A DNA stretch of 64,000 nt from Clostridia bacterium (GTDB lineage: Bacteria > Bacillota > Peptococcia > DRI-13 > UBA5745): positions 62,001 through 126,000 of the forward strand of contig JAHDMJ010000018.1 of NCBI GenBank assembly GCA_018436095.1, given 5' to 3'. Both the position numbers and the translations under genes were made by a program. Below are positions 1 to 64,000 of this stretch, one piece after another (within the stretch, counting starts at the first letter, position 1; every line of letters begins with the position of its first letter). Under the pieces are notes generated by a model. That model did no database searches. It had not been told where the DNA came from and worked only from the letters and a program-made list of their open reading frames with translations.

Positions 1-2
1 GG

Positions 3-2039
3 GTTCAAAAAGCTATCATATATAATGTTGTGGTTGCCGGCGTAGTAATTACGGCAATCACCTGTTTTCTGATCGGCCGCTATTCTCTGCAAAACCATAA
101 AATACTGGCTCAAAGCCTGGCTTCTTCTTATGCTATGACGGTCAGCGAAGCGGTGGCTTCCGTAAAGAATCAAATACAGAACATTGCCGCCGACGAACAG
201 GTCTGTAACCCGGTTTTTGATGCTGAGGAACGGAGAAGCTATCTGAAGGGCCGGGCCCGGGGCACTGTGTTTACCGCTTTTTCCGTCAGCGACAGATATG
301 GAATTACCTACGAAGGAGAAAACATTGCCGGCAGCGATTTTTTTGAAAGGGCGATAGAGGGCGTCAGCTTTTTGGCGGCGCCTGTCCTGCTTCCGGACCA
401 AGAGGAGCCTGTGATTTTAGCCGGTGCTCAGGTTACGGCCATGGGGCCTACCGGCGTCGTTGCCGGCAGACTGCCCGGCGATTATTTCGGCCCCTATATC
501 CGCCGGATTTCTCTGGGTGAAACCGGCTACGGTTTTATTATCGATCCCGCCGGCAATACCGTGGCCCACGAAGACCCGGCACTACTGGGGGTCAACCTGC
601 TGCAAGCCGCCCGGGATGCCGGGCAAGAGCAATGGGCGGAGCTGCTGGAGGCTATGGCTGCCGGAGAGTCCGGCACAGAGATTATAGAGATAGAGGGTAC
701 AAAAAAGCTGCTGGCTTACTCGCCTATTGAAGCGGTGGAAGGATGGTCCCTGGCCGTATGCCAGGACTACGACGAAATACTGGCCATGAGCCGCCAGCCT
801 GTCTGGATTGCCCTGGTTGTCCTGATAGTTGCCGTGGCTTGTTCCTGGGCTTTGGCTACCTTGATTGCCGGTTCTCTGGCTAAACCGATTGCCGCCGCCG
901 TTAGCCGCTTACAGCAGCTTGCCCAAGGAGATTTGGAATCACCGGTTCCCTCTGCCGCCTCTGTTAAAGAAGCCGAGGCCTTGTTGCAGGCTTTGGAACA
1001 TACTACCGCTTCGCTGCGGGGATATGTATCGGAAATTTCCAGGGTGCTTTCGGAGATCGCCGGGGGTGACCTCACCGCTGACCGGCAGGCCGAATACCTG
1101 GGAGATTTTGCTCCCATTGGCACTTCTTTGGAGTGTATTCTTCTCTCGCTCAACGGCATGTTTGCCGAAATCGGCGGGGCAGCCGATACAATCCGGCAGG
1201 GCATGGAGCAGGTTTCCTGCGATTCCGAACAAATTTTTCAGCGCACCTGTGCCGAAGCCCAAGGAATGGCCCGCTTGGATGACAGAATCGGCGCTGTCAC
1301 CGATAGCATCAGAGCCAATACGGAAAGCCTTCAGAAGGCAGGCAGCTTATCTGAACAGATGCAGCAACGCTCCCTTCGGGCAGAGGCCAGCATGCAGGAT
1401 ATGCTGGGAGCCATCGGAGCCATGGAGCAGAATACGGAGCAAATCACCGCAATTATCGGCGTTATTGAGGATATTGCCTTTCAGACAAACATATTGGCAT
1501 TGAACGCAGCAATTGAGGCCGCCCGGGCCGGTAGTGCCGGCAAAGGATTCTCCGTGGTGGCGGGGGAGGTGCGGCAGCTTGCCCAAAAAAGCAGGCAGGC
1601 CGCCGAGGATACCCAGGTTCTCCTGAGCCAATCCATAGGATCGGTGCAAGCCGGACGCAGCCATGGGCAGAAAACCCTGCAAGCTTTAGAAGATATGGCG
1701 GAAATGGTGACGCAGGTTACAGCAACCCTGCAGCAGATCTCCGGTATGTCTGTCAGGCAGAAGCAAGCTGCTGTGGAAATGCAGGCTAATACGAAGGATA
1801 TTGTGGCTTCCATCGCTTCCAACAGCGCTTTTTCTAAGCAGTGTGCCGCCACAAGCCGGAGCTTGCTGGAAGAAGCGGCTCTTTTAGCCCAAAGAATGCA
1901 GCAATTTCGCCTGTTGGACAGGGCTGTTGCAGAGCCTTTGCCTGAGCCGATGAATACTACAGACAAACTACAGATTGATATGCTACCTTTTTCATGGAGG
2001 GACATTTATGCCTATAAGAATCCTGCTTGTCGAAGATGA
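3..2039 (+). CDS. methyl-accepting chemotaxis protein (5' end outside window)
   Basis: Transmembrane chemoreceptor that senses a ligand outside the cell and controls the CheA kinase. The reading frame is open to the window edge and the first residues already run into a hydrophobic segment, so the true start lies upstream; a GTG at 30 is only an internal option. Visible order: N-terminal membrane helix, an extracellular Cache-like sensor (about residues 35-250), a second membrane helix (about 255-280), HAMP-like linkers, then the long signalling coiled coil with the family hairpin tip ([20 protein letters not shown] near 490). The last 25-30 residues after QQFRL do not look like a normal receptor tail and read through the vanR promoter and start; they may be fusion sequence created where the van cassette joined. 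Confidence 0.93.
1957..1974 (+). promoter_or_regulatory. putative VanR binding site upstream of vanR
   Basis: Two copies of CTACAGA start 11 bp apart (1957 and 1968), the spacing used by OmpR/PhoB-type regulators. The same core, CTACAGG/TTACAGG, recurs in three copies at 11-bp steps before vanW. This suggests autoregulation of vanRS by phosphorylated VanR. The site lies inside the last codons of the chemoreceptor frame, 30-50 bp before the vanR start. Direct binding is inferred, not shown. Confidence 0.6.
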
Positions 2040-2673
2040 CGAGCATATATGCAATACCGTCAAAACTTTTTTATCCGAAGCCGGATATAAAGTGGATGCT
2101 TGCCGGGACGGCAACGAAGCCCAAAAAAAATTTTACGATAATGTTTACCAGCTTGTCATTCTCGACATCATGCTGCCGGGCATAAACGGCCATGAACTTT
2201 TGCGGGAATTTCGGAAGCTGAACAATGCGCCCGTTCTGATCATGACGGCCCTCTCTGATGATGATAATCAAATCCGGGCATTCGATAACGAAGTTGACGA
2301 TTATGTGACCAAACCGTTTAAAATTCAGCTTCTGCTCAAACGGGTGGAAGCTCTGCTCCGGCGCAGCGGTGCGTTGGCCAAGGAAGTCTGTTGCGGTAAA
2401 TTGACGCTTCTGCCGGAGGAGTTCAACGTTTTCTATAACGGCGAGGAAATTGTTTTGACCCTTAAAGAGTTTGAAATTCTTTTACTGCTGGTTCAGAACA
2501 AAGGCCGGACAATATCCCATGAGATAATTCTATCCCGCATATGGGGCTATGATTTTGACGGCGACGGCAGCACCGTGCATACCCATATCAAAAACCTGCG
2601 ATCGAAGCTGCCCGCGAATATCATCAAAACTGTTCGCGGCGTAGGCTACCGGTTGGAGGAGAAATCCGAATGA
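2008..2673 (+). CDS. vanR: VanR, vanB-type response regulator
   Basis: OmpR/PhoB-family regulator that, once phosphorylated by VanS, activates the resistance genes. Receiver domain (residues 1-115) with the acidic pair EDD at 9-11, phosphoacceptor Asp53 ([10 protein letters not shown]) and the TKPF Lys; winged-helix DNA-binding domain (125-221) ending in GVGYRLEE. The start is the ATG at 2008 with GGAGGG 7-12 bases before it; an upstream in-frame start at 1975 lacks a site and would lengthen the family's usual 220 residues. It overlaps the chemoreceptor frame by 32 bases and the vanS start by 4 (ATGA). The text follows enterococcal VanR of the VanB type far more closely than the VanA type, judged from memory of those proteins. 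Confidence 0.95.
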
Positions 2674-4034
2674 AGAAGCATGGGATTTTCATTAAGGTAT
2701 TTACCTACACGGTAATTGCCATATTGCTGCTTGTCAGCGTGACGGCGGTACTGTTTTCGGGGCAATTTATGTTGTTCTACAGAACATTACAGAACCGGCA
2801 AATAGTAGCTTCTTATGAACCTTTGGTACGACGGATTCAGACAAGCAATAACAATGATATTGCCGCAATGGCACAACGCTTTTATGAAAACAACCAGTCC
2901 TTTGAGTTCCTCGTTGTGGATAATAACAACAATCCCATATATGCCACAGCAAAAGCTGATACATCAGATAATTTTAGCGGCGACTTTTTCTTTGTCGTGC
3001 ATAAGGATAAGAACTTCTCCATTATTGCTCAAAGCAGGACGGGGTTAGAATCGCTCTATCGTGATTTAGCTTTTAGGGTACTTGCTGTGTTTGCTATAAT
3101 GCTTGCGCTCAGCCTTTTTTGCGCCTATGTTTTTGCGAGACAAATAACTAAACCAATCAGGCAGCTCGTAAATAGCGCCGGGAGAATGGCGAATCTCGAG
3201 GAAGTCCCGCCGCCGGTAGAACGTAAAGATGAGCTTGGTGTATTGGCTCGTGACACTTATTTCATGTACGAAAAACTGAAAGAGACTATCTCCAGATTGG
3301 AGGATGAAATCCTGCGGGAGCGTGAATTGGAGGAAACACAGCGGTATTTCTTCTCGGCGGCTTCCCATGAATTAAAAACGCCTATCGCAGCCACAAGCGT
3401 ATTGTTGGAGGGAATGCTGGAAAATGTGGGAGATTACAAAGACCATTCTAAATACTTGCGTGAATGCGTGAAGCTGATGGACGCACAGAGCAAAACGATT
3501 TCTGAGATATTGGAGATTGTTAGCCTGAACCATGGAAAAATTGCACCCGTTCCTGAAAAAGTTGACCTCAGACATACAGTTGAAGGAATACTGCCTGACT
3601 ATCAGACCTTATCCGACTCCAAGGGCTTGCGTATCGTTACAGATATTCCTGAGATGCAGACCTGCTTTATCGACCCTAAAATGCTCCGGAAGGCTCTTTC
3701 CAATATCATATTGAATGGGGTGCAGAATACGCCCCAAAGGGGTGAGATTCGGATATGGAGCCAACCTGTGTTTGAACAATATCGCCTTTGCGTGTTGAAT
3801 ACAGGGACGAGGATAGACGATGCTGTTCTGCCGAAGCTGTTTGATCCATTCTACCGCATAGATCAAGTGCGGGATCGCAAAAGGGGGCGGAGCGGCTTGG
3901 GCCTCACCATTGTGCAGAAAACCCTGGAAGCCATGGGTATTGATTTCGCTTTAGAAAACACCCCGGAGGGCGTTCTGTTTTGGATGGACTTACCTCAGTT
4001 ATTTTGTCATGGGCCCTCCACCCCGATAATATAA
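2670..4034 (+). CDS. vanS: VanS, vanB-type sensor histidine kinase
   Basis: Membrane sensor kinase/phosphatase controlling VanR in response to glycopeptides. Two membrane helices (about 8-32 and 133-156) enclose an extracytoplasmic sensor of about 100 residues; then HAMP (157-205), the phosphoacceptor region SHELKTP with His233 (the position of the active His in VanS of VanB-type enterococci), and an ATPase domain with N, G1 and G2 boxes (SNIILNGVQNTP, GRSGLGLTIV). The large sensor domain is the vanB-type form. The C-terminus carries about 10 residues (LFCHGPSTPII region) beyond the family's usual end. ATGA overlap with vanR; a strong terminator follows directly, so regulatory and resistance genes form two transcription units. 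Confidence 0.94.
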   Translation: MKKHGIFIKVFTYTVIAILLLVSVTAVLFSGQFMLFYRTLQNRQIVASYEPLVRRIQTSNNNDIAAMAQRFYENNQSFEFLVVDNNNNPIYATAKADTSDNFSGDFFFVVHKDKNFSIIAQSRTGLESLYRDLAFRVLAVFAIMLALSLFCAYVFARQITKPIRQLVNSAGRMANLEEVPPPVERKDELGVLARDTYFMYEKLKETISRLEDEILRERELEETQRYFFSAASHELKTPIAATSVLLEGMLENVGDYKDHSKYLRECVKLMDAQSKTISEILEIVSLNHGKIAPVPEKVDLRHTVEGILPDYQTLSDSKGLRIVTDIPEMQTCFIDPKMLRKALSNIILNGVQNTPQRGEIRIWSQPVFEQYRLCVLNTGTRIDDAVLPKLFDPFYRIDQVRDRKRGRSGLGLTIVQKTLEAMGIDFALENTPEGVLFWMDLPQLFCHGPSTPII

Positions 4035-4054
4035 CCTATACTTTATCACTTTGG

Positions 4055-4085
4055 CCGGCAGGATTATTCCTGCCGGTCTTTTTTT
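4055..4085 (+). terminator. rho-independent terminator after vanRS
   Basis: Perfect 9-bp stem CCGGCAGGA / TCCTGCCGG with a 4-base TTAT loop, followed by TCTTTTTTT. It separates vanRS from the vanW-H-B-X unit, so the latter needs its own promoter. Confidence 0.92.
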
Positions 4086-4097
4086 GATTTCTTGCCG

Positions 4098-4152
4098 CTA
4101 CAGGTAAACTACAGGCCGGTTACAGGCGAAACACAGATTGCTTTGCCATAAT
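4098..4152 (+). promoter_or_regulatory. putative VanR-dependent promoter of vanWHBX
   Basis: Three direct repeats, CTACAGG (4098), CTACAGG (4109) and TTACAGG (4120), are spaced exactly 11 bp. A -10-like CATAAT follows at 4147, about 20 bases after the last repeat, with no good -35, as expected for an activator-dependent promoter. The shared core with the two repeats before vanR supports VanR as the regulator. The vanW ribosome binding site AAGGAGAG is at 4201-4208. Confidence 0.65.
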
Positions 4153-4214
4153 AGCAACCGTAGTGTTATGGCGAAAGGTTTATAGACCAGTTTTAATAAA
4201 AAGGAGAGGCTCAC

Positions 4215-5042
4215 ATGGGCAGAAAAAGAGTGACACAAATATTACCCTTCCTGCTGCCGGCCAGGGCAATGCAGCGGAAGATGTGTTTTTATGCCGGCAT
4301 GCGGTTTGATGGCCGCCGCTATGCAGAAACCATTGACGAGAAGCAGCTTCCTTATAAGCTTTTTGAAGCCAGGGGCCCATTGTACAATCGCAATACCGGC
4401 TTTGATATGGTGTATCAGGAGAACAAGGTGTTTAACCTGAAGCTGGCGGCAAAGACACTGGACGGCCTATTGATAAGGCCTGGGGAAACTTTTTCCCTTT
4501 GGCGGCTTATACGTTATGCAGACAAGGATATCCCCTATAAAGACGGTCTTACGGTTACAAATGGCAAACTTACTACCGCTTCGGGCGGCGGCATGTGTGA
4601 AATGAGCAATCTGCTCCATTGGCTGTTTCTGCACACGCCATTGACGGTTATCCAGCGGAGGGGCCATGAAGTCAAGGAGTTCCCTGAACCAAACAGCGAC
4701 AAGATTAAAGGGGTGGACGCAACAATCTCCGAGGGATGGATTGACTTAAAAGCACAAAACGATACAGATTGCAGCTATCAAATCTCGGTAACCTTCGATG
4801 ATAAAAACATCATCGGAACAGTGTTCGTAGACAAAGGGCCCCAAGTTCTGTACAGAGTTGTAAACGGCAGCATCCAGTATTTCCGGGAATGTGGCGGGAT
4901 TTATGAATACGTTGACGTTGAGAGATTGGAGATTGACGCAGACACCGGCGAAATAACAGGGCAAAAGCCGCTTTACACCAACAAATGTAAAATCTGCTAT
5001 TCCTTGCCGGAGAACGTAAAAATCAAGGAGGCAAATAATTGA
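4215..5042 (+). CDS. vanW: VanW, vanB-operon accessory protein
   Basis: Member of the VanW family, whose biochemical role is not known; it accompanies vanB- and vanG-type operons and is not required for the depsipeptide pathway itself. 275 residues, the usual length. The conserved core is visible: RPGETFS, then TTASGGGMCEMSNLL (about residues 115-130), and the C-terminal TNKCKICY segment with paired cysteines. No signal peptide is evident. The start ATG has AAGGAGAG 7-14 bases upstream. In enterococcal vanB operons vanY lies between vanS and vanW; here vanW is first in its unit and vanY is missing. The stop TGA overlaps the vanH ATG (TGATG), indicating coupled translation. Confidence 0.94.
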   Translation: MGRKRVTQILPFLLPARAMQRKMCFYAGMRFDGRRYAETIDEKQLPYKLFEARGPLYNRNTGFDMVYQENKVFNLKLAAKTLDGLLIRPGETFSLWRLIRYADKDIPYKDGLTVTNGKLTTASGGGMCEMSNLLHWLFLHTPLTVIQRRGHEVKEFPEPNSDKIKGVDATISEGWIDLKAQNDTDCSYQISVTFDDKNIIGTVFVDKGPQVLYRVVNGSIQYFRECGGIYEYVDVERLEIDADTGEITGQKPLYTNKCKICYSLPENVKIKEANN

Positions 5043-6010
5043 TGAACAACATTGGCATTACCATTTATAGCTGTGAGCATGACGAGGCGGATATGTTCCG
5101 CAGGCTATCGCCTCGCTTTGACGTCATGCCTACTATTATTAGCGACACCGTGTCGGAAAGCAATGCAAAATTAGTGCCCGGCAATCGCTGCATCAGCGTG
5201 GGACACAAATCTGAGGTTTCCGAACCGACTATTGTTGCGTTGAAGAACGCCGGAGTGAAATATATTTCTACTCGAAGCATCGGCTGCGATCATATAGATG
5301 TAAACGCAGCTGAGAGAATGGGCATCGCTGTCGGCAATGTGGCTTATTTGCCGGACGGTGTGGCCGATTACACTCTGATGCTGATGTTGATGGCCATACG
5401 CAATGCGAAGTCCATTGTACGTTCCGCAGAAAAATATGATTTCAGGCTGAACAGCACCCGTGGAAAAGAGCTGCGGGACATGACCGTAGGCGTACTGGGA
5501 ACCGGCCGCATAGGTAATGCGGTTATTAAAAGGCTGCAGGGGTTCGGATGTCATGTTTTGGCCTATGATCGTGACCAGAAAATAACGGCAGATTATGCGC
5601 CCCTCGACGAGTTGCTGCAAAATAGCGATATCGTTACGCTTCATGTGCCGCTGGGCGCAGATACGCATCATATCATTGGCCACCAACAAATAGAAAGCAT
5701 GAAGCAAGGTGCGTTTATTGTCAATACAGGGCGGGGTGCCCTTGTGGATACCGATGCGCTTATTAAGGCATTAGAAAACGGCAAGTTAGGCGGCGCAGCA
5801 TTAGATGTATTGGAGGGAGAGGAAGGGCTTTTCTATTTTGATTGCACTGGAAAACCAATTGATAATCATTTTTTATTGAAACTTCAAAATATGCCCAATG
5901 TGATAATTACGCCACATGTGGCTTACCATACCGATGGGGCGTTGTGGGATAGCGTCGAAAAAACAATCGGGAATTGTTCGGATTTTGAAAGGGGTTTGGC
6001 AAATGGATAG
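5042..6010 (+). CDS. vanH: VanH, D-lactate dehydrogenase
   Basis: NAD(P)H-dependent 2-hydroxyacid dehydrogenase that reduces pyruvate to D-lactate, the second substrate of the ligase. Visible: N-terminal catalytic half with VGHKSEVSE, Rossmann motif GVLGTGRIGNAV (about 152-163), the NTGRGALVD segment with the substrate-binding Arg environment, and the catalytic His region TPHVAYH near the C-terminus. 322 residues, standard for the family. The ATG at 5042 is chosen because it overlaps the vanW stop; a TTG one codon earlier is possible. The last codons overlap the ligase start by 8 bases. Confidence 0.95.
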   Translation: MNNIGITIYSCEHDEADMFRRLSPRFDVMPTIISDTVSESNAKLVPGNRCISVGHKSEVSEPTIVALKNAGVKYISTRSIGCDHIDVNAAERMGIAVGNVAYLPDGVADYTLMLMLMAIRNAKSIVRSAEKYDFRLNSTRGKELRDMTVGVLGTGRIGNAVIKRLQGFGCHVLAYDRDQKITADYAPLDELLQNSDIVTLHVPLGADTHHIIGHQQIESMKQGAFIVNTGRGALVDTDALIKALENGKLGGAALDVLEGEEGLFYFDCTGKPIDNHFLLKLQNMPNVIITPHVAYHTDGALWDSVEKTIGNCSDFERGLANG

Positions 6011-7037
6011 ATTAAAGGTTGCAATCTTATTTGGCGGCCGGTCGGAGGAACATGACGTGTCGGTAAAATCCGCAATAGAAATTGCCGCCCACATTGACAA
6101 TGAAAAATACGATCCGCTATACATTGGAATTACGAAATCCGGTGTTTGGAAAATCTGCGAAAAGCCATGTGTTGAATGGGAAACCGGCGATTGCTATTCA
6201 GCCATACTCTCCCCGGATAAACAAATGCACGGTCTGCTTGTTAATAAGAACCGTGATTATGAAATCCGTCACATTGATGTGGCATTTCCGGTTCTACACG
6301 GCAAGCTGGGCGAAGACGGAGCAATACAAGGCCTGTTTGCATTGTCCGGCATCCCCTTTGTAGGCTGCGATATTCAAGGCTCTGCGATTTGTATGGATAA
6401 ATCCCTTGCATACATTGTTGCCCAAAATGCCGGTATAGCTACTCCGGAATTTTCGATTATCAATGAAAACGATAAATGGACGGCAGATGCGTTTGCTTAT
6501 CCTGTTTTTGTTAAACCGGCCAGGTCAGGCTCGTCCTTTGGCGTGAAGAAGGTAGAGGGCGCAGATGAATTGGACGCTGCCATTGAATCGGCAAGACAAT
6601 ACGACAGTAAAGTTATAATTGAGCAGGCGATTTTAGGCTGCGAGGTCGGTTGTGCCGTACTGGGGAACGGTTCAGAGTTGATTGTTGGCGAAGTAGACCA
6701 AATCAGGCTGCGGCATGGTATTTTTCGCATTCATCAGGAAGCCGAGCCGGAAAAAGGCTCTGAAAATGCGGTTATTAGCGTTCCCGCCGATCTGTCGGAA
6801 AAGGAGCGGCAACGGATAAGGGAAATGGCAAAAAAGATATATAATGCCCTTGGTTGCAGAGGGCTTGCCCGTGTGGATATGTTTTTGCAGGAAGATGGCC
6901 GCATTGTGCTGAACGAAGTCAATACCCTGCCCGGTTTTACGTCATACAGCCGTTATCCCCGTATGATAACTGCTGCGGGTATAACGCTTCCCGAGCTGAT
7001 AGACCGTCTGATTGTATTAGCGTTGGAGGGGTGTTAG
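6003..7037 (+). CDS. vanB: D-alanine--D-lactate ligase, VanA/VanB group
   Basis: ATP-grasp ligase that joins D-Ala to D-lactate, giving peptidoglycan precursors with low affinity for vancomycin. 344 residues. ATP-grasp features: GGRSEEHDVS (12-20), KPARSGSSFG (171-180), and the metal-binding LNEVNTLPGF. The omega-loop has GIFRIHQE with His244, the position that distinguishes D-Ala-D-Lac ligases from Tyr-containing D-Ala-D-Ala ligases. The sequence resembles VanA and VanB about equally by eye; vanB is used because the regulators and vanW are of the VanB type. The ATG at 6003 overlaps vanH; an upstream extension to 5916 is only the shadow of vanH. Two bases separate it from vanX. Confidence 0.94.
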   Translation: MDRLKVAILFGGRSEEHDVSVKSAIEIAAHIDNEKYDPLYIGITKSGVWKICEKPCVEWETGDCYSAILSPDKQMHGLLVNKNRDYEIRHIDVAFPVLHGKLGEDGAIQGLFALSGIPFVGCDIQGSAICMDKSLAYIVAQNAGIATPEFSIINENDKWTADAFAYPVFVKPARSGSSFGVKKVEGADELDAAIESARQYDSKVIIEQAILGCEVGCAVLGNGSELIVGEVDQIRLRHGIFRIHQEAEPEKGSENAVISVPADLSEKERQRIREMAKKIYNALGCRGLARVDMFLQEDGRIVLNEVNTLPGFTSYSRYPRMITAAGITLPELIDRLIVLALEGC

Positions 7038-7039
7038 CC

Positions 7040-7648
7040 ATGGAAAAGGGATTTGTTTTTTTAGATGAAGTGTTGCGCGGTGTTCGTTGGGATGCCAAAT
7101 ATGCCACATGGGACAATTTTACGGGAAGGCCGGTAGACGGATATGAGGTCAACCGCATAGCGGGAACGCAGGCCTTGGCCCTTGCCTTGCTGGAGGCGCA
7201 AAGCCGGGCGGCAGTACTTGGGTACGGTTTACTGCTGTGGGACGGGTATCGGCCCAAAGGTGCGGTGGATTGTTTTCTGCGATGGGTCAATCTCCCGGAG
7301 GACAATCTTACAAAAGAACGTTACTATCCGAATATCGAACGGGCCGAGATGCTTACAAAGGGATATGTGGCGTCACAATCAAGTCATAGCCGGGGAAGCG
7401 CTATTGATCTCACGCTTTACCATCTAGACACGGGGGAGCTTGTTTCTATGGGAAGCAGCTTCGATTTTATGGACCAGCGTTCACACCATGGGGCGAAAGG
7501 GATTGGCGGCTTGGAAGCGCAAAACCGCAGGCGGCTATGCTCCATTATGGAGAGCAGTGGGTTTGAACCATATAGATTTGAATGGTGGCATTATGTATTG
7601 AGGAACGAACCATACCCTCATACCTATTTTGATTTCCCTGTTGCATAG
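7040..7648 (+). CDS. vanX: VanX, D-Ala-D-Ala dipeptidase
   Basis: Zinc-dependent dipeptidase (M15D) that removes normal D-Ala-D-Ala so that only D-Ala-D-Lac enters the wall. 202 residues, exactly the family length. Zinc ligands His116, Asp123 and His184, catalytic Glu181 (EWWH) and Arg71 fall at the same numbers as in the characterised enzyme, so it should be active. Start ATG at 7040 is preceded by GGAGGGG in the ligase end. It is the last gene of the operon; the next hairpin is a likely terminator. Confidence 0.96.
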   Translation: MEKGFVFLDEVLRGVRWDAKYATWDNFTGRPVDGYEVNRIAGTQALALALLEAQSRAAVLGYGLLLWDGYRPKGAVDCFLRWVNLPEDNLTKERYYPNIERAEMLTKGYVASQSSHSRGSAIDLTLYHLDTGELVSMGSSFDFMDQRSHHGAKGIGGLEAQNRRRLCSIMESSGFEPYRFEWWHYVLRNEPYPHTYFDFPVA

Positions 7649-7706
7649 CGTCAATTTATCCGGTTGTATGGGGTATGCTGGTATACGGACGGGCAAAATG
7701 CAAGAA

Positions 7707-7758
7707 AAAGAGGGTTCCCTCCTTGGTTTGCAAAACCAATTTGGGACACCCTCTCTTT
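7707..7758. terminator. hairpin between vanX and the minus-strand hydroxylase
   Basis: Arms AAAGAGGGT and ACCCTCTCTTT enclose an inner stem TTGGTTT/AAAACCAA. It can serve both convergent genes. The outer arms closely match the hairpin at 33552-33607, so it belongs to a repeated family in this genome. Confidence 0.7.
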
Positions 7759-7795
7759 CGCCTCACGATATTTTGAAATACCGAAATAGGGTCCT

Positions 7796-10700
7796 TTATT
7801 TAACGGCGTTTTTAGCGCCCAAGGCAGCCAGCAGCTTAGCCGGTGTGGCAGGCAGATCCTTGATGCGGACGCCGGCAGCCTGATAAATGGCATTGATTAC
7901 CGCCGGGGTCATGGGCACCGTGGCTACTTCCGACACGCCTTTGGCGCCTAAGGGACCGGCGGGGTCGGGATCTTCCAGCATCAAAATATCATAAAGAGGC
8001 GTCTCGTCAATGGTGGGCAGGCCTAATTGACCGTAGTATTTGACCTGGGGCCGGCCTTCTTCCATAGGAAAGGCTTCCGATAAAGCATAGCCGATGCCCA
8101 TGGAGCAACTGCCGGTAAGCTGGCCGTCTACTACGTTGGGATTGATCAGGCGGCCCAAGTCATGGGCGGCAATGACCTCCAAAACCCGGGTTTTGCCGGT
8201 AGCCGTATCTACTTCAACGATAGCCGCCTGGGTCGTGTAGGCGTAAGCGGGATAGTTCTTATAGTCCTCTTTGGATACGCTGGCCCGGCCTTCCACATCG
8301 TAGAGGGCAAAGGTCTTGGGCGCGATGTAAACGTAACTTCCGGTAAGGCCTGGGGCTTCGCCCTGGCCGCTTTGCAGAAGCTCCAGGGCCCGCCGCAGGT
8401 TTTCCGGGGTGCAGGCCGGCAGCTTCTGATAGGAGTTATCGTCGGGATCAAAGGTATACTGAGAGCCGGCTACAGGTGTGCCGGCATTGGCTCCGGCAGC
8501 GGTACCCGCAGCGGGAGTTTCGGAAGATTGGCCATTCCCATTGGCTTTTGCCCAGGCAATGCCTTTGCCCGCCAGCACATCGGCCAGCCGGCTGCGGAAT
8601 TCCTTGGCCGCCCCAACCACGGCGCTGCCGCTGATTAAGGTCTGCCGTTCGCCTACGGCATTGCTGTGGGGCACCGTCAGCTTGGTGTCGCCATTGATGG
8701 CGGTGATCGCCTCAGGACGGCAGCCCAGTACCTCGGCGGCCAGTTGCACCATAGCCGTCCGGAAGCCCTGGCCCATGTCGATGCCGGAGACATAAAGGGT
8801 CAGGCTGCCGTCAGCCTCCAGCTTAACCGTAGCTCCGGCGTCATCCACTTTACCTTTGCCGGCGCCTACGTTTTTGAAACCGCTGGCCATACCCAGGCCC
8901 AGCCGCTTCGTGCCTTGAGGATATTGATCCTTATATTTTTCGTAAGCTTTCTTGGCGGCGTCCCGGCAAAGGGTGACGGTTTCCCGGATGCCTACGCTCT
9001 TTTGGAGAATCTCGCCGGAGAGGGTGCTGTCTCCTAAGCGGAAAGCATTGCGGAGCCGAAGCTCAAAGGGATCGATGCCCAGCTTTTCCGCAGCTTCATC
9101 CAGTAAGGACTCCATGGAGAAATTGGCTTGGTTGATGCCGAAGCCCCGGAAGGCGCTGGCGGGAATATTGTTGGTGGCTACGGCTTGCCCTCTGACCCTG
9201 GCCGCCGGAATGCGATAGGGACCTACGGAAAAAATACAGGCCTGATCGATAACCCGGGGGCTTAAATTGGAATAGGGGCCGCCGTCGGACAGCAGGTAAG
9301 CGTCGATAAAGCGCAAATGACCTTGGCGGTCTACGCCGATTTCGTAATCCATTTCATAAGGATGGCGCTTGGTGCTGATGCCTAAGGATTCCTCCCGGGA
9401 AAGGACGATCTGCACCGGTCTTTTCAGACAGTAAGCAGCCACTGCCGCCGCCGGCTCTATAGTGGCGTCGGCTTTGCTGCCGAAGCCGCCCCCTAAAGGA
9501 GTGACAACGATGCGGATTTTGTCGGCAGGCAGATTCAGCACAGCCGTCAGTTGCCGCCGCAGCTCAAAAGGCGACTGGGTGGGAGCATAAAGAATCAGTC
9601 CTTCTTGCTCATCCCAAAAACCGATGGCCGATTCCGGCTCCAAATAGGCGTGTTCTACAGGCGGTGTGCTGAAATGGCCTTTTAAAATCAACAGATCCGG
9701 TTCTTGGCGGACGGCGTCGGGATCGCCTACTACATGGGTCAGCTCTTTGATGACCTGACCCTTGGCGGCAGCTTCCTGCATAGTAAACACGGCAGGCAAA
9801 TCCTCATATTCCACCTGCACCAGGGGCAGGGCGGCCTTGGCCTGAGCGGCCGTTTCCGCCACAACCAAGGCTACCACGTCCCTGACGAACTTTACTTCAT
9901 GATCACAAAAAACCGGTTGGTCGGGAGTCAAAATACCATAGCCGTTTTTACCGGGCACATCGGCGGCGGTCAGTACGGCCACCACACCGGGACTGGCTTT
10001 AGCGGCGGCGGTATCAATGCTGAGAACCCTGGCATGGGGCCGGCCGGCCCAAAGGGGAGCGCCGTAAAGCATGCCGGGAAATTCCAGGTCAGCGGCAAAG
10101 TTTAGAGCGCCGCTGGCTTTGGCAGCGCCGTCGGCGTCCCACAAAGGCTGTCCCATGTAATCGTAAGCGGCCTCTCCCCTACCCTCGCCGGGGCTAAGGT
10201 CAGGACCTTGATTATAAGCAGCCAGAGGTTTTTCCATGGGCTCTCCCTGGGCTTGCTGTATATATAAACGGCTTTGGGATAAAGGCGGAGCAGAAAAAGA
10301 AGCGGCGGCGGGAGCCGGATTCCCGGAGCTCAGGCCTTTTTCTTCCCTGAGACGGGCGGCAGCCAACTCCACTGCTTCAATAATTTTGACGTAACCGGTA
10401 CAACGGCAATAATTGCGTTTTAAAGCTTTGACAATATCCTGCCGGCTGGGATTAAGGTTCTGATCCAACAGGGCTTTTGTGGCCATAACCATTCCCGGTG
10501 TGCAAAAACCGCATTGAATGGCGCCCACATCCAGGAAAGCTTTTTGGATAGGATGAAGTCTGCCGCCGGAGGACAAGCCTTCGATGGTTTCTACAGCCTT
10601 ACCTTCTACGGATGAAAGTTTTGTAATGCAAGACCGGACAGGCCGTCCATCTACCAAAACGGTACAGGAGCCGCAATGGCCGGTGCTGCAACCCTCCTTT

Positions 10701-10816
10701 GTGCCTTTAAGACAGGCCGTACCTCTTAGATAACTCAACAAAGAGTCGGCGGCCTTTTCTTTCGGCAAGCAGACAGGATTGCCATTGACAGAAAATTTAA
10801 GGCTATCCAAAGTCAT
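7796..10816 (-). CDS. fused 2Fe-2S/molybdopterin hydroxylase (xanthine dehydrogenase/aldehyde oxidoreductase family)
   Basis: Molybdenum hydroxylase of 1006 residues that combines the iron-sulfur subunit and the Moco subunit in one chain, without an FAD domain. Residues 1-165: plant-type [2Fe-2S] (CSTGHCGSC) then the alpha-helical [2Fe-2S] domain (CGFCTPG, CRCTGY). A poorly conserved Ala/Pro-rich linker follows (about 165-215), then the Moco domain with GGGFGSK, AFRGFG and the end motif GAKGVSEVA holding the catalytic Glu. Such fusions occur in selenium-dependent xanthine dehydrogenases and in Mop-type aldehyde oxidoreductases; the substrate cannot be fixed. An Asn/Gly/Ala-rich insertion lies near residues 755-790. 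It is divergent from the aldolase gene. Confidence 0.88.
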   Translation of the reverse strand: MTLDSLKFSVNGNPVCLPKEKAADSLLSYLRGTACLKGTKEGCSTGHCGSCTVLVDGRPVRSCITKLSSVEGKAVETIEGLSSGGRLHPIQKAFLDVGAIQCGFCTPGMVMATKALLDQNLNPSRQDIVKALKRNYCRCTGYVKIIEAVELAAARLREEKGLSSGNPAPAAASFSAPPLSQSRLYIQQAQGEPMEKPLAAYNQGPDLSPGEGRGEAAYDYMGQPLWDADGAAKASGALNFAADLEFPGMLYGAPLWAGRPHARVLSIDTAAAKASPGVVAVLTAADVPGKNGYGILTPDQPVFCDHEVKFVRDVVALVVAETAAQAKAALPLVQVEYEDLPAVFTMQEAAAKGQVIKELTHVVGDPDAVRQEPDLLILKGHFSTPPVEHAYLEPESAIGFWDEQEGLILYAPTQSPFELRRQLTAVLNLPADKIRIVVTPLGGGFGSKADATIEPAAAVAAYCLKRPVQIVLSREESLGISTKRHPYEMDYEIGVDRQGHLRFIDAYLLSDGGPYSNLSPRVIDQACIFSVGPYRIPAARVRGQAVATNNIPASAFRGFGINQANFSMESLLDEAAEKLGIDPFELRLRNAFRLGDSTLSGEILQKSVGIRETVTLCRDAAKKAYEKYKDQYPQGTKRLGLGMASGFKNVGAGKGKVDDAGATVKLEADGSLTLYVSGIDMGQGFRTAMVQLAAEVLGCRPEAITAINGDTKLTVPHSNAVGERQTLISGSAVVGAAKEFRSRLADVLAGKGIAWAKANGNGQSSETPAAGTAAGANAGTPVAGSQYTFDPDDNSYQKLPACTPENLRRALELLQSGQGEAPGLTGSYVYIAPKTFALYDVEGRASVSKEDYKNYPAYAYTTQAAIVEVDTATGKTRVLEVIAAHDLGRLINPNVVDGQLTGSCSMGIGYALSEAFPMEEGRPQVKYYGQLGLPTIDETPLYDILMLEDPDPAGPLGAKGVSEVATVPMTPAVINAIYQAAGVRIKDLPATPAKLLAALGAKNAVK

Positions 10817-10962
10817 AATATCCCCCCTAATATTATCATTGCCTATTCGCCATCATATCATGAGTACCCCTCTCCAGAAACAACATAGGTTAGATTCTTG
10901 ATTTTTTTCTTAAATAGCAATACCATAGGAGCAAAGGAATGAGATTCAAAGGAGGAACGGCA

Positions 10963-11640
10963 ATGGTTGAGATGAAAAAGAGAGTGGAAGAGCTGGATCG
11001 CCTATACCCCCAATACCTCAGCGATGAGGCGGCAAAGCAGGCTATAATGGATGTGGGCCGCCGGCTGTATAAAAAAGGCTACGTAGCGGCTAATGACGGC
11101 AATATTTCCTGCATGGTGGAGCCGGGTATTGTATGGGCAACTCCCACCGGAGTTTCTAAAGGCTACATGACGGAAGAAATGATGATCAAGGTGGATCTGA
11201 CCGGCAGGGTGCTGGAGGGCACATATAAGCCTTCCACAGAGCTGATGATGCATTTGCGGGTATATCAGGAAAATCCCGCAGTCAAAGCGGTGGTTCATGC
11301 CCATTGCCCTATGGCTACAGCCTTTGCCTGCGCCGGCATTGCCCTGGATCAGCCCTTGCTGGCGGAGGCGGTGGCTATGTTGGGACCGGTGCCCATAGCG
11401 CCTTTTGCTTTGCCGGGTACGCCGGCGGTGGCGGAGTCCATCGCTCCTTATTGCCGGGATTATAAAGCCGTCATGTTGGCTAACCACGGCGTTCTTACCT
11501 GGGGACCTAATATGACGGAGGCCCTTTACCGTCTGGAGCGGGTGGAATATTACGCCAGTCTTTTAATGCTCACGGGCCATTTTCCCCAGCCTGCCAGATA
11601 TATAGCGCCGGCGGACGTGGAAATATTAAAGACATATTAA
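10963..11640 (+). CDS. class II aldolase (fuculose-phosphate aldolase-like)
   Basis: Zinc-dependent class II aldolase/adducin-family protein, likely cleaving a phosphorylated sugar or a related hydroxyketone. 225 residues. Visible: NDGNISC (substrate-phosphate loop), the acidic residue in STELMMH, zinc ligands in VVHAHCPMATAFA, and the third His in MLANHGVLTWG. The ATG at 10963 is chosen because AAGGAGG sits 6-12 bases upstream; the earlier ATG at 10939 would swallow that site. It is monocistronic and divergent from the molybdenum hydroxylase, so a shared regulation or pathway is possible but not shown. Confidence 0.9.
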   Translation: MVEMKKRVEELDRLYPQYLSDEAAKQAIMDVGRRLYKKGYVAANDGNISCMVEPGIVWATPTGVSKGYMTEEMMIKVDLTGRVLEGTYKPSTELMMHLRVYQENPAVKAVVHAHCPMATAFACAGIALDQPLLAEAVAMLGPVPIAPFALPGTPAVAESIAPYCRDYKAVMLANHGVLTWGPNMTEALYRLERVEYYASLLMLTGHFPQPARYIAPADVEILKTY

Positions 11641-11768
11641 GAACCCATTAAAAATGAGGTAGAAAGGGCAGATTTCGGCAAAGAACGATTGTTCTTCAAC
11701 ATTATTGGTGTTAAAATTAATATAGCTTTTTATTGAGCTAAAATACCTCGTTGAAAGGATATCGTTTC

Positions 11769-12530
11769 ATGAAAGCGTTAATCTTGGCGGCAGGCTATGC
11801 CACCAGGCTTTACCCCTTAAATCAAAAGCTGCCCAAAGCATTATTGCCCATCGGCAATGAAACCATATTAGGCCATATTGTAAATCTCGTTAATCAAATC
11901 CCGGACTGCCGGGAAATCATTATTATCGCCAATCACAAATTTATTGAGGACTTCAACCTATGGCTGGCCTCTTATCAAGGCTCCCTGCCCATCAAGCTGC
12001 TGGATGACGGCACCAATGATGTAGCGGAGAGCCTTGGAGCCATTGGCGATATTTGTTACGCCATCGAAAAAGAGCATATTGAGGAAGACCTGTTGATTGT
12101 GGCGGGGGATAATTATTTTGATTTCCCTCTGACGGATTTTTTGGATGCCTGCCGGCGGGAAAATCAGGACGGCGTCTGTGTTAAACCGGTGGCGGACCCG
12201 GCTTTGCTTAGCCAAATGGGTGTGGTATTGTTGGATCAGGATAAGAATATAATTAATATTGAAGAAAAACCAGCTTTGCCGCAATCCAACCTGGCCATGT
12301 ATGCCATTTACTATTATACGAAGGACACGGTAAAACTTTTTCAGCAATACCGCAGGGAAGAAAACCCGATGGACGCCCCGGGCAACTTTATTGTCTGGCT
12401 GTATCCCCGTAAACCTATTACAACCTATATGATTGAGGGCCAGTGCCATGACGTGGGCAGCCTTGAGAGCTACAGCCGGCTTTGTGAAAGTTTAGGACTG
12501 CCCTTTCCCGGAGAGGACGAACTGCGATGA
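11769..12530 (+). CDS. sugar-phosphate nucleotidyltransferase
   Basis: Transfers a nucleotide to a sugar-1-phosphate, making an activated sugar. N-terminal signature LILAAGYATRLYPL and KALLPIGN (first 30 residues), Mg-binding VAGDNYFD near 115, and the IEEKP motif near 165. 253 residues, close to glucose-1-phosphate thymidylyl/uridylyltransferases without a C-terminal domain. It overlaps the following glycosyltransferase by 4 bases (ATGA), so the two probably act in one glycan or glycolipid pathway. Confidence 0.88.
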   Translation: MKALILAAGYATRLYPLNQKLPKALLPIGNETILGHIVNLVNQIPDCREIIIIANHKFIEDFNLWLASYQGSLPIKLLDDGTNDVAESLGAIGDICYAIEKEHIEEDLLIVAGDNYFDFPLTDFLDACRRENQDGVCVKPVADPALLSQMGVVLLDQDKNIINIEEKPALPQSNLAMYAIYYYTKDTVKLFQQYRREENPMDAPGNFIVWLYPRKPITTYMIEGQCHDVGSLESYSRLCESLGLPFPGEDELR

Positions 12531-13702
12531 GAATCGGCATTTTTACCGATACCTATTATCCCCAGCTCAACGGTGTAGCCACCTCTGTTTTGATGCTCAA
12601 AGAAAAATTGACTGCCCAGGGCCATCAAGTCTATATATTTACCACCACGGATCCGGAAGCGCCCCGGCGGGAGCCCAGGGTTTACCGGCTGCCCAGCCTG
12701 CCTTTTGTGGGAGACCGCCGTATGGGAATGTTTTACCATTACGGTCTGGCCAAGATGGTGCGCCGGTTGGACTTGGATCTCATTCATACCAATACGGAAT
12801 TTCCCCTGGGCATCTTTGGCCGCTATATGGCCCGGGAAATGCAGCTGCCTATGGTCCATACTATGCATACGATTTATGAGGACTACACTCATTATATAAC
12901 GAAGTTCAGGATGCTGGATTCCCTGGCTAAAACGGTGGCCAAAAAGGTCAGCGGTGATTTTTGCAATTCTGCCGATCATGTCATCGTGCCTACAGAAAAA
13001 GTCAAGGACCTGATGCGCTCTTATGGCGTCACCAAAGAAATTACCGCCATTCCTTCCGGCATTGAGCTGGGTAGGTTCGAGTCTGGTCAATACAGTCAGT
13101 CAGCCATTCAGGAGCTGCGGCAGGAGCTGGGGATCAGCCAGGAGGCTAAAGTCCTGCTTTTTGTGGGCCGGATAGCGGAAGAAAAGAACATTTCGGAGCT
13201 GTTTTACAGCCTGCGGCGGTATTTGCAGGAGCACAGGGAGCTATGCTTCCTGCTGATCGGTGATGGCCCCTACCGCAGCCGGCTGGAGGACCTGGCTCAG
13301 GAGCTGGATTTGGCGGATAAGATTATTTTTGCGGGGGCCCGGCCCTGGGATGAAATCGGCAAATATTATCAGGCTGGCGATGTGTTTGTCAATGCCTCTC
13401 AAAGCGAGGCCCAGGGACTGACTTACATCGAAGCCATGGCTTCCGGGTTGCCGGTGATTGCTAAGGCCGACCGCTGCCTTGAGGGGATACTGGAAGACGG
13501 CGTCAACGGCTTTGCTTTTAGTGATGAGGCTGGCTTGGTGGGGGCCTTGGAGCAGGTTTTGGCTGATGCCGGGACAAGAGAAAAGCTGGCTCAGGGCGCC
13601 TTAAAGACGGCCAGCCGCTTTTCTGCCGACGGCTTTGCCCAGCAGGTAGCCGGGGTTTATGAGCAGCTGCTAAATTCCAAGCCCTACCGGCGGGTGTCTT
13701 AG
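12527..13702 (+). CDS. GT4-family glycosyltransferase
   Basis: GT-B fold retaining glycosyltransferase, 391 residues, resembling the diacylglycerol glucosyltransferase/MgtA group. N-terminal acceptor domain begins GIFTDTYYPQLNGVATSV, with HTMHTIYEDYTHY near 108; the donor domain shows VGRIAEEKN (about 206) and the EX7E-like SQSEAQGLTYIEAMASGLPV near 300. Likely cytoplasmic face of the membrane, making a glycolipid anchor or a cell-wall precursor from the nucleotide sugar produced by its coupled neighbour. Acceptor is unknown. Confidence 0.9.
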   Translation: MRIGIFTDTYYPQLNGVATSVLMLKEKLTAQGHQVYIFTTTDPEAPRREPRVYRLPSLPFVGDRRMGMFYHYGLAKMVRRLDLDLIHTNTEFPLGIFGRYMAREMQLPMVHTMHTIYEDYTHYITKFRMLDSLAKTVAKKVSGDFCNSADHVIVPTEKVKDLMRSYGVTKEITAIPSGIELGRFESGQYSQSAIQELRQELGISQEAKVLLFVGRIAEEKNISELFYSLRRYLQEHRELCFLLIGDGPYRSRLEDLAQELDLADKIIFAGARPWDEIGKYYQAGDVFVNASQSEAQGLTYIEAMASGLPVIAKADRCLEGILEDGVNGFAFSDEAGLVGALEQVLADAGTREKLAQGALKTASRFSADGFAQQVAGVYEQLLNSKPYRRVS

Positions 13703-13804
13703 CGGAGGATAGATTCCGAATAGGATAAGATGTGGTGGGATTTGGCGGTGTATGAGGAGGCTTTTTAAAGCCGCTTTGCAGCCGATTTTCCACTTGAATT
13801 AAAG

Positions 13805-13837
13805 AAGACCATCGACTTTTGTCGGCGGTCTTTTTTA
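13805..13837 (+). terminator. rho-independent terminator after the glycosyltransferase
   Basis: GAAGACCATCGAC/GTCGGCGGTC stem with a TTTT loop and TTTTTT tail; one mismatch in the stem. Confidence 0.85.
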
Positions 13838-13903
13838 ATGTGGTGATTGGGGTGGCCCAGTGTAATTGCAATCTCCTTGGCGTAAGGGGCCGGGAGCCGG
13901 CAG

Positions 13904-14060
13904 ACAAAATTGCAGGTTTAAAGTGGATCGTTTCTCTATGATAGTGGGAAATTCTCATGCAACAGTGTTCCTTCCTACGACGAAATACTATATATAGAGT
14001 AAAGATGATATTTAACTTTGTTCAGAAAAAATCCGGACACTTTAAACTTGCAATTTTGGT
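13904..14060. repeat. inverted repeat pair, possible mobile-element end
   Basis: The 22-bp segment at 13904-13925 (ACAAAATTGCAGGTTTAAAG...) is repeated in reverse complement at 14038-14060 with one base inserted and one changed. About 110 bp lie between the arms, with no ORF. The TTGCA/TGCAA-rich arms resemble the multiple short terminal repeats of IS21-type elements, but no transposase is present. Confidence 0.5.
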
Positions 14061-14183
14061 TATTTCCGCTACCCCACGCTGATCCGCCGGCGAGGATAAG
14101 GGGGGATCAAACTATATTGGCCTATCCCTAATGAAAGAAATGGGCATGCCCCCACCGGCAGGGGGTGGTTGGCTTATTGAGGT

Positions 14184-14433
14184 CTCCCCTCTGTGCAAAA
14201 TTGCATGTTTGTCTTCGTCTAGAACCCCTGTCAGAGGAAATAGGAGAACGCTTTAAGCACTTTCAGCAGTTTGGTAGCGAACTCGTTTCTGCCAGGACAC
14301 TAGATATAGTCGAGGCATACCTTTCCACCTGTTTTAGGGGCCTCCATAACTCTAGGGGGTGTCTACAAACCTGCTTTTTTGCTCATCTGGCGCTCTTATT
14401 GGATACAAATCTGCATTTTTGCACAGAGGGGAG
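14184..14433. mobile_element. 250-bp inverted-repeat element, non-coding remnant
   Basis: Bases 14184-14212 and 14405-14433 are inverted repeats matching at 26 of 29 positions (left arm begins CTCCCCTCTGTGCAAAA). A second, weaker copy of the right arm lies in direct orientation at 14361-14389. Several internal repeats at an end are typical of IS21-like elements. The ORF through it (14165-14530) has no family features. Together with the pair at 13904-14060 this looks like the shell of an insertion sequence that has lost its transposase genes, or a MITE-like derivative. Confidence 0.45.
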
Positions 14434-14588
14434 TGCGGATAAAACCTACAGAGCAGATGAAAGCGAATTCCGAGTCGAGCTTGGCATGACAAACCTGATC
14501 ATTGGCATCTTTTCTCGATGTATGGTTTAATTCTGCGGGAACTCAGGGTATAATTGCAGGACTTGGAGAAGGTGGGAGATGTCAACGG

Positions 14589-14804
14589 CTAAGATTCATT
14601 TTCCTGCTTTGGTGGACGCTTTATCTTAAGTCCATTCACTTCTGTATAGCTTATCTCCGGTTCCAAAACAGATAAATTAATTGGTTTTGCTCGACGATCC
14701 AATTTCATTTCCACATGGAAATTGCTTAGATAAAGCTTATTAGGATCAAATCGATTTTTACCGTAAGTGTCATATATTCGCTCACGGTTAAAACAGTAAC
14801 AGAT
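14589..14804 (-). pseudogene. gene fragment in frame after the permease stop
   Basis: A 71-codon open stretch follows the permease TAG in the same frame and ends at a TAG at 14589-14591. It has a protein-like composition (for example YDTYGKNRFDPNKLYLSNFH) but no usable start codon near its beginning. I do not recognise the family. It could be the 3' end of a gene truncated by the adjacent mobile-element remnant, or a former extension of the upstream frame. Confidence 0.35.
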
Positions 14805-16007
14805 CTATCTTTTGCTTCTGTAAAAAACAGTTCTGTTCATTTGGAAAAACGATAGAAAAAGAATTTTTCGTATCCTTGGTTTACCCTTTCGAACCATACG
14901 TAGCACTTGCCTGTTCTTCGGATTTCTGCTTTCGTGCAGAAACCGCACAATAACGCATAGGATCAACGAGGAGCCAATATACCCGGTAAAAGGATAAATA
15001 GTTCCAACCAACGCTCCAAAGGGGAAAACCGAGGCGCCAAAAGCGGCAATCGCCACCATTAACACGCCGGCCCTATTCTTGAATGTGCCTTCAGGTCCGG
15101 CGAAGGCATTGGTTGCCGTCCACAGCAGCGGCGTCGCAGTGCTGAATATTTCGCCCAGAAGCACAATCGTAAAAAGTGAACCCAACAGCGGAGAGATACG
15201 TTGAGCAAGATAGAGTACCGGGATATCCAGCACCGATACATTTTTGAAGTTTACCATCATAGCCAAGGCCAGAATCAAGCCGGAGAGCATCAAAGTCACA
15301 CTGCCCAACACGCCGCCCAAAATAGCTTCTTTTCTGCTTTGGGCCGTGGCGCCCATTTCAGACATGAAAGGCAACGAACAGGTCATATTATATGCGGCGT
15401 ATAAAACGGAGGCAAGAGGCCAGAAGGCTCGGGAATTGCCTGTGCTATAAGGCACGTGCTCAGCCGTGGCGATGATCTGGTCGATTTCAGCCAGGCTGAC
15501 CGGAGACCGGGCAATCGAAAGCACACCTATGATCAGAGTGACAATGATCGTAAAGGGACCCAGGCAACCGATGATATCGATCAGGCGGTTAAGCCCTCCG
15601 AAGACGACGATCACCGTTAGGGCGGTCATCATCACTCTTCCGGCAAGGGGTGGAAGGCCCATGTATTGATTTAATGTTGCGCCAGCGCCTGAGATCATGA
15701 CGGCCAACATAAGAAAGCAGAATATGGGCGTAAACCATTCCATAAAACGGCCAAGCCCCTTGCCGCAGCAATAATAATATATGTTGCCCAGATCACCCTT
15801 GCGGTTTCGATAGCCTAAATCCATGATGATGGCACAGGTGGCTGCAAGCAGCAGCATAGTCAGCAGTGCCCCCAATATGCCTCGTGTGCCATATGCGGAA
15901 AAGAACTGCAATATTTCCTGTCCGGTGGCAAAACCTGAGCCGATGATAAAAGCCGCCACGGAGCCGGCGTATTTAAATACATAATTCCATCTTACCTTGT
16001 TTTTCAT
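14805..16007 (-). CDS. YkvI-like integral membrane transporter
   Basis: Membrane protein of the APC-like superfamily, similar to the YkvI group; substrate not known. Eleven or so hydrophobic helices can be counted. The first half begins with KYAGSVAAFIIGSGFATGQEILQFF, the broken-helix segment common to amino-acid/Na+ symporters of this fold. About 400 residues; the family is usually near 350-380, and the basic C-terminal tail (RKGKPRIRK to FYRSKR) may be abnormal, since an in-frame coding-like stretch continues beyond the stop. Transcribed alone on the minus strand; a 7-bp inverted repeat (AGATATA/TATATCT) lies at 16022-16041 before the start. Confidence 0.8.
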   Translation of the reverse strand: MKNKVRWNYVFKYAGSVAAFIIGSGFATGQEILQFFSAYGTRGILGALLTMLLLAATCAIIMDLGYRNRKGDLGNIYYYCCGKGLGRFMEWFTPIFCFLMLAVMISGAGATLNQYMGLPPLAGRVMMTALTVIVVFGGLNRLIDIIGCLGPFTIIVTLIIGVLSIARSPVSLAEIDQIIATAEHVPYSTGNSRAFWPLASVLYAAYNMTCSLPFMSEMGATAQSRKEAILGGVLGSVTLMLSGLILALAMMVNFKNVSVLDIPVLYLAQRISPLLGSLFTIVLLGEIFSTATPLLWTATNAFAGPEGTFKNRAGVLMVAIAAFGASVFPFGALVGTIYPFTGYIGSSLILCVIVRFLHESRNPKNRQVLRMVRKGKPRIRKILFLSFFQMNRTVFYRSKR

Positions 16008-16116
16008 AGCCCCTCACACACAGATATATTAATCTATATCTATATGAGAAACCGTCCATTTATGAGCTGCGGGGTGAGAAAAGGGGCAGGCTAAGTTTTG
16101 TTAAAGAAGGGGTATC

Positions 16117-16551
16117 CTATTGTTCACTTCTGCCTTGCAGGGACTTTAGCGTTTTGTTAATCTCGCCGGCGTCCTTTTTATCAAACTGCCAGCTTATTAA
16201 ATTTACTGCAAGATAAATGATAAATACCGAAAGCATAAATAAAGATGTATCAGAAAAGGCATGAAGTATCCCAACCCAAAAACCGAATGCGACCAGCGTC
16301 ACCTCCAGCACAACGACGTGGATTGCTTTGCGCAGGAGCGCCTGTTGAAAGGACAATTCCTTGCGGGAATATGTTATGAACGAGGGTATAAGTCCTACAA
16401 ATCCAAAAGTGAGAGGCGACCAATATGCCTCATAACCAAATCTTGCCGTCGGGTCAAGAGCCTGCCCCAGGATGGCGATTGCCGCCGTCACACACGTGGT
16501 AATAACAAAGTATTCCATTAAGCATTTTTTCAAAAAAGCCTTAAAGCTCAT
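16117..16551 (-). CDS. DUF3021 membrane protein
   Basis: Small membrane protein of the DUF3021 family, 144 residues, with four predicted membrane helices (about 15-33, 46-62, 75-95, 102-122) and a charged cytoplasmic tail. Members are nearly always encoded directly after a LytTR regulator, as here, and are thought to restrain it at the membrane. The start overlaps the LytTR stop by ATGA. Confidence 0.85.
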   Translation of the reverse strand: MSFKAFLKKCLMEYFVITTCVTAAIAILGQALDPTARFGYEAYWSPLTFGFVGLIPSFITYSRKELSFQQALLRKAIHVVVLEVTLVAFGFWVGILHAFSDTSLFMLSVFIIYLAVNLISWQFDKKDAGEINKTLKSLQGRSEQ

Positions 16552-17018
16552 ATGTTTTCACCCAGCAATCGTTTTTTTAGTTCCGGCACATACTGCCTGG
16601 AAATAATGATTTCCTCACCGCTAAACAGCGTTGCCAAAAACCTCCCGTTTAGAATGGGGCGTACATTGTCAATTTTCATCAGATTGATTACAAATGATTT
16701 AGAGCACCTAAAAAACCGTCTGTTCTCAAATAGCGTGATAAACTCGTACAGTTTGCACTTGAGCTCATACACTTTCTTTGCCGTATAGGCAAATACTCTG
16801 TCGTCAACCGCCTCCACATAAAAAATATCCTGCAGGGAGATTTGGCTTACCCTTTCGTCAACATATCCCGCAAGCGTGTCTCCGGCAGCCTTTATATAGC
16901 TGACGATATTTTTCACATTCTCATTGACTTCATAGCAGAGGATAATTGCCTGTTCTTCCTGACCTCTGCCGATCTGTTTAACCGAAACTTTCAATGCAAC
17001 ACCTTCATCATTTGGCAA
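16548..17018 (-). CDS. LytTR-domain transcription regulator
   Basis: DNA-binding protein whose C-terminal 95 residues form a LytTR domain (DIFYVEAVDDRVFAYT, then RCSKSFVINLMKI, and ISRQYVPELKKRL). There is no receiver domain, so it is a stand-alone regulator probably paired with the membrane protein encoded immediately downstream. The annotated ATG at 17018 lacks a clear ribosome site; a TTG near 16994 preceded by GAAGGTG gives the usual family start and is a good alternative. Targets are unknown. Confidence 0.85.
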   Translation of the reverse strand: MPNDEGVALKVSVKQIGRGQEEQAIILCYEVNENVKNIVSYIKAAGDTLAGYVDERVSQISLQDIFYVEAVDDRVFAYTAKKVYELKCKLYEFITLFENRRFFRCSKSFVINLMKIDNVRPILNGRFLATLFSGEEIIISRQYVPELKKRLLGENI

Positions 17019-17165
17019 TAAGCCGTATTTGCCTATCTGCCATGATTTTGTTTTACCGGTAATAAACAGTCATTGCGGTGGTTTAAATACCGATAACCAG
17101 CATTGCTATTATAGCATATCATTGGACAGCATTTTTATTTTTTGTATCCCCCCCTATAATCGTCT

Positions 17166-18470
17166 TTAATATTCTGCCTGCAAATGAAGCGTGCCGGCAT
17201 TCTTAAGCGTGTAATTGAAGAAATCCAGCACAATTTGATTCATTGTCTCGATGCAATACCGGCTGTCCGCCTCACCGGTACCCAGCATGTGCGCCAGTGC
17301 CGGAGAAAAGAGCGGAAGGTCGGTAAAGTTCAGGTGCCCGGAGCCACGGATTACAACATCATAAGCTTCAATCCCCCGTGCACTGGCGGATAAATTGTTA
17401 TAGGCCTCTCCCAGCTCCTTTGCATCTTCATAATGGCTTTCGTTGTATAGGTTCAGTAGGGGAACGGGATAAGGGTCTGCATTCAGGGCTGCCTGACCGT
17501 TTTCAAAACCGAGCTCCTCGCCGATCATCGTACCGTCAATTACGATCACCGCATCCACATTCTGTCGTTCCCGCGCCAGCTGTGCTGCGGCAGCTCCGCC
17601 CAGCGAATGACCAAAAAGCCCGATTTTTTCCTCATTAATTATGGAATAGATGAATTCCGGCATTTCTTCTTGTGCATTGTTCAGGATTTCATCCAGGACG
17701 AAATCCATGTCGGCGGTGCGCAGCGCCAGCCATTCATGTGTCTTTTGATAGGTCGTCTGCTCGTCATATTCTTCGTTTGTGATGCTTACGGCGTCACTCA
17801 GAAATTGTGTATTGACCAATGTGGTACTGCCGTCTGTATGCCTGGCAAAGAAAGCATGATAGCTGTGGTCGATGCTGCATACCACATACCCATTGCTGGC
17901 AAGATTTTCAAAGGTTGAGAGGTTACTGCCGCGATACCCGAACGACCCGTGGGAGAATACGAGAAGCGGGTAGCTGTCTGCGGCTGCTCCGGTGTCAGGA
18001 TACCAGAACTGAACCGTCAGCTTTCTGTTTTCACCCGCCTCGGAAAAGGGATCGGTGCGTGAGGCATCCACGAAGGTAATGCTTTCGGTATTCACAGTAT
18101 AAGGTCCTGTCGAAGCAACCGGCTTGAACTGCGGGAAGAGGATGCCGGGCAGGATGCAAACTGCGAGCAGGACACACCCATTCACGCAGGAAAATATGGT
18201 GCGCCATCCCTTATAATCCTTTTCCATCCTTGTTTTTTTTATAAAATATATGCCACTGAAAATCGCGAGAACGGCGAGCAGGATAAACAGCCCCATCCAG
18301 CGAAATCCCCACCAATAAGACCCAGTCGCCAAGAGCAAGGTAAAGAGGGCAAAAGCGGTGAGTCGGATGGTATGCGCTACCTTCATCTGACGATTTTTGG
18401 TGACCATTCGATAAATAAGAAATCCGATTTGAGTACAAAGCGCAATCAGTAATGTGATGATTCCAAGCAT
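17166..18470 (-). CDS. membrane-anchored alpha/beta hydrolase (PAF-acetylhydrolase/dienelactone hydrolase-like)
   Basis: Serine hydrolase with four or five N-terminal membrane helices (residues 1-120) and an extracytoplasmic or cytoplasmic alpha/beta hydrolase domain (about 130-430). The nucleophile elbow is GHSLGG (near 292), the oxyanion region is VFSHGSFGYRG, and the final GSGHLNF supplies the catalytic His. The arrangement resembles bacterial platelet-activating-factor acetylhydrolase-like proteins. Substrate unknown. It is the only gene of its unit; the LytTR pair lies downstream on the same strand after about 150 bp. Confidence 0.82.
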   Translation of the reverse strand: MLGIITLLIALCTQIGFLIYRMVTKNRQMKVAHTIRLTAFALFTLLLATGSYWWGFRWMGLFILLAVLAIFSGIYFIKKTRMEKDYKGWRTIFSCVNGCVLLAVCILPGILFPQFKPVASTGPYTVNTESITFVDASRTDPFSEAGENRKLTVQFWYPDTGAAADSYPLLVFSHGSFGYRGSNLSTFENLASNGYVVCSIDHSYHAFFARHTDGSTTLVNTQFLSDAVSITNEEYDEQTTYQKTHEWLALRTADMDFVLDEILNNAQEEMPEFIYSIINEEKIGLFGHSLGGAAAAQLARERQNVDAVIVIDGTMIGEELGFENGQAALNADPYPVPLLNLYNESHYEDAKELGEAYNNLSASARGIEAYDVVIRGSGHLNFTDLPLFSPALAHMLGTGEADSRYCIETMNQIVLDFFNYTLKNAGTLHLQAEY

Positions 18471-18698
18471 AAGTGATACTCCCTTTCTGTCTGTTGTCGT
18501 GGACAGTATAACCTATGCATTTTGACGCTTCAATGAAATTGAGGGTAAGTTGCGTTTTTCCCATTTGAGTTGCATTTTTTCCTATAGATAAAGCAGCTTG
18601 AACATCGGATCAGATATCTGCGGTATCCTGCTCCCAAAAGCGAAGGCAGCGGGCTGCACAGGCAGGCAGTCCTGTATTATAATGTTGGTGTATATGAG

Positions 18699-18744
18699 AA
18701 AGAGCCGCCGCCCAGTGATAAAATTCCTAGGCGGCAGCTCTTTT
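18699..18744 (-). terminator. terminator after the LpdD-like gene
   Basis: Arms AAAGAGCCGCCGCC and GGCGGCAGCTCTTTT, with one bulge, around a 17-base loop. It follows the minus-strand gene at 18822. Confidence 0.75.
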
Positions 18745-18821
18745 CCATTTTGTGCGGGCTCAATGCGGACCGGAGCTGCAACGGAAGCCGGAGTGGAGCC
18801 GAACAGGCCCTGAACACGCCT

Positions 18822-19202
18822 TTATACCTTAAGCAGATTTTCTTTGATTTGCCCGGCGATTTCCGCAAGCAGCGTCAGAAAGCCCTCAATATCTTCGGCG
18901 GCGGCGTTGTCAATGTGAACACCGGCGGTGACCACCACTGTCTGGCCGCTGGCCAGGCAAAGCTCCCGGGCCAAAGGTTGGGCCAGGCCGTCGTCTTTAT
19001 GGCCCAGGACATTGAGAACGGAAGCGGTGGCACTCATGCTGCCGTCCTGCTTTAAGCTGGGCCGGGGCTGGCAAAGAACCACACAGCCGATGTGACTTTT
19101 TTCACCGCCGCCCAAATAAACATTGATTCCCTCATCGCATTGGGTGGCCACAGCTTCCAACAGCAGTTTGCCCTTGCCTGCCTTTGCTTGAATGATATTC
19201 AT
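18822..19202 (-). CDS. small conserved protein, LpdD/prenylated-flavin chaperone-like
   Basis: 126-residue soluble protein. The pattern GGGEKSHIGCVVLCQPRPSL, then SATASVLNVLGHKDD, then VVVTAGVHIDNA matches the small-family proteins related to LpdD, which are linked to UbiD-type decarboxylases. No ubiD or ubiX gene is in the window. The gene lies divergently next to the molybdenum hydroxylase operon, where similar proteins are sometimes seen in anaerobes. The start ATG at 19202 has a weak upstream AGAAGGGCGG site. Function in this context is unknown. Confidence 0.6.
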   Translation of the reverse strand: MNIIQAKAGKGKLLLEAVATQCDEGINVYLGGGEKSHIGCVVLCQPRPSLKQDGSMSATASVLNVLGHKDDGLAQPLARELCLASGQTVVVTAGVHIDNAAAEDIEGFLTLLAEIAGQIKENLLKV

Positions 19203-19265
19203 GATGGTACCGCCCTTCTGTTAGTGTATTGATATTGCAGCCTTGTAGTCTATAGGCCCTTGACA

Positions 19266-19391
19266 TTATATTTCACAAGATAAAGGGTCACTGGCTTCTA
19301 CAGAATAATACCCTCCAGTTTGACGCTCAATATCCCTCATCATTAAAGAGGCGACTGCTTCGCCTAATGTAGGGCCTTGACGCTCCTGCAA
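19266..19391 (-). CDS. candidate 41-residue protein, TTG start
   Basis: Short minus-strand ORF starting at TTG (19391) with GAAGGAAAGG 6-15 bases upstream and a perfect TATAAT (19418-19423) just before. The product begins MQERQGPTLGEAVASLMMRD and is soluble; no family recognised. It stops 64 bases before the LpdD-like start and could be co-transcribed with it, or be a leader peptide for it. The coding-like residue pattern and the signals are the only support. Confidence 0.35.
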   Translation of the reverse strand: MQERQGPTLGEAVASLMMRDIERQTGGYYSVEASDPLSCEI

Positions 19392-19683
19392 TTTTATCCT
19401 TTCCTTCTATTCACACTATTATAACATAGCCTGAGGAGAAGTACGGCTCTAAATCCAATCGGAAAACTATAAAATATTCGACAGACATCGACATACATCC
19501 TTTGGCGATTTGCTTGAAACCCTGTCCGGCCATTTTCAACAAGGGCCGTAAATCGAAAAATATCTTCGGCAACGCATATTAACCAAAGTGCGGTTAATAC
19601 TAGGAAATATTACTAAGGATATATTTGCTAAACGATTATGATGGGAAGTGTCTCCTTAGCAAAATACGTAAACGAGGTAAGCT
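19392..19683. other. intergenic region before the hydroxylase operon
   Basis: Holds the divergent promoters. A 6-bp hairpin TTAACC/GGTTAA lies at 19579-19597, and two copies of GACA(G/T)ACATC near 19480-19500 could be protein-binding sites. No RNA gene or ORF of note. Confidence 0.3.
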
Positions 19684-22146
19684 ATGGGCGGAACTATTGG
19701 ATTAAACGTAAAAAGAAAAGAGGCTTGGGCCAAGGTTACCGGCCAGGCCAAATACACCGACGATTTTCCCACGGTAGGCCATTATACGGCCAGACTTCTA
19801 ACTTCTCCTTATGCTCATGCCAGAATTATCAGCATAGATAAGACAGATGCCTTATCCATCAAAGGGGTCAAGGCGGTAATAACGGGAGAAGATTATCCAA
19901 ATTTCTGCGGGCCCCTGCTGCTTGACCGGCCGGCTATAGCTAATCAAATAGCCCGTTATGCCGGAGAGCCGGTAGCCATGGCGATTGCTGTGGATGAAGC
20001 TACAGCGGCTTTGGCAGCGGCAGCCGTCAAAGTGGAATATGAGGTGCTGCCTGCCGTATTCACACCCCAGGAGGCCATGAAACCGGCGGCGCCGCTGGTC
20101 CATGAGAATATAGGGAAATATGGTCATGCGGCCGAGGATATAAACCCCAGGCCCAACAGCAATATCTCCAGCTATTTTCCCGTAAGAAAGGGCAATATGA
20201 CGGAAGGGTGGAGCAATAGCCAAGTAACCATCGAGCAGGAGTTTTTCTTGCCCCCCTCCGATCACCTGGCCATGGAAGTGCGGGCTGCCAGGGCGGAAAT
20301 CTCGAAGGATGGTATGGTGACGATCACCACATCATCCCAGGCGCCTTTTGAAGTGAGAAAGCAAATTGCCGAATGCTTTCAGGTTCCCGCCGGCAATATC
20401 CGGGTGCTGGTGCCTTTTGTGGGAGGCGGCTTTGGCGGCAAGGCCCCGGTGATGCAGGAGCTGTTGGCTTATATAGCCTCCCGGGAGGTAGCCGGCAAAC
20501 CGGTAAGGCTGGTAATGGACAGGAAAGAGGACTTGACGGCGGCGCCCAGCCGGGCAGGGTTGTCGGCCCGGATTAAGCTGGGAGCGACGAAGGAAGGCCT
20601 GCTGCAGGCGGCGGAACTTACTTTTTGGCTGGATAACGGGGCTTATACCGACATCGGGCCTTATATGGTCAAAGCTATAGCGGCAGACTGCACCGGTCCT
20701 TACCGGGTGGATAATCTTCATTGCGATGCTTATGGCGTCTATACCAATCATACCTATGCCACCTCTTGCCGCAGTTTCTCCCATGAATCCCTGACCTTTT
20801 GCATTGAGCGGGCCATGGATCTGCTGGCGGAAAAACTGGCTATGGATCCTTTGAAGTTGCGGATGGTCAATGCAATAACGGCGGGGCATTATACGCCTAC
20901 CCAGGTCTTGGGCACTTTCAGCAATCTGGGTAATCTGCCGGCCTGCATCAGCAGGCTGCAGGAGATGACAGATTGGCAGGAAGGCCCGCCGGTGCAAATA
21001 ACGGCGGATACGGTAAGGGCCAAAGGCATGGCTTGTTTTTGGAAGGCGGCCACACCGCCTACCAACGCTCCTTCCGGCGCTTTGATTACCTTCAATCCCG
21101 ACGGCTCTTTGAATTTGAACACAGGCGTGGTGGAAATGGGCAGCGCCAGCCAGTCTCATCTGGCTCAAATGCTGGCGGATAAGCTGGGCATTAGCGATGA
21201 TCAGGTTCATGTAGTCCTGGAGGTGGATACCCGGCTGAATCCTGTTCACTATAAAACGGTGGCCAGCATCACCTCCTACATTGCCGGCCGGGCAGTAATG
21301 CGGGCGGCGGAGGATATTTTAGCCCAATTGCGCAAGATGGGAGCCGAAGCCTTAAGCTGTTTCCCGGAGGATATCGAAATCAAGCAAAGCCGGGTTTATG
21401 CCCGGCAGAATCCTGATATTTACATAGAGTTTAAAGATATCGTCATGGGTTATAAAGATGTTTTCGGTAATTCAATAGGGGAGCCGGTGGTAGGCCGGGG
21501 TACCAGCATGTTTAAGGGGCTCAGCAACCTGAATCCGAAAACCGGCAAAGGCCAGTCGGGGCCGGCCTGGACCGTAGGGGCTCAGGCGGTGGAAGTGGAA
21601 ATGGATCTGCGGGATTATACCTATCGCATTATCCATGCCTATTCGGTGATGGATGTGGGAAATTTGATTAATCCCGAAGGCATGTCAGGCTCTGTCCGGG
21701 GTGGCATGTCCATGGGAATTTCCATGGCCAGCCGGGAAAATTTCAGCTACGCCAAAAATGGCAGGGGGGAAATGACAACACCTTCCCTGCGCAGCTATAA
21801 GGCCCTGCATATAGGGGAGGAACCCATTTATGAATTGGATTTTGTGGAAACACCCCAGTTGGATGCGCCTTACGGAATGCGCAGTATGTCGGAACACGGC
21901 ATCATCGGTATGCCGGCGGCTTTGGCCAATGCCTTGTCCAAGGCCTGTGGCGTAGCCTTTAATCAGTTGCCCTTGAAACCGGAGGACTTGTGGCGGACAG
22001 CCACGGGGACTGGAGCAGTGGCTGAGCCGATGATGGCGCCTGATGCTGCGGTGGCTGGGGCTGCAGCCGGAGATGCAGCGGGAGCTGACGCCTCGGCGGC
22101 CGCCTTTGCGGCAGGGGCCGGATTTGCAGAAGGAGGTATTCAATGA
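19684..22146 (+). CDS. xanthine dehydrogenase-family molybdopterin-binding subunit
   Basis: Large catalytic subunit (820 residues) of a molybdenum hydroxylase that oxidises a heterocycle, aldehyde or CO-like substrate. N-terminal a/b hammerhead domain (residues 1-120, VTGQAKYTDDFP), then the Moco domain with GGGFGGKAPVMQELLAYIA (about 245-263), CRSFSHES replacing the more common RGFG segment, and the C-terminal SEHGIIGMPAALANAL with the catalytic Glu. The last 45 residues are an Ala/Gly-rich tail beyond the domain end. First gene of a coupled operon with FAD and iron-sulfur subunits (overlaps of 4 bases each). Start ATG follows GAGGTAAGC. Confidence 0.88.
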   Translation: MGGTIGLNVKRKEAWAKVTGQAKYTDDFPTVGHYTARLLTSPYAHARIISIDKTDALSIKGVKAVITGEDYPNFCGPLLLDRPAIANQIARYAGEPVAMAIAVDEATAALAAAAVKVEYEVLPAVFTPQEAMKPAAPLVHENIGKYGHAAEDINPRPNSNISSYFPVRKGNMTEGWSNSQVTIEQEFFLPPSDHLAMEVRAARAEISKDGMVTITTSSQAPFEVRKQIAECFQVPAGNIRVLVPFVGGGFGGKAPVMQELLAYIASREVAGKPVRLVMDRKEDLTAAPSRAGLSARIKLGATKEGLLQAAELTFWLDNGAYTDIGPYMVKAIAADCTGPYRVDNLHCDAYGVYTNHTYATSCRSFSHESLTFCIERAMDLLAEKLAMDPLKLRMVNAITAGHYTPTQVLGTFSNLGNLPACISRLQEMTDWQEGPPVQITADTVRAKGMACFWKAATPPTNAPSGALITFNPDGSLNLNTGVVEMGSASQSHLAQMLADKLGISDDQVHVVLEVDTRLNPVHYKTVASITSYIAGRAVMRAAEDILAQLRKMGAEALSCFPEDIEIKQSRVYARQNPDIYIEFKDIVMGYKDVFGNSIGEPVVGRGTSMFKGLSNLNPKTGKGQSGPAWTVGAQAVEVEMDLRDYTYRIIHAYSVMDVGNLINPEGMSGSVRGGMSMGISMASRENFSYAKNGRGEMTTPSLRSYKALHIGEEPIYELDFVETPQLDAPYGMRSMSEHGIIGMPAALANALSKACGVAFNQLPLKPEDLWRTATGTGAVAEPMMAPDAAVAGAAAGDAAGADASAAAFAAGAGFAEGGIQ

Positions 22147-22997
22147 TTCCTGTAAACTTTGCTTATTGCCGTCCCGGTACGCCGGAGGAAGCTGTCCAGG
22201 CTTATGAAGGTTACGAAAAAGCCGGCAAAAAGACTTGGTATTACGGCGGCGGTAGTGAAATCATCAGCATGGCCAGGGTGGGCAGCATCACCCCTGAGGC
22301 TGTGGTCGATTTAAAAGAGATTCCGGCCTGCTGCGAATTGAAGGAGGAAGGGGGCCATATCAACATGGGCGGGGCCCTTTCCCTGCGGGCCATTGCCGAT
22401 TCCCAATGCTTTCCCCTCCTTGGCAAAGCCGTAGGCCGGATTGCCGATCATACCAACCAATGCCGCATTACTTTGGGAGGCAATCTCTGCGGTACTATCA
22501 TTTACCGGGAAGCTGTGCTGCCCCTGCTTTTAGCGGAGGCCCAGGTTTCCCTGCAGGGACCTTCAGGTGTCCGGCGGCTGCCTTTGCAGGAGGTTTTCGA
22601 CGGCAGAATGCAGCTTTTGCCGGGAGAATTTATCCTAAAAGTGCATGTGCCGAAGCGGTATGCGTCAATGCCCTATTTTCATGTAAAAAAAGCTCCTACG
22701 GAAAAAATCGACTATCCGGCTGTATCCTTAGCCGCTATTATTGAAAAAGGCCGGCTTAGAATCGCTTTTGCCGGGATTTGTACTTATCCTTTCCGCAGCA
22801 AAGAGATGGAAGAAGCGCTGAACGACACCGGCATGACCATTGAACAGCGGTTAAACAAAGCAGTAGAATTGCTGCCGGAAGAGCCGGCGGACGACGCTCA
22901 CTGCTCCCGGGGATACAGACAGCTTTTATTTGAAAATATGGTCGGGCAGGCATTGATGGAATTAAGCAAGGCCAGTGAGGCAGGTGCAGGGGCATGA
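22143..22997 (+). CDS. FAD-binding subunit of molybdenum hydroxylase
   Basis: Medium subunit (284 residues) that passes electrons from the iron-sulfur centres to the acceptor. FAD-binding motifs are visible: YYGGGSEIISMARVG near residues 35-49 and TLGGNLCGTII near 112-122 (the usual TxGGN). C-terminal domain PF03450-like. ATGA overlap with the catalytic subunit and with the next gene keeps the three in equal supply. Confidence 0.88.
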   Translation: MIPVNFAYCRPGTPEEAVQAYEGYEKAGKKTWYYGGGSEIISMARVGSITPEAVVDLKEIPACCELKEEGGHINMGGALSLRAIADSQCFPLLGKAVGRIADHTNQCRITLGGNLCGTIIYREAVLPLLLAEAQVSLQGPSGVRRLPLQEVFDGRMQLLPGEFILKVHVPKRYASMPYFHVKKAPTEKIDYPAVSLAAIIEKGRLRIAFAGICTYPFRSKEMEEALNDTGMTIEQRLNKAVELLPEEPADDAHCSRGYRQLLFENMVGQALMELSKASEAGAGA

Positions 22998-23590
22998 TGG
23001 AATATAATGAAGAACGATGTGTAATAGAGCTGCAAGTTAACGGTCTGGCCCGCCAGGTTATGGTCCGCCCCGCCGATATATTGCTGGATGTGCTGCGGCA
23101 GGAGCTGGGGCTGACCGGGGCTAAACCGGGCTGCAAAAACGGCGACTGCGGCGCCTGCACCGTTATTATGGACGGCTGGCCGGTGAAGTCCTGCCTGGTG
23201 CTGGCTGTGGAGGCTGTGGGCCATCAGATTATGACGGTAGAAGGCCTGGGCGCCTCCGGCGGGAAAACCAGCAGCAAATCCAGCAGTGCCGGCACCAGCG
23301 CCGGCAGCAGCAGCGGCAATGCAGATAGCGGCACCGGTAACGGCAGCGGCAACGGCAACGGCGCCGACAGCGGCTACATCGACCCGGTGCAGGCGGCCTT
23401 TGTCCAGGCCAACGCCTTCCAATGCGGCTACTGTACTTCCGGCTTTTTGATGGTCTGCCATGCTTTAGCCAATCAAAAGCCGGATGCCGAGGAATATGAG
23501 ATCGAAAGTTGGCTGGAATCCAATCTCTGCCGCTGTACCAGCTACCAGGAGGTTCGCCAGGCCGTCGATATTATGCTGGGCCGCAGCTGA
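22994..23590 (+). CDS. 2Fe-2S subunit of molybdenum hydroxylase
   Basis: Small subunit with two [2Fe-2S] clusters: CKNGDCGACTV in the plant-type ferredoxin domain, then CGYCTSG and CRCTSY in the helical domain. At 198 residues it is about 40 longer than usual because a Ser/Gly/Asn-rich stretch (roughly residues 88-127, SGNADSGTGNGSGNGNG) is inserted between the domains. Homologues have only a short linker there. Last gene of the three-gene operon; terminator at 23646. Confidence 0.9.
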   Translation: MMEYNEERCVIELQVNGLARQVMVRPADILLDVLRQELGLTGAKPGCKNGDCGACTVIMDGWPVKSCLVLAVEAVGHQIMTVEGLGASGGKTSSKSSSAGTSAGSSSGNADSGTGNGSGNGNGADSGYIDPVQAAFVQANAFQCGYCTSGFLMVCHALANQKPDAEEYEIESWLESNLCRCTSYQEVRQAVDIMLGRS

Positions 23591-23645
23591 TAAACGGCAG
23601 AACAGCTAAAACAGATAAAAACAGTTGTTTGCAAAGTGAGCTCCT

Positions 23646-23697
23646 AAAATACTTTGTTTATTTTGTTGTTAAACAGAAATAAACAAAGTATTTTTTT
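23646..23697 (+). terminator. terminator after the hydroxylase operon
   Basis: Long AT-rich stem, AAAATACTTTGTTTAT and ATAAACAAAGTATTTT, followed by a run of T. Confidence 0.88.
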
Positions 23698-23795
23698 ATC
23701 GATAAACTTTCTTATGTTATTGTAAATAACAAAATACTTGGTATGATAACGATAGCTGTAATGCTATTGGGGGAGAGCGCTTGGGAGGAAAACTT

Positions 23796-24134
23796 ATGAA
23801 TGAATTTCGTTACTGCAAAATCGAAATCTTTATCCCGGAAACTCACCTGGCTGTACTGCAAGAGGCTTTGCGCAGAGTAGATGCCGGACATATCGGCAAT
23901 TACGATAGCTGCCTGTCTTATAGCAGGGTTATCGGCTGCTGGCGGCCCTTGCCAGGCAGCAGCCCTTATATCGGCGAGGAAGATAGCGTTAGCTCAGAGC
24001 CGGAACTGAAAGTTGAAGTTACCTGTCTGCGTCATAAGGCGGATATGACGATAGCTGCCATAAAGGAAGCGCATCCTTATGAAGAGCCGGTAATTAATGT
24101 GATCCCGCTCTATCGCACAGGCATTGGGTATTAG
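23796..24134 (+). CDS. NIF3/YqfO C-terminal-domain-like protein
   Basis: 112-residue protein matching the stand-alone PII-like insertion domain of YqfO/NIF3 proteins (CutA-like ferredoxin fold). Diagnostic pieces are KIEIFIPETHL at the start, SYSRVIGCWRPL in the middle and EAHPYEEPVINVIPL at the end. The domain may bind metals or small ligands; no catalytic function can be stated. Start ATG at 23796 follows TGGGAGGAAAAC. Transcribed alone between two terminators. Confidence 0.82.
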   Translation: MNEFRYCKIEIFIPETHLAVLQEALRRVDAGHIGNYDSCLSYSRVIGCWRPLPGSSPYIGEEDSVSSEPELKVEVTCLRHKADMTIAAIKEAHPYEEPVINVIPLYRTGIGY

Positions 24135-24207
24135 TATACGCACTACCCTTGCTACTGTACTGCCGTCACTGCCGCTTAATGCGATATTGCAGCCGTGTTT
24201 TTAACAA

Positions 24208-24258
24208 GGGCCGGGGCAAATTGGCTGTCAATGAGCCAAAAGGCGCCGGCTCTTTTCA
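24208..24258 (+). terminator. terminator after the NIF3-C-like gene
   Basis: Outer stem GGGCCGGGGC/GGCGCCGGCTC and a perfect inner stem TTGGCT/AGCCAA, followed by TTTT. Confidence 0.8.
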
Positions 24259-24267
24259 ATGTCATTT

Positions 24268-24360
24268 AGCTAAGAAAAAGTGGTGAAACCATGGGGCGTA
24301 AATCCGGGCTGGGTTGTGCCCGGCTGCCGGAACACAGCTTCGATTTTTGTGCAGTTAGCC
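24268..24360 (+). ncRNA. structured leader, possible c-di-GMP-I (GEMM)-like riboswitch
   Basis: The 5' leader of the diguanylate cyclase gene contains GGTGAAACC, GGGGCGTAAATCC, a perfect CCGGGC/GCCCGG hairpin and GGCTGCCGG in the order seen in GEMM-family riboswitches. An outer pairing GCTAA...TTAGC can close it. The usual GNRA-capped P1b arm is missing or reduced to a few bases, so this may be a degenerate or different motif. A cyclase downstream would fit feedback control. A covariance-model search would decide. Confidence 0.4.
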
Positions 24361-24521
24361 TTAGGAAACGGAAACAAGCCTATCCCTCTCCGCTTTACTC
24401 CTAAACTAAATGACATTGCTCTTTTTTTAGCTCTTTTCTTGTCTCTTTTCTTGGGGTGAGATACTTGAAGATTGTAATGATAACTGATAGAGTAAGACGA
24501 TAGGGAAAGGGGTGGAGCCAA

Positions 24522-26069
24522 GTGCTGAAGCGGAAAATCCGCGAGTCTGGACATGGCGTATTGACGGCGGCACTGGTTGCCGTCATCTGCATTGCGATTA
24601 CCTTTTTTTATTTGACTTCCTATTATAAAATCGGCGATATTTATCAAAATGAGACTGAGGCTATCGTTGTCGATTTAAAAAAGGCCTTTTTAAAAAGCAC
24701 CATCGATAATCTGTTTTATGAGATTGATCTGGACCGCCGGCTGGAGGACCAGCGCTATAATGAAATTGTAGAATGCCGCTATGACCTGTTAAGCCATCAA
24801 GAATATGCAGACGAGAAGGAATTTGGCCAGTCCCTGACGGCCAAATTTCACAGTGACTTTCAGGAAGGCGATGATTATTGGTCAGTTTTGCTTTGGAACA
24901 ACAAAAGTGGCGGAGTCCTCTATGATCCCAGGGAATTGCTGGTTCAAGATATCGAAACAACTCTGGAAAGCCTGCAGCCTGACCTGGCCCATTACAGAAT
25001 TATCACCTACGGCGACCTTTCCTGCCTGTTTGGCATTAGCCGCCGGGATATTGAAGAGATCGTAAAAGAAGAAATCGGCAGGAGAGTCCGTCAGACAAGA
25101 TTCGATAATGATTCTTACCTTTGGATTAATGAAATCATTAACTACGAAGGCGGCAAAAACTATGCTATCCGGCTTATCCATCCCAATCTGCCGGAGACGG
25201 AGGGGATGTATCTTTCCACGGATATAAAAGATATCAAGGGTAATTTATATTTTCTTACGGAGCTGGAGGGTATTAAAAAGCATGGCGAACTGTTTAACCA
25301 ATATTATTTTAAAGAACTGAACAGCCACCGGATTTCGGAAAAAATTTCTTATGTCAAGCTTTATAAGGATTATAACTGGGTCATCGGCATGGGAATGCCT
25401 CTTAATGAGATGGACGAATACATTGCCCAGGTCAATGCCAAAAGCCGGGCGATGACAGCAAAGAACGCCTTCAGCTTATTATTGGCGTTGATCCTTATTG
25501 TGGCTTTCTGCCTGCTGCTGATCCTGCTGGTGCAAAGGTGGCGGTTCAGACGTGCAAAAGAGAGGCTGGAATCGGAGATGCACATTGACCCCATCACCAG
25601 CGCCGGCAATAGAAGATACGGTGTAAAAAGCCTGATGCGGGCTTTCGGGAGGTTCAAAACAGACGGCAACAGCCCGGCCATCCTGATGTTTGACCTGGAT
25701 CATTTTAAAGAAATCAATGATAATTGGGGCCATGACGTGGGGGATCGAATATTGCAAGAGATAACGGCCATTGTATGCGGGACTATCCGCAGTACAGACC
25801 ACTTGATTCGCTGGGGCGGCGATGAATTTGTCGGTATTATTTATGGGATGAGGGAAGAAAATGCCGGCGCCTTTGCTCAAAAAATCAGGGAAGCCATATC
25901 GTCTTTAAAGGTTGCGGCCGGGAGCGGTGAGATTAGCCCCACGGTGTCCATTGGCATTTCCTATTTAAAAAAAGATGATGAGGACTATTCTTCCGCATTG
26001 AAACGGGCCGATCAGGCCATGTATATGGCAAAGATGGAAGGCAGAAACAGAGTCTGTATTTTGCCGTAA
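24522..26069 (+). CDS. Cache-domain diguanylate cyclase
   Basis: Membrane sensor that makes c-di-GMP. First helix (about 11-33), a periplasmic or extracellular Cache-type sensor (about 35-305; the segment DSYLWINEIINYEGG near 205 is typical of these domains), second helix (about 313-338), and a GGDEF domain (350-515) with an intact WGGDEF active site and FDLDHFKEINDNWGHDVGD. No EAL or HD domain. Translation starts at GTG 24522 with GGGGTGG 6-13 bases upstream. The leader may be a riboswitch. Confidence 0.9.
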   Translation: MLKRKIRESGHGVLTAALVAVICIAITFFYLTSYYKIGDIYQNETEAIVVDLKKAFLKSTIDNLFYEIDLDRRLEDQRYNEIVECRYDLLSHQEYADEKEFGQSLTAKFHSDFQEGDDYWSVLLWNNKSGGVLYDPRELLVQDIETTLESLQPDLAHYRIITYGDLSCLFGISRRDIEEIVKEEIGRRVRQTRFDNDSYLWINEIINYEGGKNYAIRLIHPNLPETEGMYLSTDIKDIKGNLYFLTELEGIKKHGELFNQYYFKELNSHRISEKISYVKLYKDYNWVIGMGMPLNEMDEYIAQVNAKSRAMTAKNAFSLLLALILIVAFCLLLILLVQRWRFRRAKERLESEMHIDPITSAGNRRYGVKSLMRAFGRFKTDGNSPAILMFDLDHFKEINDNWGHDVGDRILQEITAIVCGTIRSTDHLIRWGGDEFVGIIYGMREENAGAFAQKIREAISSLKVAAGSGEISPTVSIGISYLKKDDEDYSSALKRADQAMYMAKMEGRNRVCILP

Positions 26070-26088
26070 CGGGAGCGTTAAAATAGCA

Positions 26089-26244
26089 ATGAATCATATT
26101 AGAAAACCCATCATGGAATATATGGCAATAATAAGGCGAAGCGTAAACATCAAATCCGCCGCCTATCGCTGGGCAATAACCCTTGCTTTGCTGGTTGCCG
26201 CATTCATTGTAGGTTATTTGTTTCGAGTACGATCAGCGAAATGA
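26089..26244 (+). CDS. 51-residue single-pass membrane protein coupled to RCK_C
   Basis: Short ORF with a basic N-terminus (MNHIRKPIMEYMAIIRRS) and one membrane helix (about residues 29-45, ITLALLVAAFIVGYLF). Its stop TGA overlaps the next start as ATGA. Either it is a separate small subunit coupled to the RCK_C protein, or the two are one membrane-anchored protein broken by a frameshift: the downstream frame is open back through this overlap. No clear ribosome site before the ATG. Confidence 0.45.
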   Translation: MNHIRKPIMEYMAIIRRSVNIKSAAYRWAITLALLVAAFIVGYLFRVRSAK

Positions 26245-26471
26245 TCCAATACGCGATTTCGGAGATCAGATTGTCCAATAAACTACGGGGAAAAACCATT
26301 CTTGAACTGGAATTTCGCAAAAGGTTTGGTCTTAACATCATTGCCATTGTCAGAGGCAATGAAACCATTGTGGAAATCATGCCCAGCTTGCAGCTAAAAA
26401 CAGAGGACCTGATTGCCGTCGTGGGTACGAAAGACAGTATTTTGAAATTTGAGCGTTATTTAACTTCCTGA
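26241..26471 (+). CDS. TrkA-C (RCK_C) domain protein
   Basis: 76-residue protein that is essentially one RCK_C domain, the ligand-binding regulatory module of K+ and other ion transporters. Diagnostic stretch: LRGKTILELEFRKRFGLNIIAI, then LKTEDLIAVVGTKDSI. Typical RCK_C domains follow an RCK_N or a membrane part; here the only membrane part is in the overlapping upstream ORF, so a truncated or frameshifted parent is possible. No transporter gene is adjacent. Confidence 0.7.
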   Translation: MIQYAISEIRLSNKLRGKTILELEFRKRFGLNIIAIVRGNETIVEIMPSLQLKTEDLIAVVGTKDSILKFERYLTS

Positions 26472-26572
26472 TCGCAACAATCTGTACAAGGACATCATCA
26501 AACGGTATTATTTGTTTAAGGGATAGAGATACTATTCAATTAAGACCGATTTCAGATAGAAGGTGATGTCCT

Positions 26573-29029
26573 ATGTTATCAGAGAAAAAAACGCCCAATA
26601 GATTGGCAAGCGAAAAATCCCCTTATTTGCTCCAGCATGCTTACAACCCCGTGGACTGGTATCCCTGGGGAGAAGAAGCCTTCCGGAAAGCGAAGGAAGA
26701 AGACAAGCCGGTTTTTTTGAGCATCGGCTATTCCACTTGTCATTGGTGTCACGTAATGGCTCACGAATCCTTTGAGGATCAGGAAGTGGCCGAGAGGCTA
26801 AACCGTGACTTTGTGCCGGTGAAAGTGGACCGGGAGGTCCGGCCGGATGTGGACGAAGTCTATATGAATATCTGCCAGATGATCACAGGACAGGGCGGCT
26901 GGCCCCTGACCGTGGTGATGACGCCGGAGCAGAAGCCTTTTTATGTGGGAACCTATTTCCCCAAAAAGAGCCGCCACGGTATGCCGGGCTTATTGGATAT
27001 CCTGGATTCCCTGGCGGAGCATTGGCGGGAAAACCGGCGGCACGTGGAGGAAGTCAGCCGGCAGTGGACGGAAATTTTGCAGGAGCGGGAACAGGCCAAG
27101 AGTCAGAACAAAGCCCAAAGCAAAGACCAAAGCAAAGACCAAAGCAAGGCCAGGGACAATTGGCGGCAGCGCTTCCGTCAAATGGCTGCGGAGCAGATTC
27201 TCGGCAAAGCCGGGCAGGAGGGCAATGAGCCGGCAGGATATTATGACCCTTCACCCCGGGATTTTTTGAACAATGATGAAGGGGAAATGATCAAAACCGC
27301 CTATGAGCAATTGAAACAAAGCTTTGATACGCAATGGGGAGGCTTTGGTCCGCCTCCTAAATTTCCTTGCCCTTCGCAGTTGCTTTTCCTGCTGCATTAT
27401 CACCACTTTACTAAAGACGAAGAAGCCCTGGCCATGGTGGAAAAGACCCTGGAGCAAATGTACCGGGGCGGTATCTTTGACCATATCGGCTTTGGCTTTT
27501 CCCGCTATTCCACAGACCGGCAATGGCTGGCGCCCCATTTTGAAAAAATGCTTTATGATAATGCCCTGCTGGCTATGGTGTATACCGAGGCCTGGCAAAT
27601 TACCAAGCGGCCCTTATATAAGGTTATTGCATGCAAAACCCTTGATTATGCCTTGCGGGAGCTGGGGGCGGCAGAGGGCGGTTTTTTCTCCGCCCAGGAT
27701 GCGGACAGCCAGGGTGAGGAGGGCAAGTATTACGTTTTCACTCCGGCGGAGATTTTGGGGTTATTGGGCAAAGAAGACGGGGAGTATTTCAACTGGTACT
27801 TCGACATCACGGAAAAGGGCAATTTTGAGGGCAAAAATATTCCCAACCTCATCGGCAATCCGGAGTTTGACCAATTGAAGGAATGGCTGAAGGAGCGGGA
27901 GGCGGAGAAAGAGGGCGAAAGCAGCCGCGGTTCTTCGCCTGATGACAAAGCTGAGACTGGAGCTAAAGCCGGGGCCGGAGCTAAAACTGAAGCTGATGCT
28001 AAAGCCGGGGCGGCAGTTGGCGAAAAAGAGCCTTGGCCTATTGACGGCTGGGGCAGCGCTTCTGCCGATGGCACCAATCCCCTGATTCAATGGCTGGCTC
28101 AACAGGTTTACGCCTACCGGCTGGACCGGATGGAGCTGCATTTAGACGACAAAATATTGACGGCCTGGAATGGCTTAATGACGGCAGCTTTAATTAAAGC
28201 TTACCAGGCCTTTGGCTGGAATCATTATTTGGAGGCAGCCAGAAAGACCTTGGTTTTTGTAGAGGAAAAGCTTTTTAGTCCCCAAGGCCGGCTCCTGGTA
28301 AGCTACCACAAAGGGGAGGAGGCCCCGGCTGCCGCCGCCGCTGCCGGCCAAGGCCAAGGTTTGCTGGATGATTACAGCTTCCTGATCTGGGCCCAGTTGG
28401 AAATGTATGCGGCCACCTTTGAGCTGGTTTGGCTGGAAAGGGCCCTGGAGCTCAATGATATCCTGATCCGGGAGTTTTGGGATGAGGGAAGGGGCGGCTT
28501 TTATATGACGTCCTCCCAAGGCGAGAAGCTGATCAGCCGTCCCAAACCCTTTTATGACGGAGCTATGCCTGCAGGCAATTCAGTGGCGGCTCTCAACCTG
28601 CTGCGCCTGGCCCGGCTTACCGGCCGCCAAGAGCTGCGGGATAAATTTGATGAGCAGATCGAAGCCTTTGCCGGCGCTGCCGCCGGTTATCCCGCCGGCC
28701 ATTGCTTCTACCTGATTCCTTTAATGCTGGAGCTATATCCGGAACAGGAGTTGATTTGCACCTTGCCGGCAAAAAAAGGAGAGAGCGATATTGCCCTGCC
28801 CTTGGAGCAAAGGCTGAAGGCTATATTGAACCGGCGCTTCCGGCCCGAGCTGACGGTATTGGTAAAGGAGCGGGCTGAGGAAAATACCTTGGGAGAAATA
28901 GCCCCCTTCAGCAAGGATTATCCCTTGGCGGAGCTGGCAGGTTTCTATCTTTGCAGCGGCAAAGAGTGTCAGCCCCCCTGCCATAGCCTGGAGGAATTAG
29001 CCGGTAAGCTGGATGATCTTCGCCATTAG
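26573..29029 (+). CDS. thioredoxin domain-containing protein, YyaL/DUF255 family
   Basis: Large cytosolic protein: N-terminal thioredoxin-like domain with [16 protein letters not shown] (residues 46-62) followed by a six-hairpin alpha/alpha-barrel related to N-acylglucosamine epimerases and glycosidases. The biological role of the family is not known. At 818 residues it is over 100 longer than the usual 680, because of low-complexity insertions: a Lys/Gln/Ser/Asp repeat near 178-200, an Ala/Gly/Glu/Lys repeat near 440-485 and a short poly-Ala near 585. Start ATG follows GAAGGTGATGTCCT. Confidence 0.9.
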
Positions 29030-29043
29030 AAAAAGGGTAAAAT

Positions 29044-29082
29044 AAAAAGAGCCTCATTCCTTAAAGGGAGAGGCTCTTTTCC
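29044..29082. terminator. bidirectional terminator between YyaL and DUF3892 genes
   Basis: Perfect AAAAGAGCCTC/GAGGCTCTTTT stem with A- and T-runs at both sides, serving both convergent genes. Confidence 0.9.
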
Positions 29083-29119
29083 TTAAATGTGCCCGGAGTG
29101 GAGTGGGCTGCGATACGGA

Positions 29120-29410
29120 TTAATGCGTTACGGAGGGCAGATTGCCCAGGTTATTGCCTTCCCTGCCGTCGGGCAGAGATTTGAGGTATTCATTGCCTTT
29201 GCGGGAGGCGATACCTACACCGCGGATGCCTCCTTGCCTGGCCAAAGCCACAGCCTGAGCTTTATCCAAAATCTGGCCGTCGGAAAGATGATAGCCGGTA
29301 ACCCGTCCCCCTTCTTTAACCAGAGCGGTAATTTCTTTAGCATCCGGCAAAGGCGTAGGGATGTCGCTAAGGGCGTTCATGGCCAGGGAAGAGCCCATGG
29401 ATTCATTCAT
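29120..29410 (-). CDS. DUF3892 domain protein
   Basis: 96-residue protein ending in a DUF3892 domain: ITALVKEGGRVTGYHLSDG, then ALARQGGIRGVGIA and NEYLKSLPDG...NNLGNLP. The family is common in spore-forming Bacillota and has no assigned function. The ATG at 29410 is chosen because AGGAGGAAAC stands 4-13 bases before it; an earlier ATG at 29434 has none. Confidence 0.82.
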   Translation of the reverse strand: MNESMGSSLAMNALSDIPTPLPDAKEITALVKEGGRVTGYHLSDGQILDKAQAVALARQGGIRGVGIASRKGNEYLKSLPDGREGNNLGNLPSVTH

Positions 29411-29506
29411 ATACGTTTCCTCCTGTTTGATCAATGGTTGTTATAGATCAGGCATTAAAGCCTGTCTCTTGTTATATTGTGATCTGAGACAGAAGGTCTT
29501 ATTCTA

Positions 29507-30025
29507 TTAAACCAGATTTTTTAACCGTTTGGCTAAAGGCAGGGCTAAGATGGCGGCCAGAGTGACTTGCAGGAAGTTGACGGGAATGGAGCCGGCGGGG
29601 GCAAGCCAGTTGCCGTAAAGGATGCCTTCGACCAAATAATAGCCGCCGATGGTGATTAAATTAGCGATGAAAATGGAAAGGGCATAAGAGCCAAGCCGGT
29701 TTTCCGGATTTTTTTCGGCAAAATGACCTACGGTAAAGCCTACGGCACCGGCAATGACGAAAGAAAATGGGGCCCACAGCGTCCAGCCGGAAAACAGGTC
29801 AAAGAGGGCCAGGCCGAAAGCGCCGGCTAAAGCGCCGGTTCTCCTGCCGTAGAGAAGAGCGAAGATGAATAAAGGCAAATCGCCTAAATGAATCATGCCG
29901 CCGACGCCGGCAATGGGAACACGGATATGAATAAACATAGCGGTGACAAGCACCAAGGCAATAGCCAGGCCATTGATGACCAGCATTTTAAGAGCGGATT
30001 GGCCGGCAGAGGGAACGCTGTTCAT
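29507..30025 (-). CDS. ECF transporter substrate-binding (S) subunit
   Basis: Integral membrane S component that binds a vitamin or cofactor precursor and docks on a shared EcfAT module, which is not in this window. 172 residues, about six helices; GGMIHLGDLPLFIFALLYGRRTG and FDLFSGW are typical of the DUF1393/HmpT-PanT-like group. Substrate cannot be read from the sequence. Start ATG 30025 has AGGAGGA 8-14 bases upstream; the annotated longer start at 30097 would put a polar extension before it. Confidence 0.85.
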   Translation of the reverse strand: MNSVPSAGQSALKMLVINGLAIALVLVTAMFIHIRVPIAGVGGMIHLGDLPLFIFALLYGRRTGALAGAFGLALFDLFSGWTLWAPFSFVIAGAVGFTVGHFAEKNPENRLGSYALSIFIANLITIGGYYLVEGILYGNWLAPAGSIPVNFLQVTLAAILALPLAKRLKNLV

Positions 30026-30259
30026 GAGAAATCCTCCTGAAATATGAATGAGATAATTTAAGTAATGCAGTAATTCAGCTTGTGATGCAATTAGCATAAC
30101 TTATTTTTGTACATAGTGAAATGGACAAAAAATTTATATTATATATGGACAGATAAGGCGGAGGGGATAAAGCGGGAACATAATCAGTCCTGATTGCGTC
30201 AATATAAGAAAAAAGCCAAGCGGCCAAAACACCGCAAGGCGATAAAGGAGAGTGGGAAT

Positions 30260-31600
30260 ATGAAAGCAGATAAGTATTTTGCTTTGGCTTTGACGCTATT
30301 TTTTACGTTGGCCGGATTCTCCGGTTGTGACCAGCCGCAAGCGGATATTGCAGAAAAGGTGGATGCCGGTTTGGTGAATATTGCCTCTGTAGAGACACGG
30401 CAATTGGAAGCTCCCGTATATGGACAGGAAGATGAGCAGGCTGCTGCTGTGGCCCAAGGCGCCAACCGTTTTGCTTTCAAGCTGGGTTCTCTTTTGGCTA
30501 AAGAGGCCGGCGCCGAAAACCTGGTCAGCTCCCCTTATTCCGTATGGCTGCCTTTGGCGGCTTTAGTCAATGCTGCCGATGACGCCGCTAAGCCTGGGCT
30601 GCGGGAAGCTTTGGAGACAGCAGGCATCAGCGAAGAGGATTTGAACCAGGCCGTTTCTCGGATGCTTCACGATTTGACGAAGCAAAGAGAAATAGAGACG
30701 GCCAAAGAATACGGCGAGGAATTTCATAATCCCCTGAAAATTGCCAATGCTATTTTTGTAGGCAATAATGTAACGTTGAAGCAGGATTTTGCCCAGTTGT
30801 TTATGGATTATTTTCGGGGCAATGTGATGAATGTGAACTTTCAATCTCCGGACGCCGTTGCAGCGGTAAACCAATGGGCCAGCGAAAATACGGAGGGCCT
30901 GATCCCCAGTATTATAGAAAAATTTGATGAGGATACGGTAGCGGCCCTGGCTAACGCCATTTATTTTTCCGACCGCTGGCACTGGGAGTTTGATCCTGAT
31001 CAGACCGAGGAAGACGTGTTTTATTCTCCAGGAGGGGAAACCGAAGCTTCTTATATGCTGCGGCAGGGAGATGAGCTGACCTATTATGAAGATGATAAAA
31101 TTCAAGCTCTGCCCCTTTCTTTTAAAACCGGCGGCGGCCTGTACATTCTGCTGCCCAAAGACGGTGATGCCCAAGGCCTGTTGAGCGGGATGACCCTGGA
31201 GTATTTTGAAAAGATACAGCAAAACGCTTCCCGGTCTACGGGCAAACTTTTGCTGCCCAGGTTTTCCATAGAAAGCAGCATCAGCCAGTTAAAGGATGTT
31301 CTTAAGGCTCTCGGCGTACCGCTGTTTGACCGGGAGGCCGCCCATCTTACCGGCGGTTTGCTGGAGGAAAATATTCCGGTTTGGCTTTCCGACGCCGCCC
31401 ATAAAGCATTGATCCAGGTGGACGAAAAAGGCACCACAGCGGCTGCTGTGACGGTGATGACAGCAGGGGCTACTTCTATGCCGATGCCTACGGAGCCCTT
31501 TGAGATGATTTGCAATAAACCTTTTGTTTTCGTGCTGTACGGTTACACCTATGATGGAGGAAGCCAGGTGCTGTTTACCGGTATGGTCAATCAGCCCTAA
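30260..31600 (+). CDS. serpin-family lipoprotein (protease inhibitor)
   Basis: Secreted, lipid-anchored serpin. Signal peptide with lipobox LAGFSGC (Cys at about residue 24), a short spacer, then a full serpin fold (about 70-446) ending in KPFVFVLYGY. The reactive-centre hinge reads EKGTTAAAVTV, which meets the small-residue rule for inhibitory serpins, and the following AGATSMPMP places P1-P1' near Thr-Ser by the usual count, suggesting an elastase- or subtilisin-like target. Start ATG 30260 follows AAAGGAGAG; a longer start at 30194 lacks a site. Bacterial serpins are sporadic and probably protect against host or community proteases. Confidence 0.92.
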   Translation: MKADKYFALALTLFFTLAGFSGCDQPQADIAEKVDAGLVNIASVETRQLEAPVYGQEDEQAAAVAQGANRFAFKLGSLLAKEAGAENLVSSPYSVWLPLAALVNAADDAAKPGLREALETAGISEEDLNQAVSRMLHDLTKQREIETAKEYGEEFHNPLKIANAIFVGNNVTLKQDFAQLFMDYFRGNVMNVNFQSPDAVAAVNQWASENTEGLIPSIIEKFDEDTVAALANAIYFSDRWHWEFDPDQTEEDVFYSPGGETEASYMLRQGDELTYYEDDKIQALPLSFKTGGGLYILLPKDGDAQGLLSGMTLEYFEKIQQNASRSTGKLLLPRFSIESSISQLKDVLKALGVPLFDREAAHLTGGLLEENIPVWLSDAAHKALIQVDEKGTTAAAVTVMTAGATSMPMPTEPFEMICNKPFVFVLYGYTYDGGSQVLFTGMVNQP

Positions 31601-31829
31601 GGCAATAAAAACAATTGGCATATCGCCTGCAAGAAAATCATCGTGATTTGCAAGCGAAAAGAGAGAATTGTCAGGACATGATGTTTACTCATGCTTTTTT
31701 CGTAAGAATTATCAATAACATCTTGTGCCCCGGTTTTTATTTTGGTATATTACCTCTATACAGATGGGAAAAGTAAAATAGAGGTCAAAGCGAATCTGTA
31801 ATACATAAGCAAGGAAAGAAGGATACCAA

Positions 31830-33530
31830 ATGAAACTGGTTGTTGTAGGCGGAGTCGCCGGAGGAGCATCTGCGGCGGCCCGGGTCAGACGGATCGACGC
31901 AAAGGCGGAAATTGTCATATTTGAGCGGGGTGAGCACGTGGCGTTTTCCAACTGTTGTTTGCCGTACCATCTGAGCGGTACGGTGGAGGACAGCGAAAGC
32001 CTTGTGCTGATGAGTCCGGACAAATTCAAAAAGCAGCATGATATTGACGCCCGTACCAATAGCGAAGTAATCGAGATCAAGGGTGATCAAAAGAGGGTCG
32101 TTGTTAGGGATACCTTGACGGGAGAGACCTATGAGGAGAGCTATGATAAGCTGCTTCTCTCTCCCGGCGCTAATCCCATCCTGCCCAAGAGCATTGCGGG
32201 CATTGACAGGGAAAACGTCTTCACCATCCGGAACGTTTCCGACATCCGCAGACTCAAAAGCTATCTGGACAAACCCGGCGTTCAAAACGTAGTGGTTGTG
32301 GGCGGCGGCTTTATCGGCGTCGAGACGGCGGAAAATCTGTGCGAGGCCGGAAAGAAGGTCAGCCTGGTGGAAGGGCTGGATCAGATCATGGCTCCCTTTG
32401 ATTATGATATGGTGCAGATCCTGCACAAGGAATTGATGGATCACGGCGTAGACCTCTTCCTGAAGAGCACCCTGACCGGGATTGAGGATGGCATTGTAAC
32501 GGTCCAAAAGGACGGGGGCTCCTTTGAGATCCCGGCGGACGCGGTTGTGATGTCGGTGGGCGTGGCCCCCGAAACCAGCCTCGCCCAAAAGGCAGGGCTG
32601 GAAATCGGCGAGACCCGGGGAATCCGGGTGAACCACAATTATCAAACCAGCGATCCGGATATCTACGCCGTAGGCGACGCCGTTGAAATCTTCAATGCCA
32701 TGACAAAAACATATGGACGTCTTGCTTTGGCCGGCCCCGCCCAGCGGCAGGCCCGGGCAGCCGCCGATCATATGTATGGCATCCCACACAACAACAAGGG
32801 ATATATCGGTTCTTCCTGCGTGCGCATATTCGAGCAGAATGCCGCATCCACGGGACTAAGCGAGAAGGCGGCGGCAAAAGCGGGATACAGTTTTGATTCG
32901 GTGCTTCTTTTCCCGCCTGACAAGGTCAGCTTGATGCCGGGAAGTCATCACATGGCGTTTAAACTGGTATTCGAGGTGCCCACCGGAAGAATTCTGGGGG
33001 CCCAGGCCATCGGCAAGGGCGCTGTTGACAAGCGTATCGACGTGATCGCCACTATGATTACTATGAACGGCACTCTGGAGGATTTGAAGGAGCTGGAGCT
33101 CTGCTATTCGCCGGTGTTCGGCACGGCAAAGGATATTGTAAATCAAGGGGCTTTCGTTGGCCTGAACATTCTCTATGGCCGGTACCGGCAGGTGCCTGTG
33201 AATCAAGTGCGGGAGCTGGTGGAGTCCGGCGCGTTCATTGTGGACGTCCGGGAGCCGGGAGAATATGCGGCGGGGCACCTGAACGGCGCCCGCAACATCC
33301 CGCTTTCTCAGCTGCGGGAGCGCATGGATGAAATTCCCCGGGACCAGCCGGTTTATATCCACTGCCGCTCCAGTCAGCGCAGCTATTACGCCATATGCTG
33401 TTTGCAGGGCAACGGATATCGCAACGTCATCAATATCAGCGGTTCGTATCTGGGCATTAACCTGTTTGAATACTTTAACGACCAGACAGAGCACCGCACC
33501 CCCATTATGAACAAGTATAATTTTTCGTAA
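31830..33530 (+). CDS. CoA-disulfide reductase/NADH oxidase with C-terminal rhodanese domain
   Basis: FAD-dependent pyridine-nucleotide disulfide reductase (residues 1-450) fused to a rhodanese domain (about 465-555). FAD and NAD motifs: VVVGGVAGGASAAARVRR and VVVVGGGFIGVETAENL. The redox Cys lies in FSNCCLPYH, where most relatives have NCGLPY, so two adjacent cysteines (42, 43) are present. The rhodanese loop HCRSSQRSY has an active-site Cys. Fusions of this kind reduce CoA disulfides, persulfides or polysulfides. Single gene with terminator; start ATG follows GAAAGAAGG. Confidence 0.9.
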   Translation: MKLVVVGGVAGGASAAARVRRIDAKAEIVIFERGEHVAFSNCCLPYHLSGTVEDSESLVLMSPDKFKKQHDIDARTNSEVIEIKGDQKRVVVRDTLTGETYEESYDKLLLSPGANPILPKSIAGIDRENVFTIRNVSDIRRLKSYLDKPGVQNVVVVGGGFIGVETAENLCEAGKKVSLVEGLDQIMAPFDYDMVQILHKELMDHGVDLFLKSTLTGIEDGIVTVQKDGGSFEIPADAVVMSVGVAPETSLAQKAGLEIGETRGIRVNHNYQTSDPDIYAVGDAVEIFNAMTKTYGRLALAGPAQRQARAAADHMYGIPHNNKGYIGSSCVRIFEQNAASTGLSEKAAAKAGYSFDSVLLFPPDKVSLMPGSHHMAFKLVFEVPTGRILGAQAIGKGAVDKRIDVIATMITMNGTLEDLKELELCYSPVFGTAKDIVNQGAFVGLNILYGRYRQVPVNQVRELVESGAFIVDVREPGEYAAGHLNGARNIPLSQLRERMDEIPRDQPVYIHCRSSQRSYYAICCLQGNGYRNVINISGSYLGINLFEYFNDQTEHRTPIMNKYNFS

Positions 33531-33551
33531 TTCACTGATTCAGGTTGCCGC

Positions 33552-33607
33552 AAAGAGGGTGTCCCCAATTGGTTTTTCAAAAGCCAATGAGAGACACCCT
33601 CTTTTTT
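33552..33607 (+). terminator. terminator after the CoA-disulfide reductase gene
   Basis: AAAGAGGGTGTC/GACACCCTCTTTTTT outer stem with inner ATTGG/CCAAT. Same family as the hairpin at 7707-7758. Confidence 0.85.
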
Positions 33608-33649
33608 GTGCGCCCGGTTTGGGTGGCCTGAAGGGAAAGGTCTCAAACA

Positions 33650-33680
33650 AAAACCACCTTGAGATAATCAAAGTGGTTTT
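33650..33680. repeat. dispersed hairpin repeat
   Basis: AAAACCACCTTGA...TCAAAGTGGTTTT. Two further copies with the same arms lie in the tandem repeats beside ssrA (40128-40163 and 40312-40350). Confidence 0.6.
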
Positions 33681-33748
33681 GGATGGAGACGAATCGCCGA
33701 TGAAGGTATTGCCGATTTTATCACAGGCTGATATCTGGTATTCCTTTT

Positions 33749-34459
33749 TTATGACGCTGCCATTACAAGAGCTAATAGGGCTATGGAGCCGATGAGAATT
33801 ATCGCCGGTGGTACTGTGTCATCATCTTTAATAGGGACAATATCTCCGGTGGTAATATCAAAGGTAATAATACGACCGTCCTTTGTTGCCACGGTTAGTG
33901 TATTTTCCTGCTCATTATATTTCCGCTTTTGCCATTCTTCCCACCAGGCAGAAGATACCGAAAAGGTCACTTTAGACCGGTCTTTTATCAAGTCTTTTAC
34001 TCTATAGCTTTTTACCAAATTTCCGCTTTCATAAAACCCAATGGCTGTTCCTTTCAGGTCACCCCATCCTTTGGTGTGAGCGGCGCCTACATATGCGAAA
34101 TGGAGTCCGTCACGGGAAAAGAAAATATTTCCGTTATAGAAGTATCCCCAACTATAATCAATGTTGAAACGCTCATCCTCAGGAATGTAATAAATATTCA
34201 CCGGCGGGTCGGAATTGTAGTAGAGGCCTGATTTTAGCTGCTCTTCATTTTCCTGGCCCAGAGGCGTCATATGAAAGATTTTGTTTCCGTCATCAAGCAG
34301 GATGGTATATGGCGTGGCCGGGGCCATAGTGTCTGCGTAAGCAGGGGAACAGAAAAAGAAAGTGATAGCGCAAGAAAATAGTAATAAAGCGGCCTTCTTT
34401 TTTGTAACGATTAACCCGTATGACTTGAAAAGTACAGGGATTCGCCATCTGGTGCCCAT
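33749..34459 (-). CDS. secreted protein of unknown function with C-terminal membrane helix
   Basis: 236 residues. An N-terminal signal sequence (about 18-42, ending SPAYA-DT) and a C-terminal hydrophobic helix (about 218-235) preceded by DDDTVPP. The central part is beta-rich, with repeated aromatic-glycine stretches (SWGYFYNGNIFFSRDGLHFAYVG), suggesting a small beta-propeller-like or WD-type surface domain. No sortase motif. The family is not recognised. Start ATG 34459 has AAGGAGAG 10-17 bases upstream. It stands alone between the reductase and the phage module. Confidence 0.7.
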   Translation of the reverse strand: MGTRWRIPVLFKSYGLIVTKKKAALLLFSCAITFFFCSPAYADTMAPATPYTILLDDGNKIFHMTPLGQENEEQLKSGLYYNSDPPVNIYYIPEDERFNIDYSWGYFYNGNIFFSRDGLHFAYVGAAHTKGWGDLKGTAIGFYESGNLVKSYRVKDLIKDRSKVTFSVSSAWWEEWQKRKYNEQENTLTVATKDGRIITFDITTGDIVPIKDDDTVPPAIILIGSIALLALVMAAS

Positions 34460-35102
34460 TATAGGACTCTCCTTTCAGCGCATGGCAGTTTTTGATTAGA
34501 GAGAACTATTTTCCTTTATTTTAAGCCGTTTTTTTCATCCCGTCAATTCTCTGGGGGGCATGAAAATCTCAGAATCATCCAAAGGATAGAAATGAGTTCA
34601 AAATGCTTCGATCCTGCTTCTATATAATAAAAAACAGGAATGCAGCCAGCGTGGCCCAGGGGCTAAGCAGCACAATATCAGCGTCATCAAAACCGATTTG
34701 ATATATATGAAAACCAATACCACGCAGGCGTATGGCGTTGCGGCGTTATTGATAGCGCAGTATTCTCCTGCGATGGTTGAGAAAAAGCGAAGTATAACTG
34801 TCAGGAGGATAATGACGGCGGGAACGAACCTGTTGAGCATCTGTCCAGTAAAGCGCAGGAGAAGTCGCCGCAGTTCGGTGGCGTAGACAGTAGGATTAAG
34901 ATAGAGCTCAGACTATTGCCCAGCTAAATATGAAACGGCTTAGGTAAAAGCCTGCTCCATTTCCCGGCACTATACAGTAACGCAAAGGCTATGACTGCAA
35001 GCCCCTTTTGCTATGAGTTGGTAGCCGCTGGGGGCGTACAGTGTCAGGAGTTGAGGGTTATAAAGGGATTAGGCAGGGGTGGAGGAATAGCCTTTTTAAA
35101 TG
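34460..35102. other. gene-poor spacer before the phage module
   Basis: No convincing gene. A minus-strand ORF at 34598-34840 encodes two hydrophobic helices but lacks a ribosome site; a plus-strand ORF at 34698-34886 is its shadow. Bases 34900-35100 show no structure. The left boundary of the phage module lies here; no copy of the ssrA 3' end was seen. Confidence 0.4.
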
Positions 35103-35191
35103 GCAGAAAACATGTCAGCCAATGTCACTTTCCCTTTTGCTATAGTAATGCCAAGCAAACCGGTGAGCTTGAGTATTGAGTGCAGAAAGGA
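35103..35191 (+). promoter_or_regulatory. duplicated promoter/leader, copy 1
   Basis: About 89 bp almost identical to 37183-37274. Includes ATGTCAGCCAATGTCA (a repeat of ATGTCA at 10-bp spacing), then TATAGT as -10, and a shared leader with the ribosome site AGAAAGGA. No -35 at the normal place, so an activator binding the direct repeats is likely. Confidence 0.6.
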
Positions 35192-35200
35192 AGAAAGGGC

Positions 35201-36589
35201 ATGGCAAAACATACGGAGAATTATGGCTTTACTAAGCCGGAACCTAATGATTTCTATGATATTGAGGTGGGGAACAACAATTTGGATGTAATCGATGGGC
35301 TGATTAAAGGAAATGAGGACGCTATCGACGATGTTGCTGGTCCTGGCCGCACCACGGAGACGGTTGTAGGGGCTTATGTTGCGGCTCAGCAGGCAGTTGG
35401 GCAGGTTGGCAGCGTGGATGAAAAGATCGGCTCCGCTGGCGACACCGGCGGCAGCACCACAGCCGGCAGCGTGATGGCTAAGATGAATGCGATACTGCAG
35501 AAGTTTGGATCAGCCTGGACGGATGCTAGGGCGGCTAAATTGGATAATTTGGATGGGACGATAAGCAGCCGGGCTACCCAGGCCAGCCTTAATACGCTGC
35601 AGGGGACGGCTAACACCATCAACGATACTAAGTTAGGTGCTACCAACAACACCGGCGGAAGTTCAACGGCGGGCACCGTGATGGCGAAACTAAATGCCTT
35701 GCTGGTAGCCTTCGGTTTCAGTGGCGCAGGCCAAGCCGGTACACGCAAAGCCGTATTTACGGCAAATGGTAGTTTTACTGTACCGGCGAATGTGACGGCA
35801 ATGAAGATACTGGCGTTTGCAGCAGGGAATGACGGGGAAGATGGTCTTTCGCCTTCTGCTGGACGAGGTACAGAATGGGGTGCAGCAGAAGGAGGCGGAG
35901 GCGGTGGGGGTGGGGGATACGGGGCAGGTGGCGGTAGAGGTGGAGCAGGCGGTGGCCAAGGTGGCGGTAATGACCCAGCTCGGGGCGGTAATGGTGGGGC
36001 TTGGTTCGATGGATATATAAAATGCACACCAAACCAAATAATTACCGTAACCGTGGGTACAGGTAATACACTGCTTTCTGGGGCTGATATAAATTTATCA
36101 CTGCTAAAAGGCGGTGGAGCTGTATCAGATACTGGTACTCCATATACTTTGATTGAAGCTAGTGGCGGCGGAGGCTATGGTGGCGGAGGGGGAGCAGGAG
36201 TTGCTGGATTTCGCCAGGCTGGACACTCAGGAGGCCTTGGAATAGGTGGAGGAGGAGGGGCAGGAGGAGGATCCGGAGATGGTAGTTCAAAAGGCAGCGG
36301 AGTTCCTGGGCAACCAGGTGGCAATGGATCTTCTAGTTCTGCTGCGTGCGGCGGTAGTAGTAGTGCTAAATCTAACTATAGAATGAGTATTGGTGGTTTA
36401 GCTGCTGGTGGTGCTGCTGGTAGTTTTAATCCATGGATTCTTCCCGGCTCTGGACAAAACCCAGCAAATGGGGTATATCCTTTAACTTCAGGGGGAGTAG
36501 GGGGTGCTGGAGGAAATGGAGATAATACACCCGGCAAAGGGGGTAAAGGAGGCAAAGGCGGTCCCGGTATTGTTATATTTGAATGGTAG
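35201..36589 (+). CDS. phage tail fibre/adhesin with glycine-rich C-terminus
   Basis: 462-residue structural protein. The N-terminus (MAKHTENYGFTKPEPNDFYD) is a common tail-fibre head in Clostridia-type phages; two repeats resembling IGSAGDTGGSTTAGSVMAKMNA occur near 75-95 and 145-170; then a domain starting with TANGSFTVPANVTAMKI and a very glycine-rich tip (about 225-460) as in glycine-rich receptor-binding adhesins. Start ATG 35201 with AAAGGAAGAAAGG upstream. Followed in the same unit by two small genes. Its reverse strand gives a long proline-rich ORF that is not real. Confidence 0.82.
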   Translation: MAKHTENYGFTKPEPNDFYDIEVGNNNLDVIDGLIKGNEDAIDDVAGPGRTTETVVGAYVAAQQAVGQVGSVDEKIGSAGDTGGSTTAGSVMAKMNAILQKFGSAWTDARAAKLDNLDGTISSRATQASLNTLQGTANTINDTKLGATNNTGGSSTAGTVMAKLNALLVAFGFSGAGQAGTRKAVFTANGSFTVPANVTAMKILAFAAGNDGEDGLSPSAGRGTEWGAAEGGGGGGGGGYGAGGGRGGAGGGQGGGNDPARGGNGGAWFDGYIKCTPNQIITVTVGTGNTLLSGADINLSLLKGGGAVSDTGTPYTLIEASGGGGYGGGGGAGVAGFRQAGHSGGLGIGGGGGAGGGSGDGSSKGSGVPGQPGGNGSSSSAACGGSSSAKSNYRMSIGGLAAGGAAGSFNPWILPGSGQNPANGVYPLTSGGVGGAGGNGDNTPGKGGKGGKGGPGIVIFEW

Positions 36590-36602
36590 GAGGTAAACAA
36601 TC

Positions 36603-36974
36603 ATGGCAAAAACAAAAACTGAATACATCGGAGGCGCAATTATCACGCAAGAAATAGAGCCACATATAGGTGCCCGTAAATTCGTGCAACTCCAAAAAGA
36701 AGGTGATGATGCCTTTGTTAATCATGTAGGCGACGAGAGTGACGGCCTTTTCGAGCGGGACGACGATGCCATTCTCTGCTTCAACATCGAAAACCATCCG
36801 CAGCGGGATGAAATCGTCAACTACATGCGGTATGACCGGGAGACTGACACCTTTTATATGCCAGCGCAAAAACCAATTCCTCCGCAACCACTATCCGAGG
36901 AAGAGCAGTACCGTTACCAAACCATTATCAATCAGGAGTATTTAATCCTCCTGGAGGAACTAAATAGTCTTTAA
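36603..36974 (+). CDS. small phage protein, tail-associated
   Basis: 123-residue acidic protein (MAKTKTEYIGGAIITQEIE...). The pattern of a short beta-rich N-terminus and a C-terminal charged helix (EEEQYRYQTIINQEYLILLEEL) is like the small proteins encoded between tail fibres and XkdX in phages, perhaps a fibre chaperone. Family not named with certainty. AGGAGG site 6-12 bases before the ATG. Confidence 0.65.
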   Translation: MAKTKTEYIGGAIITQEIEPHIGARKFVQLQKEGDDAFVNHVGDESDGLFERDDDAILCFNIENHPQRDEIVNYMRYDRETDTFYMPAQKPIPPQPLSEEEQYRYQTIINQEYLILLEELNSL

Positions 36975-36991
36975 GAAAGGGGGAGGCCACT

Positions 36992-37183
36992 ATGGCAAGT
37001 CAAGCTTCAAGGAATAACAAATTACTCTATACTTCTTTATTTAAGATCATCGAATCTGGGGATTACGACAAGGAGGATATGCGTCACCGGGTAGACATAT
37101 TCTGCTTCGGTGGCCGACTCGATAACGAGCAATATCAGAAACTGACTGGCATGATGGACGATCAGCCAGCAAGAGAGGAATAG
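36992..37183 (+). CDS. XkdX-like small phage protein
   Basis: 63 residues. The segment SLFKIIESGDYDKEDMRHRVD...GRLDNEQYQKLTG has the order of XkdX proteins, which lie next to tail-fibre genes of PBSX-like phages; their function is unknown. AAAGGGGGAGG site upstream. Confidence 0.6.
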   Translation: MASQASRNNKLLYTSLFKIIESGDYDKEDMRHRVDIFCFGGRLDNEQYQKLTGMMDDQPAREE

Positions 37184-37274
37184 CAGAACAAAACATGTCA
37201 ACCAATGTCACTTTCCCTTTTGCTATAATAGTGCCAAGCAAACCGGTAAGCTTGAGTATTCATAGCAGAAAGGA
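37183..37274 (+). promoter_or_regulatory. duplicated promoter/leader, copy 2
   Basis: Matches 35103-35191 with few changes. Perfect -10 TATAAT at 37224-37229, ATGTCA repeats at 37195 and 37205, and the ribosome site AGAAAGGAAAG for the next gene. Confidence 0.65.
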
Positions 37275-37283
37275 AAGTGACAT

Positions 37284-38168
37284 ATGCCAATCGTAAATGG
37301 ATTGTTTTATTCAGGATGGGGAGGTCCCACTACTGGTTTAGCGTCAGACCTGCTTTCAGGCAAAACCCTCAATAATGAGGACGGCGATAGCGTAATTGGT
37401 ACCATGCCCAACAATGGAGCCGTGGGAGGTACGATTACTCAGCAGGCCGGGAAAGTGATCGTTCCAGCCGGCTACACTTCCGGCGGTCAGGTGGAGGCGA
37501 ATATATCCGGGCTGGGGGCCAGCAACATCAAAAGCGGCGCCAACGTCGGCGGCGTAGCCGGCACCTTTACCGCCGATGCTAATGCGGTGGCCGGGGATAT
37601 CCTGACCACGAAGACAGCTTACGTCAATGGTGCGAAAGTAACCGGCGCCATGGCCAACAGGGGTGCTATTACGCAGACGATTAGCACCCAAGGAGGGCAG
37701 TATACCGTGCCAGCAGGTTATCACAATGGCAGCGGAAAGGTGACGGCCAGTTTTGCTAATTTGATAGCGGGCAATGTGCGGAAGGGTGTGAATATTGGTG
37801 GGGTGGTAGGTAATTTTGCCGGAAATTACGCTACTGGAACATATGCTGTAACTAGTACTGGTACGTATCCGAACTGGGCGTTTACATTTCCAACAGATAT
37901 GAATGTTGGCTTTCCCGTAAAATTTGCCTTTATGTGGCTACCGGAATCCCGGCAGATCATTTGGTTTTCTAATCCAGGAATTAGATTTTTTACAACAAAT
38001 AATGTAGTTTGTGCCTTCACTCCTTTTGCATATGGGACAACCACCCCTTCGTGGAAAGTGATTCTTTCAGGAACAGTGCCATTCACCAGTACGGGAATAG
38101 GAGCCTTTGTAGATGAGCCATACGGAGCGCAAATGAATGGAACATATAATTATATGGCTTTCGGATAA
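37284..38168 (+). CDS. phage tail fibre-like protein with NI..G repeats
   Basis: 294-residue protein. N-terminal two thirds is built of tail-fibre repeats: ASDLLSGKTLNNEDGDSVIGTM, TITQQAGKVIVPAGYTSGG, SNIKSGANVGGVAGTF, ILTTKTAYVNGAKVTGAM, and a second round ending NVRKGVNIGGVVGNF. The C-terminal third (about 185-294) is a distinct beta-rich domain and probably the receptor-binding tip. It has its own copy of the module promoter, so it may be an alternative fibre to the protein at 35201. Confidence 0.8.
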   Translation: MPIVNGLFYSGWGGPTTGLASDLLSGKTLNNEDGDSVIGTMPNNGAVGGTITQQAGKVIVPAGYTSGGQVEANISGLGASNIKSGANVGGVAGTFTADANAVAGDILTTKTAYVNGAKVTGAMANRGAITQTISTQGGQYTVPAGYHNGSGKVTASFANLIAGNVRKGVNIGGVVGNFAGNYATGTYAVTSTGTYPNWAFTFPTDMNVGFPVKFAFMWLPESRQIIWFSNPGIRFFTTNNVVCAFTPFAYGTTTPSWKVILSGTVPFTSTGIGAFVDEPYGAQMNGTYNYMAFG

Positions 38169-38188
38169 ATCCAGAGGAGGCAAAACAT

Positions 38189-38278
38189 ATGGCCATCATT
38201 AACACTCCGCTGGGTGGCAGTGACGGTGAGACAAGCAGCAAGATCGGCTCCACTAGCGACACTGGTGGTAGTATCTAA
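38189..38278 (+). pseudogene. 29-codon tail-fibre fragment
   Basis: ATG with AGAGGAGG upstream opens a 29-residue frame ending SSKIGSTSDTGGSI, which repeats the KIGSAGDTGGS segment inside the fibre at 35201. It looks like the 5' end of a third fibre gene that has lost the rest. A hairpin terminator follows. Confidence 0.45.
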
Positions 38279-38298
38279 AATAAATATCAACACCCATT

Positions 38299-38336
38299 AC
38301 AAGGCAGGATACCTAACGGTCCTGCCTTGTTGCTGT
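38299..38336 (+). terminator. hairpin between fibre and lysis genes
   Basis: Perfect ACAAGGCAGGA/TCCTGCCTTGT stem with a 10-base loop; T-run weak. Confidence 0.7.
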
Positions 38337-38363
38337 AATTTAATAATGAGAGGCGGTCGAGAC

Positions 38364-38819
38364 ATGGACACAATCAAAAGCATCAAAATCGTAGTAACGG
38401 CAATAGGAACCGCTATTGCGGCGCAGTTGGGCATTTTAGCCCTGCCGGTTTTTACGCTGTTAGGGCTGAATATCGCTGATTATTTTACGGCGATATTGGC
38501 AGCGAAGAGCCGGGGCGAAAAGGTTAGTTCTGGCAAAGGCATTAAGGGGATCATCAAAAAGTTAGGTATGTACATCCTGGTGTGCCTGGGTGGCGTAGTC
38601 GATATTCTCCTGGCCCATGGTGGGGATAGTATTGGTCTTGTCTTGCCAGGATCATGGATATTTGCATCATTAGTGGCAGTATGGTTAATCTGCAACGAGC
38701 TGATCAGCATACTGGAAAACCTTATTGACCTTGGCACACCTATCCCGCCATTTTTGATGCCATTGGCCCGAAAAATTAAGGATACCATCGAAGCAAAGGG
38801 AGGGTCTAGTAATGGGTAA
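38364..38819 (+). CDS. phage holin
   Basis: Toxin secretion/phage lysis holin family, 151 residues. Helices near 10-40, 66-85 and 92-112, with the family pieces FTLLGLNIADYFTAILAAK and EKVSSGKGIKGIIKKLGMYIL, and a C-terminal charged tail. It makes membrane lesions that release the endolysin. ATG 38364 is chosen with AGAGGCGG upstream; an ATG six codons earlier is possible. Overlaps the endolysin start by 8 bases. Confidence 0.88.
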   Translation: MDTIKSIKIVVTAIGTAIAAQLGILALPVFTLLGLNIADYFTAILAAKSRGEKVSSGKGIKGIIKKLGMYILVCLGGVVDILLAHGGDSIGLVLPGSWIFASLVAVWLICNELISILENLIDLGTPIPPFLMPLARKIKDTIEAKGGSSNG

Positions 38820-39480
38820 AGCAGACATTGTCTTTTATAGTCTGGCCAAACTGGGGGCCAGCTACAAGATTATGGCAAATATAACTTTAGGCGAATTGGC
38901 CAGCAAAGGCTCGGACGGCTCTGAGCCTACGCCGGTGGACATGGTGCTTGCTGCTAAAATCCAGCAAATGCGTGACCTGCTGGGCAAACCTGTGCATATT
39001 AATTCTGTCTATCGGACGGTAAAGCATAATGCATCCGTGGGCGGTGTAGCCGGCAGCTATCACACGCAAGGCATGGCAGCGGATATTTGGTTCGGTGACA
39101 CATTTGCTGACAGGATCCCGGACGAGGAGGCCGCCCAGTGCGCCGAATATGTCGGCTTTGGTGGCATTGGATTGTACCCAGGCCGTATCCATGTCGATAC
39201 CCGGCCGGGTCGGTACCGTTACCGCAAACCTGGCAAGGACTATATCACCGTGGCCGGTTTCCCGGGATATGCACTGCCGGTAGCGCCGGAACCGGAGCCT
39301 GTCGTTGATCCGGCGACGGCAGAATCTGTGCCGGTGGAGTTGCTTTGCCGTTGTGGGGGCTTGATCGCTACCGTCGAGGGGATAAGGCTTGACGGCAGTA
39401 TCTATGCACCTGTGCGGCAGCTTTGCGAAAGCCTAGGCCATACGGTGGAGTGGACAGGGGACAAGGTGATAGTAAAATAG
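38812..39480 (+). CDS. phage endolysin: M15-type peptidase with copper-amine-oxidase-like domain
   Basis: 222 residues. The first 145 form a peptidase M15 (Hedgehog/DD-peptidase fold): SVYRTVKHN, then SYHTQGMAADIWFGD with the zinc His and Asp, and IHVDTRPG with the last His. After a short Pro/Glu linker, residues 165-222 match a copper amine oxidase N-terminal-like domain (DGSIYAPVRQLCESLGHTVEW), which in Bacillota often binds the wall. Cuts peptidoglycan cross-links during lysis. No signal peptide, consistent with holin-dependent export. Confidence 0.85.
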   Translation: MGKADIVFYSLAKLGASYKIMANITLGELASKGSDGSEPTPVDMVLAAKIQQMRDLLGKPVHINSVYRTVKHNASVGGVAGSYHTQGMAADIWFGDTFADRIPDEEAAQCAEYVGFGGIGLYPGRIHVDTRPGRYRYRKPGKDYITVAGFPGYALPVAPEPEPVVDPATAESVPVELLCRCGGLIATVEGIRLDGSIYAPVRQLCESLGHTVEWTGDKVIVK

Positions 39481-39491
39481 GTGGTCATAGC

Positions 39492-39542
39492 AAAGCCGCT
39501 TCCAGGTGTGATTTTCGTCATACCGGAGGCGGCTTTTTTTTT
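39492..39542 (+). terminator. terminator after the lysis genes
   Basis: AAAGCCGC and GCGGCTTTTTTTTT arms around a long loop. Confidence 0.85.
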
Positions 39543-39627
39543 GTCTTTTATTACCTGTTGCCTGCCGAGAGGTTTAAATCGTATAATCATGCCACGAAAC
39601 CGGAATTAACTTTCCGGAAAGGAGAGA

Positions 39628-39825
39628 ATGATTTTGATTATACCAGAACAACTGAGGAAGCCCCTGCGTCAGCACCTGGAGGAGCTTAACATAGCAGCCA
39701 CTACAAATCGCTGGGACCAGATAAGAGAGGCTATGGATACGCTACAGTATGTGATAACCTGCGGGCAATCCTATTATGGCCTGCCGCCCAGTTTGGCGGT
39801 AAAGCAAAGCTTTGGCGAATATTAG
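39628..39825 (+). CDS. small protein at the edge of the phage module
   Basis: 65 residues (MILIIPEQLRKPLRQHLEEL...). Helical, soluble, with a strong AAAGGAGAG site. Not recognised. It lies between the lysis terminator and the ssrA-derived repeats and could be the last module gene. Confidence 0.55.
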   Translation: MILIIPEQLRKPLRQHLEELNIAATTNRWDQIREAMDTLQYVITCGQSYYGLPPSLAVKQSFGEY

Positions 39826-39945
39826 CTTATTGACCGACGGAGCGGTGCCGTGTTAGAACTATGACCATAAAAGCCATAGGAAAACCCCTAAATATCTTCA
39901 AAAATCTTTCAGAATGGGTTTAAAAGTGGGTTATTCACAAAAACG

Positions 39946-39982
39946 AAACGCCGCCAGAATCTATATCTGACGACGTTTTTTA
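39946..39982 (+). terminator. hairpin before the ssrA-derived repeats
   Basis: AAACGCCGCCAGA/TCTGACGACGTTTTTT, imperfect stem with T-run. Confidence 0.6.
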
Positions 39983-39986
39983 ACAA

Positions 39987-40170
39987 TGGAGATGAGGGGA
40001 GTCGCGCCGCTCACCGGACCTGTTGATGCATTTCTTTGTAGTTCGCTATCACACCGGCCCATCGAAAAACGCCCCGCCGGGGCCTTTTTCTCGGGCGTTC
40101 GACTCCCCTTTTCTATATCGCTACATCAAAAAAACCACCTTGATCGTCTCAAAGTGGTTTTTTAATGTAG
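39987..40170. repeat. tandem repeat copy 1 beginning with ssrA 3'-end sequence
   Basis: 184-bp unit, nearly identical to 40171-40356. It starts TGGAGATGAGGGGAGTCG, the reverse complement of the last 18 bases of mature tmRNA, then diverges. It contains a hairpin AACGCCCC...GGGGC, an inverted and degenerate ssrA-end copy (GTTCGACTCCCC...CTACAT) and the ACCACCTTGA hairpin. Resembles an attachment-site scar left by integration at ssrA. Confidence 0.7.
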
Positions 40171-40356
40171 TGGAGATGAGGGGAGTCGCGCCGCTCACCG
40201 GATCTGATGATGCATTTCTTTGTAGTTCGCTATCACGCCGGCCCATCGAAAAACGCCCCACCGGGGCCTTTTTCTCGGGCGTTCGACTCCCCTTTTCTAT
40301 ATCGCTACATCAAAAAAACCACCTTGATCGTCTCAAAGTGGTTTTTTTTAATGTAG
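40171..40356. repeat. tandem repeat copy 2 adjoining ssrA
   Basis: 186-bp copy of the preceding unit; differs by a few substitutions and two extra T in the hairpin tail. The intact ssrA 3' end begins at its right border. The ACCACCTTGA hairpin at 40312-40350, read on the minus strand, is the probable ssrA terminator. Confidence 0.75.
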
Positions 40357-40699
40357 TGGAGATGAGGGGAGTCGAACCCCTGTCCGAAAGAATGACCACG
40401 CAGGCATCTACGAGCGTAGTTTGTGCTTTAATTTCGCCCTGACTGCTCCCACAAACAGGATCAGGCAACGCTATTTCCGTTAATTTCCCTTGAACTTACG
40501 GAAAGCTGGGTCCAAGGTAGCCTGCTAAATGTCTCCCCATTCCTCACCGCAGGCACAGAGGGTGGGGAGTCAACTGCAATTAAGCAGCTAAAGCGTAATT
40601 ATTGTTTGCAATTAAGCGTGTGTACCTTTTTAACGGGCTGGCACCAACCCGGCTCGCTTCCCACGCCACCACTTCCCCCGTCGAAACCAGTACATCCCC
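40357..40699 (-). ncRNA. ssrA: tmRNA
   Basis: Rescues stalled ribosomes together with SmpB. On the minus strand the 5' end GGGGATGTACTGGTTTCGAC pairs with the 3' end CATCTCC to form the acceptor stem (one G-U); the T-arm is GGGGTTCGACTCCCC. The mRNA-like part starts with the resume codon GCA at 40609 and encodes ANNNYALAA, stop at 40580-40582. CCA is not encoded after the discriminator A at 40357. The 3' end is duplicated in the tandem repeats downstream. About 213 bp separate it from smpB. Confidence 0.96.
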
Positions 40700-40772
40700 T
40701 CAATAGAAGGATAACCGGATCAAACTAAGTCAGCTATGGACTTTGTTTTTATCTGCAAACATTTACACATAC

Positions 40773-40801
40773 AGTATAGCATATGTCGTACAATTTTTCA
40801 A
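40773..40801 (-). promoter_or_regulatory. ssrA promoter
   Basis: TTGAAA and TATACT separated by 17 bp on the minus strand, about 75 bases before the mature tmRNA 5' end, implying a short precursor leader. Confidence 0.65.
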
Positions 40802-40912
40802 ATGAACAAGGAAAAACTGCCATGGCAGTTTTAACCGCATATTTTTTAAAAAATTTTCAAAATAGGCCGTTTCAGGCTGATTGTCAGCTAATTTCTAAAA
40901 ACGCGCAATACT

Positions 40913-41374
40913 TTACTCCCTGCCTCTGAAAGCCCGTTCCATTTCCCGCTTGGCATCCTTGGTAGCGGCGGCGTCCCGCTTGTCGTAGAGTTTTTTGCCC
41001 TTGCATAAGGCCAACTCCACCTTCACCTTGCCGCGGGTAAAGTAAAGTTTAAGGGGAATCAGGGTTAATCCTTCCTGTTTGACCTGGCCAAAGAGTTTCA
41101 TGATTTCCCGTTTGTGCATCAGAAGCTTCCGTTGCCGCAGGGGGTCCACATTGTAACGGTTGCCTTGCTCATAGGGGCTGATATGTACGCTTTCCAGGTA
41201 CATCTGCCCATCTTTGACCTGAGCATAGCTGTCCTTGAGGTTGACTTTCCCCGCCCGCAATGATTTGACTTCTGTGCCGGTGAGGGCGATGCCGGCCTCA
41301 TAAGTATCAAGTACAAAATAATCATGCCGGGCCTTGCGGTTTTCGGCAATGACTTTCATTTTTTCTTCCGCCAT
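40913..41374 (-). CDS. smpB: SsrA-binding protein SmpB
   Basis: RNA-binding partner of tmRNA in trans-translation. 153 residues, OB-fold: [30 protein letters not shown], and the C-terminal tail [10 protein letters not shown]...KRE that enters the ribosome. The ATG at 41374 is used (AAGGAAAG upstream); a longer start at 41404 would extend beyond the family start. Same strand as and upstream of ssrA, a common pairing. Confidence 0.96.
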
Positions 41375-41594
41375 ACCGATCACTTTCCTTTCGCCGGGCG
41401 GCAATATATTGGCCAGAGTATGACCTGGAGTGTAATTATATCACATTCGAGGCGGGCCGCAAAATTAATTTTATTGTGCAGACTGAATGGCTGCCCTGGC
41501 TATCCCAGGCTTTCGCTGGCTGTCCGGGTTTTCCCTAGCTGTCTGGATCCTTGACTAATTGCCAGGGACTCGATTAGCCGGCAGGCTCGACTGA

Positions 41595-41828
41595 TCACAG
41601 AGCCTGGGCTGCAGTCAAGGTTTTGGCTGACCGTCGTAGCCAATTGTCGTAACCGACTACCATTGATGTCATCCGCAGCGCCCCAATCCCCAGCGCCCCA
41701 ATCCCCAGCGCCCCAATCCCCAGCGCCTCAATCCCCAGCGCCTCAATCCCCAGCGCCTCAATCCCCAGCGCCTCAATCCGCGTCAGGCGGTTTCCCTTGA
41801 TCCCGATTTGACCTATCCGGCTATGCAT
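41595..41828 (-). CDS. candidate 77-residue protein with GIEAL/GIGAL pentapeptide repeats
   Basis: ORF whose ATG overlaps the end of rnz by 8 bases. Its middle consists of seven 5-residue repeats (GIEAL or GIGAL), encoded by the 15-bp tandem repeat at 41675-41779. A ribosome site AAGG lies about 12 bases before the ATG. It is open through the whole repeat, which must be so for any 15-bp repeat without a stop, so coding is uncertain. Confidence 0.3.
   Translation of the reverse strand: MHSRIGQIGIKGNRLTRIEALGIEALGIEALGIEALGIGALGIGALGIGALRMTSMVVGYDNWLRRSAKTLTAAQAL
41675..41779. repeat. 15-bp minisatellite, seven units
   Basis: Seven head-to-tail copies of CCAGCGCC(C/T)CAATCC. The first three have C and the last four T at the variable place, indicating stepwise expansion. 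On the minus strand each unit carries GGGG. Confidence 0.92.
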
Positions 41829-42741
41829 CTTCCCGGAACCTTAATTCCTTCGTCATCCGGTCAAAGCCCGCCTTCGTATTGGGAAATATCTTGCGGGCTA
41901 CATCCAGATAATTTTCCGGGTCCGGCATGGCCGGTGAAAAGTGGGTCAGCCATAGCTCATCCACCTGGCCGGCCTTGGCTAAAGCCGCCGCCTCGCTGAA
42001 TATCATATGTTTCTTTTCCACCACTTGATCCAGCTTTTCGTCGTCACCATAGAGCCCCTCGCAGATAAAAAGGTTGGAGCCCCGGATAAAGTCAGGTATA
42101 GCGGCAATAGGCCGGCTGTCTGTGATGTAGGAAACCTTAAGGCCTTTTCGCAGCGGCCCCAATACCATGTCCGGCGTAAAGCTTTTATTGTCATGCTCGA
42201 TCTTTTCGCCTTTTTGCAGCTTAGACCAGGTGAAGAGCGGCAAGTTCAATTTTTTTGCCTTTTCGGCGTCGAATTTCCCTTGCCGGGGTACGTTAATACT
42301 GTAACCCAGACAAGGCATATGGTGATCCAGGGGTAAAGCCGACAGCTTAAACTCTCCTGCCGTAAAATCCAGGGGCTTTCCTGCTTTAGGCATCAGCTCA
42401 ATGAATCTGGGTTCATAAGGCAGGGGCGCAATCACGCACAGATGGCTGACCACCTCCCGGATACCTTTGGGGCCTGCTATGGTAATAGGCTCCCTGCGGT
42501 CGCTGTTGCCAATGGTCAAAAGCAGGCCCGGCAGGCCGGCAATATGGTCGGCATGAAAATGAGTGATGCAGATAACATCAATATCCTTAAAGCCCCAGCC
42601 CAACCGCCGCAAAGTGACCTGGGTGCCCTCGCCGCAATCCAGCAGCAGCATGCTGCCGTTCAGGCGGGCTACCATAGCAGTCAAATAGCGGTTGTGGAGG
42701 GGCATGAAGCCGCCGGTTCCGATCAAGGCAATATCAAGCAC
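41821..42741 (-). CDS. rnz: ribonuclease Z
   Basis: Metallo-beta-lactamase-fold endonuclease that removes 3' trailers from tRNA precursors lacking CCA. 306 residues. Zinc motif THFHADHIAGLPGLL (60-74), the exosite helix region, SYITDSRP, ICEGLYGD, and LWLTHFSPAM with the last His. This genome's tmRNA also lacks an encoded CCA, so the enzyme could process it. First gene of the minus-strand group rnz, smpB, ssrA. Confidence 0.95.
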   Translation of the reverse strand: MLDIALIGTGGFMPLHNRYLTAMVARLNGSMLLLDCGEGTQVTLRRLGWGFKDIDVICITHFHADHIAGLPGLLLTIGNSDRREPITIAGPKGIREVVSHLCVIAPLPYEPRFIELMPKAGKPLDFTAGEFKLSALPLDHHMPCLGYSINVPRQGKFDAEKAKKLNLPLFTWSKLQKGEKIEHDNKSFTPDMVLGPLRKGLKVSYITDSRPIAAIPDFIRGSNLFICEGLYGDDEKLDQVVEKKHMIFSEAAALAKAGQVDELWLTHFSPAMPDPENYLDVARKIFPNTKAGFDRMTKELRFREDA

Positions 42742-42841
42742 GTCTCCTGTCCTTTCTGAGCAAAGCCGGCGACACCGCCGCCGGCATAAGTGAGTACGGT
42801 ACTATTATACCGTCTCGCTAACAAGTTTAACAGGAAAGATT

Positions 42842-43085
42842 TCAAAATTTATCCACCCATAAAATCTGCCCATTTGCATGAACTGCGCCGCAAGCTTGTC
42901 CAATAGCATGGCACAAAGCCATATCTTCAAGGGCGCCGATTTCTTTTGCTGCTTTGTGAGCCTGCAAGATCGCGTACTTCGCCAAGGTATTTTCACTTTG
43001 CCGGCAGCCCAATCTTTTGACGTCAGTACGGCAGATTCTAGCCGCTTCTCTGTCGGATAACGCTCATACAACTTTGAACAGTTTC
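42842..43085 (-). pseudogene. frameshifted remnant of an immunity-like (Imm5-like) protein
   Basis: In one minus-strand frame, LYERYPTEKRLESAVLTSKDWAAGKVKI; after a frameshift near 42985, LAKYAILQAHKAAKEIGALED then MALCHAIGQACGAVHANG to the stop at 42842. Joined, they follow the pattern of putative immunity-protein domains (RP..AI...W..G...AHAAARE....AA.A.GQA...H). The N-terminal part and start codon are missing. No toxin gene is nearby. Confidence 0.5.
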
Positions 43086-43113
43086 ATACAAAAGCCTAAA
43101 TCCATATAATTAC

Positions 43114-43761
43114 CTAATCTCGACTATCCTTTAGTTGAATCGTCCTATTGGAAACACCTATTAGCCCTTCGTCTTTAAGGCGTTTTAACTCCCGAAATAA
43201 AGACGGACGCTGTACCCCAAGATAATCGGCAAGCTGCTTTTTGCTGATTGGCAGCCTGATAATATTCGAGCGCTGCAAAACAGATTGCTGTCTGAGATAT
43301 TCTAAAAGGTTTTCCCTTAGAGTCTTTTGTATTACCATCGTAATTTTTCGGTTAAGTTTCTGTGAATTATGGGACAACATCCCGACAAATTGCATTGTAA
43401 AATTGTAGTTCCGCAAAAAAAGGGATATCGCATTCTTGGTAACATGCAAAATCTGGGCGTCGGACTTACAGTAGATCGTAAATGGGTATGTATTGGCATT
43501 GCCAAACAGCAGATTTGCCCCCAGCATCTGGCCCTTGGAAAATTCAAACATCGTCATTACCGAACCGTTTTCAAACAGCGAGTAGGCAACGAGATTGCCG
43601 GACAAAACAATATCAAAGGTTTTACAGCTACCTTTTTGATTATAAACTGCCGCACCTTTTGAATAGCTCTTCAAATAAATTTGATTGTCCGAAATCAATG
43701 GCATAACCTCATCCGGCGATAGTTGTGAAAACAGCGGCATAGCTTTAATGAGCTCTATCAC
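43114..43761 (-). CDS. Crp/Fnr-family transcription regulator
   Basis: 215 residues: cyclic-nucleotide-binding-like domain (1-130) and a C-terminal HTH_Crp domain (145-210, LPISKKQLADYLGVQRPSLFRELKRLKDEGLI). No Fnr-type cysteine cluster at the N-terminus, so it probably senses a small ligand or heme rather than oxygen directly. It is divergent from the permease pair; the palindrome at 43798-43813 between them is a good operator candidate. Confidence 0.9.
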   Translation of the reverse strand: MIELIKAMPLFSQLSPDEVMPLISDNQIYLKSYSKGAAVYNQKGSCKTFDIVLSGNLVAYSLFENGSVMTMFEFSKGQMLGANLLFGNANTYPFTIYCKSDAQILHVTKNAISLFLRNYNFTMQFVGMLSHNSQKLNRKITMVIQKTLRENLLEYLRQQSVLQRSNIIRLPISKKQLADYLGVQRPSLFRELKRLKDEGLIGVSNRTIQLKDSRD

Positions 43762-43797
43762 GGCAGCATCACTCCCTGTTCAAATATTATAGCAAAA

Positions 43798-43813
43798 AGA
43801 AACATATGTTTCT
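43798..43813. promoter_or_regulatory. palindromic operator for the Crp/Fnr regulator
   Basis: Perfect 16-bp palindrome AGAAACATATGTTTCT centred 90 bases before the permease start and 45 before the regulator start. Its form fits Crp/Fnr-family half-sites; use by the adjacent regulator is inferred. Confidence 0.6.
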
Positions 43814-43895
43814 ATCCAGAGGCCAATCGAAACTTTACAATATATATACGTTAGACCCCGGCTCCGGGAAAGTAAATTAATCAGGGGGGATATGT

Positions 43896-44378
43896 ATGGA
43901 TGTTTTTACGCTGGCAATATGGATCGGTACGTTGATTTTTCTTGGAATTTCTCTTGCTAAAGATAAAGTAAAAACAAAACAAGTGCTCAAAATGGCCCTT
44001 GGAATGGGAAAAGGAATGGCTCCAAGCATCCTTTCCATAATTTTTGCAATTGGCCTGATTTTAACGTTGCTGCCGCCCGCTGAAATTGCTGCCTTTGTGA
44101 GCAATCAATCCGTCCTGTTGGCTACGGTGGTGGGAGCGCTGTTTGGCACCATCACACTGGTTCCCGCCTTTATTGCCTTTCCCCTGGTGGCTACGCTGGT
44201 CAAGGCAGGCGTCGGCGTGGTTCCCTCCGTCGCTTTCCTGACAACTCTGACAATGGTGGGAGTGGTTACGTTTCCTCTTGAGAAAAAGGCGTTTGGAGTA
44301 AAATTTACCGCAGTCCGCAACGGCCTTAGCTTTCTTTTTGCTATTGCTATCGCCCTTGTGATGGGGGTGATAATATGA
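43896..44378 (+). CDS. permease, N-terminal half (ArsP/UPF0718-like)
   Basis: 160-residue membrane protein with about five helices. The arrangement PSILSIIFAIGLILTLLPPAEIAAFV, then GTITLVPAFIAFPLVATLVKAGVG matches one half of the DUF318/ArsP permease family, which is normally about 320 residues in one chain; the other half is the next gene (4-base overlap). Probably forms a heteromeric exporter or carrier with it. GGGGGGA site upstream. Confidence 0.78.
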   Translation: MDVFTLAIWIGTLIFLGISLAKDKVKTKQVLKMALGMGKGMAPSILSIIFAIGLILTLLPPAEIAAFVSNQSVLLATVVGALFGTITLVPAFIAFPLVATLVKAGVGVVPSVAFLTTLTMVGVVTFPLEKKAFGVKFTAVRNGLSFLFAIAIALVMGVII

Positions 44379-45097
44379 CAATCATAAAAAAGATAAGGGA
44401 AAACCTATTCTTGGTCATTGTGGCCTTGATCTACATTATTATGTTTATCGCAAAACCGGCCATGGGAATTGAGGCACTGAAAAGCAGCGGGTATTATATC
44501 AAAGAAATGCTCATGATTATGCCGGTTATCTTCATTCTGACGGCACTTTTGGACATGTGGGTTCCCAAAGAAAAAATCATGAGGTATTTAGGCAAGGAGG
44601 CAAACGCAAAGGGCGTTGTTCTCTCTTTTGTAGTCGGCAGTATTTCAGCAGGCCCGGTTTATGCAGCGTTTCCAATGTGCGTTATGCTTCACAAAAAAGG
44701 GGCTTCCATTCGTAATATTGTCATTATCCTAAGCTCATGGGCTGTAATTAAGATTCCTATGCTCCTCAATGAGGCTAAATTCTTAGGGCCAAAATTCATG
44801 GCTATTCGATGGGTGCTTACCGTTATTGCCATCATCATTTTTTCTTGGATAACAGCGAAAATCATCAAGGATGAGGAGCTGCCGGGAGAAGTGATGGCCC
44901 AGGCCGGGCTTCATATCAACCGGGACGCCTGCATGGGCTGTACCCTATGCGCCAGGAACTATCCCGAAGTATTTGAGATGGAAAACAAGAAGGCGCTTGT
45001 AAAATCATATGATGCGTTGGACCCGGATAGGCTGGAGAACGCAATAAAATCATGTCCGGTAAAGGCTATATCTTATAATAATAGCATGAATATGTAA
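44375..45097 (+). CDS. permease, C-terminal half, with ferredoxin domain
   Basis: 240 residues: membrane part (about five helices; YLGKEANAKGVVLSFVVGSISAGPVYAAFPMCVML is the family core) followed after about 175 residues by a cytoplasmic [4Fe-4S] ferredoxin-like domain with CMGCTLC and CPVKAIS. The cluster suggests electron supply or redox control of transport; a related thioredoxin- or metal-linked function has been proposed for such permeases, but the substrate is unknown. Coupled to the preceding half. Confidence 0.8.
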   Translation: MTIIKKIRENLFLVIVALIYIIMFIAKPAMGIEALKSSGYYIKEMLMIMPVIFILTALLDMWVPKEKIMRYLGKEANAKGVVLSFVVGSISAGPVYAAFPMCVMLHKKGASIRNIVIILSSWAVIKIPMLLNEAKFLGPKFMAIRWVLTVIAIIIFSWITAKIIKDEELPGEVMAQAGLHINRDACMGCTLCARNYPEVFEMENKKALVKSYDALDPDRLENAIKSCPVKAISYNNSMNM

Positions 45098-45185
45098 TTC
45101 TCCGCAGAATTGAGGCTTTTCGTTAATTTGCAAAATTTGTAATATGCGGTATATAATATAAGGCATTAGCGAAAAGGAGGTCCTC

Positions 45186-46376
45186 ATGAAAGAGCTATTT
45201 TCAAAAATTTTACTATGCGTCCTTTTGGCGGCGGCTCTGGCCTTTACCGGCTTTATCGCCCTATTTATAGCTGCCTTGTCCGGCGTCGGCGAATTTTACC
45301 TTATCCTCATCGTGGTCTGCACAGGAGCCTTGATTATATTTGTGATTTTGAAAGTATTCGCTTTAATCAAGCCCCGGTTGCTTAAAATTCTATTTTTCTC
45401 CTTTTTAGGAGTTTCTGTCTTGGCCGTGGGCGTATATGAAGTAAACAAAGCCTACCACAATAGTTTTTCCCGGGTTAATGAGCAGGGAGTTAATTTAGAG
45501 CTTTATAAGCCCTTTGCGGAAAATACCAAGGCAGTGAAACTTGAAGAGGAATCAACTCTGAAATTGGAGGAGCAGCTGCCCCGGCTGGACGGGGCCACGG
45601 CCTTGTACCCGTTGTACTCTGCCTTTGCCCAGGCTGTTTATCCGGAAAAAGACTATGATATATACGCTGTGAAATACGATTATTTTCCAGGGGAAGGCGA
45701 AGTGGCCTGCACTAATACCGCAGGAGCATATTCAAGGCTTATCAATGGTGAAACGGATATTATCTTTGCAGCCCGTCCCTCGGAGCAGCAATTGAAGGAA
45801 GCCAAAGAGATGGGGGTTGAATTAAAGCTTACGCCTATCGGCAAAGAGGCTTTTGTGTTTTTTGTCAACGCCCGAAACGAGGCGGAGGGCCTTAGCACTG
45901 AGCAAATTCAGGATATTTATGCCGGTAAGATTACCAACTGGCAGGAGGTAGGCGGTAAAAACGAAAAGATCCGGGCTTTTCAACGCCCGGAAAACAGCGG
46001 CAGCCAGACCATGCTGCAAAAGTTGATGGAAGGCAAAACTTTGATGGTACCGCCTAAAGAGGATCTGGTCTTGGGGATGGGGGGGATTATTGAGCAGACA
46101 GCAAGCTACCGCAACTATAAGAATGCTATAGGCTATTCCTTCCTCTTCTTTGCTACGGAGATGATTCAAAACAACGAGATAAAATTGCTCAAAGTGGATG
46201 GGGTCAAACCCGACAAGGGCACTATTGCCAGCGGAGCCTATCCCCTGGCCACTGAGTTTTATGCCGTTACTGCAGGAACAAATCATCCCAATGTGGATAG
46301 CTTTATTCAATGGATACTGTCTCCCCAGGGACAATATTTAGTTGAAAAAACAGGATATACCTCTATAAATCGATAA
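45186..46376 (+). CDS. membrane-anchored PstS-like substrate-binding protein
   Basis: 396 residues: three N-terminal membrane helices (about 8-30, 36-60, 68-88), then a periplasmic-binding-protein type II domain (130-396) like phosphate-binding PstS: LPRLDGATALYPLYSAF, INGETDIIFAARPS, and ENSGSQTMLQKLM, with SGSQT as phosphate-binding type loop. No ABC permease or ATPase gene is adjacent, so it may act as a phosphate sensor or as an orphan binding protein. AAAAGGAGG site. Unlike typical PstS it has no lipobox. Confidence 0.8.
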   Translation: MKELFSKILLCVLLAAALAFTGFIALFIAALSGVGEFYLILIVVCTGALIIFVILKVFALIKPRLLKILFFSFLGVSVLAVGVYEVNKAYHNSFSRVNEQGVNLELYKPFAENTKAVKLEEESTLKLEEQLPRLDGATALYPLYSAFAQAVYPEKDYDIYAVKYDYFPGEGEVACTNTAGAYSRLINGETDIIFAARPSEQQLKEAKEMGVELKLTPIGKEAFVFFVNARNEAEGLSTEQIQDIYAGKITNWQEVGGKNEKIRAFQRPENSGSQTMLQKLMEGKTLMVPPKEDLVLGMGGIIEQTASYRNYKNAIGYSFLFFATEMIQNNEIKLLKVDGVKPDKGTIASGAYPLATEFYAVTAGTNHPNVDSFIQWILSPQGQYLVEKTGYTSINR

Positions 46377-46385
46377 ACAGATTAA

Positions 46386-46433
46386 TTGACAAAACGCAAC
46401 CTATTGCCTATAATAAGCAATAGGTTGCGTTTT
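46386..46433 (+). promoter_or_regulatory. promoter embedded in a palindrome, MarR operator candidate
   Basis: Perfect TTGACA (46386-46391), 17-bp spacer, perfect TATAAT (46409-46414). The arms AAAACGCAACCTATTGC (46391-46407) and its exact reverse complement (46417-46433) flank the -10, which sits in the 9-base centre. A dimeric regulator bound here would block RNA polymerase. Confidence 0.8.
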
Positions 46434-46451
46434 GTTTTGGAGGAGCGTAAA

Positions 46452-46916
46452 ATGAATATTCCCACAAGAGAATATCTATTTGGCAGTATCTTTCTTCTGG
46501 CCAACAAGCTGCAGGCTTTAGGGGACGCGATGCTGGAGGAGGTTAGCTTAAAACAATGGCTGCTGCTGGCCATGATTTTTAATATGGATACAAAGCAGCC
46601 GTCGGTGACGGAAATAGCGGAGTTTATCGGCAGCAGCCGCCAGAATGTCCGGAAGATGCTGGAGGTCCTCTGCGCCAAAGGCTATGTGACTCTTGGTGTA
46701 AACGAACAGGATAAACGTAATCTATCCGTAACCCTCACTGAGAAAACCTTTCAATTTTTTGGCCGGTTTGAAGCCAAAGGGGCTGCTTTTTTGGAACAGC
46801 TTTTTGACGGCGTCGGCAGCCCTCAGCAGGAAAGCGCCAGGATTACGGTGGAGGCCCTTTTTGATAATCTCGAAAGGATGAAAATACAATATGGCAAAAA
46901 TGATAGTCGTCTATAA
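46452..46916 (+). CDS. MarR-family transcription regulator
   Basis: 154-residue winged-helix protein: LKQWLLLAMIFN, SVTEIAEFIGSSRQNVRKMLEVLCAKGYV as the recognition helix region, and the wing NEQDKRNLSVTLTEK. Probably represses its own operon through the palindrome upstream. ATG 46452 with TTGGAGGAGCG upstream is used; the longer start in the palindrome is not. It overlaps the flavodoxin gene by 26 bases. Confidence 0.88.
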   Translation: MNIPTREYLFGSIFLLANKLQALGDAMLEEVSLKQWLLLAMIFNMDTKQPSVTEIAEFIGSSRQNVRKMLEVLCAKGYVTLGVNEQDKRNLSVTLTEKTFQFFGRFEAKGAAFLEQLFDGVGSPQQESARITVEALFDNLERMKIQYGKNDSRL

Positions 46917-47439
46917 ATCCCGCTATGGTTTTACGGACAAATATGCTCACTGGATTGCCCAGGAAACAGGTGCGGACTTGGCGGAGGCGGGCAAGATAAA
47001 GGCGGAGGATTTACAGAATTATGATGTGGTTATTTATGGCGGCGGTCTTTATGCCGGCGGCGTAAACGGGATTTCATTAATCACCAAAGCCTTTTCGTCA
47101 ATTGCGGATAAGGTTCTGTATTTGTTTACTGTGGGAGCCGCAGATGTATGTGATAAAGAAAATATTAACAATATCCGTCATTCATTGACGAAGGTTCTTA
47201 CCCCCGACATGATGAATAAAATCAAAATATTTCATTTCCGGGGCGGTATCGATTATCCCAGGCTCAGCTCCATTCACCGCATCATGATGGCCGCGATGGT
47301 AAAAACCATCAAGAAGAAGGGGGCGGCAGAATTAAATAATGAAGAAAAAATGATGCTGGATACCTACGGCCAAAGGGTAGATTTTACGGACAGAGCGGCT
47401 ATAGCCGGCATGATTGACGATCTGAAGCTTTTACAATAG
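46891..47439 (+). CDS. flavodoxin-domain protein
   Basis: 182 residues, flavodoxin fold: FMN loop KSRYGFTDKYAHWIA at residues 9-23, DVVIYGGGLYAGGV, and FTVGAADV. The C-terminal extension with a helix HRIMMAAMVKTIKKKG resembles the HemG/menaquinone-linked flavodoxins. Likely reduces a quinone or another small acceptor, with expression relieved by whatever the MarR regulator senses. Confidence 0.85.
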   Translation: MAKMIVVYKSRYGFTDKYAHWIAQETGADLAEAGKIKAEDLQNYDVVIYGGGLYAGGVNGISLITKAFSSIADKVLYLFTVGAADVCDKENINNIRHSLTKVLTPDMMNKIKIFHFRGGIDYPRLSSIHRIMMAAMVKTIKKKGAAELNNEEKMMLDTYGQRVDFTDRAAIAGMIDDLKLLQ

Positions 47440-47479
47440 GCCGGCAGCCGGCAGCAAATTAAAAAATTTCAAGACAAAC

Positions 47480-47515
47480 AAAAAAGCCGTCTCAATGAGA
47501 CGGCTTCGGTTTTTT
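47480..47515. terminator. bidirectional terminator between flavodoxin and csp
   Basis: AAAAAAGCCGTCTC/GAGACGGCTT with a 3-base loop, T-run on both sides. Confidence 0.9.
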
Positions 47516-47525
47516 GCTGGATTGC

Positions 47526-47738
47526 TTAAGCAATATTAACATTGACAGCACGAAGTTTACGGCTATCTTTGGGATCCTGCTCTACATCAAAGGTGATTCT
47601 TTGACCTTCGTTTAAAGAGCGGAAACCGCTGCTCTGAATAGCGGAAAAATGTACAAAGACATCGTCGCCTCCGTTATCATTGGTGATGAAGCCAAAGCCT
47701 TTGTCAGCATTAAACCATTTTACAGTACCATTATTCAT
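47526..47738 (-). CDS. cold-shock protein (CspA/CspB family)
   Basis: 70-residue OB-fold RNA chaperone with both nucleic-acid motifs, KGFGFIT and VFVHFS. Start ATG with AGGAGGT site. A leader of about 150 bp precedes the gene, as in other csp mRNAs. Confidence 0.95.
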
Positions 47739-47980
47739 TGATGATACCTCCTAAAATTTTATTATTCTAGAGCAAAAGAAAAAACCACGGGTGTTGAAGC
47801 CAAAATGAAAATTGACTTACGACTCGTGGCAATCAATCTAATACATTTAGAACACTTCTTGAGTATAGAGGAAAAAGTTTAATTTGTCAATAGGGGATTT
47901 TAAACAAGAAAGCGGTATGGCCTATGCAACCATACCGCTTCATTAATATATAGAAATAATATTTAGAAATCAAGAGGGAA

Positions 47981-48454
47981 TCAGGCTAAGGCCTCAGGAT
48001 GGAACATGGGCACGCCGGTTTCCTCGTCGTAGCGGCGGATCATGTCAATCTTATCCAGCACGCCGATGATCACATCCGTAGTCATCAGCACCTTATTCAT
48101 CCCCTCGACCATATGGCCGCCGTAAGCGTTGCCATTGCGGTCGCTGAGGCTGCAGTGGAGATGCAGCAGGACTTCGCCGTTATCGCCATGGCAAATAGTG
48201 CCATTGGCGGAAATCAATTCAATTTGCCCTACAAACTCAGTGGGCTTACCATAGCCAAAGCCAAACTTCGCCGTAGTCACGGGCATGGGATTGCAGACAG
48301 CGGCGCCGTCAAGGCTGCCAATGGCGCTAAGCACCACGCCGTTTTTAATACCTTTCTGCTCACAGACTTCTTTAATGCCATTCATTACATCCATACCGGG
48401 ACCCAAACGAAAGGCTGCAACCTCTTTGATTGAACCATGGACTGTACGGATCAT
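47981..48454 (-). CDS. PPC/DUF296 domain protein
   Basis: 157 residues, single PPC (DUF296) domain: FRLGPGMDVMNGIKEVCEQ, VVLSAIGSLDGAAV, and LHLHCSLSDRNGNAYGGH with the conserved His residues that bind a metal. Such stand-alone bacterial proteins have no established role. Encoded after the GntR regulator on the same strand, 41 bp apart, probably one unit. Confidence 0.88.
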   Translation of the reverse strand: MIRTVHGSIKEVAAFRLGPGMDVMNGIKEVCEQKGIKNGVVLSAIGSLDGAAVCNPMPVTTAKFGFGYGKPTEFVGQIELISANGTICHGDNGEVLLHLHCSLSDRNGNAYGGHMVEGMNKVLMTTDVIIGVLDKIDMIRRYDEETGVPMFHPEALA

Positions 48455-48495
48455 ATTTACTCCATTCTGCCGCCGGCTATGTGCGGCTGGTCATT

Positions 48496-49230
48496 TTATT
48501 TTGTTTTTTCATCCTCCTCCTGCTCAGGCAGAGCAAATTGATGCATGTTATGATAATACTGCACAATTTCATGATTCAACCGCTCCTTGGAGGACCGTAC
48601 CTTGCCATTGCATAAATCCATATAGATAGCCTCATGGCGCAGACTTACGTCTTTACGCTGCTCCGGCGTCATGAACAGATTGATCTTTTCAAAATAAGAC
48701 CTCATTACTGCCATGTTCATCTGCATGGAGTTTATGATAAAGTTATTTTTTGAACCTCGATATATTGCATTATGAAAATTAAGATCATCCGCGTTGAACT
48801 TTACGCCGTCATCAAAATGAAGCTTCATGTTTTCAACGGCATTGCGCATTTCTTCGTAGTCTTCCTTTTCGGCCCGGAGCACGAAAAGCTCGAAGGCTTT
48901 GCCTTCCACTGCTTGCCGGAACTCGATAAAAAGACGGTGCTGTTCGTCTACTTGCGGAGGGCTGGCATTGCTGTATTTGATAAACTCATGGTAGCCGGCA
49001 GGAATACAAACGTAAGAGCCGATACCCTGCCTTGTATGCAGAAAGCCCTTGCTTTGCAGCATGGTAATCGCCATGCGGATGCTGGCTCTGCTGGTATTGT
49101 ATATCTTGCACAACTGATTTTCCGAAGGAATTTTTTCATCTACTGTCCAAACACCGTTAATAATGTTTTGCAGCATCATATTGTAAATTTCTTCGCTTCT
49201 GGTTAATTTTCCGGTTATATAATAATCCAT
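48496..49230 (-). CDS. GntR-family regulator (FadR/FCD type)
   Basis: 244 residues: N-terminal winged helix (IPSENQLCKIYNTSRASIRMAITMLQSKGFL) and a helical FCD ligand-binding domain (about 90-235) with the metal-binding Asp/His pattern (DDLNFHNAIY...RHEAIY). It probably senses a carboxylic acid and controls the neighbouring DUF169 or TRAP/dehydrogenase genes. ATG 49230 is preferred; a GTG at 49242 is possible. Confidence 0.85.
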   Translation of the reverse strand: MDYYITGKLTRSEEIYNMMLQNIINGVWTVDEKIPSENQLCKIYNTSRASIRMAITMLQSKGFLHTRQGIGSYVCIPAGYHEFIKYSNASPPQVDEQHRLFIEFRQAVEGKAFELFVLRAEKEDYEEMRNAVENMKLHFDDGVKFNADDLNFHNAIYRGSKNNFIINSMQMNMAVMRSYFEKINLFMTPEQRKDVSLRHEAIYMDLCNGKVRSSKERLNHEIVQYYHNMHQFALPEQEEDEKTK

Positions 49231-49422
49231 ATACACACCCACTTAATTATTATTAGATGTCAGACTTGTATTATCTTTAACGTCATAACAATAATTAACC
49301 ACATTTTCAAGAAGTTTTCAAGCTATTCTTTAGTTTGGGCTTAATTGTGCAAAATTTAGCAAGTAAACCCCGCACAAAGGAGGTGAAAAGGATTATGCAT
49401 ACAACCAAAAAATCTATTCATT

Positions 49423-50205
49423 CTATAAACCGCAGTAAGTGGCTAAATCATTATAATATACGGGAAATTTAGGCTGAGCCCCAATACCGGCAAAAGGTGT
49501 GGGAATGCGGGCGACGCCGCCTTTGTGGGTGGCTTCCAAGCCTTCGATGACGTCCTTAAACTTGCTGGCCGGCATAGCAAAGGCCACTTCGTTGTCGTCG
49601 GTTATGGCAAAAACCCGTTCGCCGCCGCCGGGAATAATCACGTTGCAGCGGTTTTCCGAAATCGGTACAATCACCTCGCCGCCGCAGGCGCCCCGTCCGG
49701 CAAAGCGGGATTCGATATAGCCGCCGGTATTGTATAGAGCGCCCTGGACAAAACGGGTGATCTGGGCTCCATTGCCGTAGCATACCACGCCATCGGGCTC
49801 AAAGCTGCAAAGATGAAGGGGGGCCAGCAATATGCCGCCGGTGTCCGGAACCGGCTTTTTGGGGGTGGTGGACTGAGTCAGTTTGCCTGCTTCCGGGCTG
49901 CCCGCATATAAAGGATGAACCAGGCTGCCGTCTTTCACGAAATCCGGTTCTTCTTTGTAGCCCAATATCACTTGGCCCAGGGGACAAGCCTGATCCTGCT
50001 GGTAAAGAGCCACTGCCCAGCCGTATTTGCGGGCCAGGCTCATGGCCTGGCAAAAGGCAATGGGGTAGCCGAAATCACGGGTGGGAACCTTCGTACGGGC
50101 GGGCAGCTCTTCGCCTTCCTTTAGGAATTTAAAAGCTACAGGAAAGGTTAAAGGGCGAATGTACTTAGAAATGGACTGGTCTAGCAACTTCACTTCTTCT
50201 GTCAT
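49423..50205 (-). CDS. DUF169 family protein
   Basis: 260 residues. DUF169 features: PVAFKFLKEGEELP, FCQAMSLARKYGWAV with the conserved Cys, YGNGAQITRFVQGALY, and the IPGGGERVFA segment. The family is widespread in anaerobes; it is cysteine-conserved, sometimes near oxidoreductases, and has no proven function. ATG 50205 with GAGGTGG upstream. Divergent from the catabolic operon at 50524. Confidence 0.85.
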   Translation of the reverse strand: MTEEVKLLDQSISKYIRPLTFPVAFKFLKEGEELPARTKVPTRDFGYPIAFCQAMSLARKYGWAVALYQQDQACPLGQVILGYKEEPDFVKDGSLVHPLYAGSPEAGKLTQSTTPKKPVPDTGGILLAPLHLCSFEPDGVVCYGNGAQITRFVQGALYNTGGYIESRFAGRGACGGEVIVPISENRCNVIIPGGGERVFAITDDNEVAFAMPASKFKDVIEGLEATHKGGVARIPTPFAGIGAQPKFPVYYNDLATYCGL

Positions 50206-50523
50206 GAAACCACCTCTTTCATCTTGTTTGTCTTGTAATACATGTATGATAATATTGCGGTAAGATTTTGTCAATAGCCTTTGCCCAGTACAGGTTCTAT
50301 CAAGAAACCCTAGTAATAACGGGCTTTCCTACTATCTACATCGGTTATCTCAAAAATTGATTGTTGACAAATAGAGCATTGAGAATTATCATACTTGTAT
50401 AACATGATGAATAAGTTAAACAGGTGATAAAACCTTGACATGGATTCTGTAAACCGCATTTCCAAACATGATGATTAAATTGTATTTCCAAAGCTCGATA
50501 GTCGAATAGCCGGAGGGAAGACG
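50206..50523. promoter_or_regulatory. divergent control region between DUF169 and the catabolic operon
   Basis: A 10-bp palindrome ATACATGTAT at 50236-50245, and ACTTGTATAACATGAT at 50391; the core ACTTGTAT also occurs at 49264 before the GntR gene. These may be operators of the GntR regulator. Weak evidence; no RNA gene seen. Confidence 0.3.
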
Positions 50524-51411
50524 ATGAAAAAAATTGGGATGATCGGGTTAGGCACAATGGGCCTTCCAATGGCAAAGAATCTGCTGGCCAAAAGCGGATT
50601 AACCGTTGTGGGCTATGATGTACATGAAAGCAAAATGGAATTATTCCGCCAAGCCGGCGGTATTACCGAAGATAGCATTATAAATATCGCAAAAGTCTGT
50701 CAATTCATATTTCTCAGCCTGCCCAGCAATGCCAGCGTTGACGGTGCAATCCGGACAATTCTCCAGAACGCCAGGGAAGGTACCATCATTATTGATTTAA
50801 GCTCCACGGCGCCCCGTATCTTGCAGGACCTGTATCCTATGGCTTGCGCCGCCGGCGTGCAGCTTCTGGATTCTCCCGTCAGCGGCGGCGAAAGGGCTGC
50901 CATTGCCGGCGAACTGGTGTTGATGTGCGGCGGCGACAGTGAAGCCGTTGAAACTGTAAGGGCGCTTTTATGTTGCATCGGCCGGCGGATCACTTATATG
51001 GGGCCCATCGGCAGCGGCAATATCGCCAAACTGGCCAATAATATGATCGTTGGCTGCAACATCATAGCCATGGGGGAAGCTTTCGCATTTGCCCAAAAAG
51101 CGGGTATCGATCCGATGGTCTTATTTGCCGCCATCAAGGACGGCTATGCAGCCAGTACAGTTCTTAATGAAAAAGCGCCGAAGATCATTGCCCGGGATTT
51201 CCGGCCCAGCGCCAAAACTATACTCCATCAAAAGGACCTCAGAAACGCCGCCGAGCTGGCTGACAGCATGGGAGTTGAAATTCCCTTTGCGGCTTTGGCA
51301 TTGGAATACATGGAGCAAATGGCAGCCCGCAATCTGGGAAATGAAGACCATTGCGCTTGTATAAAAATTATTGAAGAAAGAATGGGGGTAGTAATCAGCG
51401 GAGGAAAATAA
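50524..51411 (+). CDS. beta-hydroxyacid dehydrogenase (3-hydroxyisobutyrate/tartronate semialdehyde reductase family)
   Basis: 295-residue NAD(P)-dependent enzyme oxidising a 3-hydroxy acid. Rossmann motif IGLGTMGLPMAKNLL at the start, substrate loop DSPVSGGERAAIAG near 120, catalytic Lys in GSGNIAKLANNMIVG near 170, and the C-terminal cofactor helix KDLRNAAELA. Specificity (3-hydroxyisobutyrate, glycerate or other) cannot be read. First gene of the TRAP/dehydrogenase operon, which points to its substrate being the imported compound. Start ATG follows CGGAGGGAAG. Confidence 0.9.
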   Translation: MKKIGMIGLGTMGLPMAKNLLAKSGLTVVGYDVHESKMELFRQAGGITEDSIINIAKVCQFIFLSLPSNASVDGAIRTILQNAREGTIIIDLSSTAPRILQDLYPMACAAGVQLLDSPVSGGERAAIAGELVLMCGGDSEAVETVRALLCCIGRRITYMGPIGSGNIAKLANNMIVGCNIIAMGEAFAFAQKAGIDPMVLFAAIKDGYAASTVLNEKAPKIIARDFRPSAKTILHQKDLRNAAELADSMGVEIPFAALALEYMEQMAARNLGNEDHCACIKIIEERMGVVISGGK

Positions 51412-51465
51412 CGGACTTATTGCTATGGCAGGGGAAGAATATAAAAACGAATGGAGGAACAGAAA

Positions 51466-52515
51466 ATGAAAAAGCTAGTTTCTACGTTATTGTGCTTATT
51501 ATTGATTACCGGTTTACTGGCCGGCTGCGGCGGTTCCCAGGGCAGCTCCCAGTCCACCCAGGGCTCTACGGAAGCTACTCAGGCTCCTGTGAAGGCTATC
51601 GACCTGAAAATGAACGTGACCACTTCCGATGCCAGCGTCTGGATGGTTGGCGCTAAAGAATTTAAGAGGATTATCGAAGAAAAAACCAACGGCAAATATA
51701 CCGTATCTATTTTCCCCAATGAGCAGCTTTCCGGAGGCGACCTGCAAAAGGGCACGGAAATGCTCTTTACCGGCATTACCGATCTGGATATGCGCTCCGT
51801 CATCAACATGACCGGTTTTGATTCCCGCCTTACCGTCACTTCCATGCCCTGGCTGTTTACAAAAGGCTATGACAGCGTAGACGAGATTCTCTTCGACGGC
51901 GAAGGCGGCAAGATGCTGGCCTCCATGATCGAAGAAAAAGGCGTCAAGGTTCTGGGCATGGGCGAGAACGGCTTCCGCCAGTTGACCAACAACGCCCGCC
52001 CCATTCACGCTCCCGCCGACCTGGCAAGACTGAAGATCCGCACACCACCAATCGCCATGTATGTAGAGCTCTATAAGCTCTTTGGCGCCGATCCCACGGC
52101 TATGAATTTCGGCGAGGTTTTTACCTCTTTGCAACAAGGCACCATCGACGGCCAGGAAAATCCTTACGACACCATCCGCAGCGCCAAAATTCAGGAAGTA
52201 CAGAAATACATGACCATCTGGAACTACTCTTATGACCCCTTCATGATCATGAGCAGCGGCAAGCTGTGGAACAGCCTCACCGACGAAGAAAAAGAAATTT
52301 TCCTGGAAGCCGGCAAGGCTGCCGGTGCAGCCCAGGTTAAAGCCTCCCGGGAGAAGGATGCCGAGATCATCGAGGAGTTCTCTAAAATCATGGAGATCAA
52401 CGAGCTGACTCCCGAAGAAGTAGCTGCTTTCCAGGCCGCTGCGGCTCCCATTTATGAAATGTACAAGGATACCATCGGCGAGGAGATATTCGCTGCCTTT
52501 GGTTACAAGTTCTAA
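51466..52515 (+). CDS. dctP: TRAP transporter substrate-binding lipoprotein DctP
   Basis: Extracellular solute-binding protein of a tripartite ATP-independent transporter. Signal peptide with lipobox LLAGC (Cys at about 21), Gly/Ser/Thr-rich spacer, then the DctP domain: FPNEQLSGGDLQKGTEM, LKIRTPP with the Arg that binds the carboxylate, and NFGEVFTSLQQGTIDGQENP. 349 residues. Likely ligand is a small carboxylic acid. A strong hairpin without T-run follows and may raise DctP over the membrane subunits. Confidence 0.93.
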   Translation: MKKLVSTLLCLLLITGLLAGCGGSQGSSQSTQGSTEATQAPVKAIDLKMNVTTSDASVWMVGAKEFKRIIEEKTNGKYTVSIFPNEQLSGGDLQKGTEMLFTGITDLDMRSVINMTGFDSRLTVTSMPWLFTKGYDSVDEILFDGEGGKMLASMIEEKGVKVLGMGENGFRQLTNNARPIHAPADLARLKIRTPPIAMYVELYKLFGADPTAMNFGEVFTSLQQGTIDGQENPYDTIRSAKIQEVQKYMTIWNYSYDPFMIMSSGKLWNSLTDEEKEIFLEAGKAAGAAQVKASREKDAEIIEEFSKIMEINELTPEEVAAFQAAAAPIYEMYKDTIGEEIFAAFGYKF

Positions 52516-52566
52516 TTTTCTCCGTTATCTACCGGCAGAATCCGGCGTTTAATGTATTGCAAAATA

Positions 52567-52600
52567 GAGGAAGGGCGAAAGCTAAGGCTTCCCCTTCCTC
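52567..52600 (+). other. intra-operon hairpin between dctP and dctQ
   Basis: GAGGAAGGG...CCCCTTCCTC stem around a short loop, followed by TCTAC rather than a T-run. Suits mRNA stabilisation or processing. Confidence 0.5.
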
Positions 52601-52633
52601 TCTACAAAATGACAGAAAGGGTATCGTGAGGAA

Positions 52634-53152
52634 ATGATGAAAATGGTATTTAAAATCCTTGATTATATTGAAGAAACACTGATTGTCATCTTACTGGCTT
52701 TCATGACAATAATGAATTTCGCCAATGTGGTGAGCCGCTATCTGCTTGCTAATTCCTTTTCCTTTACGGAAGAGTTGACGGTTATGGCCTTTGTCTGGGT
52801 TTCCATGCTGGGCATTGCCACCGGTTACAAAAAATACTCTCATCTCGGCATGAGCTTCGTTGTGGATCAATTTCCCCCTAAGGGGCAGGCTGTCTTTGTC
52901 CTGCTCTCCATGGTCTGCTCCCTAGCCACCATGTGTTTTATGGTCTACCTGGGCTTTGAGATGGTCAGTAACCAGATCATGCTGAAATCCATGACGCCGG
53001 CCCTCCGTCTTCCTTCAGCTATGCAAGGCTTAGCCATGCCCGTTGGCGGATTATTTATCGCTGTTCGCAGCCTGCAGGCCGGTATTCTTGAGTTTTTGCG
53101 CTTATGGAGAGGACAGGAGCCTAAGGCAGGGGAGGAACAAGTTATATGCTAG
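52634..53152 (+). CDS. dctQ: TRAP transporter small permease DctQ
   Basis: 172 residues with four helices (about 14-33, 50-68, 88-110, 135-152); FSFTEELTVMAFVWVSMLGIATGYKK is the usual core. Pairs with DctM and overlaps it by 7 bases. Confidence 0.9.
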   Translation: MMKMVFKILDYIEETLIVILLAFMTIMNFANVVSRYLLANSFSFTEELTVMAFVWVSMLGIATGYKKYSHLGMSFVVDQFPPKGQAVFVLLSMVCSLATMCFMVYLGFEMVSNQIMLKSMTPALRLPSAMQGLAMPVGGLFIAVRSLQAGILEFLRLWRGQEPKAGEEQVIC

Positions 53153-54423
53153 CATTAATACTTTTTGGACTGTTTTTTCTTTTCATATTCTTGAATATTC
53201 CCATTGCCATCTCTTTGTCTCTTTCTACTTTGGTGGGGCTGGTTTACGGCGGCTATCCCCTGGCCATGTTTCCCAGTATCATGTATTCCGCCATTGGCAA
53301 ATTTACGCTGCTGGCTATTCCCTTCTTTATTTTGGCCGGCGTGATTATGGACTATGCCGGTATCTCCAAGCGGCTGATCCACTTTGCCACGGTTTGCGTC
53401 GGTCATCGCAAAAGCGGCATGATCGGCGTGCTGGTAGTGGTATCCTGCTTCTTTGCCGCCATCTCCGGCTCCGGCCCGGCTACCGTAGCGGCTTTGGGCA
53501 GCGTTTTGATTCCCGCTATGTCACGCCTGGGCTATGACAAAGGCATGTCCTCCGCTCTGATGGCTGCCTCCGGCGCCATCGGCATCATCATTCCTCCCAG
53601 TATTGCCTTCGTTATTTATGCTTCCATTGCCGACGTTTCCGTCAGCAAGGTATTCAGCGGCGGTATCATTCCGGGCGTCATCGTAGGTATCGCCTATGTT
53701 ATCGCTGCCCGTTGGTCCTCCCGCAACAACGATAAAATTGTCATCCAGCCCAAGGCCTCCAAGCAGGAGATGTGGGTGGCTTTTAAAGACGCCATCTGGG
53801 GCCTTTTGACGCCGGTTATCATTCTGGGCGGCATTTACGGCGGCGTATTTACTCCTACTGAGGCTGCCGGAGTGGCGGTGGTTTACGGCCTGTTTGTCGG
53901 TATCTTCATTTATAAGGAAATTAAGATTAAGAACCTCTGGAACCTCTTTGTGGACTCGGCTGTTTCCTCCGGCGTGGTTATGTATATCGTAGCCTGTGCC
54001 AGCGTCTTTGCCTGGCTGCTGACTACCTCCCATATCGCCTCGGATTTCTCCGCCTGGCTGCTGAATCTCACCTCCAGTAAGGTTTTGCTGCTGCTTTTGA
54101 TCAACGTTATCTTCCTGATTGCCGGCTGCTTTCTGGATGCCAGCTCAGCCTTCTATATCCTGTTGCCCATAATGATTCCCATCATGAACACCTTAAACGT
54201 GGATCTGGTTCACGCCGGAGTATTTTTGACGGTCAACATGGCTATCGGTCTGATTACGCCCCCTGTGGGCATCAATCTTTACGTGGCCTGCCGCATATCG
54301 GGGACTACCGTATCGGAAATTTGCCGGAAGATCATACCCTTTATTCTGGCCGGTATCACAGCCCTTTTAGTAATTACTTTTGTGCCGCAGATTACCATGT
54401 TCCTGCCTAACTTTATAAAATAG
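53146..54423 (+). CDS. dctM: TRAP transporter large permease DctM
   Basis: 425 residues, about twelve helices, catalysing Na+-coupled uptake with DctP and DctQ. Family pieces: AIPFFILAGVIMDYAGISKRL, SGSGPATVAALGSVLIPAM, IIIPPSIAFVIYASIADVSV and MAIGLITPPVGINLYV near the end. Confidence 0.93.
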   Translation: MLALILFGLFFLFIFLNIPIAISLSLSTLVGLVYGGYPLAMFPSIMYSAIGKFTLLAIPFFILAGVIMDYAGISKRLIHFATVCVGHRKSGMIGVLVVVSCFFAAISGSGPATVAALGSVLIPAMSRLGYDKGMSSALMAASGAIGIIIPPSIAFVIYASIADVSVSKVFSGGIIPGVIVGIAYVIAARWSSRNNDKIVIQPKASKQEMWVAFKDAIWGLLTPVIILGGIYGGVFTPTEAAGVAVVYGLFVGIFIYKEIKIKNLWNLFVDSAVSSGVVMYIVACASVFAWLLTTSHIASDFSAWLLNLTSSKVLLLLLINVIFLIAGCFLDASSAFYILLPIMIPIMNTLNVDLVHAGVFLTVNMAIGLITPPVGINLYVACRISGTTVSEICRKIIPFILAGITALLVITFVPQITMFLPNFIK

Positions 54424-54450
54424 TTCAACCAGAAGATAAAGGAGATCGAA

Positions 54451-55836
54451 ATGACCAGTATGATTGTGATTGGCGGCGGCCCCGGCGGCTATGTTGCCGC
54501 CATCCGGGCCGCCCAGCTTGGAGCCGAGGTAACCCTGATTGAGAAGGAACACTTAGGCGGTACCTGCCTGAACATTGGCTGCATTCCCATGAAAGCATTG
54601 CTGCATAGCGCAGAGCTGCTGACGGAAGCCAAATACGGCGCTTTGTCCGGTGTTATTACGGCGCCCCGTCTGGATTTTGACCAAATGCAAAAGAATAAAA
54701 GTCAAATTACCGCCAAGCTTGTACGGGGCGTCACTCAGCTTTTGAAAGCAAATGGCGTGGAGGTAATCTTCGGTGAGGCCCGTTTTACAGGCTCCAAAAC
54801 CCTGGAGATTAGGGACGCATCAGGCAAGTGCAGCCTCAGCGCCGATAAAATTATCATTGCTGCCGGCTCTTTGCCGATGATGCCGCCGCTGCCCGGCCTG
54901 GACAGCGACAAATGCATTGATTCCACTCAAGGCTTGAATTTAAGCCAGCCTCCCGCTTCCATGGTGATCATCGGCGGCGGTGTTATCGGTGTAGAAATGG
55001 CCACAGCTTACAACAGTTTTGGTACGGATGTGACGGTTATTGAAATGCTGCCGGAAGTCTTGCCGATGATCGATAAAGAAATCGCTGAGGCCGCCCGCAA
55101 GCAGTTGGAAAAGAACGGCGTAAAAATCCTGACGGCAGCCAAGGTTATATCTGTTACAGATAGCGGCGCTGCGGCCAGGGTTCAGATCGAAATCGAAGGA
55201 CGGAAGGCTCTGGCCGAGGGCGAGAAGGTTCTCGTTTGTACCGGCCGCCGTCCTAATACGGCAAGCTTGGGCTTGGAAGAGGTGGGTATTCTGCTGGAAA
55301 GAGGCTTTATTGCCGTCAGCCGCAGAATGGAAACCAATATACCCGGCGTATACGCCATCGGCGACTGCGCCTCAAAAACCATGCTGGCCCATGTGGCCTC
55401 CGTCCAGGGCGAGATTGCGGCGGAAAACGCTATGGGCCATGAGGCTCTCTACGATGAAAGCACCAATCCTTCCTGTGTCTACACTGCCCCGGAAGTTGCC
55501 ACTGTGGGCTTGACGGAAGAGGCCTGCAAGGCAAAAGGCATTGCTTATACGGTAGGGACCTTCCCTTTAGTGGCCAACGGCAAATCTTTGATCATGAACG
55601 GGGGCGCAGGAATGATTAAAATCCTGGCAGCGGCTGAGGATCATAAAATTTTGGGCGTGCATATGGCCGGTCCCCGGGCTACGGACCTGATTACCGAAGG
55701 AGCTTTGGCTATTAGCCTGGGAGCCACGGTTAAGGATCTGATCAACACTATCCACGGACATCCCACAGTAGGGGAAGCCGTCAGGGAAGCTGCTTTGGCA
55801 GTGGAAAAGCGGGCTATTCATATGGTCAACCGCTAA
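54451..55836 (+). CDS. lpdA: dihydrolipoamide dehydrogenase (E3)
   Basis: Flavoenzyme that re-oxidises the lipoyl arm of E2 with NAD+. 461 residues. FAD motif IGGGPGGYVAAIRAAQLG, redox disulfide GGTCLNIGCIPMK (Cys near 40 and 45), NAD motif IIGGGVIGVEMA, and the C-terminal active-site HGHPTVGEA with catalytic His. Encoded before the E1 and E2 genes, so it probably serves this complex specifically. Confidence 0.94.
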   Translation: MTSMIVIGGGPGGYVAAIRAAQLGAEVTLIEKEHLGGTCLNIGCIPMKALLHSAELLTEAKYGALSGVITAPRLDFDQMQKNKSQITAKLVRGVTQLLKANGVEVIFGEARFTGSKTLEIRDASGKCSLSADKIIIAAGSLPMMPPLPGLDSDKCIDSTQGLNLSQPPASMVIIGGGVIGVEMATAYNSFGTDVTVIEMLPEVLPMIDKEIAEAARKQLEKNGVKILTAAKVISVTDSGAAARVQIEIEGRKALAEGEKVLVCTGRRPNTASLGLEEVGILLERGFIAVSRRMETNIPGVYAIGDCASKTMLAHVASVQGEIAAENAMGHEALYDESTNPSCVYTAPEVATVGLTEEACKAKGIAYTVGTFPLVANGKSLIMNGGAGMIKILAAAEDHKILGVHMAGPRATDLITEGALAISLGATVKDLINTIHGHPTVGEAVREAALAVEKRAIHMVNR

Positions 55837-55890
55837 CCCCCTATAACCCTTCTATAGACTCTAAATCACAAAGCAAGGAGAAAAAAGCAA

Positions 55891-56853
55891 ATGGAATACA
55901 GTAATGAATTTTTAATGAAGTTGTATGAAGAGCTTTTGCGCTGCCGCTTATTTGAGAAAAAATTGGTGGATACCTATGCCCTGGGCAAAATCCCCGGCCA
56001 TATCCACAGCGGTCTTGGCGGCGAGGCTTGCTATGTCGGTACTCTGGCCACCCGCCAACAGGGTGATTATTTCAAAAACAGCCACCGCTGCATTGCTGTT
56101 GCCAATCTGCTGGGCGTTAGCCTGGAAACCGCTTTCTCGGAAATTATGGCTAAGCGGACCGGCAATGCCGGCGGCCGGGGCGGTGTTAACCACGTTTCTC
56201 AACTTAAATACAACATGCTGGGCTTTTCCGCTACCCTGGCCTGCGACATCGGCCTGGCAGGCGGTGCGGCTATGCGCCTGCAATATGACGGCATCGACAA
56301 CATGGCTTACACCTTCTACGGCGACGGCACCGCCAACCGGGGACCTGTTCACGAAGCCATGAACCTGGCGGCGGTCTGGAAGCTGCCGGTGCTCTTTGTC
56401 TGTGATAACAACCAGTTTGGCATCTCCACCCACGTTTCCCAAGGTTCCTCCGTACCCAACCCCGGCGCCGACAGAGCCGGCGCCTATGGTATGCCCTCGG
56501 AAGTGGCCGACGGAACCGACGTCCTGGCTGTATATGAAGCTGCCAAAAGGTTGACGGATCATATCCGGGCAGGCAAGGGCCCGGCTGTGCTGGAATGTAA
56601 AAACTACCGTTGGAGAGGCCATTTTGAGGGAGATCAAACGCCTTACCGGGATAAGGCCGTCACTGAGGAATGGATGAAGAAAGACAGCGTGGCCAAGATG
56701 GAGAAGCTGCTTCTGGACAAGAAAATCATCGATCAGGCTGCTATCGACAATATGTATCAGCAGATTGACGACGAAATGGAAAGGGCCATCGCTTTTGCCG
56801 AGGCCAGTCCCGCCATCACGCCGGAAGAAATCTACGATAACTTGTACGTTTAA
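55891..56853 (+). CDS. TPP-dependent dehydrogenase E1 component, alpha subunit
   Basis: 320 residues. Thiamine diphosphate motif GDGTANRGPVHEAMNLAAVWKLPVLFVCDNN (about 144-175; GDG...N form) and HSGLGGEACYVGT, SHRCIAVANLLG. Decarboxylates or cleaves a 2-oxo acid or acetoin. It belongs to the acetoin/pyruvate/branched-chain E1 group; SHRCIAVAN in place of the usual HRGHG pattern means substrate assignment is open. Followed by the beta subunit 31 bp on. Confidence 0.88.
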   Translation: MEYSNEFLMKLYEELLRCRLFEKKLVDTYALGKIPGHIHSGLGGEACYVGTLATRQQGDYFKNSHRCIAVANLLGVSLETAFSEIMAKRTGNAGGRGGVNHVSQLKYNMLGFSATLACDIGLAGGAAMRLQYDGIDNMAYTFYGDGTANRGPVHEAMNLAAVWKLPVLFVCDNNQFGISTHVSQGSSVPNPGADRAGAYGMPSEVADGTDVLAVYEAAKRLTDHIRAGKGPAVLECKNYRWRGHFEGDQTPYRDKAVTEEWMKKDSVAKMEKLLLDKKIIDQAAIDNMYQQIDDEMERAIAFAEASPAITPEEIYDNLYV

Positions 56854-56884
56854 ATAAACAGGAAAGAAACGAGGAGGAAATAGT

Positions 56885-57853
56885 ATGCTGGTTACGTTTG
56901 CACAGGCCGTCGGCGACGCCATGAGAGAAGAAATGCGGCGGGACGACAGGATATTAATCTTTGGCGAGGATATCGCTGAATTTGGCAATATATTTGGTAT
57001 TACCCGGGGCATGCTGGAGGAATTCGGCTCCAAACGGGTGCGCAATACTCCCATTTCGGAGATGGCTTTTATCGGCGCCGCCATGGGCGCTGCGGAAACC
57101 GGTCTGCGGCCCTGCGTCGAATTGATGTACTCCGACTTTTCCCTGGTAGCCTTCGCTGAAATCTATCATTGCATAGCTAAATGGAGATATATGCACGGTC
57201 CGGAATATAAGTTGCCTTTGGTAATCCGCAGCGCCATGGGTTCCTCCTTCGGCGCCACCGGCGAGCATTCCAACTGCCTGGAAAGCTTGTATATGCATTC
57301 TCCCGGCCTGCTGGTTGCCAGCCCATCCACTGCTTATGATGCCAAAGGCTTGCTGAAAGAGGCTATCCGCAACGACAATCCCGTTATGTTCTTCGAGCAT
57401 AAGCAGCTCTACAAGACAAAGGGAGAGGTGCCGGAAGAAGAATATACCATTCCCTTCGGTGTCGCCGACATCAAACGGGAGGGCAGCGACGTTACCATAA
57501 TTGCTATCGGCCTGATGGTGGGCAGAGCCCTGGAGGCCGCCGAGGCTTTAGCTAAAGAAGGCATCAGCGTTGAGGTGCTGGATCCCCGTACCCTGGTGCC
57601 CTTCGATAAAGAAGCAGTGCGCAAGTCCCTCAGCAAAACCCACCGGGCTATGGTCGTTGAGGAAAGCAATAAAACCTCCGGCGTCGGCGCAGAGCTTGCA
57701 GCCATGATGCAGGAAGAAATGTACGATGAGTTGGACGGCCCCGTGGTGCGGGTGGCCGCCCTGGATGTACCCCTGCCCTACAATATTGAGCTGGAGAAAT
57801 ACGCCATCCCCGATGCAGAGCAGATTGCCGCAGCCATCCGCAAAATGTTCTGA
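56885..57853 (+). CDS. TPP-dependent dehydrogenase E1 component, beta subunit
   Basis: 322 residues; transketolase pyrimidine domain (FGEDIAEFGNIFGITRG, the PISEMAFIGAAMGAA segment) and C-terminal domain with VLDPRTLVPFDKEAVRKSL. Completes the alpha2beta2 E1 with the preceding gene. GAGGAGG site before ATG. Confidence 0.92.
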   Translation: MLVTFAQAVGDAMREEMRRDDRILIFGEDIAEFGNIFGITRGMLEEFGSKRVRNTPISEMAFIGAAMGAAETGLRPCVELMYSDFSLVAFAEIYHCIAKWRYMHGPEYKLPLVIRSAMGSSFGATGEHSNCLESLYMHSPGLLVASPSTAYDAKGLLKEAIRNDNPVMFFEHKQLYKTKGEVPEEEYTIPFGVADIKREGSDVTIIAIGLMVGRALEAAEALAKEGISVEVLDPRTLVPFDKEAVRKSLSKTHRAMVVEESNKTSGVGAELAAMMQEEMYDELDGPVVRVAALDVPLPYNIELEKYAIPDAEQIAAAIRKMF

Positions 57854-57935
57854 TTGCCGAAAAGGCGGCTGGAAGCAAATTTATAGGGAAAGGAAGGATT
57901 TGTTGCGCATAAGATGCGGACAAAGCAAATAAAAC

Positions 57936-59255
57936 ATGAGCTTTACATTAGTCATGCCTAAAGCGGGCCTAACCATGATCGAGGGAACGATCACCAGCTG
58001 GCGCGGGGCGGAGGGAGCCCAGGTTGCAAGCGGCCAGGTGGTAATGGAATATGAAAACGAAAAGAATATTATCGAATGTTTATCTCCTTATGACGGGCTG
58101 CTCCATATCGTTGCCAGGGTAGGGGATGTAATTCCCGTAGGAGGAACCATCGGCTATATCGCTGAGAATCAGGAGGAATATGCGGCCCTGCAAGGAGGCG
58201 CCGGGCCTGAGGCGGCGCCGGTAGCTGCCGCCGCCGCGGCGCCTGCAGCTACTCCCGCAGCTACACCTGAAGCTACTCCTGCGGCTGCAGCTTCCCTACC
58301 GGCGGCCCTTCAGTCCCAGCAAGATCAGGGGCGTATTAATGCCACCGGCTATGCTAAGAAGCTGGCCCAGCAGCATCAGGTAGACCTGCGTGCCGTCAAG
58401 CCCAGCGGCGCCAACGGCCGTATCGTAGCCAAGGATGTGCTGGCCCAGGCCGGCAGTGGCGGCGCCGGAGCGGGGACCACCGCCGCAGCCACCGTCTCAG
58501 CAGCAGCCACAGCAGTTGCCGCCACACCCGGAGCAAGTGCTGCAGCAGGCAGGGCCGCCGTCAGCGGTGAACCCGTGATTACGCCGCTGGCAGGCCTGAA
58601 GCGGGCTGTGGCCAACAATATGTTTGAGAGCCTGCACAGCATGGCTCAGTGCAGCAATACCGTGGAGTTTGATGTCACCGGCCTGATAGATTTCCGCAGC
58701 AAACTGCTGGAAAACGAAGTTTTCCTGGGCAGGAAAATTACGTTGAACGATTTGCTGACTATGGCCGCCATCCGGACGCTGCAGAAAAACCCTTTGCTCA
58801 ACTCCACCTTTGACGGTACTAATATCACCACCTATCCCAATATCAATCTTGGCACTGCTGTCGCTACGGATATCGGCCTGATGGTGCCGGTGATTGCCAA
58901 TGCAGAGCAGTTGACCCTGCTGGAGTTGAGTCAGGCTTTGCGGGAAGTGGCTGCGCGGGCCCGGGAAAACAAGCTGCAACCCGGGGAGCAGAGCAGGGGC
59001 ACCTTTACCCTTACCAATGTAGGCATGTTCCCCATTGATACCGGAACGCCGATCATCAGCCCTCCCCAGGTAGCGATTATCGGCTTTGGCCGCACCATAA
59101 AAAAACCGGCCGTATACCAGGATCAAATCTGCATTCGGACCATGATGACCGTATTTATCACTTACGACCATCGGGTGCTGGACGGCGCCGCCATCGGCAC
59201 CGCTTTGCAAACCCTGCAGAAGTATCTGGAAAACCCCGCCCTCATTTGTGTATAA
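57936..59255 (+). CDS. dihydrolipoamide acyltransferase (E2)
   Basis: 439 residues: one lipoyl domain (1-78; lysine in EYENEKNIIEC, instead of the common ETDKA), Ala/Pro-rich linker (85-125), peripheral subunit-binding domain (about 128-168, NATGYAKKLAQQH...GANGRIVAKDVL), a second Ala-rich linker, and the catalytic acyltransferase domain (205-439) with the active-site YDHRVLDGA. Transfers the acyl group from E1 to CoA. Last gene of the operon; start ATG lies 82 bp after E1-beta without a strong ribosome site. Confidence 0.92.
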   Translation: MSFTLVMPKAGLTMIEGTITSWRGAEGAQVASGQVVMEYENEKNIIECLSPYDGLLHIVARVGDVIPVGGTIGYIAENQEEYAALQGGAGPEAAPVAAAAAAPAATPAATPEATPAAAASLPAALQSQQDQGRINATGYAKKLAQQHQVDLRAVKPSGANGRIVAKDVLAQAGSGGAGAGTTAAATVSAAATAVAATPGASAAAGRAAVSGEPVITPLAGLKRAVANNMFESLHSMAQCSNTVEFDVTGLIDFRSKLLENEVFLGRKITLNDLLTMAAIRTLQKNPLLNSTFDGTNITTYPNINLGTAVATDIGLMVPVIANAEQLTLLELSQALREVAARARENKLQPGEQSRGTFTLTNVGMFPIDTGTPIISPPQVAIIGFGRTIKKPAVYQDQICIRTMMTVFITYDHRVLDGAAIGTALQTLQKYLENPALICV

Positions 59256-59359
59256 AGCATTGGCGTTTTAGGCAGGGACCAATAACAAGGCCGGCGTTGA
59301 AGTAAGTGTTAAGACCAATATTAGGACAGTAGTGAAGTAAATATTGAAGCCGGCATTGA

Positions 59360-59416
59360 AAAAGTCCTCCTGCGCAGCCTGTGGTATGCTATCCCCGGGC
59401 CACGGGAGGGCTTTTT
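59360..59416 (+). terminator. terminator after the dehydrogenase operon
   Basis: AAAGTCCTCC... and ...GGGAGGGCTTTTT, imperfect arms around a GC-rich loop. Confidence 0.75.
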
Positions 59417-59622
59417 ATTAACAAAAAAGGAAATTTCTGCGCATTCAGCGCCCTGGCCGCCGCTGCCGCTGTTGTAGCCGCTTTGTGAGAGATAAGCTTG
59501 TAAATAAGAAATTTGTGAATGAAAATAAACTTACAGACAGGGATTGCTTTTGTTTTGGTGGTATTTATGATATAGTAGCTTAAATTGCTAGGTCTGTTGA
59601 GAGGAGATGAGCTAAAGCGGTT
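59417..59622. other. spacer with promoter for the HEAT-like gene
   Basis: A minus-strand ORF through the region lacks signals. TATGATATAGTAG near 59565 may hold a -10. Otherwise nothing. Confidence 0.3.
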
Positions 59623-60258
59623 ATGGCGTTGGAAAGTATATTGGCGATTGACCAAAACCGGATACAGGAAGCCGCCAAGGCTTTGGCGAAAGAGGAGATT
59701 CCGCAGCTTGTGGATTGGTTGTCGTCAAAAGACGGCAGCATCCGATATCAAGCGCTCCTTCTTATGCAAAATAGGTCGGTTTTTTTTGATGATGTTTATC
59801 CCTTTTGGAATATCTTTCGGGACAAGCTTAAAAGCGAAAACTCCTATCAAAGAAGTATCGGACTTATGTTGATTGCCGAAAATGCGAAATGGGATAAGGA
59901 AAACCGGCTGGAGAACGTCATCGATGAGTATTTGGATCTTTTAAATGACGAAAAGCCCATAACCATACGCCAGTGCGTTCAAGGGCTGGGGAAAATACTG
60001 CCCTATAAGCCGGAGTTAAACGACAAAATAATTGACCCTCTTGTTGCCTTTGACCTTATGGCCATCAAAGAAACCATGCGCAAATCCATATTGCTGGACT
60101 TGCTTAGCATATTGTTGATGATCAGAAGAGAGAGAAAAAGCGATAAAATAGACGGCTTTGTTTTAAATGCATTATCCGGCGGCATATTGGACAAAAAAGC
60201 AAAAAAGCAAATAGAAGAACTATTTGCTGGAGATTGCGGAGCTGCCTGCTGCTTATAA
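59623..60258 (+). CDS. HEAT-like helical repeat protein
   Basis: 211 residues, almost all helical, with 30-40-residue helix pairs suggesting HEAT or DNA-alkylation-repair-like repeats (LVDWLSSKDGSIRYQALLLMQ; LKSENSYQRSIGLMLIAENAKW; ITIRQCVQGLGKILPY). Ends in CGAACCL with three cysteines near the terminus. No catalytic motif; probably a scaffold. The ATG has only a distant GAGGAG site. Followed closely on the opposite strand by a small ORF. Confidence 0.7.
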   Translation: MALESILAIDQNRIQEAAKALAKEEIPQLVDWLSSKDGSIRYQALLLMQNRSVFFDDVYPFWNIFRDKLKSENSYQRSIGLMLIAENAKWDKENRLENVIDEYLDLLNDEKPITIRQCVQGLGKILPYKPELNDKIIDPLVAFDLMAIKETMRKSILLDLLSILLMIRRERKSDKIDGFVLNALSGGILDKKAKKQIEELFAGDCGAACCL

Positions 60259-60402
60259 ATCTTGTAAATCGGCGGCAGAAATATCATTTTCGAGATTGTC
60301 CCGGGCCAGGTCGGTGTCCAGTACAGGATACACATCCTCGGGAATCGGCCTGTCTATGTTGCCATCAAGAGATAAGCGCTTAAAGGGCTTTTTGGGAATC
60401 AC
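60253..60402 (-). CDS. candidate 49-residue acidic protein, GTG start
   Basis: GTG at 60402 with a near-perfect AAAGGAGGAT site 7-16 bases upstream. The product starts MIPKKPFKRLSLDGNIDR and continues ...EDVYPVLDTDLARDNLENDI; no family recognised. Its GTG overlaps the TGA of an upstream hydrophobic open frame (GTGA), a translational-coupling arrangement. The last codons overlap the end of the plus-strand gene by 6 bases. Confidence 0.45.
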   Translation of the reverse strand: MIPKKPFKRLSLDGNIDRPIPEDVYPVLDTDLARDNLENDISAADLQDL

Positions 60403-60588
60403 ATTATCATCCTCCTTTGGCTTTTTAGCATTGCCAGAAATAGCAGGATTATAACAGGCAATAAAACCGGAAATATGTTAAGAAAATAAAATAAGAATAG
60501 TAAAAATTATAGCGTAAACAGCTAACAGCGCAATAATCAAAGGCTTTGGCAAATCGTCATTGTTGCTGGATTTTGGTGCGGAGTACGG

Positions 60589-61893
60589 TTGAACGCTTCG
60601 TCCGGATTTTGGGTATATAATACAGCAGAAAGAGAGCTGAACGTTTTGGACCCTGCTGCTAAGCTATTGCTTGATTACTTAAGAAATGTAGCACATGCCC
60701 CGGAGAATGCGGTCTTGGACCTGGAGGCGCTGCCTGAAGGCTTTCGGGAATTTGGCCAAGGTTTGCTGGCCTTTTCGCAATCTGTCCTGGAGACTACAGC
60801 TTTGGCTAAAGACATATCAAAAGGTAATTTAAATATTAAGCTGCCGCCGCCCCAAAATGAAATAGCCGCTCCCCTCAAGGCCCTTCATGCTTCGCTGAAG
60901 CATTTGACTTGGCAGACCCAGCAAGTGGCGAAAGGAGATTATCAGCAGCGGGTTGACTTTATGGGCGATTTTTCCGCAGCGTTTAATACCATGACTAAAC
61001 AGTTGGAGCAGCAGCGGACAGCTTTATTGCAGGAAATAGAAATCCGCCAAAAAGAAAACTATATCCTGATGCAAAATAAAAAACTTTTTGAAATGCTGGC
61101 GGCGCAAATTGCCCAATGGATCATCGTCACGGATGCGGATACGGGGGAATGGCTGTTTGTCAGCCGGGAAACCGATGAGGCTTTGACGGATTCGGGCTCC
61201 AAACAGCAATTGCAGGAATGGCTGAAAAGACAAGGACAAGCCATATGCAAAAAAGAAGCCTGTGCAAGGGAATTGGAACTGGTAAATAGCGAGGGCGCCC
61301 GCTATTATTCCGTATCCTCCCATCCTTTGTATTGGCATCAGCACAATGCTCTGGCCTTTGTTATCACTGATATCAGCAACGAAAGGGAGCGGTTAAACGA
61401 TCTCCAAAACATTGTTAATTTCGATACGCTGACCCAAGTGTATAACCGGCATTACGGCATGAAGGTGCTAAACGAATGGCTGGCTGCAAGGGACAGCTTT
61501 ATCCTCTGTTTTGCCGATATAGACAATCTTAAGCTTGTCAACGACCGGTTTGGCCATTCCGAAGGAGATCAGTATATCATTCAAGTAGCAAATTCTCTCC
61601 GGGAATTTTCTCCCGCCGCCATTGTCTGCCGTATTGGCGGCGATGAATTTATGCTGCTGGTAAAAGACTGGGAGCCGGAAACCGCCAAAAAGCAACTGGA
61701 GCTTTTGCGCAACCGCTTGGCCTGCTGCCGTTCCGGGCAGAACATTACCTATGAATATAGCATAAGCTATGGCATTATTGCCGTTGGCACAAGCAATACC
61801 ATGCAGGCCAATGATTTGCTGGGCGTTGCTGATGAAAGAATGTATGAATACAAACGCGAGTACAAAATGAGAAACAGAAACAAGCGGATATGA
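60589..61893 (+). CDS. soluble PAS-GGDEF diguanylate cyclase
   Basis: 434 residues without membrane helices. N-terminal HAMP-like and helical region (1-150), PAS-like sensor (about 165-260), and a GGDEF domain (about 275-434) with intact RIGGDEFML and ADIDNLKLVNDRFGHSEGD. Makes c-di-GMP. The TTG start at 60589 is weakly supported; an upstream start cannot be excluded. Second cyclase in this window. Confidence 0.82.
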   Translation: MNASSGFWVYNTAERELNVLDPAAKLLLDYLRNVAHAPENAVLDLEALPEGFREFGQGLLAFSQSVLETTALAKDISKGNLNIKLPPPQNEIAAPLKALHASLKHLTWQTQQVAKGDYQQRVDFMGDFSAAFNTMTKQLEQQRTALLQEIEIRQKENYILMQNKKLFEMLAAQIAQWIIVTDADTGEWLFVSRETDEALTDSGSKQQLQEWLKRQGQAICKKEACARELELVNSEGARYYSVSSHPLYWHQHNALAFVITDISNERERLNDLQNIVNFDTLTQVYNRHYGMKVLNEWLAARDSFILCFADIDNLKLVNDRFGHSEGDQYIIQVANSLREFSPAAIVCRIGGDEFMLLVKDWEPETAKKQLELLRNRLACCRSGQNITYEYSISYGIIAVGTSNTMQANDLLGVADERMYEYKREYKMRNRNKRI

Positions 61894-61964
61894 GCCTTGG
61901 AAGAATGAACCGGGCCATAAATTGCAACAGTTGGATCCGGCAAATGGGCTGCTGCAGAGGACAC

Positions 61965-62402
61965 TCAGCAGTCTTTTATCATTTGCACATAATCCAGGCT
62001 TTGATACCCGAGCTTCTGATACAAGGATATAGCCTTTTTATTATCCTTCCTTACCTCAAGGCGGAAGCGTTTTGCCGAAGGATATTCCTGTTCGAGAAAA
62101 TTGAAAAACTCACCGGCCAGCCCTTTGCCTCTGAGGGCTTTATTTATATATAGCTCTTCAATCAAAACCACCATGCCGCCGGCCTCGTTTGAATAGGTAA
62201 AGGATAAAAGGGCGTAGCCGGCAGGTTTTTGCTCCGCTTCGATGATCAGGGCGCGGATAAAAGGGGAATTGGCCATGGCGGCATTAAACGTTATCTGGAA
62301 ATTACAGACGTCAACATTATGGGCTACTGCTGCTGAAGCGTAGAACTCCTTGGCCATTGCTATAAATAATTCTTTGTCTTTTAGCAACAAATCGCGTATC
62401 AT
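61965..62402 (-). CDS. GNAT-family N-acetyltransferase
   Basis: 145 residues; acetyl-CoA motif IEELYINKALRGKGLAGEFFNFL and C-terminal KDNKKAISLYQKLGYQ. Substrate unknown. Confidence 0.9.
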   Translation of the reverse strand: MIRDLLLKDKELFIAMAKEFYASAAVAHNVDVCNFQITFNAAMANSPFIRALIIEAEQKPAGYALLSFTYSNEAGGMVVLIEELYINKALRGKGLAGEFFNFLEQEYPSAKRFRLEVRKDNKKAISLYQKLGYQSLDYVQMIKDC

Positions 62403-62704
62403 ATCGGCTGTCCTTTCTGAGCTTTAATTGAGTTTATTATATAGTTTTTCTCAAAATCCGGCAATCGGCGGCCGGGAATCCCTATTGTCAAAAGCTGATC
62501 ATGCAAGTATACTGTAATTGTATAATACCGCACTGATATAAAGAAGAAAGAGGCGTTTGTGGTCATTGTCCGATAAGGAATAGTCATTGCATAAGAATCA
62601 AAAAGACGATTTTTAATCGTTTATTTGTTGTGCAATGATGTTCCTGTTTTGGCGATGACCTTTTTATTTTGCCGATCATTTCAAATACTTATGAGGTGCG
62701 AACA
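62403..62704. other. leader region before rsgA
   Basis: Outer inverted repeat CATTGCA/TGCAATG (62587-62637) surrounds an inner GACGATTTTT/AATCGT hairpin. It may be a structured leader or terminator; no known riboswitch recognised. Confidence 0.3.
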
Positions 62705-63820
62705 ATGTTAAATCAATTAATCCGCTACGGCGCAAGCCAACGCTATTTAGAAGAAGCTGTTCTTTATCCCGGCTGGTCTCTGGCAAGGGTAATTTCACAA
62801 TATAAAGATCTATATAAAATTATTACGGAGGAAGGGGAGCGCCTGGCGGAAATCTCCGGCAAATTCCGCTACCGGTTGAAGGAATTAGCGGAATATCCCG
62901 CCGTAGGCGACTTTGTCATGGCCGATCTTGGCGGCGGCAGCGGTAGCGGCACCGATAATGGCTCCGGCAGCAACAGCGGCGGAGGTAATGCTATTATCCA
63001 GCAGGTGCTAAGCCGGAAAAGCGTTTTTGAACGGGCCGCTGCCGGTACCGGCCAGCAAAGGCAGGTGGTCGCCGCAAATATAGACATCGTATTTATTTGC
63101 ATGGCCTTAAATAACAACTACAACCTGAGCCGCCTGGAACGTTATCTGGCGGTGGCCTGGAACAGCGGCGCCACTCCCGTAGTAGTGCTGACAAAGGCCG
63201 ACCTCTGCGAAAATTTAAGCGGTATTACTTTGGAAGTGTCCCAGGTTGCCGCCGGCGCCGATGTAATCGTTACCTCGGGCTATGACCAGGCTTCCTGCCA
63301 TAAACTGCTGCCCTATTTGCAGCCGGGACTTACCGCATCCTTTATTGGCTCTTCCGGCGTAGGCAAATCCACGCTGATCAATGAGCTGGCAGGAGAAAAG
63401 CTTTTGGACGTAGGGGCTATCGGTTGGGAGGATAAGGGACGGCACACCACCACCCGCAGAGAGCTGCTGGTTTTGCCTCAAGGCGGCATTGTTATCGATA
63501 CCCCGGGCATGCGGGAGCTGGGCGTGGAGGCCGTGGATTTATCCAGATCCTTTGCCGATATAGACGAATTAATCAGCCAATGCCGCTTTCGGGATTGCAG
63601 CCATACGGAGGAGCCGGGCTGCGCTGTCCGCCGGGCTTTGGAATCGGGGGAGCTGGATAGCCGGCGTCTGGAAAGCTACCGTAAACTAAAAAAAGAAGCC
63701 AAGTATGACGGACTTTCCTCTAGGCAGATCGAAGCGGAAAAGATCAACACAATGTTTGGCGGAATGGCTGAGATGAAAAAAATGAAGGACTTTAGCCGGA
63801 AAAAGAACAAAGGAAGATAG
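62705..63820 (+). CDS. rsgA: ribosome small-subunit-dependent GTPase RsgA
   Basis: Circularly permuted GTPase acting in 30S assembly. N-terminal OB-fold, G4 VVLTKADL, G1 IGSSGVGKST, G3 DTPGMREL, then zinc site CRFRDCSHTEEPGCAV. The ATG at 62705 is preceded by GAGGTG. At 371 residues it is longer than usual: a Gly/Ser/Asn-rich stretch (about residues 76-98, GGGSGSGTDNGSGSNSGGGN) is inserted inside the OB-fold domain. Confidence 0.92.
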   Translation: MLNQLIRYGASQRYLEEAVLYPGWSLARVISQYKDLYKIITEEGERLAEISGKFRYRLKELAEYPAVGDFVMADLGGGSGSGTDNGSGSNSGGGNAIIQQVLSRKSVFERAAAGTGQQRQVVAANIDIVFICMALNNNYNLSRLERYLAVAWNSGATPVVVLTKADLCENLSGITLEVSQVAAGADVIVTSGYDQASCHKLLPYLQPGLTASFIGSSGVGKSTLINELAGEKLLDVGAIGWEDKGRHTTTRRELLVLPQGGIVIDTPGMRELGVEAVDLSRSFADIDELISQCRFRDCSHTEEPGCAVRRALESGELDSRRLESYRKLKKEAKYDGLSSRQIEAEKINTMFGGMAEMKKMKDFSRKKNKGR

Positions 63821-63828
63821 AAGTAAAA

Positions 63829-63912
63829 GCAGGCGTTGCCTGCATTACAAAAACAAGAGGGCGTCTCAAAACAGCGAAGAAAACGGTGAGGAGAGGGGCC
63901 CTCTCCCAATGT
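63829..63912. repeat. hairpins after rsgA
   Basis: GCAGGC/GCCTGC hairpin at 63829-63843, then AGAGGGC...GGCCCTCT, similar to the GAGGGTGTC hairpins at 7707 and 33552. No further gene to the window end. Confidence 0.4.
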
Positions 63913-64000
63913 TATGATTCGGGTGTCAAAAGGTGTGAATCAGCAGCATCTATACTACATATGATGTGTTATCCCAATTCAGAGCAGCATATATAGTACG

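Follow-up and report, generated by a model that had tools for sequence, protein, structure and literature searches.

The 3' end of the ssrA (tmRNA) gene in this Clostridia genome is followed by two short tandem units, which we interpret, with slightly more confidence than doubt, as copies of a non-coding, non-autonomous mobile element specialised for tRNA and tmRNA 3' ends that would act as a folded DNA strand, with its enzyme supplied in trans. Units of this kind are known behind at least 26 kinds of tRNA/tmRNA genes in Bacillota, and on comparison of the sequences the hairpin stem of the element is shown to match whichever tRNA sits upstream.

Two tandem units downstream of ssrA

The window (the whole 64,000-nucleotide stretch of DNA that was analysed) contains an intact ssrA gene, which belongs to the host (Table 1). 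The last 18 bases of the tmRNA (TGGAGATGAGGGGAGTCG on the forward strand) are present in three exact copies with successive spacings of 184 and 186, and no further match with up to three mismatches is found elsewhere in the window (chance expectation 0.02). The two units are 98% identical over a 177-base stretch, and this identity together with the exact tails rules out a chance origin of the repeats. The tail search, ARAGORN and Rfam agree with the initial annotation, which had described two units of 184 and 186 bp carrying 18-base tmRNA tails beside an intact ssrA end. The inverted copy that it had noticed inside each unit, at 40096-40108 and at 40280-40292, is an exact complement of the T-loop and the 3' strand of the T-stem of the tmRNA over GTTCGACTCCCC, and is divergent on either side.

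The terminator-like hairpin of the ssrA-proximal unit could, judging by its sequence, be bidirectional. The sequence past the last ssrA tail (window 39915-40015) is ~80% similar to the native sequence downstream of tRNA-Ala(ggc) in the sister genome G004 (L194), a similarity that may hint at exchange between the Ala and tmRNA loci. On the other side of ssrA, a mechanical ORF with GIEALGIEALGIGAL amino-acid repeats (window 41595-41828) adjoins the presumed smpB (40913-41404), which is labelled from its position and sequence.

Table 1. Coordinates of ssrA, its two downstream units and neighbouring features in the window
Feature	Position	Strand	Basis or remark
ssrA (tmRNA, tag ANNNYALAA), intact host gene	40356..40699	-	ARAGORN; Rfam RF00023 40354-40699, 204 bits
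Tail copy 1, genuine ssrA 3' end, T-loop C to discriminator	40357..40374	-	
Tail copy 2	40171..40188	-	
Tail copy 3	39987..40004	-	
ssrA-proximal unit, 186 bp: spacer/terminator, inverted arm, core, tail copy 2	40171..40356	-	model R1 (E 9.6e-50, by construction)
Distal unit, 184 bp, 98% identical to proximal, tail copy 3 at its end	39987..40170	-	
Terminator-like hairpin, proximal unit	40313..40347	.	A-run and T-run on both sides
Terminator-like hairpin, distal unit	40129..40163	.	
Inverted T-arm arm (P1 5' strand), proximal unit	40280-40292	-	GGGGAGTCGAAC on - strand
Inverted T-arm arm (P1 5' strand), distal unit	40096-40108	-	
P2 hairpin of core, proximal unit	40241..40280	-	approximate ends
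P2 hairpin of core, distal unit	40057..40096	-	approximate ends
Conserved junction, proximal unit	40226..40241	-	CGGCGTGATAGCGAA
Conserved junction, distal unit	40042..40057	-	CGGTGTGATAGCGAA
Conserved right end preceding tail copy 2	40189..40201	-	CCGGTGAGCGGCG
Conserved right end preceding tail copy 3	40005..40017	-	CCGGTGAGCGGCG
Terminator-like hairpin past the last tail	39945..39981	.	resembles native tRNA-Ala(ggc) downstream in G004
Phage remnant (holin, endolysin, tail-type proteins)	35180..39480	+	judged outside the element

Anatomy of the unit and its match to the host gene

Read along the tRNA strand, a unit comprises in order a tail, a spacer, an inverted arm (NNNNTYGAAC), hairpin P2, CGGCGTGATAGYGA, hairpin P3, GARCGGMG and a second tail. 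The tail extends from the T-loop C to the discriminator, or to CCA where this is encoded, and the host tRNA is left intact. The conserved core (CGGCGTGATAGCGA...GCGGMG) has two hairpins joined by CGGCGTGATAGCGA, namely P2, which is GGGCGG...CCGCCC or a compensated version of it, and P3, which is of variable length. Both are enclosed by a closing stem, P1, whose 3' strand is the tail copy and whose 5' strand is an inverted copy, usually of 7-20 bases, of the T-arm of the same tRNA. P1 typically starts 42-70 bases past the tRNA (just 17-28 bases in about a quarter of the units), and the spacer of most units contains a terminator-like hairpin. No genes were found inside any unit examined (lengths about 130-260 bp).

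The core is supported by covariation. In 24 aligned cores 94.6% of the cells pair, and there are 65 double-change cells as against 14.5 in shuffled alignments, with none of 500 shuffles reaching any of five measures. The covariation of P2 and P3 is independent of tRNA identity, and in the window units two adjacent P2 pairs are switched from G-C to C-G. Whole cores with P1 fold as single-stranded DNA (z -3.2 to -5.1); RNA folding of partial cores lacking P1 is not significant, and hence it appears that P1 matters. By a heuristic count, GNA triloops cap the short P3 hairpins in 30 of 86 cases, compared with about 8 GNRA tetraloops, and the triloop caps include GCGAAGC, a mini-hairpin known for its high stability in DNA (PMC4686876). 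The triloops and the modelled DNA folds suggest that the core takes its form as folded DNA rather than RNA. A known RNA family was rejected, as Rfam gave no match over the core above gathering score and only chance-level matches at lax thresholds.

The good folding of short hairpin elements as single-stranded DNA would also suit REP-like hairpins mobilised by a Y1 (RAYT/IS200-type) transposase. We give this reading almost no credence, since the carrier genomes G000 (the genome of the window), G160, G239, G332 and G388 yielded no Y1 transposase match, whereas the unit-free genomes G215 and G328 have several. MITEs and REP/BIME repeats are short, non-coding, foldable and multicopy, as are the units, but the units differ from them in that their termini copy the host tRNA, that a parental transposase is lacking and that they are located strictly at tRNAs. 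A gene-bearing relative of the units with fixed terminal inverted repeats was not seen, and the outer stem varies with the host tRNA.

We then measured how closely P1 and the tails follow the upstream gene, using 91 Bacillota units with a recognisable upstream tRNA or tmRNA (26 kinds); a further 16 matches lacking a recognisable upstream tRNA were excluded. P1 forms a mean of 9.27 paired bases, and up to 20, with the unit's own tail. Permuted tails give a mean of 4.31, and none of 2000 permutations exceeds 5.42. Of the 91 units, 57 have a right tail identical to that of the host from end to end, and in 65 the identity is at least 90%; identity to the tails of other tRNAs is 0.59 on average.

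Distribution, gain and loss of units

In the genome of the window, further non-coding units of this build, ~150-215 bp long, were found: one follows tRNA-Ala(ggc), two of 191 bp lie between tRNA-His and tRNA-Gln, and others follow tRNA-Leu(caa) and tRNA-Gly(ccc); some other tRNAs have decayed copies. In each case the direct repeat is the tail of that particular tRNA, to whose T-arm the inverted arm is complementary. Simple tandem duplication of the ssrA end, which the initial annotation had offered as its alternative, is insufficient as it fails to account for a core that is also found at other tRNAs. The decayed units (L043, L044, L030) are interrupted or bordered by short palindromic repeats, GCACAAAAATCGAAGTTGTG and TGCAAAAATGCAGGTTTGTATCC, and matches related to these repeats are found in the window near 14 kb (about 13900-14500).

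When relatives were screened with a covariance model built from five units, 9 of 40 genomes proved to have units. These lie at tmRNA, His, Ser, Ala, Met, Leu and Val genes, stacked up to three in a row. Scanning a species-genome collection for an exact motif gave matches in Bacillota (Desulfosporosinus isolates, Peptococcaceae and gut Clostridia), which among the matches listed (at least 80 loci) lie mostly directly 3' of a tRNA or tmRNA. Matches in other phyla have no upstream tRNA and are expected by chance for a 17-base pattern. Units were found in 5 of 299 genomes of a phylum-wide sample. In one order 25 of 73 genomes have them, and one genus includes both carriers and non-carriers; the genome sample includes many MAGs. 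These counts underestimate unit abundance because most of the units used to train the model carry the motif, other core types share the arrays and the motif loci alone number at least 80.

Arrays behind tRNA-Leu and tRNA-Val (L121 5694-6330 and 6688-6885; L094 2994-3430) mix core types, for example ATATGGAGCC...GGGTAGGTCGC. The differing cores retain the host tails and the inverted T-arm, and on sequence grounds they are possibly further families of like kind. In L109 (3219-3530, - strand) an inverted-repeat element of ~190 bp with AAAGGATTCGACAGACAATAA ends sits in the P2 loop of one unit.

Occupied and empty sites can be compared between sister genomes. The tRNA-Leu(gag) site is empty in G000, where the native terminator directly follows the tail. 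In G004 this site is occupied by two units, and a native terminator of clear homology comes after the last tail. Conversely, the tRNA-Ala(ggc) site is empty in G004 and has one unit in G000, and tRNA-His has two units in G000 and one in G004. Wherever an empty sister site was compared, the native downstream sequence resumes right past the last tail.

Within one genome, P2 segments at different tRNAs can reach an identity of 94% or more. Within a genus, P2 similarity is 0.80 for the same tRNA and 0.74 for different tRNAs; between genera the values are 0.74 and 0.66, so that on these sequences clustering by tRNA versus by genome appears mixed. A long P3 is common to the Leu(gag) and Gly(tcc) units of G374, which differ in their host-matched P1 stems; in G355, the units at Ser(tga) and Ser(cga) have spacer and core in common, each with the tails of its own tRNA. 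Because these units share P3 or core and yet keep host-specific P1 stems or tails, it appears that a unit can move from one tRNA to another and have its P1 re-specified.

Gain and loss could in part reflect homologous recombination between tails together with vertical inheritance, the units at the same tRNA within a genus being the most alike. An alternative holds that the units are host-maintained structural elements: vertically inherited hairpins behind tRNA genes, with for instance insulating, terminating or 3' processing roles, amplified by tandem duplication and gene conversion. The terminator-like hairpins of most units, the tandem copies and the 0.80 similarity just described are consistent with such maintenance. 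We nevertheless regard it as improbable, given the patchy presence within genera, the precise empty sites that already own native terminators and the near-identical cores at different tRNAs.

Phage genes, recombinases and the proposed mechanism

Phages and islands classically integrate at the 3' ends of tRNA or tmRNA genes, where repeats of the tail are usually read as integrase scars. The initial annotation accordingly proposed serial integration and imprecise loss beside the phage module, with units made of att arms being left at ssrA by phages or islands. Direct tail repeats at the ssrA 3' end are indeed the classic integrase mark, a phage remnant adjoins the units, and tandem islands in the ssrA T-loop have been described (PMC3146451). 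However, one build is found at 26 tRNA/tmRNA kinds, gene-free in every unit examined and mostly without phage genes alongside, and the same repeats are present in relatives lacking phage genes, a pattern that the initial annotation had itself set against its proposal. Furthermore, three pattern scans of IMG/VR did not find the units, the sole match being on a high-GC contig with no tRNA and within a predicted gene, and blastn did not find them in 50,697 GenBank phage records or 72,556 plasmid records (PLSDB). A covarying core that is common to the units and absent from the phage, viral and plasmid collections argues against a phage origin.

The adjacent phage module points to a different site. 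Its relatives lie beside the tRNA-Leu(gag) units in G004 (L158 17919-19169), and because a second copy in the genome of the window (L156 1-1062) runs into an apparent tRNA-Leu 3' half and an integrase fragment, its attachment site is probably the tRNA-Leu anticodon arm. The window also lacks a far-end copy of the tail. The initial annotation had suggested looking for tyrosine integrases whose elements end in the unit sequence; the five tyrosine-recombinase matches (PF00589) in the genome of the window all lie away from units. In the other carriers searched, an integrase within 5 kb of a unit was found in two cases among the matches listed, G374 and G239. In the latter (L182 1725-7000) the stretch with the integrase terminates at the 3' part of a truncated tRNA-Ser, which still has a unit and a partial second unit, an arrangement that looks like a later island insertion. 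A tyrosine recombinase close upstream in L102 was set aside, as it abuts a tRNA-Lys end and probably belongs to a separate element.

On this evidence we rejected phage att remnants, a reading that we consider very improbable. The insertion part of the earlier interpretation is retained, given the exact placement at the ssrA 3' end, the attachment-style tail duplications and the clean empty sister sites at other tRNAs; the part that made the units phage debris is not.

As no integrase lies near the units of G000 and no units are present in the viral, phage and plasmid collections, the putative enzyme is taken to act in trans. In the model that we favour, of an element mobilised as a folded strand, the working form would be a folded single DNA strand with a P1-P2-P3 junction, in which the P1 stem would serve as a half site resembling a T-arm. 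The unit would be joined to a T-arm by a trans-acting recombinase or some other enzyme of strand transfer, and units would be removed by recombination between tails. The P1 arm would be re-made from the sequence of the new tRNA, either at insertion or afterwards.

Conservative recombination of the attC or CTXphi type could, by analogy, explain the arrays, the precise empty sites and the hairpin. It would, however, be expected to leave a donor tail on one side, and both tails usually match the host, which is a point against our preferred explanation; the tail may thus be duplicated at insertion or corrected later. Target-duplicating, pairing-guided insertion better explains both tails and an inverted arm that follows the new host. 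The main rival to a trans-acting folded-strand element is consequently a pairing-guided copy-in, in which the inverted arm of an RNA or single-stranded DNA intermediate guides it to a T-arm, the tail is duplicated and the arm is copied or corrected from the target, in a retro-element-like or nuclease-initiated process. The two tails of most units agree with the host, much as after a target-site duplication, and the complementarity of the inverted arm to the target T-arm takes in GTTC. Differences in the arm noted by eye include G-T wobbles (L151, L068, L094), and the G355 Ser units with common spacer and core but their own tails would also fit. Against this, a terminator-like hairpin lies between tRNA and core in most units, which is unfavourable to an RNA driven from the tRNA, neither a reverse transcriptase nor a guide nuclease was seen next to units, and the partial-core RNA folds are not significant. 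We judge such a copy-in unlikely, though it carries appreciable weight. An IS110/bridge-RNA scheme was dropped by reasoning only, as the two arms of a unit, inverted and direct, are copies of one target half rather than of a left and a right half.

The nearest described analogue is the family of Dehalococcoides ssrA genomic islands (DsiB serine recombinase), which insert in the ssrA T-loop, have ~20-bp direct repeats of the tail and form tandem arrays, but are gene-bearing, many with a serine-recombinase module, and occur at ssrA only (PMC3146451). The units share with these islands the T-loop insertion, the tail repeats and the tandem stacking behind ssrA, and differ in being short and gene-free, with a host-matched inverted arm and 26 tRNA/tmRNA kinds as hosts. 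Integron cassettes have foldable attC sites with complementary outer strands and RYYYAAC/GTTRRRY boxes, in an array anchored at a fixed site. Tandem units each ending in a foldable site resemble such arrays, but integrons were rejected because the boxes differ: the right end of a unit is GCGGMGC followed by the tRNA tail, without attC R/L boxes. No integron integrase or cassette genes were seen, and the anchor is a tRNA which the outer stem copies. Tycheposons and other tRNA-targeted islands likewise duplicate the tRNA 3' end on insertion, but unlike the units they are gene-bearing and have a tyrosine recombinase. In the phage-carried attP(+) of CTXphi, a folded single strand imitates the chromosomal dif site and is recombined by an enzyme in trans. 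This folded hairpin is used by XerC/XerD (PMC4246890). The strand proposed here would similarly mimic a recombination site for an enzyme in trans, with tRNA rather than dif as its target and no phage link.

We found no description of these units in the open-access literature, an absence that is weak evidence. It is possible, although we hold this only tentatively, that they form a categorically new class of minimal mobile element: gene-free, ~150-215 bp in length, inserted at the T-loop, with an arm copied from the host, re-targeting itself without any change of protein, and forming tRNA-anchored cassette arrays through a folded single strand.

Collectively, a signature that looks like an integrase scar here arises from a separate gene-free element, in several Bacillota lineages, with a stem fitted to each tRNA. 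The units would provide a naturally occurring example in which a short DNA element changes its target specificity by copying sequence, and they could mislead programs that call island and prophage boundaries. They also offer a testable route to an unknown recombination activity, and since Desulfosporosinus isolates carry units, cultures exist for such experiments.
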